From contig JAGRAO010000006.1 of NCBI GenBank assembly GCA_020434565.1, forward strand, positions 1 to 36,622: a stretch of 36,622 nt of DNA, given 5' to 3'. This document shows, piece after piece, positions 1-36,622 of this stretch. The position numbers were made by a program, and so were the translations under genes. The notes under the pieces were generated by a model that ran no database searches, had not been told where the DNA came from, and worked only from the letters and a program-made list of their open reading frames with translations. Positions within the stretch are counted from its first letter, which is position 1, and each line of letters begins with the position of its first letter. Source of the DNA: Bdellovibrionales bacterium. Its GTDB lineage: Bacteria; Bdellovibrionota_C; UBA2361; RFPC01.

Positions 1-1250
1 ATCTCCTTTCGCTTTACGGAGTTGAGATTGACAACGGTAAATGTGTTATGCTCTGCCGTTCCGGCTCTGTTTGGAAGGGGAAGGTATCGATATCGTTTCT
101 GAGCTGCGTTGTAAAAACTCTCAAGGGATGGAGTGGCCGAACCAAGAACTACCGGACAAGAGCAGAGCTGAGCCCGTTTAACCGCAAGATCTCTTCCATT
201 ATATCGAAACCGTTCAGCCTGCTTAAATGAAGAATCGTGTTCTTCGTCTACAACAACGATTCCGAGTCTTGGGAGAGGAGCAAAAATGGCTGATCGAGCT
301 CCGATTACGATCGGAAGTTCTCCCTTTAAAATTCCTTCCCACATCTCCCACCTCGCTCGCTTATCGAGCGCGCTATGAAGAACCGCAACCTGATCGCCAA
401 AATGTGCTCGGAATCGATCGACGAGTTGCGGCGTGAGCGCAATCTCTGGAACAAGCACCAAAGCGCCAAGTCCTTTTTTTCGAGCTGTGTGTATAGTCTG
501 AATGTATACCTCAGTCTTACCACTCCCGGTCACACCGTGAAGGAGAACTGGCAAAAACTCCTCATTTTCGAGAGCGGATTCGATTTCGATTCGAGCACGT
601 TCCTGTTCGGGCGAAAGAATTAATTGGGGCGGGGAGAGCAGGGAGGGGTGTGCCTCTCGATTGGAGTTTTTATACCACGGAACATGGGCCCTAAGAGAAC
701 TCTGGACGATTCCCTTCTTTTTGAGAGTAAGAAGCGACTGGCCAGAAGAAGGAAAGATTTTCCGAAGCTCACTCGATAAAACCTCTCCTCCGCGTTCTCT
801 TAGAAAAGCCACGATCTGTTTCTGTTTTGAACCCTTTAAGTCGAGGCTCTCTTGAGTTGAGTTGATCGACAACATCTCCACAGGTTTTGGTAGAGCAATG
901 TTCGGAATACAAGTATCAATGACCGACGACAGCGAGTCGCCGTAGTAGTCAGCAATCCACTCAAGAAAAGGGAGTTGTGATGGGTGAAGAACAGGTATCG
1001 GTGTCTCATCACCATGGACGGCTTTTAGTTGGAAACCTTGGCTTAGAGAATGCTCTTTTACATTTCGACGAATAACTACACCGAACGTAGTTCGATTACC
1101 GAGAGGAACGCTTACTCGGAATCCCACTGAAATTGGAGACTCGGTCGGGACGCGGTAGCTCAATACTTGCGTCAAAGGAGAAACGGCAACCTCCACGACA
1201 TGAAACGACTGCTCGTCTTTGCTGCAGTCAAATAAGAGCGGCGACGTCAT
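1..1250 (-). CDS. priA: Primosomal protein N' (PriA helicase), N-terminal part, cut by window edge
   Basis: Reading the minus strand from the ATG at 1250 gives an open frame of about 416 codons that runs off the left edge without a stop. PriA is the 3'-to-5' DNA helicase that restarts stalled replication forks by loading the primosome. The N-terminal 110 residues look like the PriA DNA-binding domain (VVEVAVSPLTQVLSYRVP, then PLGNRTTFGVVI). The helicase core follows, with Walker A GVTGSGKTEVY, LVPEIALTPQ, GARSAIFAPL, the DEEH box and LGSATPSLES, all typical of PriA. The zinc-binding and C-terminal helicase parts lie outside the window. A GGGAG ribosome site sits six bases before the ATG. The gene is divergent from pilM. 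The short plus-strand frames across 48-855 are shadows of it. Confidence 0.96.
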   Translation of the reverse strand, partial: MTSPLLFDCSKDEQSFHVVEVAVSPLTQVLSYRVPTESPISVGFRVSVPLGNRTTFGVVIRRNVKEHSLSQGFQLKAVHGDETPIPVLHPSQLPFLEWIADYYGDSLSSVIDTCIPNIALPKPVEMLSINSTQESLDLKGSKQKQIVAFLRERGGEVLSSELRKIFPSSGQSLLTLKKKGIVQSSLRAHVPWYKNSNREAHPSLLSPPQLILSPEQERARIEIESALENEEFLPVLLHGVTGSGKTEVYIQTIHTARKKGLGALVLVPEIALTPQLVDRFRAHFGDQVAVLHSALDKRARWEMWEGILKGELPIVIGARSAIFAPLPRLGIVVVDEEHDSSFKQAERFRYNGRDLAVKRAQLCSCPVVLGSATPSLESFYNAAQKRYRYLPLPNRAGTAEHNTFTVVNLNSVKRKE

Positions 1251-1835
1251 AATTGACTCCCGGAGGTGTCGCAGGTGGCGCAGGTGGCGCAGTAAGAGGT
1301 CGAGGAATGGAATGCCCGCACTGTTTGATAGAACATTATTTGCATTGAAACACGATTCATTATCTTTCGGGGATGGTTACCCATGTATGCCGATATCGAA
1401 GGCTTGGTTAAGAAATCTTACACGATTTCATTGAATGTAAACTCTCTTGTTACCCGCCGATGCGGCATGCATCATATATATCAGCCGCCAAAGGAAATAC
1501 CTGAATCAGAAAGGTCAAAAGCTCGTCACTTTTGGCCGGTTGCCGTGGTTGGTATGTGTTTTTCTCGCAGCTCGTGCTGAGGGAGCAAGATGAGGCCCGC
1601 TCGCCGCGATTGATTCAGTAGAATCATTGTGGGTGAAAGTAGTACTATACCTCTGTTTTGCAAACAAGGATTGGGCCGATTGCGTCTTTTTTGGGCGTCA
1701 TGGCGCTTGAAGTCTGAAAGAAAATGAAGATCCTTAGTAAGGGAATACTTTGGCGAGGCCCTGTAGGCTGTCAGGGAAGCGGTTTCGGATTAGGAATGAA
1801 GGGACCGAACGGAAGGAAAACGAGAGAACGATTTT
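1251..1835. other. Divergent priA-pilM intergenic region, no convincing gene
   Basis: This 585-bp stretch must hold the promoters of both priA (leftward) and pilM (rightward), but no clear -35/-10 pair stands out. The visible elements are the 9-bp tandem repeat at 1266-1292 and an inverted repeat at 1611-1626 (TGATTC, four-base loop, GAATCA). A 65-codon plus-strand frame starts at ATG 1383 with GGGGA eight bases upstream. Its product resembles nothing I recognise and its composition is not gene-like, so it is not called as a gene. Confidence 0.6.
1266..1292. repeat. Three tandem 9-bp units in the priA leader
   Basis: Three adjacent copies of a 9-bp unit read gtgtcgcag, gtggcgcag, gtggcgcag; the first differs at one base. 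They lie 16 bp upstream of the priA start, so they would fall in the 5' leader of priA. Such a short tract could change in copy number by slippage. No function can be read from it. Confidence 0.75.
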
Positions 1836-2909
1836 ATGGTTTTTAAAGGCCTCTTTCGCCGTTCTGAAGCACTTGTGAGCATCGATTTTGGTGCTTCAGC
1901 GATTAAACTCGTGGAGCTTGACCTAGCAAACTCCACGCCGCGATTGGCAAATATTGGAATGCTTCCTGTAAGTGGTGAGATCTTTACCGGAAATACTCTT
2001 TCGAGAGGGGAAAAAGCCGCAGACATCGTCAGTGCACTCCTCGAGTCAAACGGAGTCGAAGAGCGCCGAGTTGTGACCGCTATGCCCGGGCCAAGTGTTT
2101 TCACGAAAAAAATTAAGATGCAGAAGATGGGGCTTGAAGAGTTAGCGTCTAATATTCAATTTGAGGCTGGTAATTTTATTCCTCACAATATCGATGCAGT
2201 AAAAATCGATTTCCATATTATTGGTGAGTCAGGCAAAAACCAGTTGGATATTCTCGTAATTGCCGTAAAGAATGAAATTATTGAGAGCTTTGTCGATTGT
2301 GTTGCGTTGTCGGGATTGGAGACCGCAATCGTCGATGTAGATTATTTTGCGCTCCAAAATATTTTCGAATTGAGTTATCCGGAGCACATCGAAGATACGG
2401 TGGCGTTGATAAACGTGGGTGCTCGGTACTCGAGTATAAACATCTGTCGAGGAGGCGAGTCGCTTTTTACTGGTGATATCGCAGTCGGAGGAAAGGCCGT
2501 TACAGAAGCGGTCGAGACAATGGCGGGCCTGAGCTCTGAAGAAGCTGAGAGGATGAAGTGTCAGGATCCAACAAATGAGGCTGTAAAATTAATTATTGAA
2601 GATCAAGTCGAACAGTCTGCTTCTGAATTTAATCGCCAACTCAGTTTCTTTTGGAGCGCCTCAGGAGCAGAAGAAGGAATCGACCGGATCTATATTACCG
2701 GAGGGGGCTCTCTCATACCTGGGCTACGGGAGCAGCTCGCTGAAAAGACTGGACTCGAATGTTCTGTTCTTGATCCGCTGAAGGGAATAGATGCTGGAGA
2801 GAGTTTCGACGAAGCGTTGTTGCGTGAATTGGGACCTCGTATGGCGATCGGTTTGGGTATGTCTTTGCGACAGCCCGCTGACAAGATCACGCCTGAATTT
2901 ATAGAGTAG
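1836..2909 (+). CDS. pilM: Type IV pilus assembly ATPase-like protein PilM
   Basis: The product is a 357-residue actin-like (FtsA/MreB fold) protein. In the type IV pilus machine PilM lies on the cytoplasmic face of the inner membrane and binds the N-terminal tail of PilN. The N-terminus carries the nucleotide-binding signature VSIDFGASAIKLVEL. A middle segment (ALINVGARYSSINIC) and a second glycine-rich loop, YITGGGSLIPG, match the usual PilM motifs. Length is normal for the family. The stop is separated by only 3 bp from pilN, as in known pilMNOPQ operons. The ATG at 1836 follows a purine-rich stretch (ggaaggaaaacgagag). Confidence 0.95.
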   Translation: MVFKGLFRRSEALVSIDFGASAIKLVELDLANSTPRLANIGMLPVSGEIFTGNTLSRGEKAADIVSALLESNGVEERRVVTAMPGPSVFTKKIKMQKMGLEELASNIQFEAGNFIPHNIDAVKIDFHIIGESGKNQLDILVIAVKNEIIESFVDCVALSGLETAIVDVDYFALQNIFELSYPEHIEDTVALINVGARYSSINICRGGESLFTGDIAVGGKAVTEAVETMAGLSSEEAERMKCQDPTNEAVKLIIEDQVEQSASEFNRQLSFFWSASGAEEGIDRIYITGGGSLIPGLREQLAEKTGLECSVLDPLKGIDAGESFDEALLRELGPRMAIGLGMSLRQPADKITPEFIE

Positions 2910-2912
2910 CGA

Positions 2913-3500
2913 ATGATTAAGATAAATCTCTTGGGGGAAGAAGGCCCTCGCGACACCTCTGGAATACTTTGGATAGCTGGCTTTGTCGGCGTATTAGTAC
3001 TCTTTTTTGCAGTTTCGGCTTTTCTCTATATCGACGTAACTTCGAAGCTCTCGGTCGCACAGCAGGAAAAGGAGGATCTCGAAAGACAACTTGCTCAAAT
3101 CCAAAAGACAACCAAAGAGGTTCGAGAGCTTGAAAAGAAGCAGCAAGACCTTAACGCCAAGCTCGCAGTGATAGCGCGGCTCAAACTGAGTAAAATGGGT
3201 CCAGTGCGAGTTATGGACGATTTGAATTCAAGTATTCCCGAAAGGTCTTGGCTCACAAATGTACGTGAACGTTCCAACCTCATGACGCTTGAAGGATTTG
3301 CCCTCGATAACCAAACCGTCGCGACGTTTATGCGAGATCTCGAGGACTCTGATTATTTTAGTGCCGTCGAACTTGACGAAAGTAAGACTGAAGAGCAGCG
3401 AAATGTTCGAATTCAGCGGTTTCGTCTGCGTTCAAAGGTGAATTATGCAGGAAAGATTGAGGACTCTGCGGATAAAGCTGACTCGGGCGATAAAAAATAA
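2913..3500 (+). CDS. pilN: Type IV pilus assembly protein PilN
   Basis: The product is a 195-residue bitopic inner-membrane protein of the pilus alignment subcomplex. It begins MIKINLLGEE, which fits the short cytoplasmic INLL motif that docks PilN onto PilM in characterised systems. One transmembrane helix follows at about residues 19-41 (LWIAGFVGVLVLFFAVSAFL), then a periplasmic coiled coil (about 45-95, many E, K, Q and L) and a small globular domain (about 100-170) like the PilN/PilO ferredoxin-like fold. The C-terminus is acidic and lysine-rich. It is tightly coupled to pilM (3 bp) and 56 bp from pilO. Confidence 0.94.
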   Translation: MIKINLLGEEGPRDTSGILWIAGFVGVLVLFFAVSAFLYIDVTSKLSVAQQEKEDLERQLAQIQKTTKEVRELEKKQQDLNAKLAVIARLKLSKMGPVRVMDDLNSSIPERSWLTNVRERSNLMTLEGFALDNQTVATFMRDLEDSDYFSAVELDESKTEEQRNVRIQRFRLRSKVNYAGKIEDSADKADSGDKK

Positions 3501-3556
3501 ATTGAGCCCTGCATGGTGCCATGTGAGTGGGTCTCAAGAACTTTTGAAGAAGAACT

Positions 3557-4168
3557 ATGAACGACGTCATTAAAGGAATACTCGAGCGGCCAACCGGTCA
3601 GAAGGTTGGGATTATAGTGGGAGTGCTCGTCTTTTCGACGTATATATTTTGGCAGTATTTTTATAAGAAACCTTCCGAGGATCTCCAGAGCCATCGAGAG
3701 CAGATTGAAACTCTCGAATCAAAAATTCTTACCGAAAAACGGCTTGCTCGAAACCTGGATAAGGTCCGCCAACAAGTGAAAGAACTTGATGAAAAGCTTG
3801 CCTTTGCGCTTCAGGAATTGCCGGATAAGCGAGAAATCGATGATCTTCTCTCTTCGATTTCAGATCTTGCCTCTGACGCGGGGTTGGAAGTGAGCCTCTT
3901 TAAACCTCTTCCCGAAAATAAAAGAGATTTTTATGCGGAGGTTCCTGTCTCAATTACAGTTGCGGGAACGTTTCACCAGATCGCAACATTTTTTGATGAG
4001 GTGGGACAACTTCCGAGAATCGTCAACATAGACGAGATTACTATTCGAGAGCCTGATGTCAAAGAGGCTGCTGTCCGAGTGAGAGCGGACTGTACGGCAA
4101 CTACTTTTCGATATCTTGATGAGAGTGAGCGCGTAAAACCAAAAGACGATAAAAAGCGTCGCCGGTAG
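3557..4168 (+). CDS. pilO: Type IV pilus assembly protein PilO
   Basis: This 203-residue protein has the same design as PilN: a short cytoplasmic tail, one transmembrane helix at about residues 16-36 (VGIIVGVLVFSTYIFWQYFY), a periplasmic coiled coil (about 40-90) and a globular domain (about 95-190) containing VPVSITVAGTFHQIATFFDE, which is characteristic of PilO. PilN and PilO form heterodimers linking PilM to the outer-membrane secretin. The C-terminus is a basic tail (KPKDDKKRRR). pilP, normally the next gene, is missing here; 674 bp without a gene separate pilO from the pilQ start. Confidence 0.94.
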   Translation: MNDVIKGILERPTGQKVGIIVGVLVFSTYIFWQYFYKKPSEDLQSHREQIETLESKILTEKRLARNLDKVRQQVKELDEKLAFALQELPDKREIDDLLSSISDLASDAGLEVSLFKPLPENKRDFYAEVPVSITVAGTFHQIATFFDEVGQLPRIVNIDEITIREPDVKEAAVRVRADCTATTFRYLDESERVKPKDDKKRRR

Positions 4169-4234
4169 TTTCCGTTCTCCGTTTGTGTTGGGGAAGAGCG
4201 ATTACATTACTTGGAGGAGTGTAGCTTTTTTTGT

Positions 4235-4249
4235 TCTCCGGTGCGGAGA
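4235..4249 (+). other. Short hairpin after pilO
   Basis: TCTCCG (4235-4240) pairs with CGGAGA (4244-4249) across a three-base loop. CTCCG recurs at 4260-4264 and could compete for the same CGGAG strand. No T-run follows, so it is not a standard terminator. It may be a processing or RNA-stability element at the end of the pilMNO message. Confidence 0.4.
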
Positions 4250-4386
4250 GACGGCGCGACTCCGCAAGATCTCCCTGAGCGGACAGCTGGCTAAAACATC
4301 GTTCAAATAATGTGAAGTATACTCGTTAATCCTCAGCAATGCTGATCGTTGAAAAATTCAAACATGGGTATGGAGATCTCTACTTT

Positions 4387-4406
4387 GGAGAAAATCTCCC
4401 CTTTTT
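4387..4406 (+). terminator. Terminator- or attenuator-like hairpin between pilO and pilQ
   Basis: GGAGA (4387-4391) and TCTCC (4395-4399) form a five-pair stem with an AAA loop, followed by CC and five T. The upstream GGAGATCTC at 4372-4380 could pair with the downstream arm instead, which would give alternative folds. The stem is short, so efficiency is doubtful. Confidence 0.4.
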
Positions 4407-4452
4407 CGAGGTGTACTGCGATTTGAGATCTCCGTTCGAGGAAAATGAGATG

Positions 4453-4481
4453 TTGACAGTTTTACCCAGTATTCATTAAGA
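4453..4481 (+). promoter_or_regulatory. Possible promoter in the pilQ leader
   Basis: A perfect TTGACA lies at 4453-4458. The -10 partner is poor: TTAAGA at 17-bp spacing (4476-4481). If used, it would give pilQ its own transcript with a leader of about 350 nt. Confidence is limited by the weak -10 element. Confidence 0.3.
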
Positions 4482-4842
4482 GATGGGAGACTTTTACCTT
4501 TTTCACAGAGGGAGAAGCCTTTCAGGCGAGCTGTTTTCGAGAGAGTACTGGTTTCGAGGTACCCTTTTCGAGAAGAATCAGCCTACACAATTTTTTGTGG
4601 GGGCTGGTTGCAGTTGCAAAGAAACGCTCTCGACTTCTCGCCGAGTTTTTAAGAGTCTTTTCAAGTTGAAAAGAATCTATTGAGCGAGGTGTGCAGGCTC
4701 GATAGAGTCCCCAAGTGAGAATGGCGATAGTGATGAAACGGTCTGGTCAGCAATCTTCGATCATTCGGAGCTAAGATTACAGTTCAGTCGGTTCTAGTTT
4801 GTTTTGGTCTATATGTTGAGTTCGTTTAGAGGGAGAAATCTC

Positions 4843-6885
4843 ATGACAAGTAGGGCGTCTTTGGTGCGAGGGGCTTGTCGCGTGTCGGTGACGGCAGTGT
4901 TGCTTCTCGGAGTAGTAGCCTGTGCTCGTACCGTTCCTCAACCGGCTTCGTCTGAGTCATCGATAGCTGACTCGAGCGAATCCTTTGATGAGTTTGCTCA
5001 GCGACAAGAAGCGGACGACTCCATGCAGCTCGATATGGCAAAGTCCGATGGAGCTCAGAATGAGTCCTTCACGAGTCCAGTTACGCCTAGTGATACAACC
5101 GAGATCTCTTTCACTGGCCCACGACTTCTTTCGGTCTCCGTTGAAGCGGCCGATTCCAGTCAGGGAAATCAACTCGTAGCAAAAATGGACTCCGCTGGTA
5201 TTTTTAGCCTCAAGCGAACGGCTCCCTCAGAGTTCATCCTCCGTCTTGAAGGAGCACGCGCTAACCCAGAAGATCTGAGAACGATTCTCGCGCCTCCTCA
5301 AAGCGGAGCGATCCGTTCGGTTCGTGCGGTACCCGAGGGGCGAGACCTCCTCCTTCGAATTTTTACCAATCCATCCTCTCAGCTTGTCGCGCGAAGTCAG
5401 GGTGGAAATATTATCGTCGAGCAGGATTCTCTCTATCTGAATTCTCCAGAAGCGAGAGCTCAAGCTGAGGTTGAGGTGGCAGATTCAGGCGAAGTTACTG
5501 TTTCTGATGAGCCTGCTGACCAGCTCGCAGATCTCGAGAGCGAGGTAAGTACTCTTCTGGATGATGCTCCAAAGTATCGGGGTCGTCAGATATCCCTCGA
5601 TCTTCAAGATACAGATATCGATAACGCTCTCCGAATTATTGCAGAGGTATCGAACCTCAACATTATCGCCAGCGATGACGTAACCGGTAAGGTCACCTTG
5701 CGGTTGATCGACGTGCCTTGGGATCAGGCTCTAGATGTTATTTTGAAAACAAACGGGCTCGATAAGGTTCTCGAAGGGAACGTTATGCGAATTGCTCCTA
5801 TCGAAAAACTTCGACAAGAGCGCGAAGCCTTAAAGCAAGCTCAGGATGCAGAAGAGGAACTCGAGCCACTCGTCGTGAAGTACGTACGAATCAGCTACGC
5901 CAAGGCTTCCGAACTGCGACCACTCGTGGAGACGGTGCTGACCGAGCGTGGAACTGTTTCGTATGATGAGCGAACCAACCAGCTCATTATCAAAGATATC
6001 CGTCGCGGAGTGAAAAACGTCGCCGAACTCGTTTCCCGCCTCGATCTCAGGACGCCTCAGGTCTTGTTGGAGACTCAGATTGTTGAAGCTCAGCGAAGTT
6101 TCTTCCGAGAGTTTGGCTCTGAGCTTGGATTTAGCTTTGTCCAAACCCCAGAGACAGGAAACCCGACAGGCGATAACTTTCCAAACAGTATTGAATTTGG
6201 TGGCTCGGCTGCAGGAGCAGGGCCCGGAGTTGGCGTAAATTTCCCTGGCTCGGGAACGGCTACTGCAAGCGCTGCTGTCAGTCTCCTTCTCGATAGCGCA
6301 GATGGAACCCGTTCGATCGACTATCGGTTGAGCGCACTTGAAAATGAAGGACGAGTTCGAATCGTGAGCAGGCCAGCGGTCGCCACGACGAACAATCAGC
6401 AAGCGACAATTAAGAGCGTAGAGAAGATTCGCGTCAAAACTCCGAGTGGTGGTCTCTCAGTTGCGACTGGATCGGGAGCTTCAGCTTCAGGGAGTGGAGG
6501 GGTTGCAACTGAAACCATTGAGATTGGGATTGTTCTCGAAGTAACGCCCCAGGCTTCCCCGGACTATTTCGTGCTCCTCGATGTAAATGCGAAATCGAGT
6601 ACGCTCGGTTCAACCGTCGTCGATGGAATACCATCTGAGGTTGAGCGAAGTGCAACATCGACAGTTTTGGTCTCTAGTGGTCAGACCTTTGCGATGGGGG
6701 GGATTTACAAAATCACAGATCGGGATGCTGTGGATGGAGTACCGTTCCTCAAGGATATTCCGTTCTTGGGGCATCTCTTTCGGCGAGCGAATGTCGACAA
6801 CTCGGACGAGGAGCTTATCTTCTTCATCACACCGAGAATTGTTGAAGGTAGCTTCGATGATGCCGCTATGAAGCTGTCTTCGTAG
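4843..6885 (+). CDS. pilQ: Type IV pilus secretin PilQ with lipobox and AMIN domain
   Basis: PilQ forms the outer-membrane ring through which the pilus passes. I place the start at ATG 4843, eight bases after GGGAG, giving 680 residues; an upstream in-frame TTG at 4804 has no ribosome site. The N-terminus is a signal peptide ending LLLGVVAC, a plausible lipobox, so this PilQ may be lipidated. An acidic, Ser-rich linker follows, then an AMIN-like peptidoglycan-binding domain (about residues 95-195), an N0 domain (ISLDLQDTDIDNALRIIAEV), an N1 domain (LEPLVVKYVRISYAKASELR) and the C-terminal secretin barrel with VPFLKDIPFLGHLF and LIFFITPRIVE. A Gly/Ala/Ser-rich insert lies inside the secretin domain. 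No pilP precedes it. Confidence 0.95.
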   Translation: MTSRASLVRGACRVSVTAVLLLGVVACARTVPQPASSESSIADSSESFDEFAQRQEADDSMQLDMAKSDGAQNESFTSPVTPSDTTEISFTGPRLLSVSVEAADSSQGNQLVAKMDSAGIFSLKRTAPSEFILRLEGARANPEDLRTILAPPQSGAIRSVRAVPEGRDLLLRIFTNPSSQLVARSQGGNIIVEQDSLYLNSPEARAQAEVEVADSGEVTVSDEPADQLADLESEVSTLLDDAPKYRGRQISLDLQDTDIDNALRIIAEVSNLNIIASDDVTGKVTLRLIDVPWDQALDVILKTNGLDKVLEGNVMRIAPIEKLRQEREALKQAQDAEEELEPLVVKYVRISYAKASELRPLVETVLTERGTVSYDERTNQLIIKDIRRGVKNVAELVSRLDLRTPQVLLETQIVEAQRSFFREFGSELGFSFVQTPETGNPTGDNFPNSIEFGGSAAGAGPGVGVNFPGSGTATASAAVSLLLDSADGTRSIDYRLSALENEGRVRIVSRPAVATTNNQQATIKSVEKIRVKTPSGGLSVATGSGASASGSGGVATETIEIGIVLEVTPQASPDYFVLLDVNAKSSTLGSTVVDGIPSEVERSATSTVLVSSGQTFAMGGIYKITDRDAVDGVPFLKDIPFLGHLFRRANVDNSDEELIFFITPRIVEGSFDDAAMKLSS

Positions 6886-6919
6886 GTAATTGGATTTAGA
6901 TGAGGGAGTGGAGATTATT

Positions 6920-7594
6920 ATGTCTTTAGTTCGAAAAACTATCTGTCTTATCGCTTTATCGGCTTGTGCAATAGCCCTCTCATCGTGCGGTGGGTCGGCA
7001 AACAACGAAAACGGGGTGGTGTTGACGAACCTCGGATATTTCCTTTTGCCAGAGGGGACAGTCGGCTGCGAAGACGATTTGCCAACTCCGGTACTTGGAC
7101 TGACTCTCCCGATAGGAGAGGTTTCGAGTGAAACTCTCGGCACGGATGGGGCCATTATCCTCGCTGTAGGATATCAGAGTAATCTGACCGGTCAGACCGT
7201 TCGAATCGAAGCGACCGAACTTTCCTATTTTATCCCAGGTGCCTCGATACAGCCTCCCAGCACAATCGTAGCTTCTCCGCTTTTGCTTGGGCCACTCGAT
7301 GCTGGTGAAGGAGCTTCAGTGTTTCCAACCGACTCGAGTCTGCCACCAGGATTCTCGTCAGTATGTAACCGTGGATTTGGCGAAATTCAAGTTATCCCTC
7401 CAGCAGTTCGGGCGTTCATCAGCTTAAACCGAGGATCGTTTCCTGAGCCGCCTTTTGAGATGTTCGTCTCAGCTCGCGGTAGTGGAATCACTTCTGGCGG
7501 AAACAGAATTTATACCCCAGAGGTCACTATGGGGATAACAATCACTCCAGAGACCGTTATTCCCCCAACTATCGACGTTGTTAACGAGGGGTAG
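6920..7594 (+). CDS. Putative lipoprotein of unknown function following pilQ
   Basis: The product is 224 residues from ATG 6920, which has GGAGTGGAG upstream; an in-frame TTG at 6890 would add an unlikely ten residues. The signal peptide (IALSACAIALSSCGG) ends in the lipobox LSSC, predicting a lipid-anchored exported protein. The mature part is rich in Pro, Gly, Thr and Val with alternating hydrophobic residues, suggesting beta structure. I do not recognise a family. It starts 34 bp after pilQ in the same direction and is probably cotranscribed, so a role with the pilus or secretin is possible but unproven. It does not resemble the missing PilP. Confidence 0.8.
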   Translation: MSLVRKTICLIALSACAIALSSCGGSANNENGVVLTNLGYFLLPEGTVGCEDDLPTPVLGLTLPIGEVSSETLGTDGAIILAVGYQSNLTGQTVRIEATELSYFIPGASIQPPSTIVASPLLLGPLDAGEGASVFPTDSSLPPGFSSVCNRGFGEIQVIPPAVRAFISLNRGSFPEPPFEMFVSARGSGITSGGNRIYTPEVTMGITITPETVIPPTIDVVNEG

Positions 7595-7664
7595 GACGCT
7601 TTCTGGAAAAAGAATGAAGTCTTGAGGTTCTTTGACTAGTTATGTCTGTGAGAAGGATGACATC

Positions 7665-8705
7665 ATGGTGAGGAGAAATATCTTTATCGGAGTTTGCGCG
7701 GTAGCCGTAATCGGGCTTCTCGCTTCTACTGGTTGCGGTGGAGGTGGAACTGATGGCGACAGTGGAACCGACTTCGGTGGCATATTTGTCGCAAGCGATT
7801 CAACCGTTGGGAAGATCGAGGTCCAGCCGAACAGTTCGACCTTGGCCGTCGGTGCAACAACCGGATTTAGTGTTCAGGTAAGCAACCAATCCGGTGCTGG
7901 AGTGCCGAATATTCAAGTGGCGTGCGACTCTGAATCGGGCCTCGCGATTATCGAGCCGGCTGACGGAAATGAGTTAACCGATGGCTCTGGTTTCATGAGT
8001 GGAACCATCGGGTGTCGACTCCCTGGAAGTTTTCAATTTGCGTGTCGGCTTCCGATCGGAACAAACCTTCGAGAGTTCGAGACCATTATTTGTACTGGCG
8101 GCATTCCAGCTGGGTTTGATGGGTTTGCTGGAGCAGCTGGTGGCAGCCTTGGGGGCGGAGTCCAGACGCCATCTGGGGGATCAAACGCTGGTGGGTCGGG
8201 TGTAGACGGTATTGAACTTACCTCCATTAACGTTGTTACCGAATTTGGATCGAGTTCCTTCACCCCTGAGATAGATACTACTCAGGTTAACTGCGATGAC
8301 ACGGGTGAAGAGCAAGACTGCGAAGCGTTCTCAGACGATGTCGTACAGTTCTCGATACAAAACAATACGAATCAATCTGTTCGATTTACGAGTTATAACT
8401 ATACGGTTCCAAACGCTGATGGAGCTGGCTCGTCCTTTACTTCAGTTTCTCTCTCCCTCAACTCTGTATTGGTAGCTCCTGGAGGCGGCGAGACGGGTGT
8501 TCAAGCGCTCTTTATTGAGATTCGAAGTGGTGGAAGCGGAGCCTGTTCTCTCCAAAAGCGCTTCCCTGATGCCTCTTTCAACATCCCTGGAGACCTTGGA
8601 TTTCGTAATATAACCTTTAGGCTCAACGGTGAGACCGAGGGAGGGGATTCAGTAACTCTCGTCGGGCGCGCAACGGTGAGTTTCGATAACTTCGATAACT
8701 GCTAG
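7665..8705 (+). CDS. Putative lipoprotein with bacterial Ig-like domain
   Basis: The product is 346 residues from ATG 7665. The signal peptide ends in LASTGC followed by GGGG, a lipobox plus a glycine stretch. Residues of about 45-125 (KIEVQPNSSTLAVGATTGFS, then a Val/Asn-rich strand region) resemble a bacterial Ig-like (Big) domain of the invasin/intimin kind. A Gly-rich linker follows at about 155-185. A second beta-rich domain with several Cys (DTTQVNCDDTGEEQDCEAF) makes up the C-terminal half, where paired Cys may form disulfides. It ends the pilus gene block and is followed by a strong terminator. Surface or periplasmic adhesion, or support of the secretin, would be inference. Confidence 0.8.
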   Translation: MVRRNIFIGVCAVAVIGLLASTGCGGGGTDGDSGTDFGGIFVASDSTVGKIEVQPNSSTLAVGATTGFSVQVSNQSGAGVPNIQVACDSESGLAIIEPADGNELTDGSGFMSGTIGCRLPGSFQFACRLPIGTNLREFETIICTGGIPAGFDGFAGAAGGSLGGGVQTPSGGSNAGGSGVDGIELTSINVVTEFGSSSFTPEIDTTQVNCDDTGEEQDCEAFSDDVVQFSIQNNTNQSVRFTSYNYTVPNADGAGSSFTSVSLSLNSVLVAPGGGETGVQALFIEIRSGGSGACSLQKRFPDASFNIPGDLGFRNITFRLNGETEGGDSVTLVGRATVSFDNFDNC

Positions 8706-8730
8706 TGCGATTTGACGAATGAATCCGTTG

Positions 8731-8760
8731 AAAAGCCCGCTCTTTGTAGCGGGCTTTTTT
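8731..8760 (+). terminator. Rho-independent terminator ending the pilus block
   Basis: AAAAGCCCGCT (8731-8741) pairs perfectly with AGCGGGCTTTT (8748-8758) around a six-base loop, and a T-run completes the signal. It lies 26 bp after the stop of the second lipoprotein gene. Confidence 0.93.
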
Positions 8761-8885
8761 GTAATTGGTGCATGATTTTAGGGGTGTTTGGTTCTTGGCC
8801 TTGAAACAGCATCTATTTCCTAACGACGCGGACGTTTTGTCCCTAGAAAGCAGTTCGCGCCCTGTATTTTTTTGAAGGATCGGTA

Positions 8886-9320
8886 ATGGCAGCAACAACA
8901 CTTCAAGAACTCCTCCAGAGCGCCGAGGATAGTCTATCGAGCGAGGAGGAGTGTATCCGCGCCGCTGAAGTTGCCCTGGATACTGGGGAACCTGTTGCTG
9001 CTCTTGCCGCTTCATTAATCGGGGCGAGTCGGTTTCCGGGATCTCCAATAGTTCGAATGGTTCTCGCACACGCGCTCTACTCCCTCGATTGTCTTCCCTT
9101 AGCTACAGAACAGGTAGAGTTCGTATTTGCTCGGGGCGGTGCTGAAAGTGAGTCTGTACGGCGCTTACTCGAAAAACTCGATCCGGAGAACTCTCGGCTT
9201 AGGGAGGGTGACTCAAAGAATCAAGGGGCATCCGAGTTCTCCGTGGCCGAGGAGGAAGGAGTTATTGCCGAAACGGAGTTTGATTATAGCGATCTTGAAG
9301 TGCTCGAAGAGAAGGAGTGA
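8886..9320 (+). CDS. Small TPR-like protein of unknown function
   Basis: A 144-residue soluble protein starts at ATG 8886 with GAAGG ten bases upstream. Residues of about 20-100 are helical and Ala/Leu-rich, with spacing like one or two tetratricopeptide repeats (IRAAEVALDTGEPVAALAAS, then VRMVLAHALYSLDCLPLATE). The last 40 residues are strongly acidic and probably disordered. No family is recognised. It lies 96 bp upstream of accB in the same direction and follows the terminator of the pilus block, so it may be the first gene of the acc transcript. Confidence 0.78.
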   Translation: MAATTLQELLQSAEDSLSSEEECIRAAEVALDTGEPVAALAASLIGASRFPGSPIVRMVLAHALYSLDCLPLATEQVEFVFARGGAESESVRRLLEKLDPENSRLREGDSKNQGASEFSVAEEEGVIAETEFDYSDLEVLEEKE

Positions 9321-9416
9321 GACCCTAGAGCCTATCATAAATAATCAAGTTTGGAGGAACTGGAGTTCGGCTGCGCCTTATGGCAAATTTTGTGGTCCGA
9401 AAGTGAGGGATTTGAA

Positions 9417-9887
9417 GTGGATATCGAAGACTTAGAGAAAATTATACGAATTCTCCGTGATAACTCGGTAACGGAGTTCGAGCTGGAGCAGGACGGCACT
9501 CATATTAAATTGAGCAGGGCAGAGTTGGCTCAAGCTGGTCTTCCTCATACGGTCGTACCGGTTGCACAGTTTCAGCCAGCAATTCCAGTTTCTGCGGCAG
9601 CCCAGCAGCAGGCAGCTTCTTCATCTGAGAGTTCCTATGAAGGGTTTGAGCGAGTCGAATCGCCTATCGTTGGTACGTTTTATAGAAAGCCCTCCCCGGA
9701 TGCGGATCCTTTTGCTCGTGAGGGAGATATCGTCAAAAAGGGTGATACCATCTGCATCATCGAGGCGATGAAGATCATGAACGAGATTGAATCACCTGTA
9801 GATGGAAAGGTGGAAAAGATTCTTCTCTCAGATGGTCAAGTCTGTGAGTATGGCGAACTTCTTTTTGTGATTAACCCAAGGGTGTAG
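9417..9887 (+). CDS. accB: Acetyl-CoA carboxylase biotin carboxyl carrier protein
   Basis: AccB carries the biotin that AccC carboxylates in the first step of fatty-acid synthesis. I choose the GTG at 9417 (156 residues, like E. coli AccB) because GTGAGGGA lies just upstream and the product begins VDIEDLEKIIRIL, the normal AccB N-terminus. An in-frame TTG at 9351 would add 22 atypical residues. An Ala/Gln/Ser linker (about 45-75) leads to the biotinyl domain, with PIVGTFYRKPSPDADPF and the biotin site EAMKIM, in which Lys119 is the modified residue. accC follows 68 bp downstream. Confidence 0.95.
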   Translation: MDIEDLEKIIRILRDNSVTEFELEQDGTHIKLSRAELAQAGLPHTVVPVAQFQPAIPVSAAAQQQAASSSESSYEGFERVESPIVGTFYRKPSPDADPFAREGDIVKKGDTICIIEAMKIMNEIESPVDGKVEKILLSDGQVCEYGELLFVINPRV

Positions 9888-9905
9888 TTTGTATTCCTCT
9901 CTCAG

Positions 9906-9930
9906 AGCCCTCTCTCTTTATTGGGCTTTT
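9906..9930 (+). terminator. Weak terminator-like hairpin between accB and accC
   Basis: AGCCC (9906-9910) pairs with GGGCT (9923-9927) around a 12-base loop and is followed by TTT. The stem is only five or six pairs, so it would at most reduce read-through from accB to accC. Confidence 0.4.
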
Positions 9931-9955
9931 CGATGATGGAAGATGAGCTGCATTC

Positions 9956-11365
9956 GTGAACCGCGAGATCTTGGTAAGCGTGTTATCGACTGTCCCGTTT
10001 CGAAAAATTTTAGTGGCAAATCGAGGTGAGATCGCCCTCCGAATAATCCGAGCGTGCCATGAACTCGGTATTAAAACTGTTGCGGTCCACTCGACGGCCG
10101 ATGAAGATGCGCTTCATGTGAAGCTCGCCTCTGAGAGCGTGTGTATTGGCCCAGCTCTTGCGAAAGATAGCTATCTCAACATCGCCTCAATTATGGCCGC
10201 TGCAGTTGCTACTCAGGCCGATGCTATTCACCCGGGCTATGGCTTTTTGAGCGAAAATCCTGCTTTTGCCGAAATCTGTGGAAGCTGCGGCATTACCTTT
10301 ATTGGACCGAGTGTTCGAAACATGAGGGTCATGGGTGATAAGGCAAGGGCACGTCGCGCTGCCGATAAGGTAGGCGTTCCCACTATTCCTGGCGATAGCA
10401 AAGGGATGCTTGAGCCTGGAGAGGCTTTGGAAGCTGCAAAATCTGCCGGATTTCCAATCCTACTGAAAGCTTGTGCCGGCGGTGGCGGGCGCGGGATGAA
10501 AATCGTTCGCAATGAGGACGAATTCATTTCATCGTTTAAAACCGCCCAGCGTGAAGTTGAGGCAGCTTTCGATGATGGACATCTTCTTGTCGAAAAGTAT
10601 CTTCCCGAAGTTCGCCACGTTGAAGTGCAGATTGCTGGAGATCGACTGAAGAACGTTATCCATCTTGGGGTCCGAGACTGTTCGATCCAGAGGCGCTATC
10701 AGAAGGTGATTGAAGAAGCTCCGTCTCCAGGGCTTCCGCCGCATTTGCAGGAAAAAATTCAAAACGCGGCCGTTCAGCTCGGTGAGTCTGTAGGATACTC
10801 AAGTGTTGGAACGGTCGAGTTCTTAGTAAACTTAAAAGAAGAAAATTTTTATTTTATTGAAATGAACACCAGGCTTCAGGTGGAGCACCCGGTTACGGAG
10901 TTACTTACCGACACCGATATCGTCAAAGAACAGATCTTGATTGCTGCGGGAGAACCTCTTTCCTTAACGCAAGCCGATGTCAGAATGGCTGGGCATGTCA
11001 TCGAGTGTCGAATCAATGCCGAAGATCCGGTTAAGATGATTCCCTCTCCAGGCTATGTTCCGAGCTATCATCCTCCTGGGGGAAATGGGGTGAGAGTTGA
11101 TAGCGCGGTTTACAGCGGATATACGGTACAGCCGTATTACGATTCGATGATCGCCAAGCTGATTGTGAAGGCGAAAGATCGAAATTCCTGCATTCAAAAA
11201 ATGCTCGTTGCCCTTGATGAGTTTATTGTCGAAGGCATTCGGACCAATATTGAGTTGCATCGGCGAATCCTGCGACACCCACGTTTTCAATCAGGCGATT
11301 TTCACACCAAGTTCCTTGACTCGGTAGACCTTTTCGCAAAGGAAAGTAATGGCAAGAAAGGGTAA
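9956..11365 (+). CDS. accC: Acetyl-CoA carboxylase, biotin carboxylase subunit
   Basis: AccC uses ATP and bicarbonate to carboxylate the biotin on AccB. The product is 469 residues with the biotin-carboxylase N-domain (KILVANRGEIALRIIRACHE), the ATP-grasp glycine loop KACAGGGGRGMKIV, EKYLPEVRHVEVQIAGD and the active-site motif MNTRLQVEHPVTE, then the C-domain. It is slightly longer than E. coli AccC because of about 15 extra N-terminal residues. The GTG at 9956 lacks a strong ribosome site, and in-frame TTG 9971 or GTG 9980 are alternatives. The end overlaps the next gene by 17 bp. The carboxyltransferase genes accA and accD are not in the window. Confidence 0.96.
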   Translation: MNREILVSVLSTVPFRKILVANRGEIALRIIRACHELGIKTVAVHSTADEDALHVKLASESVCIGPALAKDSYLNIASIMAAAVATQADAIHPGYGFLSENPAFAEICGSCGITFIGPSVRNMRVMGDKARARRAADKVGVPTIPGDSKGMLEPGEALEAAKSAGFPILLKACAGGGGRGMKIVRNEDEFISSFKTAQREVEAAFDDGHLLVEKYLPEVRHVEVQIAGDRLKNVIHLGVRDCSIQRRYQKVIEEAPSPGLPPHLQEKIQNAAVQLGESVGYSSVGTVEFLVNLKEENFYFIEMNTRLQVEHPVTELLTDTDIVKEQILIAAGEPLSLTQADVRMAGHVIECRINAEDPVKMIPSPGYVPSYHPPGGNGVRVDSAVYSGYTVQPYYDSMIAKLIVKAKDRNSCIQKMLVALDEFIVEGIRTNIELHRRILRHPRFQSGDFHTKFLDSVDLFAKESNGKKG

Positions 11366-12464
11366 TCCCTCAGACCTCTCATCTGTGTCTAAATTTCAAG
11401 TCTGCCGTCGAGCGAGGTGCCAGGGTTCTAAGCAGTGGATTCTTTTGTTTGGTTTAGTAATCGGGGTGTTCCTGGTGCAAGGTTCTCTGCCTTTGAGTGG
11501 CGTTGTCTATGCTCAGGATGATAGTGGAGAAGATGCTCACACTTTCGCAAAGATCGAAATTCCTGAGCCTGTTTTTGATTTCGGGACAGTGGCGCAAGGC
11601 GCGAAGGTCTCCCATGACTTTACTATCCGGAATGTCGGAACCGGCGAACTCCTTCTCCAGAAAATTGTTGCCTCGTGTGGTTGCACCGCAACCTCCTCTT
11701 CCGACCAGAAGATTGCTCCTGGAGCTGAGGCTACTGTTTCCGCCGTTTTTGATACCGATGGCTTTTCGGGAGAGAAGATCAAGACGGTTCGGCTGTATAC
11801 AAACGATCCGCGTCAAGTGTCTTATCTTTTGACGCTTCGTGGGACGATTGAACCTGAGGTGAAAGTTGAGCCGAAACGAGTGTATCTCGGTGAGGTGACA
11901 CAGGGTGATGATGTAAGTAGCACAGTTCGAATCTCGGTGCGAGATGGGTCTTCAATCACCCTTGGGGACTATCAAACCCGCTCAAGCGGCATACTTGTGA
12001 AACAAATTGAGTCATCAGCGAAAAGCAAGAGTTTTGTTGTGTCTCTTTCTCCCGATGTGAAAACGGGTGAGCTGCGTGACCGAATCGTTGTGGATTTAAA
12101 GGGAGGAACACAGAAAACCCTAAATATTCCGATTTACGCTGCGGTACAGGGCCCTGTTCGGCTCGTTCCACGGGCGCTCACTTTTGGAGTCATCGAGGGC
12201 TTGGCCCCCATTGTTCGAACTGTTCGACTCGAGAATGATTCACTTCAAATGCTTGAAATTAAAGATCTCTCAATTGATCATCCAGCTATCACGGTGACGC
12301 ACAAAGTGTTAAAACCTGGTAAGAGATTTGAGATTCAAGTGTCTCTTGATCCGAGCAAAGTGACCTCTGATGTTCGCACATCACTTGATGTTTTTACGAA
12401 TGCGGTTGATAGCGAAAATGAAAAACTCTCGCTCAGCGTTTATGGAGTCCTTCCGCCGAAATAG
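11349..12464 (+). CDS. Secreted DUF1573-domain protein
   Basis: The product is 371 residues. After about 28 basic N-terminal residues a hydrophobic stretch (WILLFGLVIGVFLVQGSLPL) acts as signal peptide or anchor, followed by a possible cleavage site at VYAQD. Residues of about 70-165 form a DUF1573 domain with the family hallmarks FDFGTVAQGAKVSHDFTIRN and the motif SCGCT, an Ig-like fold found in exported proteins. Two more Ig-like segments follow (about 170-265 and 270-370, the latter with FGVIEGLAPIVRTVRLEN). The ATG overlaps the end of accC by 17 bp; an in-frame GTG at 11385 is an alternative start. No specific function is known for the family. Confidence 0.85.
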   Translation: MARKGNPSDLSSVSKFQVCRRARCQGSKQWILLFGLVIGVFLVQGSLPLSGVVYAQDDSGEDAHTFAKIEIPEPVFDFGTVAQGAKVSHDFTIRNVGTGELLLQKIVASCGCTATSSSDQKIAPGAEATVSAVFDTDGFSGEKIKTVRLYTNDPRQVSYLLTLRGTIEPEVKVEPKRVYLGEVTQGDDVSSTVRISVRDGSSITLGDYQTRSSGILVKQIESSAKSKSFVVSLSPDVKTGELRDRIVVDLKGGTQKTLNIPIYAAVQGPVRLVPRALTFGVIEGLAPIVRTVRLENDSLQMLEIKDLSIDHPAITVTHKVLKPGKRFEIQVSLDPSKVTSDVRTSLDVFTNAVDSENEKLSLSVYGVLPPK

Positions 12465-12554
12465 ACCTTTTGGCCCTCGATCTCTTTGTAAAATCCCTTC
12501 TTTAACCAGATTTTCTCGTGTCCTTTGCGGTCCTCTGCGCAGTGGTAGGGCGAG

Positions 12555-14321
12555 ATGAGCAGGTGTCGATCTGTGAAGGCATCTGGCCGCTCAATTGTAT
12601 TCGCTCTCGCCTTCGGGCTCTCTCTTTTCTGTGCTTCTCAAGAACTTGGAGCTGAAAGTAGGAATGTCTTGGGACTCTTGTTTCATGTTGATGAGATCGT
12701 TCGAGTTGATCGATCAAATGTAAAGGTTACGCTCTTTGGCAAATCAGTAATACTTCCTGAGTCGGACCTCGATTCTTATGTGGTTGATCAATATTTGCGC
12801 GAAGCTCGCGCCGTTGAGCGGTTTGAAATTGATCGCCTTCAAGTATTCGTGGAGTCAGCTTTCGACGAAGGGAAGATCGAGTGGGCTGCCCTTGGACTTT
12901 CTGCTTGTCTGAGGCACAAAGAAAACAATCCTGAAACGTCTCTTTCTTTCATTGAAAAATTGAGTAAGAGCGAACATGCACCCGAAATTTTCAAGAAGGT
13001 TCTTGGTACGCTTGAACCCGTCGATTGGGAGCGATTGTATACTTACGAAATGCTTCTTCAGGTTGGAAAGTCTGATTCGGCATGGATTCGAGTCAATGTT
13101 GCCCGAGAGGTTTTCCGGCATTCGTCAAGCGTGATGAGTTTTCTCTCTGATCGCTTCATCCAAGCCTCGGCGAACGAAAAATTGTCGGAAGCAGAGGAAA
13201 TAACGAATCTTGTCGGAGAGCTCTTTGGTGAAAGAGATTCTCGGTATGAAAAATTCAAAGTCGCGCTTTCAAAAGTTTCTCAGGCTTTGAGCGCAAAAAG
13301 TGGAGAGGAGCTGTTTCCACTTCTTCGAGCTGCCGAAGGAGACCCGTTTTTGTCGAGAGTACTTCAGCCGATTCTTCGGAAAGCTATCCATTCTTCTGCT
13401 CGGGCTTTGATACAGCAAAAAGAAGCTGCCGAAGCCCTTGCCGTTTTGAGCCAGGTTCCAATCGAAGAGCGAAGCCCTGAGACTCATCAATTGATAGTCA
13501 AAGCGCTGCAGCTCCTTGCCCCTGATATCCCCCTTTTCTCGTTCGATCTACCGGTTGCGGTAATGCTTCGGGAAGTAAGCCGCAGCGATCAGCAAGTCCA
13601 AGAGGCTTACATGAGCTACCTCTTGAGACAGGCTGAGAGAAGTATCGACAAGAATGATTTTTTACAGGCCGAGAGCTCCCTAGACGAAATGCAAGGGGTG
13701 CTTCCAAATTCTCCTCTAAGCTCGCAATTACGTTTCCGTCTTGCAAAGAGTTGGCTTGATTCTGGGGCTACCGAGCGATCTCACCGTGTAATGGACCCAT
13801 ATCGTTCAAGTCTGACGCTCGCTCAGAAAGGAGCTCTTCTTTTTCGGGGGTATTATCTCGATATTAATCTGCTGGTTCTCTTGTCCACTATTCCAATCAT
13901 TCTCCTGTGGCTTGGGATTATTAGGTTGCGGGCTTCTTGGGATTCACGGATTGAGAATCCAGAAGAGATGTTTATTCCTCCGTCTCAAGAGGGTGAGATG
14001 GGAGACTTTAGACAACAGTTTCGGCAGATGTCTGGCGATCCTGAGTTTCAAGGGGAGAGCGAATCCTTTGCCGAAACGGTAAAGCATGGACTGAACCCGC
14101 GTATGCACGAATACCGAAGCCTCTTGAAGAAGTTTGGTTTAGGCCAAAATGCTTCGTCAAAACAGATTAAGGCGGCATATCGAGCTGCGGTAAAGGAAGT
14201 TCACCCTGACGTGCAGGCTCACAAAGATCAAGAAGATACTCGGGATGTTTTTATCCGCATGACTTCTGCTTATGAGCGGATTCTTGAGCTTCGAAAGAGT
14301 CTTCAGCTTAAAGACGAATAG
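12555..14321 (+). CDS. Membrane protein with periplasmic helical repeats and C-terminal J-domain
   Basis: The product is 588 residues. An N-terminal signal or anchor sequence (about 9-32) precedes roughly 400 residues of alpha-helical, TPR-like sequence. One clear transmembrane helix lies at about 435-457 (LLVLLSTIPIILLWLGIIRL), followed by positive residues, which places the C-terminus in the cytoplasm. The last 72 residues form a DnaJ domain with the HPD motif at about 550-552 (AYRAAVKEVHPDVQ). J-domains stimulate DnaK-type Hsp70 ATPase. The predicted arrangement is a periplasmic solenoid coupled to a cytoplasmic J-domain. The ATG at 12555 follows GGGCGAG. It is 90 bp downstream of the DUF1573 gene. 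Its 3' end overlaps a convergent gene by 14 bp. Confidence 0.85.
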   Translation: MSRCRSVKASGRSIVFALAFGLSLFCASQELGAESRNVLGLLFHVDEIVRVDRSNVKVTLFGKSVILPESDLDSYVVDQYLREARAVERFEIDRLQVFVESAFDEGKIEWAALGLSACLRHKENNPETSLSFIEKLSKSEHAPEIFKKVLGTLEPVDWERLYTYEMLLQVGKSDSAWIRVNVAREVFRHSSSVMSFLSDRFIQASANEKLSEAEEITNLVGELFGERDSRYEKFKVALSKVSQALSAKSGEELFPLLRAAEGDPFLSRVLQPILRKAIHSSARALIQQKEAAEALAVLSQVPIEERSPETHQLIVKALQLLAPDIPLFSFDLPVAVMLREVSRSDQQVQEAYMSYLLRQAERSIDKNDFLQAESSLDEMQGVLPNSPLSSQLRFRLAKSWLDSGATERSHRVMDPYRSSLTLAQKGALLFRGYYLDINLLVLLSTIPIILLWLGIIRLRASWDSRIENPEEMFIPPSQEGEMGDFRQQFRQMSGDPEFQGESESFAETVKHGLNPRMHEYRSLLKKFGLGQNASSKQIKAAYRAAVKEVHPDVQAHKDQEDTRDVFIRMTSAYERILELRKSLQLKDE

Positions 14322-14742
14322 CGGTCAAGGAGAGAGTCTCTCTTGTTCGAGTTCTTCGTTCGATCGTTCCTCGCTGGCGAAATGCGTGGAAGTTCGGGTA
14401 CGGAGTTGGTCGACGCATCTTCGTCCCCCTTGTGGAAGGCTTGTTAAGAATCGACTTAGTTTGCTCCGAGGACCCGGTCTTCCTCTTGAATTCAAGTATC
14501 TGTTCTCGAGAGTTGTTGTTCAGCTCCCTAAATCGCTTTCCTGAGAGAATCGCATTCACCGCCTTATTCTTTGCGGCTCCTTCTCCAATAGCCGTTTGGA
14601 CTCGAGACACGAAAGCCTGACGGAGCGGGTTGTGGGGTTCGAGGTACTCATTCAGTCGAGCGAGAGCTATGAGGGGATCTCCTTGAGTCAATTGCTTGGA
14701 GAGATGGGCGATGAGCAGAGAGTCAAGTTTGAGAGCTGGCAT
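14308..14742 (-). CDS. Small basic protein of unknown function
   Basis: The product is 144 residues from ATG 14742, preceded by a perfect GGAGGA ribosome site seven bases upstream. This strong start is the main reason to call the gene, since an earlier in-frame start at 14787 has no such site. The N-terminal 75 residues look helical (LIAHLSKQLTQGDPLIALAR). The C-terminal half is rich in Arg, Lys, Thr and Pro and may bind nucleic acid or be disordered. No family is recognised. It is convergent with the J-domain gene, overlapping it by 14 bp, and divergent from the SRP RNA gene. Confidence 0.72.
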   Translation of the reverse strand: MPALKLDSLLIAHLSKQLTQGDPLIALARLNEYLEPHNPLRQAFVSRVQTAIGEGAAKNKAVNAILSGKRFRELNNNSREQILEFKRKTGSSEQTKSILNKPSTRGTKMRRPTPYPNFHAFRQRGTIERRTRTRETLSLTAIRL

Positions 14743-14907
14743 TGTTCGTTCCTCCGTTTCCACGTGCTTGCAAAAGAGAGGAAGCAAAAGGAACGCCAGG
14801 GGGCCAACTCGCTAACCTATTGATTTTTCAGAGCTGAACAGGGGGGGTCTTGGTGATTGTGGTGCGAAATGACTCATACGGAGAGGCAAAGTGAATCTCG
14901 CTCGGGC

Positions 14908-14935
14908 TTTTGATTTCTCGAGAACAACCTATAAT
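14908..14935 (+). promoter_or_regulatory. Promoter of the SRP RNA gene
   Basis: A perfect TATAAT lies at 14930-14935, six bases before the first base of the SRP RNA helix. The matching -35 is weaker, TTTTGA at 14908-14913 with 16-bp spacing. A perfect -10 box is expected for a constitutively expressed stable RNA. Confidence 0.75.
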
Positions 14936-14941
14936 GGAATT

Positions 14942-15031
14942 GCGGTCGGGCGCGCGAGAAAGAAAGTGAACCCGGTCAGGCCTGGAAGGGAGCAGCCGTA
15001 AGCTTCTCCTTTCTGTGTTGTGCACGACCGC
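14942..15031 (+). ncRNA. ffs: Signal recognition particle RNA, small bacterial type (4.5S)
   Basis: This RNA binds Ffh and directs membrane proteins to the translocon. The conserved domain IV core is present at 14974-14997 (GGTCAGGCCTGG, then AAGGGAGCAGCC) with the GGAA tetraloop. The ends are set by a perfect terminal helix, GCGGTCG (14942-14948) with CGACCGC (15025-15031), giving about 90 nt, the small-type size. A TATAAT box sits just upstream. The order ffs-dnaX-ybaB-recR is conserved in many bacteria and supports the call. Exact 5' and 3' ends are inferred from pairing. Confidence 0.94.
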
Positions 15032-15098
15032 TTTGATACCTACTTTTCTCCCTGCTTTTCATCAGACTCTTCTTAAATATGGACGTGGTTATGATACA

Positions 15099-15122
15099 AA
15101 GTGCTTTTCAAGAAAGGCACTT
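15099..15122 (+). other. Stem-loop in the dnaX leader
   Basis: AAGTGCTTTT (15099-15108) pairs with GAAAGGCACTT-strand bases 15113-15122 to give ten pairs, one of them G-T, closed by the loop CAAG. It starts four bases after a TATGAT box (15090-15095), so it would lie at the very 5' end of a dnaX message starting there. No T-run follows, so it is not a terminator. A 5' stabilising or regulatory hairpin is possible. Confidence 0.45.
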
Positions 15123-15236
15123 GTAGGCAGAAGAGAAGAACACTCAAAAGAGTGAGCCAGTGAGGACAAAAAATGGCCTTACGGACTCGGAGATGGAAAT
15201 CGAATAGCGAAAAGGGGGAGGCCATCGAGCCAGGGA

Positions 15237-16907
15237 ATGTCATATCTCGTCTTTGCAAGAAAATATCGGCCTGACTCTTTCCAAGCGGTTTCCGGTCAGG
15301 ATCACGTTACGACAAGTCTCAGGAATGCCCTTTCTCTTAATCGTATTGGGCATGCGTACCTTTTTAGTGGACCGCGCGGAGTTGGCAAGACTTCGGTCGC
15401 GAGAATCTTTGCCAAGTGTCTCAATTGCAGCGAGGGGCCAACGCCGACTCCGTGTCTCGAGTGTACGAACTGTAAGGAGATCGCCTCAGGCGTGAGTCTT
15501 GCTGTAAGGGAAATCGATGGAGCTTCTCACAATAGCGTTGATAATGTTCGAGAGCTTATTGACTCATTCCGTTCACTCCCACCACCAGGTACAAAATATA
15601 AGGTCTACATCATCGATGAAGTTCATATGTTGAGCTTGTCGGCCTTTAACGCTCTTCTGAAAAGCCTGGAAGAGCCCCCTCCGCATACCGTGTTCATTCT
15701 CGCCACAACGGAACTCCATAAGATCCCAGAAACGGTGCTCTCTCGTTGTCAGAGGTTTGATTTCCGTGCGCTTCCTTCCATGAAAGTCGAGGAGCGACTG
15801 ATGGAGATCGCTCAGGCTGAGGGATTTTCAATCGATTTTGATGCTTTGCGGTTGATAGCTCGGCTTGCAGAGGGCTCGATGAGAGACGCGCAGACCTTGC
15901 TTGATAGAGTTCACGCCTTTAGTGGAGGGAATATTTCCGGAGAAGTCGCTGCTGAAGCGCTCGGTACAGTCGACAGAAAAGTTCTTGTGGATCTTCTCTC
16001 TTCTGTTTTTCAGCGAGACATTGACCTTGCGTTAGCTTCAGTGGAGAAAGCATTCCAACGAGGGGCTGAAACGTCCCTCTTTATCCGTGAATTTATTGGC
16101 GTTTTGCGAGATTGTCTCTTTGTCGGAAGTGTGAAAGAAGATCGGCTCCTTGCAAACGGCATGAGCCAGGATGAGATACAAACCCTGCGTTCGCTTGTTG
16201 CAGGAGTGGACAGAGCTGATTTGACGGATATGTATCGAGTCGCGCTCCAATATGCAGACAGTGCTTTGCGGAGCTCTTTTGCTCGCTATAGCTTTGAGGC
16301 TCTCATCGTGCAGCTCTCTTCTCGTGAGCCGGTGAAAGAGTTGGGAGAACTGCTCTCGAAAGTAAAGCTCTTGCTTCAATCTCCACGGCGTGAACGGGGT
16401 GTTCCGTCAGCATCTGCAGCCCGCTCGGTGAGAAAAGACGCCGCCCCTTTGAATCCGAGGTCGGAACCCGAGCAGTCAGTGTCGGATGTTACGATCGAGC
16501 TAGGTAAGTGGGATACGTTTGTTCAATTTGTTGCGACTGAATTCTCTCCGGTGCTCGGTGAGCACTTGAGAAGAGTAGGAGTAGCGAGATTTGGACCGGG
16601 CTCTCTGACTCTTTCGGGTCCAAAGTTTCACCTCGACTCGATCGAATCGCAAGAAGGGCGCTCGAAGCTTGTGGAAGCTCTGGAAAGGTTCTTTAAAGTA
16701 CAGGAGTGGGAGATAACGTTCGTGCCTCAGGCTGATAAGGATTCTGAGGTCGTCAGTCTTCACTCTGAAACTCAGAGAAAAAGACGTGAACAGAAAGTGG
16801 CCAAGAGAGAGGAGGTCCTGTCTCATCCTCAGGTTCGAGCAATTCGTGAAGCATTCCCAGGGACGTCTGTCGAATCCATTCGAACGACGAGTGAACAGGG
16901 AGAATAG
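15237..16907 (+). CDS. dnaX: DNA polymerase III gamma/tau subunit
   Basis: DnaX is the motor of the clamp loader that places the beta clamp on DNA. The 556-residue product begins MSYLVFARKYRPDSF, typical of the family. Walker A is GPRGVGKT (residues 45-52), followed by the four-Cys zinc site (CLNC, then CLECTNC), Walker B IIDEVHMLS and the SRC sensor motif at LSRCQRFDF. Domain III ends near residue 370, and a linker plus a C-terminal domain of tau type follow. It is longer than E. coli gamma (431) and shorter than tau (643). I saw no typical slippery A-run for programmed frameshifting. ybaB starts 15 bp downstream. Confidence 0.97.
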   Translation: MSYLVFARKYRPDSFQAVSGQDHVTTSLRNALSLNRIGHAYLFSGPRGVGKTSVARIFAKCLNCSEGPTPTPCLECTNCKEIASGVSLAVREIDGASHNSVDNVRELIDSFRSLPPPGTKYKVYIIDEVHMLSLSAFNALLKSLEEPPPHTVFILATTELHKIPETVLSRCQRFDFRALPSMKVEERLMEIAQAEGFSIDFDALRLIARLAEGSMRDAQTLLDRVHAFSGGNISGEVAAEALGTVDRKVLVDLLSSVFQRDIDLALASVEKAFQRGAETSLFIREFIGVLRDCLFVGSVKEDRLLANGMSQDEIQTLRSLVAGVDRADLTDMYRVALQYADSALRSSFARYSFEALIVQLSSREPVKELGELLSKVKLLLQSPRRERGVPSASAARSVRKDAAPLNPRSEPEQSVSDVTIELGKWDTFVQFVATEFSPVLGEHLRRVGVARFGPGSLTLSGPKFHLDSIESQEGRSKLVEALERFFKVQEWEITFVPQADKDSEVVSLHSETQRKRREQKVAKREEVLSHPQVRAIREAFPGTSVESIRTTSEQGE

Positions 16908-16922
16908 GTAAGGAGAATAGGT

Positions 16923-17258
16923 ATGGCAAAGGGATTTAACGGCTTTCCTGGCAACATGCAGGAAATGATGAAGCAAGCTCAGAAGATGCAGGAGAATCTT
17001 CTGAAAGTTCAAGAAGAGGCCCAGGGTCTCACTGCCGAAGGTTCTTCAGGAGGAGGCATGGTTACCGTTGTTGCGAATGGAGCGAATCAGATCGTGAGCA
17101 TGAAGATTGAGAAGGAGGTCGTCGATCCGTCTGATATTGAAATGCTCCAGGACCTGATAGTAGCCGCATCGAACGAAGCTCTTAAGAGTGCTCAAGAGCA
17201 GGTAAAGAAAAAGATGGCATCTGTAACTGGAGGTCTGAATATTCCAGGGCTCTCGTAG
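16923..17258 (+). CDS. ybaB: YbaB/EbfC nucleoid-associated protein
   Basis: A 111-residue small dimeric DNA-binding protein. The N-terminal helix ([20 protein letters not shown]) and the central strand region ([20 protein letters not shown]) are diagnostic of the YbaB/EbfC family, which binds DNA as a tweezer-like dimer. The ATG at 16923 follows AAGGAGAA. It sits between dnaX and recR with 15-bp and 34-bp gaps, the classical operon order. Confidence 0.97.
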
Positions 17259-17292
17259 CGTTTGCAACGAGATGTTTTTCAGGTTGAGCTGA

Positions 17293-17904
17293 ATGATTAG
17301 TTTTCCCCCCTCTTTTCAAAAATTAATTCGAGAATTGAATCGCCTCCCTTCGATTGGCGAAAAATCAGCTGTTCGTTTGGCATACCATTTAATCCAAGAA
17401 GAAAAAGGTTTGGCTGATGCACTTGCTTCAGCACTAGTTGAGGCCAAGAAGCAAGTTGGGCTGTGTTCTCAGTGCTATTTTTTTGCAGAGGGAGAGAGCT
17501 GCTCGATCTGCCAGAACAGTTCTCGTGATAGGTCAGTTATCTGTGTCGTCGAAAAACCGATGGACATGGCAGCAATAGAAAGAGTGGGAGAGTTTCGAGG
17601 ATTGTATCATGTGCTCCACGGACTTTGGGCTCCGTTGAAGGGAATGGGGCCAGAGAGCATGAAACTCCAGGAGCTTATATCTCGAGTAAAAAATGAACAG
17701 GTGAGTGAAGTGATCCTGGCTACCGGCTCAACAGTTGAAGGTGATGCGACCGCCCTCTACGTTGCCCGAGTTTTAGAAGAGTTTGGTGTTCGAACGACTC
17801 GCTTAGCGCAAGGTATGCCGAAAGGCGGTGAGCTGGAGTACGCTGACGAAGTGACCCTTTCGCGAGCGTTTAGCGGTCGAAATCCTCTTTCGCAGCCCCA
17901 GTAG
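17293..17904 (+). CDS. recR: Recombination protein RecR
   Basis: RecR works with RecO and RecF to load RecA at gaps. The 203-residue product has the N-terminal helix-hairpin-helix (LIRELNRLPSIGEKSAVRLA), the four-Cys zinc finger (CSQC, then CSIC) and a Toprim domain (VICVVEKPMDMAAIE and VILATGSTVEGDATALY), ending with the usual C-terminal region (LAQGMPKGGELEYADEVTLS). Length is standard. It is the last gene of the dnaX operon; the next gene begins 162 bp downstream. Confidence 0.97.
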   Translation: MISFPPSFQKLIRELNRLPSIGEKSAVRLAYHLIQEEKGLADALASALVEAKKQVGLCSQCYFFAEGESCSICQNSSRDRSVICVVEKPMDMAAIERVGEFRGLYHVLHGLWAPLKGMGPESMKLQELISRVKNEQVSEVILATGSTVEGDATALYVARVLEEFGVRTTRLAQGMPKGGELEYADEVTLSRAFSGRNPLSQPQ

Positions 17905-18030
17905 TGGTCGGCTTCTCTCGTTTCGTTCCAGAAATCTACTATCCGCTCGGCGAAGAGTAATGCCCTTCTGAGGATCGGGAGTTGGCTAAATATCTGAAAA
18001 GGGTGGATTATTTTAATCTTCCGAAATATG

Positions 18031-18074
18031 CTCATCTTTGGCTAACGATTTACTCATACTTTGCTCATGATGTT
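18031..18074 (+). promoter_or_regulatory. 11-bp-phased CTCAT repeats before the DUF47-PiT pair
   Basis: CTCAT occurs at 18031, 18053 and 18064, and a weaker CTAAC at 18042, all in 11-bp phase with T-rich spacers. PhoB-type boxes are also 7-bp direct repeats at 11-bp spacing, and the downstream genes concern phosphate uptake. However, the last copy overlaps the likely start codon, which is awkward for an activator site. Confidence 0.3.
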
Positions 18075-18714
18075 CCGGAGTCGTAAAAAGATCATTCAAG
18101 ACGAGCTCGAAAGCTATAGGGAGCTTATAAACCGGTGCGTCGCGGAGCTGTATAGAACACTTAAGTGCTACAGCGAGAATTCGGATCGAAGGGAGCTAAA
18201 GAAGAATATTGAAGAAGTGAGCAGGCTTGAAGGCGCCGCTGACGACAAGAGAAGGAGCATACAGGTAGTGCTCTACAGCAAATCGCTTTTTCCTGAGTCG
18301 CGAGGTGACCTCCTCGGACTTCTGGAGACGACCGATAAGATAGCGAATAGAGCAGAAGCTACCGCGCTCATGCTTCGAACTCATCACATATTCATTCCGG
18401 AGAGTTTCCGAAAGGAAATTATTGAGCTGTGCCATATTTCACAAAGAGCGGTTGCGGTAGTGCTTGAGGCAGAACGAAAGCTCTTTTCCGACTTTCGGGG
18501 GGCCCTAGAGTTTATTGGTCGAGTGAATGAGCTTGAGAGTGACGCCGATCATCTTGAACATAAAACGATTAATAAAATTTTCGCTTCTCCTACCTTGGAA
18601 CCGATTGAAAAGATATTACTGCGAGATGTCGTCTCTTTTATCTCATCACTTGCAGATAGGGCAGAAGATGTCGGAGATCGGATTCGAGTAATCGTCGCAA
18701 AACGGGGAGTGTGA
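18067..18714 (+). CDS. DUF47 (PhoU-like) partner of phosphate transporter
   Basis: The product is 215 residues from ATG 18067 (ATG 18070 is equally possible) and is almost entirely helical. Features such as FRSRKKIIQDELESYREL near the start and DRAEDVGDRIRVIVAKRGV at the end match the DUF47/PhoU-like family, whose genes very often precede pit-type phosphate transporters and are thought to modulate them. Here the stop is 1 bp before the GTG of the PiT gene, indicating translational coupling. No strong ribosome site precedes the start. Confidence 0.9.
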   Translation: MMFRSRKKIIQDELESYRELINRCVAELYRTLKCYSENSDRRELKKNIEEVSRLEGAADDKRRSIQVVLYSKSLFPESRGDLLGLLETTDKIANRAEATALMLRTHHIFIPESFRKEIIELCHISQRAVAVVLEAERKLFSDFRGALEFIGRVNELESDADHLEHKTINKIFASPTLEPIEKILLRDVVSFISSLADRAEDVGDRIRVIVAKRGV

Positions 18715-18715
18715 G

Positions 18716-19699
18716 GTGTTTGCGCTCCTTCCCCTTTCGAGTGGCTTGTTTATGGGCTGGGCCCTCGGGGGGAATGCATCGGCGAATGTGTTTGGAGCTG
18801 CAGTTGCTACTCGTGTTGTATCGTTTCGAACAGCAGGGGCGCTGTTTTCGGCTTGTGTAATCGTTGGTGCGGTACTGCAAGGGCGGGCTGGCATTGAGAC
18901 TTACCGCGAGCTTAGTGAACAGGATTTAACCTCGGTTGTGATCGCGAGCTTATCCGCTGCTCTTTGCATGGCAACTATGACCCTTCGGGGTATTCCCGTA
19001 AGTGGATCGCAGGTAATCGTTGGTGCAATCTGTGGTGTTGGTCTTGTCTCTGCTCATGTCGATCTCTCTATCCTTGTACGCATCCTTATCTGTTGGGTCT
19101 CTGCACCGGTAGGAGCTTTCTTCCTTGCTCTTATCATTCACAGAATACTACTTGTGGTCTTAACCCGAATTCCAATGAGTATCCTCACGAGAGACCAGCT
19201 CTTATTCTCAGGTCTGGTGGTTATGGGATGCTATGGTTCGTATGCTCTTGGAGCAAATAACGTTGCGAACGTAACAGGGGTCTTTTCAGGGCACCTCCAA
19301 GGGATTGGAATAGGCGATCTCGAGTTAGCTGTTGTAGGGAGTGTCGCGATAGCCTTTGGAGGGATTACCTTCAGTAAGAGAGTTATGCAGACAGTTGGGG
19401 CCCGGATCATGAAGCTCGACGGGCTCACTGCGTTGGTTTCTGTAACTGCGTGTGCCTTGACGACCCATTTCTTTGCGGTAGTTGGAGTCCCAGTAAGCAC
19501 AAGTCAAGCGATAGTCGGTGCTATCTGTGGGAGTGCACTCGTGAGTTCGGGGACTGGTCTCCACCTTGACCAGCTGTCACGTATCTTCGTTGGGTGGTTT
19601 GTGACCCCAATTGTGGCTCTTATCCTCTCGTCTTCGCTCTACGCCGTGCACCAGGGCATTCTTTTGGCTCAGGCAGCCCCACCACTGAAGCTCCCGTGA
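18716..19699 (+). CDS. pit: PiT-family inorganic phosphate transporter
   Basis: The product is 327 residues of mostly transmembrane helices (about nine or ten), with the internal inverted duplication typical of PiT permeases, which move phosphate with H+ or Na+. The two signature loops are GGNASANVFG near residue 20 and GANNVANVTG near residue 182. Both keep the Asn and Gly pattern but lack the Asp of the classical GANDVAN motif. Two further conserved repeats read GIPVSGSQVIVGAICGVGLV and GVPVSTSQAIVGAICGSALV. The GTG at 18716 follows GGGGAGTGTGAG inside the end of the DUF47 gene. Confidence 0.93.
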   Translation: MFALLPLSSGLFMGWALGGNASANVFGAAVATRVVSFRTAGALFSACVIVGAVLQGRAGIETYRELSEQDLTSVVIASLSAALCMATMTLRGIPVSGSQVIVGAICGVGLVSAHVDLSILVRILICWVSAPVGAFFLALIIHRILLVVLTRIPMSILTRDQLLFSGLVVMGCYGSYALGANNVANVTGVFSGHLQGIGIGDLELAVVGSVAIAFGGITFSKRVMQTVGARIMKLDGLTALVSVTACALTTHFFAVVGVPVSTSQAIVGAICGSALVSSGTGLHLDQLSRIFVGWFVTPIVALILSSSLYAVHQGILLAQAAPPLKLP

Positions 19700-19720
19700 A
19701 TCCTCTGAAAGATCGCGCTC

Positions 19721-19748
19721 TTGACTCTTGTGAGGAATACAGTAACGT
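19721..19748 (+). promoter_or_regulatory. Possible promoter of the tRNA-Asn gene
   Basis: TTGACT (19721-19726) is separated by 16 bp from TAACGT (19743-19748), about 48 bp before the mature tRNA. The -35 is good and the -10 is poor. Confidence 0.4.
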
Positions 19749-19795
19749 ATCGGTTTCGTTGCGTCCACACCGGTCCTCGTTGAGGTCGCACACAA

Positions 19796-19868
19796 TCCCC
19801 GGTAGCTCAGTTGGTAGAGCAGCTGACTGTTAATCAGCTTGTCACTGGTTCGAGTCCAGTCCGGGGAG
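19796..19868 (+). tRNA. tRNA-Asn (anticodon GTT)
   Basis: The cloverleaf is complete: acceptor TCCCCGG (19796-19802) with CCGGGGA (19861-19867), D-arm GCTC/GAGC, anticodon stem GCTGA/TCAGC with loop CTGTTAA (anticodon GTT at 19829-19831), T-arm ACTGG-TTCGAGT-CCAGT, and discriminator G. The CCA end is not encoded; a T-run follows directly. Pieces of its 3' half recur downstream. Confidence 0.97.
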
Positions 19869-19900
19869 TTTTTTCCTCCTTTTCAGTCGTCCAAAATTCC
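19862..19900 (+). repeat. 39-bp direct repeat, copy 1 (tRNA end plus downstream)
   Basis: The last seven bases of tRNA-Asn (CGGGGAG) and the following 32 bases are repeated exactly at 20141-20179, 279 bp away. Similarity continues with mismatches for about 17 bp more (to about 19917 and 20196). The T-run inside it could also act in ending the tRNA transcript. Confidence 0.93.
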
Positions 19901-19914
19901 CCGGTAATTATTGG

Positions 19915-19929
19915 TGCAGCAAAGCTGCA
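19915..19929. other. Small hairpin TGCAGC-AAA-GCTGCA
   Basis: A perfect six-pair stem with an AAA loop lies between the tRNA and the inverted tRNA fragment. No T-run follows. It belongs to the structured stretch described for 19869-20278. Confidence 0.6.
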
Positions 19930-19934
19930 CATGT

Positions 19935-19953
19935 CCGGACTGGACTCGAACCA
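19935..19953 (-). repeat. Inverted copy of 19 bases of the tRNA-Asn T-arm and acceptor
   Basis: These 19 bases are the exact reverse complement of 19846-19864 in tRNA-Asn (from TGG of the T-stem to CCGG of the acceptor). Its first 11 bases also pair with 19995-20005. A transcript running through both could fold the tRNA 3' half against this copy. Confidence 0.93.
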
Positions 19954-19994
19954 TGGAAAGGATGCTGCGAGTCCACGGGCGGCGCAGCCGACCC

Positions 19995-20012
19995 GTCCAG
20001 TCCGGGGAGCCA
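19995..20012 (+). repeat. Forward copy of the tRNA-Asn 3' end, with CCA
   Basis: Fifteen bases (19995-20009) are identical to 19854-19868 of tRNA-Asn, and they are followed by CCA (20010-20012) and a T-run. The intact tRNA gene does not encode CCA, so this copy is not a plain duplication of it. Confidence 0.85.
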
Positions 20013-20140
20013 TTTTTTTCCATTCGGCATTCGAGCCCAGGGGCTGCCGCCCCTCTCGCCCTAGTCGGGCGTTCACCCTGCTTCTTGAAATATTGGTAGT
20101 TCTAAAGGAAATACCAGCAGGGTTCTAAACTTGTCCGCTA

Positions 20141-20179
20141 CGGGGAGTTTTTTCCTCCTTTTCAGTCGTCCAAAATTCC
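20141..20179 (+). repeat. 39-bp direct repeat, copy 2
   Basis: This is an exact match to 19862-19900. The bases before it (TTGTCCGCTA) no longer match the tRNA well, so only the last seven tRNA bases remain. The two copies bracket a 279-bp unit. Confidence 0.93.
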
Positions 20180-20278
20180 TTGGTTATTGTTTGTGCGGCC
20201 TGCGCGCTATCGGATAAAGAAACAGTACTGGGAGCAAAAGGGATTCTCGCGTCTCGGAATTTTCATACGGTGATGGCT

Positions 20279-21202
20279 TTATCCATTCCTTGCGGAAGGA
20301 TTTGTACGGACATAGTTGTCATAGGAGGTCTGAAGCGAAAGCCAGTAGTTTGGTGTATTACCAATGACTCGCGCCAACTCCCGAGAAAGTTTTGGAGTGA
20401 GCTCCCCTTTTTCATCCAAGAGAGCGAGGAGTTCTTTAGCGTCTCCGGAAACGAGTTCGCAGAGCCGTTCAGGTGAGAGAGCTCGGGCTTCGATAATTTC
20501 AGTAAGAACCTTTCCAGGATGGTCAGCGTAAGCAGCTCTCTGGACTGTCCTGTGAAAGAGAGTTATATCGAGGTTCTTTATTTGTTGAGCAACAGATTCC
20601 TCGATAAGAGGCAGAAGGAGCTCGACCCCGACCTTCTCGCCGAGACTTCGAAGTCGAAGCTTGAGTCGGTTCATACGCCGACGTGAAAACCCACCCCCTC
20701 TCCCCGCTCTCTTCACTCTCTCGATAGCGGCGTTGTCAATGAGTGTTAAGCCCTCGTGCATCATGAATTTGAGAGCGCTGAGGTTGCGATCTTCCGCTTC
20801 GACCTGTTTCTGCCGATTGAGGAAGGCGACTTGGATTACATCGTCGACATCCGTAGTAGCAAAAGGTTCCGAGAGAAACCCTTCAATTCCGTTTAGCATA
20901 TGTTCGGAAATGTATTCAGAAAGCAAGTGATCTGTGTGAAGCGTCACAACAAAGATTGGCCTGTATCGTAGCTTCATTTGTGCCACATCTTCTTGAAATT
21001 TTCGGATGGACTCTTCTGAAAGCGTTGAATGCATAAAGACGACGGCAAGTTCCGGCTGTTTCGATGCGATCTCGGTGGCTCTTCGGAGATCCCTCGCCTG
21101 AGTGACTGAAGTTCGTATTTTCGTAAGACTTAGGGCGTCCTTAAGACGAGCTCGAGAAGCAGTCTCGGGGCAGACGACGAGGCATTCCAGTATGATGTTC
21201 AT
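20279..21202 (-). CDS. Pseudo-receiver protein with C-terminal HigA-like HTH domain
   Basis: The product is 307 residues from ATG 21202 (an upstream in-frame TTG at 21277 is less likely). The first 120 residues follow the receiver fold in spacing (LECLVVCPET, then ELAVVFMHSTLS, then GFLSEPFATTD). The phosphoacceptor Asp position reads MHS and the usual Lys-Pro reads Glu-Pro, so phosphorylation is unlikely. A basic segment (RAGRGGGFSRRRMNRLKLRL) follows. The C-terminal 55 residues (LSPERLCELVSGDAKELLAL, then LTPKLSRELARVIGNTPNYW and LSLQTSYD) closely resemble the DNA-binding domain of HigA/VapI antitoxins. No toxin gene is next to it. Regulation of transcription is inferred. Confidence 0.8.
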   Translation of the reverse strand: MNIILECLVVCPETASRARLKDALSLTKIRTSVTQARDLRRATEIASKQPELAVVFMHSTLSEESIRKFQEDVAQMKLRYRPIFVVTLHTDHLLSEYISEHMLNGIEGFLSEPFATTDVDDVIQVAFLNRQKQVEAEDRNLSALKFMMHEGLTLIDNAAIERVKRAGRGGGFSRRRMNRLKLRLRSLGEKVGVELLLPLIEESVAQQIKNLDITLFHRTVQRAAYADHPGKVLTEIIEARALSPERLCELVSGDAKELLALLDEKGELTPKLSRELARVIGNTPNYWLSLQTSYDNYVRTNPSARNG

Positions 21203-21595
21203 GGCCTTAGAGGAGTCGACGGGCGTCAGCGAGAACTTGATCAAAGTTTGCGAGAGTCCGGACAAATCGAAATGCAATTTGCGGATTCATGCTCGGCCCT
21301 TGGTTCAGCAGGACTCCCCAAGGCAAAAACACTCGTTAAATGAGAGAGTTATGGATGCCCTGTAGTCTTTTGAGCGAATTTGAGATTCTGGGTCTCTCAT
21401 CCCTTGTGTCCCGGTGGGGTGGCTCGAACTCAGGCTTCATTCCTTTGGAGACGCTGAAATGTTTCAGTGTTGGAACGCCTTCTCAGCTCAAATTGGTGCA
21501 TGCAACGGATGCTATTGAGGCCCCGTGAAAAAGGAGTAGCTCATCTGAGACGAGGCGTGAAGTAACACTCGAGGACTTTTTGGACAAGGAATATT
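21203..21595. other. Divergent intergenic region with a palindrome
   Basis: This 393-bp gap lies between the HTH gene (leftward) and the transglutaminase-like gene (rightward). A palindrome, CTGAAA-TG-TTTCAG (21454-21467), extends imperfectly to 21451-21470 and has the size of an operator. No convincing -35/-10 pair or gene is seen. The 62-codon frame at 21340-21528 has no ribosome site and is not called. Confidence 0.5.
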
Positions 21596-22579
21596 ATGAG
21601 ATTACAAATTTTTCTTCTCTTCGTGTTCGCAAATATCTCGGCAGTTCAAGCCGCCGTTCCCGCGGGAATTGATCGGCAGGAAGAAACAATATCCTTTCAA
21701 TATACCACAGAGATACCAGCTGTCTCTCACGGAGAAGGACCAGTTCATTTCTTTGTACCGATCGCGGTAAACGATGAGCACCAGGAGATTCTTGAGCGAA
21801 AGATTGAGTCTTCGGTTAAGGGAGAAATTCGCACTGAGCCGAAGTACGGAAACACGTTCTGGTCTGTCTCGTTGCCAGATACTCACGGGAAGCCTATTCC
21901 CGTGACTGTTTCTTATCTTGTAAAGCGAAAACGTTTTGCTGGGCTGGAGCAGACCCGTCTTCCCGCAACTGCCCCAGAAAAAGAATTGGCGCAGTATCTT
22001 CAGCCGAATCGACTTGTTCCAACTTCTGGGAGCCTCATAGACCAGATTCGAAAGGATCTTCCTGAAAGCGGGCAGACCGCTGAGGAACGAGCGAGAGCAA
22101 TTTTCGATTATGTTGTCGATAACATGGAATATAAGAAAGTCGGGAGAGGCTGGGGCAACGGCGATACTCACTGGGCATGTACGAAGAAATTTGGAAATTG
22201 TACCGATTTTCATGCTCTCTTTATCTCGTTGGCTCGAGCTGAAAATATTCCTGCACGATTTGAAATAGGATTTCCGATCCCCGAGGATGCAAACGAGGGG
22301 ATCGTCGGTGGATATCACTGCTGGGTAACTTTCTATCTTGAAGGGAAGGGGTGGGTGCCAATTGATGCCTCAGAGGCGAAAAAGCATCCAGAGAAGAGAG
22401 CGCTCCTTTTTGGAACACAGCCTCCCGATCGCATTTTTTTCAGTCGAGGGAGAGATATCGAGTTAGGTGAGGGGCACGAAACGCGACCGCTGAACTATTT
22501 TATCTATCCGCATGTTGAAGTGGCCGGTAAAGTCAGGTCTGAGATTCCCACTCAGTTCACTTACCGAGTTCTTTCCTAG
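21596..22579 (+). CDS. Secreted transglutaminase-like (cysteine protease fold) protein
   Basis: The product is 327 residues with a signal peptide (MRLQIFLLFVFANISAVQA). The N-terminal 150 residues are beta-rich. Residues of about 155-270 form a transglutaminase-core domain with the catalytic triad Cys202 (FGNCTDFH), His241 (GGYHCW) and Asp257 (VPIDASEA) in the expected order. Such domains occur in periplasmic peptidases and amidases as well as true transglutaminases. The ATG follows CAAGGAATATT. selD fusion begins 51 bp downstream in the same direction. The substrate cannot be told from sequence. Confidence 0.88.
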   Translation: MRLQIFLLFVFANISAVQAAVPAGIDRQEETISFQYTTEIPAVSHGEGPVHFFVPIAVNDEHQEILERKIESSVKGEIRTEPKYGNTFWSVSLPDTHGKPIPVTVSYLVKRKRFAGLEQTRLPATAPEKELAQYLQPNRLVPTSGSLIDQIRKDLPESGQTAEERARAIFDYVVDNMEYKKVGRGWGNGDTHWACTKKFGNCTDFHALFISLARAENIPARFEIGFPIPEDANEGIVGGYHCWVTFYLEGKGWVPIDASEAKKHPEKRALLFGTQPPDRIFFSRGRDIELGEGHETRPLNYFIYPHVEVAGKVRSEIPTQFTYRVLS

Positions 22580-22630
22580 GAATTCTCCCGGTTGTACAAC
22601 CGAATTCCTTGAGTGCAGAAGTTTCATTTC

Positions 22631-24823
22631 ATGAAGCACGCTCCTACAGTTCAGTCGAAGACCGTCGTCCTGGTTGGGGGAGGACACTCGCATGCCCTTC
22701 TCTTGCGAAAGATCTCAATGAAGCCGTTTCCTGACACGAGGGTCGTTCTCGTCTCTGATGTCAGTCACGCTCCCTATTCTGGTATGTTGCCAGGATATAT
22801 TCGCGGATTGTATTCGTACGATGAAGCCCATATTGATTTGAGGCGACTGTGTGGGCATGCTGGCGTGGAGTTTCTCTTCGGGAAAGTTGGCGCCATTGAT
22901 TGTGTCGAAAAGCAGGTGGTCGTTGAAGGTCGCCCGAGCATTCACTATGATCTTCTCTCAGTGAATACAGGGAGTTCTCCCGATCAGTCTCATGTTCCCG
23001 GCGCATATGAGTTTACAGTTCCAGTAAAGCCCGTAAGGAGTTTTCTCTCTAGATGGGACAACATTGCAGCCCTCATCGAGGAGGGAGAGAAGAGGAAGAT
23101 CTGTATCGTTGGTGGTGGTGCGGGTGGAATCGAACTCGCGTTAAATATTAAAGCGAGGTTTGGAACGAGAGTTGAAATAGCGCTCGTTCACGGTGACTCG
23201 CAGCTCCTCAGAGATCACAACGATCGAGTAAGACACATCGCGCAAACTCTTTTAGAGGAGCGAGGGATTCAGCTTTTTCTCATGCATCGAGTGACACGAG
23301 TATTTGATGGTCACCTCGAGACTCAGGTTGGTACCTCTATAGCGTTTGACGATTGTCTTTGGGTCACGTCAGCATCGCCGAATCCAATGATACGGAAGGC
23401 CGGATTCGCTGTAGATGACAGAGGGTTTCTCCTTGTAAATGAGTATCTTCAATCGGTTTCGCATCCCGATGTTTATGGAGCTGGAGATGTAGCCTCCTGC
23501 CCAACATCCCCTCGTCCGAAGTCCGGAGTTTTCGCAGTTCGTTCTGCTCGGCCACTTGAGAGAAACCTTAGAAACACTCTCTTGGAACACCCTTTGAAGA
23601 GCTTTGTTCCTCAAAAAAATTTTCTCAGTCTCATCGGAACAGGAGACAGGCAAGCTATAGCCTCTCGCGGGAACTTCGCCTGGAAGTCATCTCTCTTGTG
23701 GGTCCTTAAAGATTTTATCGACAAGAGGTTTATGTCGAAATTCCATGATTTCCACAGAGAGCGAGAGGACTCTGATAAGGATGGGAGACGGAAAGAACTT
23801 CGTTGCAAGGGATGTGGAGCAAAAGTTGGAGGAGCGACCCTTGGAAAGTCTCTCGAATTGTTTCAGGAAAAGTTTCCGAAGAATTTGCTTTGCGCAATTG
23901 AGACTCACTATCTTGATGATGCCCGTGAGATTAAGTTTCGAGCAACAGAAAGGGTGTTTCAGACGACGGACATTCTTCCGGCCCTCGTTGATGACGATTT
24001 TCAATTTGCGAAGATAGCTACTTGTCATGCCTTGAGTGATATCTATGCCATGGGTGCTAAACCTCATAGTGTACTCGTGCAACTCTTGGTTCCTTTGGCG
24101 TCACCCGGTATTGTGCAAGAGAGGATTGTCACACTCCTTAGCGGCATCGGGGACATCCTTCAAGAGAGTGGGGCTTTTATAGCCGGTGGGCACACGAGTG
24201 AGGGTTCTGAGCTCATGTTGGGCCTTACCTGCAATGGGGTTATTCCTGAGGGGCAGCAGGTTCTCCGAAAGGGGGGTGCCTTGCCGGGGGATGTTCTCAT
24301 TTTGACTAAACCACTCGGGATCGGAATGCTCTTTGCTGGTCATATGAGGCTTCTCGCGAAAGGTCGCTGGCTTGAGGAAGCAATCAAAGTTATGACTCAG
24401 AGTAACAAAGCTGCGAGTGAAATTTTTCTTGCTTCTCAAGCAACCTCTTGCACCGATGTAACTGGATTTGGGTTGATTGGTCATCTGAAGGAGATGTGTG
24501 TCGCGTCAAATCTTAGGGGTGTCCTGTCGCTTGAAACTCTCCCTCTCCTTGAAGGGGCGCTCCATCTCTCTGAGCGGCGAGTGAGGAGTAGCCTTTCGTC
24601 TTCGAACGAGAATGCTCTACAGTTCTGTTCTTTCGAACAGGAGGTTCGAGAGCGAACCTTGTTTCCCGTCCTTTTTGATCCTCAAACGTCAGGTGGATTG
24701 CTTGCTTCTGTATCGAGAGATTATGCTGAGAAGTGCATCGCAGCTCTTAAACATGCTGGTTATGAACGGGCTTCAGTAATCGGCAGATTTGAGCCGGGGT
24801 CGGCAGGCATAACACTTCAATAG
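22631..24823 (+). CDS. selD: FAD-dependent oxidoreductase fused to selenide, water dikinase
   Basis: The product is 730 residues from ATG 22631 (in-frame TTG 22613 is possible). The N-terminal half (about 1-375) is an NDH-2-like pyridine nucleotide-disulfide oxidoreductase with the FAD loop VLVGGGHSHALLLR, GMLPGYIRG, the NAD(P) loop CIVGGGAGGIELAL and VYGAGDVAS. The C-terminal half (about 385-730) is SelD, which makes selenophosphate from selenide and ATP. Its active-site segment reads RCKGCGAKVGG; Cys395 and Lys398 align with E. coli Cys17 and Lys20. AGGHTSEGSE, CTDVTGFGLIGHL and DPQTSGGLLASV are further SelD motifs. The same fusion is known in cyanobacteria and others. No selA, selB, tRNA-Sec or mnmH lies nearby. 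Confidence 0.94.
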   Translation: MKHAPTVQSKTVVLVGGGHSHALLLRKISMKPFPDTRVVLVSDVSHAPYSGMLPGYIRGLYSYDEAHIDLRRLCGHAGVEFLFGKVGAIDCVEKQVVVEGRPSIHYDLLSVNTGSSPDQSHVPGAYEFTVPVKPVRSFLSRWDNIAALIEEGEKRKICIVGGGAGGIELALNIKARFGTRVEIALVHGDSQLLRDHNDRVRHIAQTLLEERGIQLFLMHRVTRVFDGHLETQVGTSIAFDDCLWVTSASPNPMIRKAGFAVDDRGFLLVNEYLQSVSHPDVYGAGDVASCPTSPRPKSGVFAVRSARPLERNLRNTLLEHPLKSFVPQKNFLSLIGTGDRQAIASRGNFAWKSSLLWVLKDFIDKRFMSKFHDFHREREDSDKDGRRKELRCKGCGAKVGGATLGKSLELFQEKFPKNLLCAIETHYLDDAREIKFRATERVFQTTDILPALVDDDFQFAKIATCHALSDIYAMGAKPHSVLVQLLVPLASPGIVQERIVTLLSGIGDILQESGAFIAGGHTSEGSELMLGLTCNGVIPEGQQVLRKGGALPGDVLILTKPLGIGMLFAGHMRLLAKGRWLEEAIKVMTQSNKAASEIFLASQATSCTDVTGFGLIGHLKEMCVASNLRGVLSLETLPLLEGALHLSERRVRSSLSSSNENALQFCSFEQEVRERTLFPVLFDPQTSGGLLASVSRDYAEKCIAALKHAGYERASVIGRFEPGSAGITLQ

Positions 24824-24829
24824 AATGAG

Positions 24830-25150
24830 TTAGGTGAGCAAGGTTCGGTTTCTTCTCTCTACGAGGAGCTGAACTTCTTGACCTCGAATAGGTATTGTCC
24901 CATCCAAAACCCCATCCACATAGCGTTCTGCGATTGTTCCGTCAAGCTCTTGAGGTTCATATCCAGAACTCAAGAGATCGTCGATGAGTTGAAAGCAGAG
25001 GGTCACGTGATTTGAAGAATGAGTCACCGGACTTTGTCCTAGTTCCTCCCTTGTCCCATCTTCTCTCGGTCGAATGATTCGGACTTGATTGAGGCTAAGC
25101 CGGTCCGGATTCTGAGGAACTGCGGTCGGACGAGGTTTTTGAGAAATCAT
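24830..25150 (-). CDS. Hypothetical protein downstream of a response regulator
   Basis: The product is 106 residues from ATG 25150 (GTG 25174 is possible, but neither has a clear ribosome site). It is hydrophilic, with a basic N-terminal region (QKPRP, RIIRPREDG) and a compact C-terminal segment (IDDLLSSGYEPQELDGTIAE, then YVDGVLDGTIPIRGQEVQLL). I recognise no family. It ends 6 bp from the convergent selD stop and follows the response regulator gene by about 50 bp, so the two are probably cotranscribed and may act together. Confidence 0.6.
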   Translation of the reverse strand: MISQKPRPTAVPQNPDRLSLNQVRIIRPREDGTREELGQSPVTHSSNHVTLCFQLIDDLLSSGYEPQELDGTIAERYVDGVLDGTIPIRGQEVQLLVERRNRTLLT

Positions 25151-25200
25151 ATGACGAAACAACGAACTACTCACAGAGGAGAGTAGCTCTAAAGATCGTC

Positions 25201-25602
25201 CTAAGAAAGAGTTCGTTTGGTTGAAAGGGATTCGAGAAGTGAATCAAGCTGCTCCCCCCGAAAGGGTTTTTGAAGAAAGGGAAACCGGTTAATTCGAAAA
25301 TCCAAGGTGGATCGCGGAGTTGCGCTGGAAAGGACTATTGGAGTTTGAGCGTATATGTCCCAGAGCTCTTCTGCTGTTCGGATCCCTACTTCGTGAGAGT
25401 ATTCATAGTCAGCTTGGTCGTGTCCCGTAGTGAACGGAAGATGCAGGTCACACAGAATCAGGTCGAAAGTCGTATCGGTGAGGAGAAGAAATGCCTCTGT
25501 AATCGATTCGACTGCCCATACGGCATAGTCTCTTTCGTTAAACATAATCGAGATGATTTCGGAGTATTCGGGGCAATCTTCAATTATAAGCGCGCTTTTC
25601 AT
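25201..25602 (-). CDS. Stand-alone response regulator receiver protein
   Basis: The product is 133 residues from ATG 25602. It is a single CheY-like receiver domain without an output domain. The acidic pocket (LIIEDCPEYSEI), the phosphoacceptor Asp in LILCDLHLPF, the Ser/Thr position (VLSSATP) and the Lys in LQKPF are all present, so it should be phosphorylatable. An insertion after the phosphorylation site (TGHDQADYEYSHEVGIRTAE) lengthens the loop. No histidine kinase is adjacent. An upstream in-frame start at 25647 has no support. Confidence 0.85.
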   Translation of the reverse strand: MKSALIIEDCPEYSEIISIMFNERDYAVWAVESITEAFLLLTDTTFDLILCDLHLPFTTGHDQADYEYSHEVGIRTAEELWDIYAQTPIVLSSATPRSTLDFRINRFPFLQKPFRGEQLDSLLESLSTKRTLS

Positions 25603-25863
25603 ATCTATGAGAATCTTCAATGAGAACTCTTCGCATCCAGCTCGCAAAATGATGTGTCGAAAAAGATAAGCATTTTGGACTTTTTTCAGCTCGATTAGTA
25701 TAGGTGTTGAGAGAACATCGGCTCGTTAGAAGAGAAACTTTAGGAGAGTTTCGAGACGCTTATGTTTTGCCGATAGAGAATAAAAGCAAGACCTCTATGG
25801 GGAACTTCGTTGTTGCAATTAAGAAAGAGAAAGTTGAATGAGAAAGTTGTCTCGAAAGGTTGT

Positions 25864-26403
25864 ATGCTGAATTACATGAGTATTATGCGTGTTACTTCTC
25901 TATGTGGGATCATTTGCCTCATGGCTGTTCTCTCTGGATGTTACTTCCCTTATCCCCATTGGGAATATCGCAAACCTCGAGTTGACGGACTCATCCGAAC
26001 TGGTATCGATGAGAAATTAGGTGGTGAGAGATCTCCGCTTTCAGGGGTCAAAGTGTGGTACCCAGATTCCGAGGACGACCATTGCAAAGTTGAGATTTGT
26101 GAAAAAGTTCCTTTGTCCGCAGTAGAATCTGACGCAAAGGGCAATTTTTCACTGCCGGGTATTAGACGAGAGTATCGGTACTGGTCGCTCTATCTTCCAA
26201 CAGCTCTTGAGTACAGTGTCGATACCTGCCTGTGCTTCCTCTTTCCAAACGGAAAAGTCAAGATTGGACGAGCCACGGAACTTCTCTTCGAGCGTTATCC
26301 CCGTCGAGTTGAATTGCGCTGTCAAGAGGAGTCTGAGGAGGTTCGATGTGATTGCTGCGAGCTTTCCGAAGGCTCGTCAGAAAAAGCTCCCACACTTTTC
26401 TGA
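25864..26403 (+). CDS. Small cysteine-rich lipoprotein, possible carboxypeptidase-regulatory-like fold
   Basis: The product is 179 residues from ATG 25864, which has AAAGG just upstream; ATG 25876 is an alternative. The signal peptide ends LMAVLSGC, a clear lipobox. The mature part contains PLSGVKVWYPD and VESDAKGNFSLPG, a pattern seen in CarboxypepD_reg-like beta-sandwich domains, and several Cys pairs (CKVEIC, CLCF, CDCC). No specific family is certain. It is a single gene between a divergent response regulator pair and the next small gene. Confidence 0.75.
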   Translation: MLNYMSIMRVTSLCGIICLMAVLSGCYFPYPHWEYRKPRVDGLIRTGIDEKLGGERSPLSGVKVWYPDSEDDHCKVEICEKVPLSAVESDAKGNFSLPGIRREYRYWSLYLPTALEYSVDTCLCFLFPNGKVKIGRATELLFERYPRRVELRCQEESEEVRCDCCELSEGSSEKAPTLF

Positions 26404-26434
26404 TGCTCCGAGTTCCCTCTTGAGGATAACTTTC

Positions 26435-26477
26435 TGAAAAATTTGTAACTTTTTTGTCTCAAGGTTTGAAAAATTTG
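26435..26477. repeat. Two TGAAAAATTTG direct repeats
   Basis: The 11-mer TGAAAAATTTG occurs at 26435-26445 and 26467-26477, 32 bp apart (about three helical turns). The second overlaps the putative -35 of the next gene, so the pair could be a regulator-binding site. AT-rich sequence makes chance occurrence possible. Confidence 0.45.
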
Positions 26478-26495
26478 CTGAGCTCTGGCCATATA
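26466..26495 (+). promoter_or_regulatory. Putative promoter for the 26518 gene
   Basis: TTGAAA (26466-26471) and CATATA (26490-26495) are 18 bp apart, and the start codon lies 22 bp beyond the -10. The -35 is good and the -10 fair. Confidence 0.45.
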
Positions 26496-26517
26496 GAGGG
26501 GTGAATGGAGTGAGGGT

Positions 26518-26853
26518 ATGTCCGGCGATAATCAAGACAAAAATTTTTATCTTAAAGCACAGAATTCGAGCGCTCAGATCGCCGAGGGAGATATGTCAGG
26601 CTCGAAATCCTCCGCCAATGAAAATCGAGAGCTCGAAGGATCGTCAACAATCGTTTCAAAGCGCCAGTGGGCGTTGAGCCGATACTCAGCTTATCTCAGT
26701 GAATACTACCTCCAGCTAAAAGCTACAGGAGTTGATGTCTCTGAACTCACCCTCCCTGTTTTGCTTCAGAGTCTTGAGCAAGCAACTGGTGAGGTTATTG
26801 GAGAACCTTTTGGTCTTGATCGTGAGATCGAGGACGATTCAATCGTTCAGTGA
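26518..26853 (+). CDS. Small hypothetical protein
   Basis: The product is 111 residues from ATG 26518, preceded by GAGTGAGGG, a good ribosome site. The first 45 residues are polar and probably disordered (many Ser, Asn, Gln and Asp). The rest is helical and acidic (WALSRYSAYLSEYYLQLKAT, then LLQSLEQATGEVIGEPFGLD). No family is recognised. It is convergent with the outer-membrane protein gene that ends at 26943. Confidence 0.72.
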   Translation: MSGDNQDKNFYLKAQNSSAQIAEGDMSGSKSSANENRELEGSSTIVSKRQWALSRYSAYLSEYYLQLKATGVDVSELTLPVLLQSLEQATGEVIGEPFGLDREIEDDSIVQ

Positions 26854-26942
26854 ACGCTTTCTTTGCTTCTCTCTCAGCTCTACGCCAAACCTTCGAGTCG
26901 AGATAACTGTACCCTTTCGTAGCGGTGCGTTTCGAAAGAATT

Positions 26943-27956
26943 TCAAAAAGTCATTTGAGCGCCAACAACAATGGTGGAATCGACCTCCAATTGAGGTCCA
27001 TTGAGGTCTTGATACACCGGAAAAAGATATTCAACAGCGAGCCTAAGCGACTTCATGCTTGGGAGAAAAAGGTTTATTCCGACACCGAGATCGAGGCGCT
27101 CTCCACCACGCTTTGTTGGGTCTGCAGTGGATATCAGTGCTGGGCTAAGATCGGGATCCGATCCATCAATATCTCCCCAAGATTGCCAGAGCGTTCGAAA
27201 CGAGACGCTCAGTTCCTGGACTGGTTGATACGCGGCCCAAGCGGTCGCGTCAAAGCGATTTCCGAGAGTATAGTCGTTGTCATTTTCTCCCAGTCGTAAG
27301 GTTCCAGAAGCTTGCCCTCCCCAAGAGAAACTCTCGTATTGTCCGAGATAGGTTATCCCCGGAAGAAGATCTACGGTTCCAGAGCCAAGTTGCATAGGAT
27401 AGGGGAGCTTCGCGTCAGACATAGTAGGAGTGTCATCTCGCTCATCAATCTCTCCGGAAGGGAGGCTTACACCAGCACTGAGATGCACCCGTTGGCTCAT
27501 CTGATCAAAGACTCGAAAGAGGCTGTTAACGCGAATGTCACCCAGCCCCGACGCCTCGGTCTTAAACCTTCCTCCTGAGCGGGTTTGGTGATTCATCGAG
27601 AGATCGACAAACGGAAGCATAAAGGTCAGGGTTAGCCAATCAGTAGGAGCAGTCATTGCTCCAAGCATGTGCATCTCCATATCCATATCAGTAGGGGTTA
27701 CCATGTAGTCTTTGAGTACCTCTGAAGGGGATAAGCGAGAGGTGCCTTCGCGATTCCCGTCCATATTCATGTTTATATAGCGATACGAGAACATCCATTC
27801 CCCAGATTGGTGGGTATGATCACCCATAACCCCGATTGGCGCGTGGCCATCTGCGCGCGAAGATGTCCACTCATGAGAGCAAAAGTAGCAGGCTTGAGCG
27901 TGGCAGAGAGTGGTCGCACCAAAAAGCGCAAGAAAGATCACAAGAATATTTTTCAT
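26943..27956 (-). CDS. Outer-membrane beta-barrel protein, Met- and His-rich
   Basis: The product is 337 residues from ATG 27956, where MKNILVIFLALFGATTLCHA is a good signal peptide (ATG 27965 would add three residues). The mature part starts with a CXXC pair (ACYFCSHEW) and a His/Met-rich segment (HAPIGVMGDHTHQSGEWMFS, then NMNMDG and DMDMEMHM). The remainder is alternating beta strand with aromatic girdles, ending in Phe (VVGAQMTF), as outer-membrane barrels do. It resembles the MetA-pathway/transporter-like barrel proteins often called putative phenol-degradation proteins. The Met/His content suggests copper contact. It follows regA by 83 bp on the same strand and may be its target. Confidence 0.8.
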   Translation of the reverse strand: MKNILVIFLALFGATTLCHAQACYFCSHEWTSSRADGHAPIGVMGDHTHQSGEWMFSYRYINMNMDGNREGTSRLSPSEVLKDYMVTPTDMDMEMHMLGAMTAPTDWLTLTFMLPFVDLSMNHQTRSGGRFKTEASGLGDIRVNSLFRVFDQMSQRVHLSAGVSLPSGEIDERDDTPTMSDAKLPYPMQLGSGTVDLLPGITYLGQYESFSWGGQASGTLRLGENDNDYTLGNRFDATAWAAYQPVQELSVSFRTLWQSWGDIDGSDPDLSPALISTADPTKRGGERLDLGVGINLFLPSMKSLRLAVEYLFPVYQDLNGPQLEVDSTIVVGAQMTF

Positions 27957-28038
27957 ACTGGCCATTCCATGTTGATGTATTGAATCGCTTCTAGGCGAAT
28001 TTGAAAGGAAAATCAATGCGACAAATCGTCGCTGCCTC

Positions 28039-28581
28039 TTAGATCAGTTTTTCAGGGTGTTTTGCAAGCTTTCGCTGAAGTGAACGTCGGTGCAAGCCGA
28101 GCTTCTTGGCGGCTTGAGTAACATTTCCGCCGCATCCGTGGAGAATCTTTTGAATATATTCCCATTCCACCTGAGAAAGAGTGGGATAGCTTTCTTCTGA
28201 AGAAGGATTGTCTACTGAACCTGGCTGGGAAAAGCTGCTTACGATTTCTTCGAGCGCAGCGGGCTTAGTAAGATAGTGATGGGCTCCATTCTTGAGAGCA
28301 ACAACTGTCGTGGAGATTGATCCGTACCCTGTGAGAATCGTAATTTTCGTATTTGGACTCTTCTTTCTAAATTCTGGAAGCAGATCCAAACCTGATGCTT
28401 TTCCCAAAGAGAGATCCAGGAGAGCATAATCAGGCCGAAGAGTTTCTATAAGAGAGTAACCTGAGTTGTAGTCAGCAGCAGCATGAACGATGAATCCTCT
28501 TCTTGAGAGTGCTCGTGATATCCTTACTCGAAACGGCTCGTCGTCTTCTACGACAAGTACCGTACTGTCTTGAGAATGCAT
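28039..28581 (-). CDS. regA: Redox response regulator of the RegA/PrrA/ActR family
   Basis: The product is 180 residues. An N-terminal receiver domain (VLVVEDDEPFRVRIS, phosphoacceptor Asp in YALLDLSLGKASG, Lys in YLTKPAALEE) is followed by a short linker and a Fis-type helix-turn-helix (ILHGCGGNVTQAAKKLGLHR, then RSLQRKLAKH), nearly the RegA/PrrA signature. In characterised bacteria this family controls respiration, carbon fixation or nitrogen genes in response to redox state. The ATG directly follows the TAA of regB, so translation is coupled. Target genes here are unknown apart from the adjacent barrel protein as a candidate. Confidence 0.93.
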   Translation of the reverse strand: MHSQDSTVLVVEDDEPFRVRISRALSRRGFIVHAAADYNSGYSLIETLRPDYALLDLSLGKASGLDLLPEFRKKSPNTKITILTGYGSISTTVVALKNGAHHYLTKPAALEEIVSSFSQPGSVDNPSSEESYPTLSQVEWEYIQKILHGCGGNVTQAAKKLGLHRRSLQRKLAKHPEKLI

Positions 28582-29850
28582 TTATGCCGCCTCTTTTCTT
28601 TTGTTTGTTTCAAGTCGAGGAAGCGTAAAGAGAACACGCAGACCGTGTGGCTCACGACTCTCAAACTTGAGGGTCCCCCCGAGAGATTCGGCTATAAGCG
28701 ACGCCGTGTAAATACCGAGGCCCATGTGGCCCGCATCAGACTTTGTCGTTATAAAAGGTTCTCGGACTGCATGAAGTAGTTCAGCTGAGATTCCCGGGCC
28801 ACTATCCAATATCACAAACGTAACAAAGTCGCTGGAAGCCCTTATCTCTAGTTCAACAGGAGAGGCCTCTGTTCCCGCTTCCACAGCATTTCGAACGAGA
28901 AGCCCCAAAGCGGCAACGACTCTGCCAACCGGGATATGCAGCCTTATGCAATCATATTGATCAAGATGTGACACTGAGAAAGAGGACGATAGAAGAAACT
29001 CTTCACGCAGTTTGTCGATGAGTGTTCCTACCGAACAATGGACAGCCATTTCTCCCGGAATATTCCCGTGCCGAAGGCATAGTTGGTTGAGTATATTCTT
29101 GCAGCGCTCAGCTTGATTTCGAATGAGCTGAACGTCTTCGAGAAGTTGAGGGAGAAGCACTTGAGAAGATGAGAGCTCCTCTCCAATTTCATCTGCAGCA
29201 ATACGTATGCTTGAAAGGGGGGAGCCAAGCTCGTGAGCGGTTTCCGTGAGAATTGATGTCACAGAAACGAGTTTCTCATTGTTTGCTTGCAACGTCCTGA
29301 CACGATGCTCTCTTTCCCGAAGCTCTCCTATAATTTTCGTGAGAAAATAGGCGAGTGAAAATGCAACCAATGAATAAGAAAAGAGCATTCCGTAAAGGTG
29401 AGAAGAGTATCCATTTGAATGGTGTGCCATCCCATCCCCAATATTGGGACTGACCCAAAAGAGCAATGCAAAGCAAATTGAGGAGAGGGCAGCGAGACTC
29501 CACGGCCAGTGGCCTCCGAGAAGGATAGCTGAGATGACGACCATAATCAGATATACCAGGCTAAGCGGGTTCGAAGGTCCACCACTTGCCGCGAGAATAC
29601 TCGTCAAGAGAAGCGTATCTCCCACGAGCAAGAGTGGGAGGAGAAAGCCTTGCGAAAGATTACGTCGAAGAAGGTGAGTTAATGGAACAAAAAAAAGAAG
29701 AGAGAAGATGATATAGAGGGCGCTCGATTCTTCTGAAAACCGCAAGAGCGCTAACGTTAAGAAAATTGCTCCACCGAATCCGAAGAGCCGCAGCCGAAGG
29801 AACCAGTCTAAAGGCAGAGGAGAGGTGGCGTCGAACTCAGATCTATCCAT
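28582..29850 (-). CDS. regB: Redox sensor histidine kinase of the RegB/PrrB family
   Basis: The product is 422 residues from ATG 29850 (an in-frame GTG at 29859 and a far TTG at 29985 are possible). Six transmembrane helices occupy about residues 15-185. The loop ASGGPSNPLSLVYL matches the quinone-sensing GGXXNPF region of RegB. The H-box ETAHELGSPLSSIRIAADEI follows. AERCKNILNQL matches the RegB redox box containing the reactive Cys. The ATPase domain has the N-box (LGLLVRNAVEAG), ILDSGPGIS and GHMGLGIYTA. It pairs with the adjacent regA. Confidence 0.93.
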   Translation of the reverse strand: MDRSEFDATSPLPLDWFLRLRLFGFGGAIFLTLALLRFSEESSALYIIFSLLFFVPLTHLLRRNLSQGFLLPLLLVGDTLLLTSILAASGGPSNPLSLVYLIMVVISAILLGGHWPWSLAALSSICFALLFWVSPNIGDGMAHHSNGYSSHLYGMLFSYSLVAFSLAYFLTKIIGELREREHRVRTLQANNEKLVSVTSILTETAHELGSPLSSIRIAADEIGEELSSSQVLLPQLLEDVQLIRNQAERCKNILNQLCLRHGNIPGEMAVHCSVGTLIDKLREEFLLSSSFSVSHLDQYDCIRLHIPVGRVVAALGLLVRNAVEAGTEASPVELEIRASSDFVTFVILDSGPGISAELLHAVREPFITTKSDAGHMGLGIYTASLIAESLGGTLKFESREPHGLRVLFTLPRLETNKRKEAA

Positions 29851-30125
29851 GCCAAGCACGTAGTCGTAATCCTTTCGTTTGGAGAGATTAGCCCAGGTCA
29901 GGGAGTGGGTGCAAATTGTATAGTGCACTTGCCAGGAGTCCGTACTGAAACCCGGAGCTGCCTCCTGCAAACTGCCCACCCGCAACTAAATTCAACCTTT
30001 GATCTTCAATGATCTGGTTCACACAGAGGTTATTTGGGATACGCTTCATTCGAGAGAGAAAAACGTTCTGAAGATACTTGCGAGATCTCCAACGTCTGGC
30101 TCTGTAATAGAATGGTATTCATGAA

Positions 30126-31256
30126 ATGATCTTTGGGTCACCGATGCCGCAAAAACTGCGCTCTCGAGTGAAGAAAATCCTCGTCGTCGCTGTTCCGGGG
30201 ATGGGAGATGCTCTACTGGCGACACCACTGATATCAAGTTTGCAGAGCGCTTTTCCTGACGCAGCTATAGATATTCTGGTACGTAGCGGAAGAGAGTCAA
30301 TCGTTGAAGACTGTCCGCACATTCAAAAAGTCATATCCTTTAATTATCGGTCCCGAATTTTCAGTTACCTTGAAATGGTGTATCGGCTTTTTCGAAAGTA
30401 CGATCTTGCGGTTTCTACTTCTGATTCGGACCGTTCGACGTTGTCGTGTTTCTACGCAGCACCATATCGAATTGGAGTTGTTCCGAAGTGGCGAATAGGA
30501 AACTTTTGGAAGCGACTTTTCTGGCACGGATTTATTGAGACTGATCCTCATCTTCATATGGTGACGCAGAATCTTTTGTTGTCCCAGTCTCTTGGAATTG
30601 AACCTCTGGTGAAATTTCTTGTACCCAGAGCACTACCACTTGACCGAAGACTCAAAGTTTCCCGGTCAAAACCGCTTGCGGTCCTGCACTGCTATTCGAG
30701 AGGAAATTTTAAGCGGTGGGAAGAAGATCGTTGGGAACAAGTGATTCATTCATTGATAGCCGAGGAACGGCAGGTCGTCCTTTCGTATGGCCCTTCTGAG
30801 GATGAACGAGATTCGGCTGCGCGACTCTCACAAAGATTTCAAGAGGGAGTCATTTCTCTTCCGACTGTGCTGCCGTTTGGCCAGATAGTTTCCCTCCTTC
30901 AGATGGCGGAACTCTTCATTGGAGTTGATACAAGTGTAACGCATTTGGCCGCGGTGCTTGGGGTGCCGACAGTAGCAATTTACGGATACTCAAACTCTCG
31001 AAAATGGTCTCCTTGGCCTGCCTCGCATAGAGAAATGGATTCACCATTTCCTGGGGAGCCAGGCGTTTACTTCCGCGGAAATGTTTGCCTCATGAAAGGT
31101 GAATGTGTTTGTCCCGGATTTCTCGAGAGATGTCTTCATTCAAGTGATGGTACCATGATTCGTTGTTTGAGATCCATAAACGCACATCAAGTAATCGATG
31201 CAGCAAAGCGAATCCGAAAAGTATCCGAGAGAAAGTGCGTGAATCCGAATCCGTGA
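30126..31256 (+). CDS. Glycosyltransferase family 9 protein (heptosyltransferase-like)
   Basis: The product is 376 residues; ATG 30126 is used, ATG 30144 is also possible. GT9 enzymes transfer heptose to the inner core of lipopolysaccharide at the cytoplasmic membrane. The N-terminal nucleotide-sugar fold starts KKILVVAVPGMGDALLATPL, and the C-terminal donor motif MAELFIGVDTSVTHLAAVLG is diagnostic. PTVAIYGYSNSRKWSPW follows. The C-terminal 60 residues contain several Cys (CLMKGECVCPGF), as in some heptosyltransferases. Exact acceptor and donor cannot be told. It is a single gene divergent from regB; its end is convergent with the L7/L12-like gene. Confidence 0.92.
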   Translation: MIFGSPMPQKLRSRVKKILVVAVPGMGDALLATPLISSLQSAFPDAAIDILVRSGRESIVEDCPHIQKVISFNYRSRIFSYLEMVYRLFRKYDLAVSTSDSDRSTLSCFYAAPYRIGVVPKWRIGNFWKRLFWHGFIETDPHLHMVTQNLLLSQSLGIEPLVKFLVPRALPLDRRLKVSRSKPLAVLHCYSRGNFKRWEEDRWEQVIHSLIAEERQVVLSYGPSEDERDSAARLSQRFQEGVISLPTVLPFGQIVSLLQMAELFIGVDTSVTHLAAVLGVPTVAIYGYSNSRKWSPWPASHREMDSPFPGEPGVYFRGNVCLMKGECVCPGFLERCLHSSDGTMIRCLRSINAHQVIDAAKRIRKVSERKCVNPNP

Positions 31257-31301
31257 GCCCCGGGTTTGCGGGTTTGTGACGATAAACTTGGCGAAGAGAA
31301 A

Positions 31302-31967
31302 TTATCTCTCTGAGAGGGCGCCATACTCCTTATCTTGCACGATGAAATAGATGTATTTTTCCAAAAGTTGAGCTGTTTGACGGTACCGTCGATACTGGAT
31401 GCTGTCTGCATACAGCCCTACTTGGATGAGCAGGCCACAAGTAAGAGCGAATAAAGTCCAGAGAAGGACCGGAGAGATCGTCACATCAGATCGGAGTTTT
31501 GCAAGTATCGTTGAAGATGGAGCTTGTTGCGTCCGAGGTATTTCAGATGATTGGAGCTTGGCCTGAGAGGTATCATCTGATGTTTTTTTCCTTTCCCTTG
31601 TTTGAGGGAACTGAGTTGAGAGCTTTTGAGAGAATTGACGGGTCTGTGGAGAAGCGGGGAGCGAGCTGTTTTCAGGTAGCGTGGCTACTGTTTTCGCGCG
31701 GGCGGCGATGCTCTTTTTTTGTTCAACGCGTTTGATGATTGCTTTGGCGCCTGCCCGAGTGAGAACATCAAGTGATTGGTTGAGGCTGAACCTATCGGGT
31801 GAGGTCTGAATGCAGGCTGGTGAGTGCTCGATGATTTGTCGAGCTTGTTCGGTAGTGAGGCGAAGGTCTAAAACTAATGCGCTCTTCAGCTCTCGAAGAG
31901 TTTTTGGATCTGAATCTCGTAGGCCCTGAAAGACGAGTTCGTAGCGAAGCGTTTGTGTTTCGGACAT
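31302..31967 (-). CDS. Membrane protein with L7/L12-like domain
   Basis: The product is 221 residues from ATG 31967 (an earlier in-frame start at 32126 would add an implausible Cys/Pro-rich stretch). Residues of about 5-70 resemble the C-terminal domain of ribosomal protein L7/L12 (LRELKSALVLDLRLTTEQAR, then PACIQTSPDRFSLNQSLDVL and TRAGAKAIIKRV). A long basic, Ser/Thr/Gln-rich linker follows, then one transmembrane helix at about 170-192 (VLLWTLFALTCGLLIQVGLY). The N-terminal domain therefore probably lies in the cytoplasm. No clear ribosome site precedes the ATG. It sits between two glycosyltransferase genes on the opposite strand. Function is unknown. Confidence 0.72.
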   Translation of the reverse strand: MSETQTLRYELVFQGLRDSDPKTLRELKSALVLDLRLTTEQARQIIEHSPACIQTSPDRFSLNQSLDVLTRAGAKAIIKRVEQKKSIAARAKTVATLPENSSLPASPQTRQFSQKLSTQFPQTRERKKTSDDTSQAKLQSSEIPRTQQAPSSTILAKLRSDVTISPVLLWTLFALTCGLLIQVGLYADSIQYRRYRQTAQLLEKYIYFIVQDKEYGALSER

Positions 31968-32244
31968 AGCTTGGGGTCCCTTGGTACAGTTTCGTTGGAG
32001 TGCACACCGCTCCTCGCACCAAGTACTCCCCGGCCTCTCGCACGGGAGCGGCCTAGGCGGATTGTCTTCCAAATTCAATAGTCGTTCGAAACTCAAGGAA
32101 ACCTGAGAGATGAGCGCAGAAATCATCTAAGAAATCTTCTTAAAAACTGGTCTCACTCGCTTTTGTTTGCGAGCTGTATGAGCGGGGCATTTCGCGCTAT
32201 ATTTCACCCTCATTGAGGTGGTTGCTGAAAATGGCAAAAAAGAG

Positions 32245-33315
32245 ATGAACATCCTCGTTGTCAGCTGTGTATCAGATCTCTCAGAGAGCACTCTCTATAT
32301 TTCCCTCGCCGAGTCTGGTTACAGTGTTGAAATCATATGCGATCCGCGGGAGTCGAGAGTCGAGGAATTTCGTGCGGCAGGAATAGAGGTCCGAGTACGA
32401 TCTATTCGGAGTCGGCTTGATTTTGTATCAGCGCTCTTTATTCGAAAGTGCATACAGAAGGGTAGTTTCGATCTCATCTATTCTCCTTTTAATAAGGGGC
32501 TTTCGACTGCCTTATTGGCCACTCTCGGTCTTGGGCTTCCCGTTGTTTCTTATCGGGGAACCCTTGGAAATCTCTCTCGGCTTGACCCTTCCTCTTACTT
32601 GACCCACCTCAATCCAAATCTAAGCGCGATAATCTGCAACTGTAGGGCGGTAAAGAGCTCTCTCCTCTCTGTTGGAGTTGCCGAGGAAAAATTGCACGTT
32701 ATTTATAAAGGACACGACCCTTCTTGGTATCGTTCGGGGAATAGCAAAAATCGAGAAGAGCTCTCTCTCAAACCTTCAGATTTTGTAATCGGGATTATTG
32801 CCAACATTCGACCACTTAAAGGTGTACGGTATCTCATAGAATCGTTGGCAGAGATTCGTGCTGAAATCCCAGCACATCTCGTTGTTATTGGAGATCTTCC
32901 GAATAATGAACTTGTGCAGCTCTCCCACGATCTTGGGCTTGAATCTTTAGTGCACTTTATTGGTTTCAGAAGTGATGCTCGCGAGTTTCTTCCGCTCTTT
33001 GATGTATTTGTAATGCCTTCGATTCGGAGAGAGGGATTTCCTCGAGCAGTCGTTGAGGCTTACTGCAGCCGTATACCAGCGATTGTTACCAATGTGGGGG
33101 GGATGCCCGAGTTAGTGCGGAATGGAGAGAGTGGGATTGTCGTTTCTCCGAAGAACTCTCATGAATTGGCGCAAGCGCTTATTCGAATCGCTCGGCTTCC
33201 GGACAGAGGCCGAAGCCTCGGTGAGCGCGGCTTTGAACTTGTCCAGAGTGAATTCCACGTGAACACCTACGTCGAGAAAGTGAGAATGCTTTTCGAGAGC
33301 CTCTGTGATTCGTAG
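32245..33315 (+). CDS. Glycosyltransferase family 4 (GT-B) protein
   Basis: The product is 356 residues from ATG 32245, preceded by AAAAAAGAG; an in-frame GTG at 32218 would add nine residues. The N-terminal Rossmann domain begins MNILVVSCVSDLSESTLY. The C-terminal donor domain has IGIIANIRPLKGVRYLIESL, FIGFRSDAREFLPLFDVFVM and the EX7E-type motif REGFPRAVVEAYCSRIPAIV, then TNVGGMPELVRNGESG. It most likely adds a sugar to lipopolysaccharide or another surface glycan. It is convergent with rsmG (58 bp between stops). Confidence 0.93.
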   Translation: MNILVVSCVSDLSESTLYISLAESGYSVEIICDPRESRVEEFRAAGIEVRVRSIRSRLDFVSALFIRKCIQKGSFDLIYSPFNKGLSTALLATLGLGLPVVSYRGTLGNLSRLDPSSYLTHLNPNLSAIICNCRAVKSSLLSVGVAEEKLHVIYKGHDPSWYRSGNSKNREELSLKPSDFVIGIIANIRPLKGVRYLIESLAEIRAEIPAHLVVIGDLPNNELVQLSHDLGLESLVHFIGFRSDAREFLPLFDVFVMPSIRREGFPRAVVEAYCSRIPAIVTNVGGMPELVRNGESGIVVSPKNSHELAQALIRIARLPDRGRSLGERGFELVQSEFHVNTYVEKVRMLFESLCDS

Positions 33316-33373
33316 GGCAGTGAATGCGCGAGTCATTCGACAAGGAATGTCCGCCACATATTCCGTCCGAACA

Positions 33374-34075
33374 CTATGAGCGGGAGATTTTTTTCCATGT
33401 CCTTGGAAGGTGCGGAGAGAGAGGAGCGAGTTTTTCAAAAGTGAGTATGGCATGATACCGACTTGGCTCGAGCACATAAAGAGAGTCTTCGTTCTTACGG
33501 AGAGCGAGTTCCGGCAGAAGGTTTGCTAATGAGTGAGCCTCATCGGCGAGGTCTTGCGACTTCATAGCAAAGATTGTTCCTCCCACCTCAACGAGCCCGG
33601 TACAGAGTTCCAGGAGTTGGGGGAGTGCACGAAGACCACGAGCCGTACAGAAAGAATAGCGCTCTCGATGGTCTGAGTCGTGAGAGAGCTCCTCTGCCCG
33701 TCCGTGTAAACACTGCACGTTCTTCAGGCCAAGCTTAGTGCCAGTTCGGACAAGAAAATCGACTTTTCGAAGGGACGAGTCGACTAAGGTGACTGAAAGT
33801 TTCGGGAGAAGAATAGAGATCGGAATACCCGGTATACCGGCCCCAGTACCGACATCGATGAGAGAGCGAGGTGAGTCAGCAGTCAGCAGAGGCACAAGAT
33901 ATGCTGAATCCAGAATATGACGTTCAAAGATCTGTTCCTTCGGAATTGCAGTAAGATTTGTCTGTGAGTTTCCGAGGGAGATCTCCTCAATGAATGATTG
34001 GAGTTTTGCAACCTCTTCAGGAAGAAGTTCTCGTTGAAGGACTCTAGCAAGCACGGTGATTTGGTTTTTGTTCAC
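33374..34075 (-). CDS. rsmG: 16S rRNA (guanine-527 N7) methyltransferase RsmG
   Basis: RsmG (GidB) methylates G527 of 16S rRNA using S-adenosylmethionine. The 233-residue product has the family's N-terminal helices (TNLTAIPKEQIFERHILDSA), the SAM-binding loop LIDVGTGAGIPGIPI, VTLVDSSLRKVDFL, and TARGLRALPQLLELC. Length is slightly above the E. coli protein (207). The usual neighbours mnmG, parA and parB are not adjacent here. The ATG at 34075 is the only good start. Confidence 0.95.
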   Translation of the reverse strand: MNKNQITVLARVLQRELLPEEVAKLQSFIEEISLGNSQTNLTAIPKEQIFERHILDSAYLVPLLTADSPRSLIDVGTGAGIPGIPISILLPKLSVTLVDSSLRKVDFLVRTGTKLGLKNVQCLHGRAEELSHDSDHRERYSFCTARGLRALPQLLELCTGLVEVGGTIFAMKSQDLADEAHSLANLLPELALRKNEDSLYVLEPSRYHAILTFEKLAPLSPHLPRTWKKISRS

Positions 34076-34252
34076 AGCAGTATCTGGTGACGAGTCGGCC
34101 TGAGATGTTTTCCGTCAATCGAAATGCTCGGACTTTATGAAGTGTACCAGTGGAGAATATCTCCCGTCTTGCTCTTCAAGCACAGTCTGGCGGGAAAACG
34201 GTATGCCAGCGGCAAAAGCATCAAAGGCCGATTTAGGCCCTTTCTCCTCGGT

Positions 34253-34281
34253 CGGACAATTTCAATGACGGCTGATATACT
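34253..34281 (+). promoter_or_regulatory. Putative rightward promoter
   Basis: CGGACA (34253-34258) and TATACT (34276-34281) are 17 bp apart, a good sigma-70-like pair. Transcription would start near 34288 and run antisense to the small membrane protein gene at 34337-34576, through a 76-codon GTG-started frame (34316-34546). Confidence 0.5.
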
Positions 34282-34336
34282 ACTGCTTCCGAAGTAGAGA
34301 CCGAGGCCTCACTAGGTGGACAACTATCAGGCGTTT

Positions 34337-34576
34337 CTAGAGAAATGGCGCCAAAAAATTAAACAGTTCTCTCGTCAAGGCAGCGAGGAACTGATCGACG
34401 ATCTTGAGGTCGATAAAACGGTACCCAAAATACAGCATCGTTGCTCGACAAGTGAGAACCACGAGGAGCAAAGGGAAGTACACAAAAGTAACCATAAATG
34501 TGAAGCTTCTCGGCTGCTCTATATCAGCAAATGTAAACACTTTTGATCGTTCAGATTTTGGTGGACGGTAGTGCAA
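34337..34576 (-). CDS. Small putative membrane protein
   Basis: The product is 79 residues starting with TTG at 34576. An almost perfect ribosome site, AAAGGAGGG, lies five bases upstream, which is the main support. The protein has a polar N-terminus, a hydrophobic helix at about residues 27-48 (FMVTFVYFPLLLVVLTCRAT) and an amphipathic C-terminal part (IVDQFLAALTRELFNFLAPF). No family is recognised. A plus-strand frame (34316-34546), with a promoter upstream but no ribosome site, overlaps it almost completely; only one of the two is likely to be a gene. Confidence 0.5.
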   Translation of the reverse strand: MHYRPPKSERSKVFTFADIEQPRSFTFMVTFVYFPLLLVVLTCRATMLYFGYRFIDLKIVDQFLAALTRELFNFLAPFL

Positions 34577-34709
34577 AATTCCCTCCTTTGCGTCTGCGAA
34601 TCTCGGACCCCCCTAAGGTCTCAAAAGTGCAACCTCTATGCCAGATCGCCTTCAAAAATCGCCAGTTCCATGCTACTGAGAAGTTCCGGGTTTCTCTAGC
34701 ATGCTGAAT

Positions 34710-34946
34710 TTATGTGTTTTTTTTAGGATCCATGGGCCTGTCGGGCTTTTCAAACATTCGGGTAATGGCCCTAAGTCGGAAGTGAAGGTCATCTAGGAGC
34801 CTCGCCTGATGGAGGAGCTCCCAGGCAGTGAGGCTACGCTCCCTCTGCTTCTCCCTCAGATATTCTTTCTCTCTGACAAGTTGATTGAGCTCATCTTGAA
34901 TGAGGTCTACGGGGTTTGGATGTCCGATCCTTCGTGGGCGTGCCAT
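34710..34946 (-). CDS. Small helical protein of unknown function
   Basis: The product is 78 residues from ATG 34946. It is highly charged, and residues of about 15-65 are predicted to form a coiled-coil hairpin (LIQDELNQLVREKEYLREKQ, then LLHQARLLDDLHFRLRAITR). The N-terminus is basic (MARPRRIG). No good ribosome site is within ten bases of the ATG. It is divergent from dus. No family is recognised. Confidence 0.6.
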   Translation of the reverse strand: MARPRRIGHPNPVDLIQDELNQLVREKEYLREKQRERSLTAWELLHQARLLDDLHFRLRAITRMFEKPDRPMDPKKNT

Positions 34947-35112
34947 GGTTGTTAATGAAGGGCCTTCAAGATCTGTTCCACTATCCGAAGAACCCGGACC
35001 CCTTTCGGGAGGGGAGTTTTGCTGTTGGAGCAGAAATGAACAAGTACAAGTACTTGAGTAGAGGGTTTACGCGCCTTACACTTCCAAGTCGTTTAGTGTC
35101 CTTCCGGGAATT

Positions 35113-36177
35113 ATGAAGAACTTCTGGACCTCACTTCCAAGACCGTTGAAAATTTTAGCGCCCATGGAAGACGTGACCGACACTGTCTTCCGTCAGCTTG
35201 TTCTCAAGTGTGGCAGGCCAGACATTTTTTTCACAGAATTTACGAGCACCGATGGCCTCTTTTCGAAAGGAAGAGAGCGAGTTATTCACCGCCTCAAGTT
35301 CGATAAGAGAGAGGGGCCGATTGTGGCTCAGATTTGGGGCAAGAACCCAGAGAATTATTGGAAAGCTGCTCAGCTACTCGCAGAATTCGGTTTTGATGGT
35401 ATCGACATAAACATGGGTTGCCCGGTTGAGAAAATCGTGAAATCCGGAAATTGCTCAGCTCTCATTGAAAATCCCTCCCTTGTCTCTGAGCTTATTCGGG
35501 CAACTCGCGAGGGGGCTCCTCAGCTGCCTCTCAGTGTGAAAACTCGACTCGGCTTTTCTTCTCTGAATACCGAGGAGTGGTGCGGCTTCCTCTTGAACCA
35601 GGATATCCATGCTCTCACCGTGCATGGGCGAATTGCGAAGCATCTTTCGAAATATCGAGTGAAGTGGGAGGAGATTCAAAAGGTAGTGCAACTTCGGGAT
35701 TCTCTCAAACGCGATATCGTTGTTGTTGGCAACGGAGATGTGAAGAGCTTGTCTGAAGTTGACGAAAAAGTCCGCACCTTCGGTGTTGATGGAGTGATGA
35801 TGGGGCGAGCAATTTTTGAAAATCTCTACCTCTTTTCCAGAGATTCGATTCCTCTTTCGGAACGAAGTGTTTCTGAAAAACTCTCCTTGCTGCTTGAACA
35901 TATCGACCTCTTCGAGTCGACGTGGGGAGAGACGAAGCCGTTTCGAATTCTTAAAAAGTTTTTTAAGAATTATATTACCAATTTCTGGGGTGCAAGCGAG
36001 CTTCGTGCTTCGGCAATAGAGTGTGAAACTTCTCAAGAAGTAAAGGATCTGCTGCAAAAATTTCTCTTAGAGTACTCTTCTCGAGAGCTCGACAGTCGAC
36101 CCGGGACGCTGATGAACGACGATAAAGAGAGTGATGGCAAACTGGGAGGGAAGCGTGTTGAAATTTTATCACTATAG
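35113..36177 (+). CDS. dus: tRNA-dihydrouridine synthase
   Basis: Dus enzymes use FMN and NADPH to reduce uridines in the tRNA D-arm. The 354-residue product has the TIM-barrel start LKILAPMEDVTDTVFRQLVL, the catalytic Cys in INMGCPVEKIVKSGNCSALI, SVKTRLGF, TVHGRIAKH, VVGNGDVKS and GVMMGRAIF. The helical C-terminal domain is about 80 residues. In most relatives the loop after the catalytic Cys reads GxGAxL; here it is GNCSAL. The ATG at 35113 follows GGGAATT. The 3' end overlaps the ArsC-like gene by 23 bp, so the two are coupled. Which D-arm position it modifies cannot be told. Confidence 0.94.
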   Translation: MKNFWTSLPRPLKILAPMEDVTDTVFRQLVLKCGRPDIFFTEFTSTDGLFSKGRERVIHRLKFDKREGPIVAQIWGKNPENYWKAAQLLAEFGFDGIDINMGCPVEKIVKSGNCSALIENPSLVSELIRATREGAPQLPLSVKTRLGFSSLNTEEWCGFLLNQDIHALTVHGRIAKHLSKYRVKWEEIQKVVQLRDSLKRDIVVVGNGDVKSLSEVDEKVRTFGVDGVMMGRAIFENLYLFSRDSIPLSERSVSEKLSLLLEHIDLFESTWGETKPFRILKKFFKNYITNFWGASELRASAIECETSQEVKDLLQKFLLEYSSRELDSRPGTLMNDDKESDGKLGGKRVEILSL

Positions 36178-36511
36178 TGGGTGCAGTACCTGCAGAAGGG
36201 CGAGTGCCTTTCTCAAGAAGAGGGGTATTCCATTCAAAGAACTGGATATCATTGAGTGTCCACCATCGAAGACTGAGCTCAAGGCGATGCTCAAAGCGAA
36301 CAATGGAGAGATTCGGAGATTGTTCAACACCTCGGGAGAGCAGTATCGCGCCTTGAATATGAAAGAACGATTACCGGAGCTTTCTCAAGTGGAGGCGATT
36401 GAACTCCTCTCACACAATGGAAAACTCATCCGACGACCGTTTGCTATCGATCGCTCACTCTCCCTGCTCGGCTTCAAAGAAAGTGATTGGAAGAAAGCAT
36501 TCTCCTCTTAA
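36155..36511 (+). CDS. ArsC-family (YusI/Spx-like) thioredoxin-fold protein
   Basis: The product is 118 residues. I place the start at GTG 36155 (or TTG 36158) because GGGAGGG lies five to eight bases upstream and the protein then begins with LKFYHYSGCSTCRRASAFLK, the normal family N-terminus; GTG 36131 or ATG 36134 would add about eight residues. The CXXC pair (CSTC) and the segments PPSKTELKAMLKANNGEIRR and GKLIRRPFAIDR match the YusI-type branch of the ArsC/Spx family. Arsenate reduction is not implied; many members act in thiol-redox functions. It overlaps dus by 23 bp. Confidence 0.88.
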   Translation: MLKFYHYSGCSTCRRASAFLKKRGIPFKELDIIECPPSKTELKAMLKANNGEIRRLFNTSGEQYRALNMKERLPELSQVEAIELLSHNGKLIRRPFAIDRSLSLLGFKESDWKKAFSS

Positions 36512-36516
36512 AGAAG

Positions 36517-36622
36517 TTATTTCTTGGAATCGAGCCCCTGTTTTCTCGCACTGATCAGAGATTCGAGTTCCTCCAACGCTTCAGCAAGAGCCTCTTCTTT
36601 CGAGTGAAACATGTTTGATATC
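36517..36622 (-). CDS. C-terminal end of a minus-strand gene, cut by window edge
   Basis: Reading leftward from the right edge gives an open frame ending in TAA at 36517-36519, with the last 31 codons starting at an internal Met (36611). The visible residues (MFHSKEEALAEALEELES, then LISARKQGLDSKK) are helical and charged. It is probably the tail of a larger gene, though a 31-codon gene from 36611 cannot be excluded. It is convergent with the ArsC-like gene. Confidence 0.55.
   Translation of the reverse strand, partial: ISNMFHSKEEALAEALEELESLISARKQGLDSKK

Follow-up and report, generated by a model that had tools for sequence, protein, structure and literature searches.

The window, a stretch of 36,622 nt of DNA from a Bdellovibrionales bacterium, contains an intact tRNA-Asn(GTT) gene followed by three successive units that are built in part from forward and inverted pieces of the 3' end of that tRNA. 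Unit 1 is intact, unit 2 is decayed, and unit 3 is a remnant. Elsewhere in the window (14941-17904), a small bacterial SRP RNA followed by dnaX, ybaB, and recR forms an ordinary cluster. The components of the tRNA-Asn locus are listed below:

19796-19868, + strand: intact tRNA-Asn(GTT), without an encoded CCA (ARAGORN; Rfam tRNA, 71.5 bits)
19854-19868, + strand: tRNA 3' end that is copied (GTCCAGTCCGGGGAG), starting just past the T-loop GTTCGA
19869-20009, + strand: unit 1, intact, 141 nt, placed between the tRNA and its probable old trailer by comparison with genomes G004 and G005
19869-19934, + strand: start of unit 1, with a T-run and the hairpin GTGCAGCAAAGCTGCAC (19914-19930); an 87% similar start occurs again at 20148
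19935-19953, - strand: inverted copy of the 3' strand of the tRNA T-arm/acceptor, 19 nt, exact
19953-19967, + strand: loop ATGGAAAGGATGCTG (at other loci ..AACAATACTG..)
19968-19975, + strand: short forward T-loop piece CGAGTCCA, which pairs with the inverted copy
19976-19995, + strand: second hairpin, CGGGCGGCGCAGCCGACCCG
19995-20009, + strand: forward copy of the tRNA 3' end, 15 nt, exact, followed by CCA
20010-20147, + strand: unit 2, decayed, beginning with the ancestral tRNA trailer CCATTTTTTT and a 65-nt module
20133-20147, + strand: degenerate forward copy (GTCCGCTACGGGGAG, 12/15)
20148-20199, + strand: unit 3 remnant, corresponding to the start of a unit like unit 1

A preliminary description of this DNA had reported a mosaic of forward and inverted tRNA-tail pieces behind tRNA-Asn, and the 19-nt inverted and 15-nt forward copies are indeed exact. 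The hairpins it claimed are present at 19914-19930 and 19976-19995. Its 39-bp direct repeat is also present, but the repetition is longer than was stated: the 39 bp are the core of a 67-nt repeat, 87% identical, between 19854-19920 and 20133-20199. A separate 9-nt copy of the tRNA 5' end (TCCCCGGTA) lies within unit 1 at 19898-19906 and could pair near 20143, in the degenerate forward copy.

A 279-nt stretch of this locus folds far more stably than shuffled sequences (z = -3.6), as does unit 1 alone (z = -4.0). The predicted fold of unit 1 is a three-way junction: the inverted copy pairs with the forward copy in an outer helix, and the two further branches are an inner arm and the second hairpin. 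Among 49 distinct units the mean fold z is -3.4, with z below -2 in 38, and 26 of the 49 have an outer helix of at least 5 pairs together with two or more inner hairpins.

The displaced trailer of tRNA-Asn

The preliminary description had suggested looking for presence and absence among relatives, and two sites without unit 1 were found. In both G004 and G005 the trailer (CCATTTTT..., or more fully CCATTT...CCATTCGGC) lies directly behind tRNA-Asn; in the window it lies behind the forward copy, and is there 84.7% identical to the trailer of G005 over 137 nt and 93.8% identical to that of G004 over 64 nt. Because the displaced trailer sits right behind tRNA-Asn in these two genomes, unit 1 is most simply read as an insertion between the gene and its trailer. 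The CCA that follows the forward copy would thus be the former encoded CCA of the gene, pushed back by the unit. This CCA had earlier been taken as a hint that a different tRNA gene or a mature tRNA was the source; the hint was wrong in detail, as most relatives encode CCA after tRNA-Asn.

Not all loci have this arrangement of trailers. At 24 of 56 loci the same trailer stands behind both the tRNA and the forward copy, as a plain tandem duplication would give. At the remaining loci, unit 1 of the window included, the two trailers differ, as insertion gives. When the forward copies of tRNA-proximal and distal units were compared, no clear advantage of the proximal copy was seen: its preservation was better in 5 cases, equal in 9, and worse in 2.

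Units behind other stable RNA genes

The arrangement downstream of tRNA-Asn recurs at other tRNA genes. In the same genome, tRNA-Cys, tRNA-Leu(CAA), and tRNA-Tyr are followed by the same arrangement, each copying its own end, and tRNA-Arg(CCT) is followed by a forward copy. Counts were taken over the retrievable tRNAs (not a census) of G000, of G001 and G002 from the same family, and of G007 from the same order; an inverted copy was scored when at least 12 nt of a tRNA's own tail recurred in inverted orientation no more than 300 nt downstream. Such a copy follows 45 of 108 tRNA genes, compared with 4/108 in the upstream controls and 9/5700 in random windows (Fisher p = 6e-12). The proportions for individual genomes are 4/14 (G000, in which just 16 tRNAs are visible), 15/30 (G001), 16/34 (G002), and 10/30 (G007); more than half of the tRNAs in these four genomes are without a unit. 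The local tRNA is the best match among isotypes for 39 of the 45 inverted copies. The search of the genome and its relatives proposed in the preliminary description thus found many copies near other tRNAs; their downstream position and their match to the local tRNA place the mosaic beyond chance.

The 61 units that were parsed follow one design: an inverted T-arm, a loop (for example TGAAACAATACTG or TGCCCCGCAGGGAAAATACTG), a forward piece of short length, a hairpin whose sequence varies, and a forward end (mostly 10-20 nt at loci other than that of the window). Units have a single orientation and are often in tandem, and most arrays have 1-3 units per locus. The tRNA-Asn ends of 29 relatives occur in 13 versions, and the copies track the local version (GTCCGTCCC in G037 and G039, GTCCAGCCC in G011, GTCCGGCCC in G007); because these versions differ by few bases, the margin for a local match is small in single loci. 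Other parts of the units are common to different tRNAs. The 65-nt module (window 20010-20078), CCGCTCGGCGCTC..GCCCAGGGG..CCCCTCTCGCCC..GGGCGTTCACCCC, holds two hairpins that vary in sequence; in several families it is found behind Asn, Met, Ile, Lys, Leu, Gly, Cys, Glu, and Val tRNAs, and it opens many tRNA tails (e.g., loci L019, L028, L061, L133, and L140). Behind a tRNA-Ala of G024 (L142), part of the module forms a 41-bp tandem array. Near-identical units, with spacers in common, lie behind different Ser tRNAs of G001.

Units are unevenly distributed among relatives, all of which are represented by fragmented assemblies, with one genome per species. Within the same family, units are nearly lacking in two genomes of a single genus (2/24 tRNAs in G003 and 1/40 in G004), and G005, of that genus, has some. 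Similar loops are also seen elsewhere in the class, in G023 and G032, which belong to other families; a search of 46 genomes across the phylum with the exact loop pattern recovers part of the units and is not a census. Several tRNA tails carry sequences of other kinds. At three loci of G003 (L189, L238, and L243), tandem copies of another palindromic repeat (TTTCCCTTTGGGGAGCGTTTCGGGCGC..GCACGCAGCGG) lie behind tRNA genes, so that several repeat families may be drawn to tRNA 3' ends. Units of family f11 and of G032 (L145, L144, and L154) have two GGATGCA direct repeats and a terminal ACTCCACCCCA, and resemble minimal attachment sites; some of these units are kilobases from any tRNA. The tails of tRNA-Asp and tRNA-Gly(GCC) in G000 (L047 and L048) have 77 identical bases (ACCGAACACATAGGTAACA..), perhaps the end of an insertion sequence, and similar sequence is also present behind tRNA-Trp/Thr in G001. 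At one contig end in G000 (C173, L003) a unit occurs without its tRNA, and arrays may therefore break assemblies and hide tRNA genes.

The genes concerned include stable RNAs other than tRNAs. Inverted copies follow the first terminator of the 5S rRNA genes of G000, G002, and G007 (loci L289, L288, and L290). In G000 and G002, the order is first terminator, inverted copy of the 5S end, hairpins, forward copy, and second terminator; the inverted copy of G007 is 18 nt long. The tmRNA of G007 is followed by a 10-nt forward copy, and no copy of its tail was found for the SRP RNA of the window. The use of 5S genes would point away from a recombinase that recognizes T-arm DNA and toward some agent linked to the 3' ends of stable RNAs.

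Known repeats and candidate mobilising enzymes

The closest likeness is to the tRNA-linked repeats (TLRs) of Escherichia coli, which include RtT/rttR behind tyrV (Egan and Landy 1978; Rudd 1999, as cited in PMC8144298). The first description of TLRs dates from 1978, and no function was known for them before three that lie behind 5S genes were studied (PMC8144298). The TLR within the tyrT-tyrV transcript is termed RtT, and an early starvation phenotype was retracted (PMC8144298). The three TLRs behind 5S genes (RrA/RrB/RrF) are transcribed and bind Hfq and CsrA (PMC8144298). That account offers no explanation for the source of the copied gene end, and the word "inverted" is absent from it. E. 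coli BIMEs have been described as similar to rtT (PMC2965389).

In E. coli, 50 tRNAs were taken as chosen loci. In rttR, an inverted GGGGAAGGAT with a forward copy of 19 nt occurs three times. The inverted and forward copies measure 13 and 18 nt in units behind tRNA-Lys, and 8 and 19 nt in those behind tRNA-Arg; the inverted copy behind tRNA-Tyr is 10 nt long. The rrnB 5S unit has an 18-nt forward copy, without a clear inverted one. A query of tRNA-Tyr plus RtT was covered to at least 80% at one place in 4695 of 5426 E. coli genomes.

In both systems, units lie directly downstream of a tRNA or 5S gene, contain hairpins, and end in the 3' end of the upstream gene (15 nt here and 18-19 bp in E. 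coli, being shorter on average in the present units). Copies per locus number 1-5 in E. coli and 1-3 in most arrays here, and the 5S units of G000 and G002 lie between two terminators, as in E. coli rrnB. In contrast to TLRs, the present units have a different conserved core, with no sequence similarity, and longer inverted copies; they affect far more tRNA types, in a distant phylum. The Rfam RtT model (RF00391) has no match at the gathering threshold or up to E = 5. The window array is like TLRs in architecture, and by model match it is not a member of Rfam RtT. A known RNA family was rejected as the identity of the units, since no Rfam family other than tRNA and SRP RNA reached its gathering score.

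Two other systems are similar in part. Integron cassette arrays (attC) likewise consist of small one-directional units with a foldable inverted repeat beside a fixed site; however, the present units are short, without evident genes or an adjacent integrase, and lie at an RNA gene (for attC boxes the units were viewed by eye alone). REP/BIME sequences with their RAYT transposases are also short, dispersed, palindromic, and non-coding, whereas the present units carry copies of the local RNA gene.

No unit was found within the flanks of ten tyrosine recombinase (PF00589) loci, in contrast to an integron cassette array, which has an integrase gene beside it. Nine Y1 transposase (Y1_Tnp) matches had no unit motif nearby; RAYT-driven REPs were rejected, as Y1 transposase genes are present and unlinked to the units. 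The inverted copy resembles a primer-binding site, but a tRNA-primed retroelement was rejected because G001, G007, and G011, all of which bear units, have no match to reverse transcriptase (PF00078). A viral origin was likewise rejected, as the loop pattern has no match in viral contigs.

Origin of the units

The preliminary description had offered three readings: scars of integrated elements, a palindromic element that multiplies by copying the ends of tRNAs, and a structured RNA made with the tRNA. The second reading is the best fit to units that are numerous, lie behind tRNAs, have sequence common to different tRNAs, and carry a copy of the local tRNA. The favored interpretation, to which we assign a probability of about 0.6, is that the units are dispensable, multiplying non-coding cassettes targeted to the 3' ends of stable RNA genes, and that the window holds a TLR/RtT-like array of them. 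The position and orientation of the units, their local copies, their shared backbone, and their presence or absence among relatives are observed. The units would either insert at the 3' end of a stable RNA gene or arise from it by duplication, and the gene would be kept intact because the unit restores its end, either carrying or copying it. Their number would grow through tandem duplication and through exchange between genes whose 3' ends are the same. In a read-through transcript, a unit could form a three-way junction, with the tRNA-end helix as its closing stem. Counting against this interpretation, no unit adjoins any of the ten tyrosine recombinases or nine Y1 transposase matches, tRNA-proximal forward copies show no clear advantage in preservation over distal ones, and the repeated trailers at 24 of 56 loci would also follow from simple tandem duplication.

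The most serious competitor, though an unlikely one, is that the units are functional trailer RNAs under selection, which might control termination, 3' processing, or tRNA folding, or might act as small RNAs, a role claimed for RrA/RrB/RrF in E. coli. The consistent fold of the 49 units is in keeping with such a role, as are the transcription and the Hfq and CsrA binding of the E. coli 5S units (PMC8144298) and the position of the G000 and G002 5S units between two terminators, as in E. coli. Yet over half of the tRNAs are free of units, G003 and G004 are nearly free of them, and TLRs had no known function, the first claim for one having been retracted (PMC8144298). A neutral by-product of replication is less probable still; inverted copies would then arise where the template is switched at the T-arm hairpin, and tandem arrays by slippage from one short repeat to another. 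T-arms are natural palindromes, and at many loci the trailer and inverted copy are duplicated on either side of the core; however, random switching would not give the conservation of non-tRNA parts (..AACAATACTGC.., TGCCCCGCAGGGA, and the 65-nt module) between tRNAs and families, and the near absence of units in G003 and G004 also counts against it.

Least probable is the other origin raised in the preliminary description, in which the units are scars or minimal att sites of tyrosine-integrase elements that entered at tRNA 3' ends. Forward copies do start within the T-loop/T-stem, a usual crossover region, and run to the tRNA 3' end, and the f11 units have direct repeats such as GGATGCA. Against this, the units are gene-free and have no integrase beside them, and a single tyrosine recombinase was found in G007, in which a third of the tRNAs have units. 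Duplications of att sites do not include inverted copies, and 5S genes are used as well as tRNA genes. An integrase scar was rejected as the main reading, given the absence of nearby integrases and the units at 5S genes.

The cassette interpretation may extend beyond this phylum. Tentatively, selfish non-coding cassettes that, on joining any stable RNA gene, copy its 3' end in both orientations could be widespread in at least two distant phyla, with the E. coli TLRs as one branch. The present arrays place a TLR-like design with a clear inverted arm in an unrelated lineage, where in some genera it follows roughly four in ten tRNA genes, and 5S genes as well. Units are nearly gone in other genera, and the lineage thus offers many independent copies, young insertions, and empty sites in which end copying can be studied. 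A repeated tRNA 3' end does not by itself imply that a phage or island has integrated, and arrays of this kind may break assemblies at tRNA genes.
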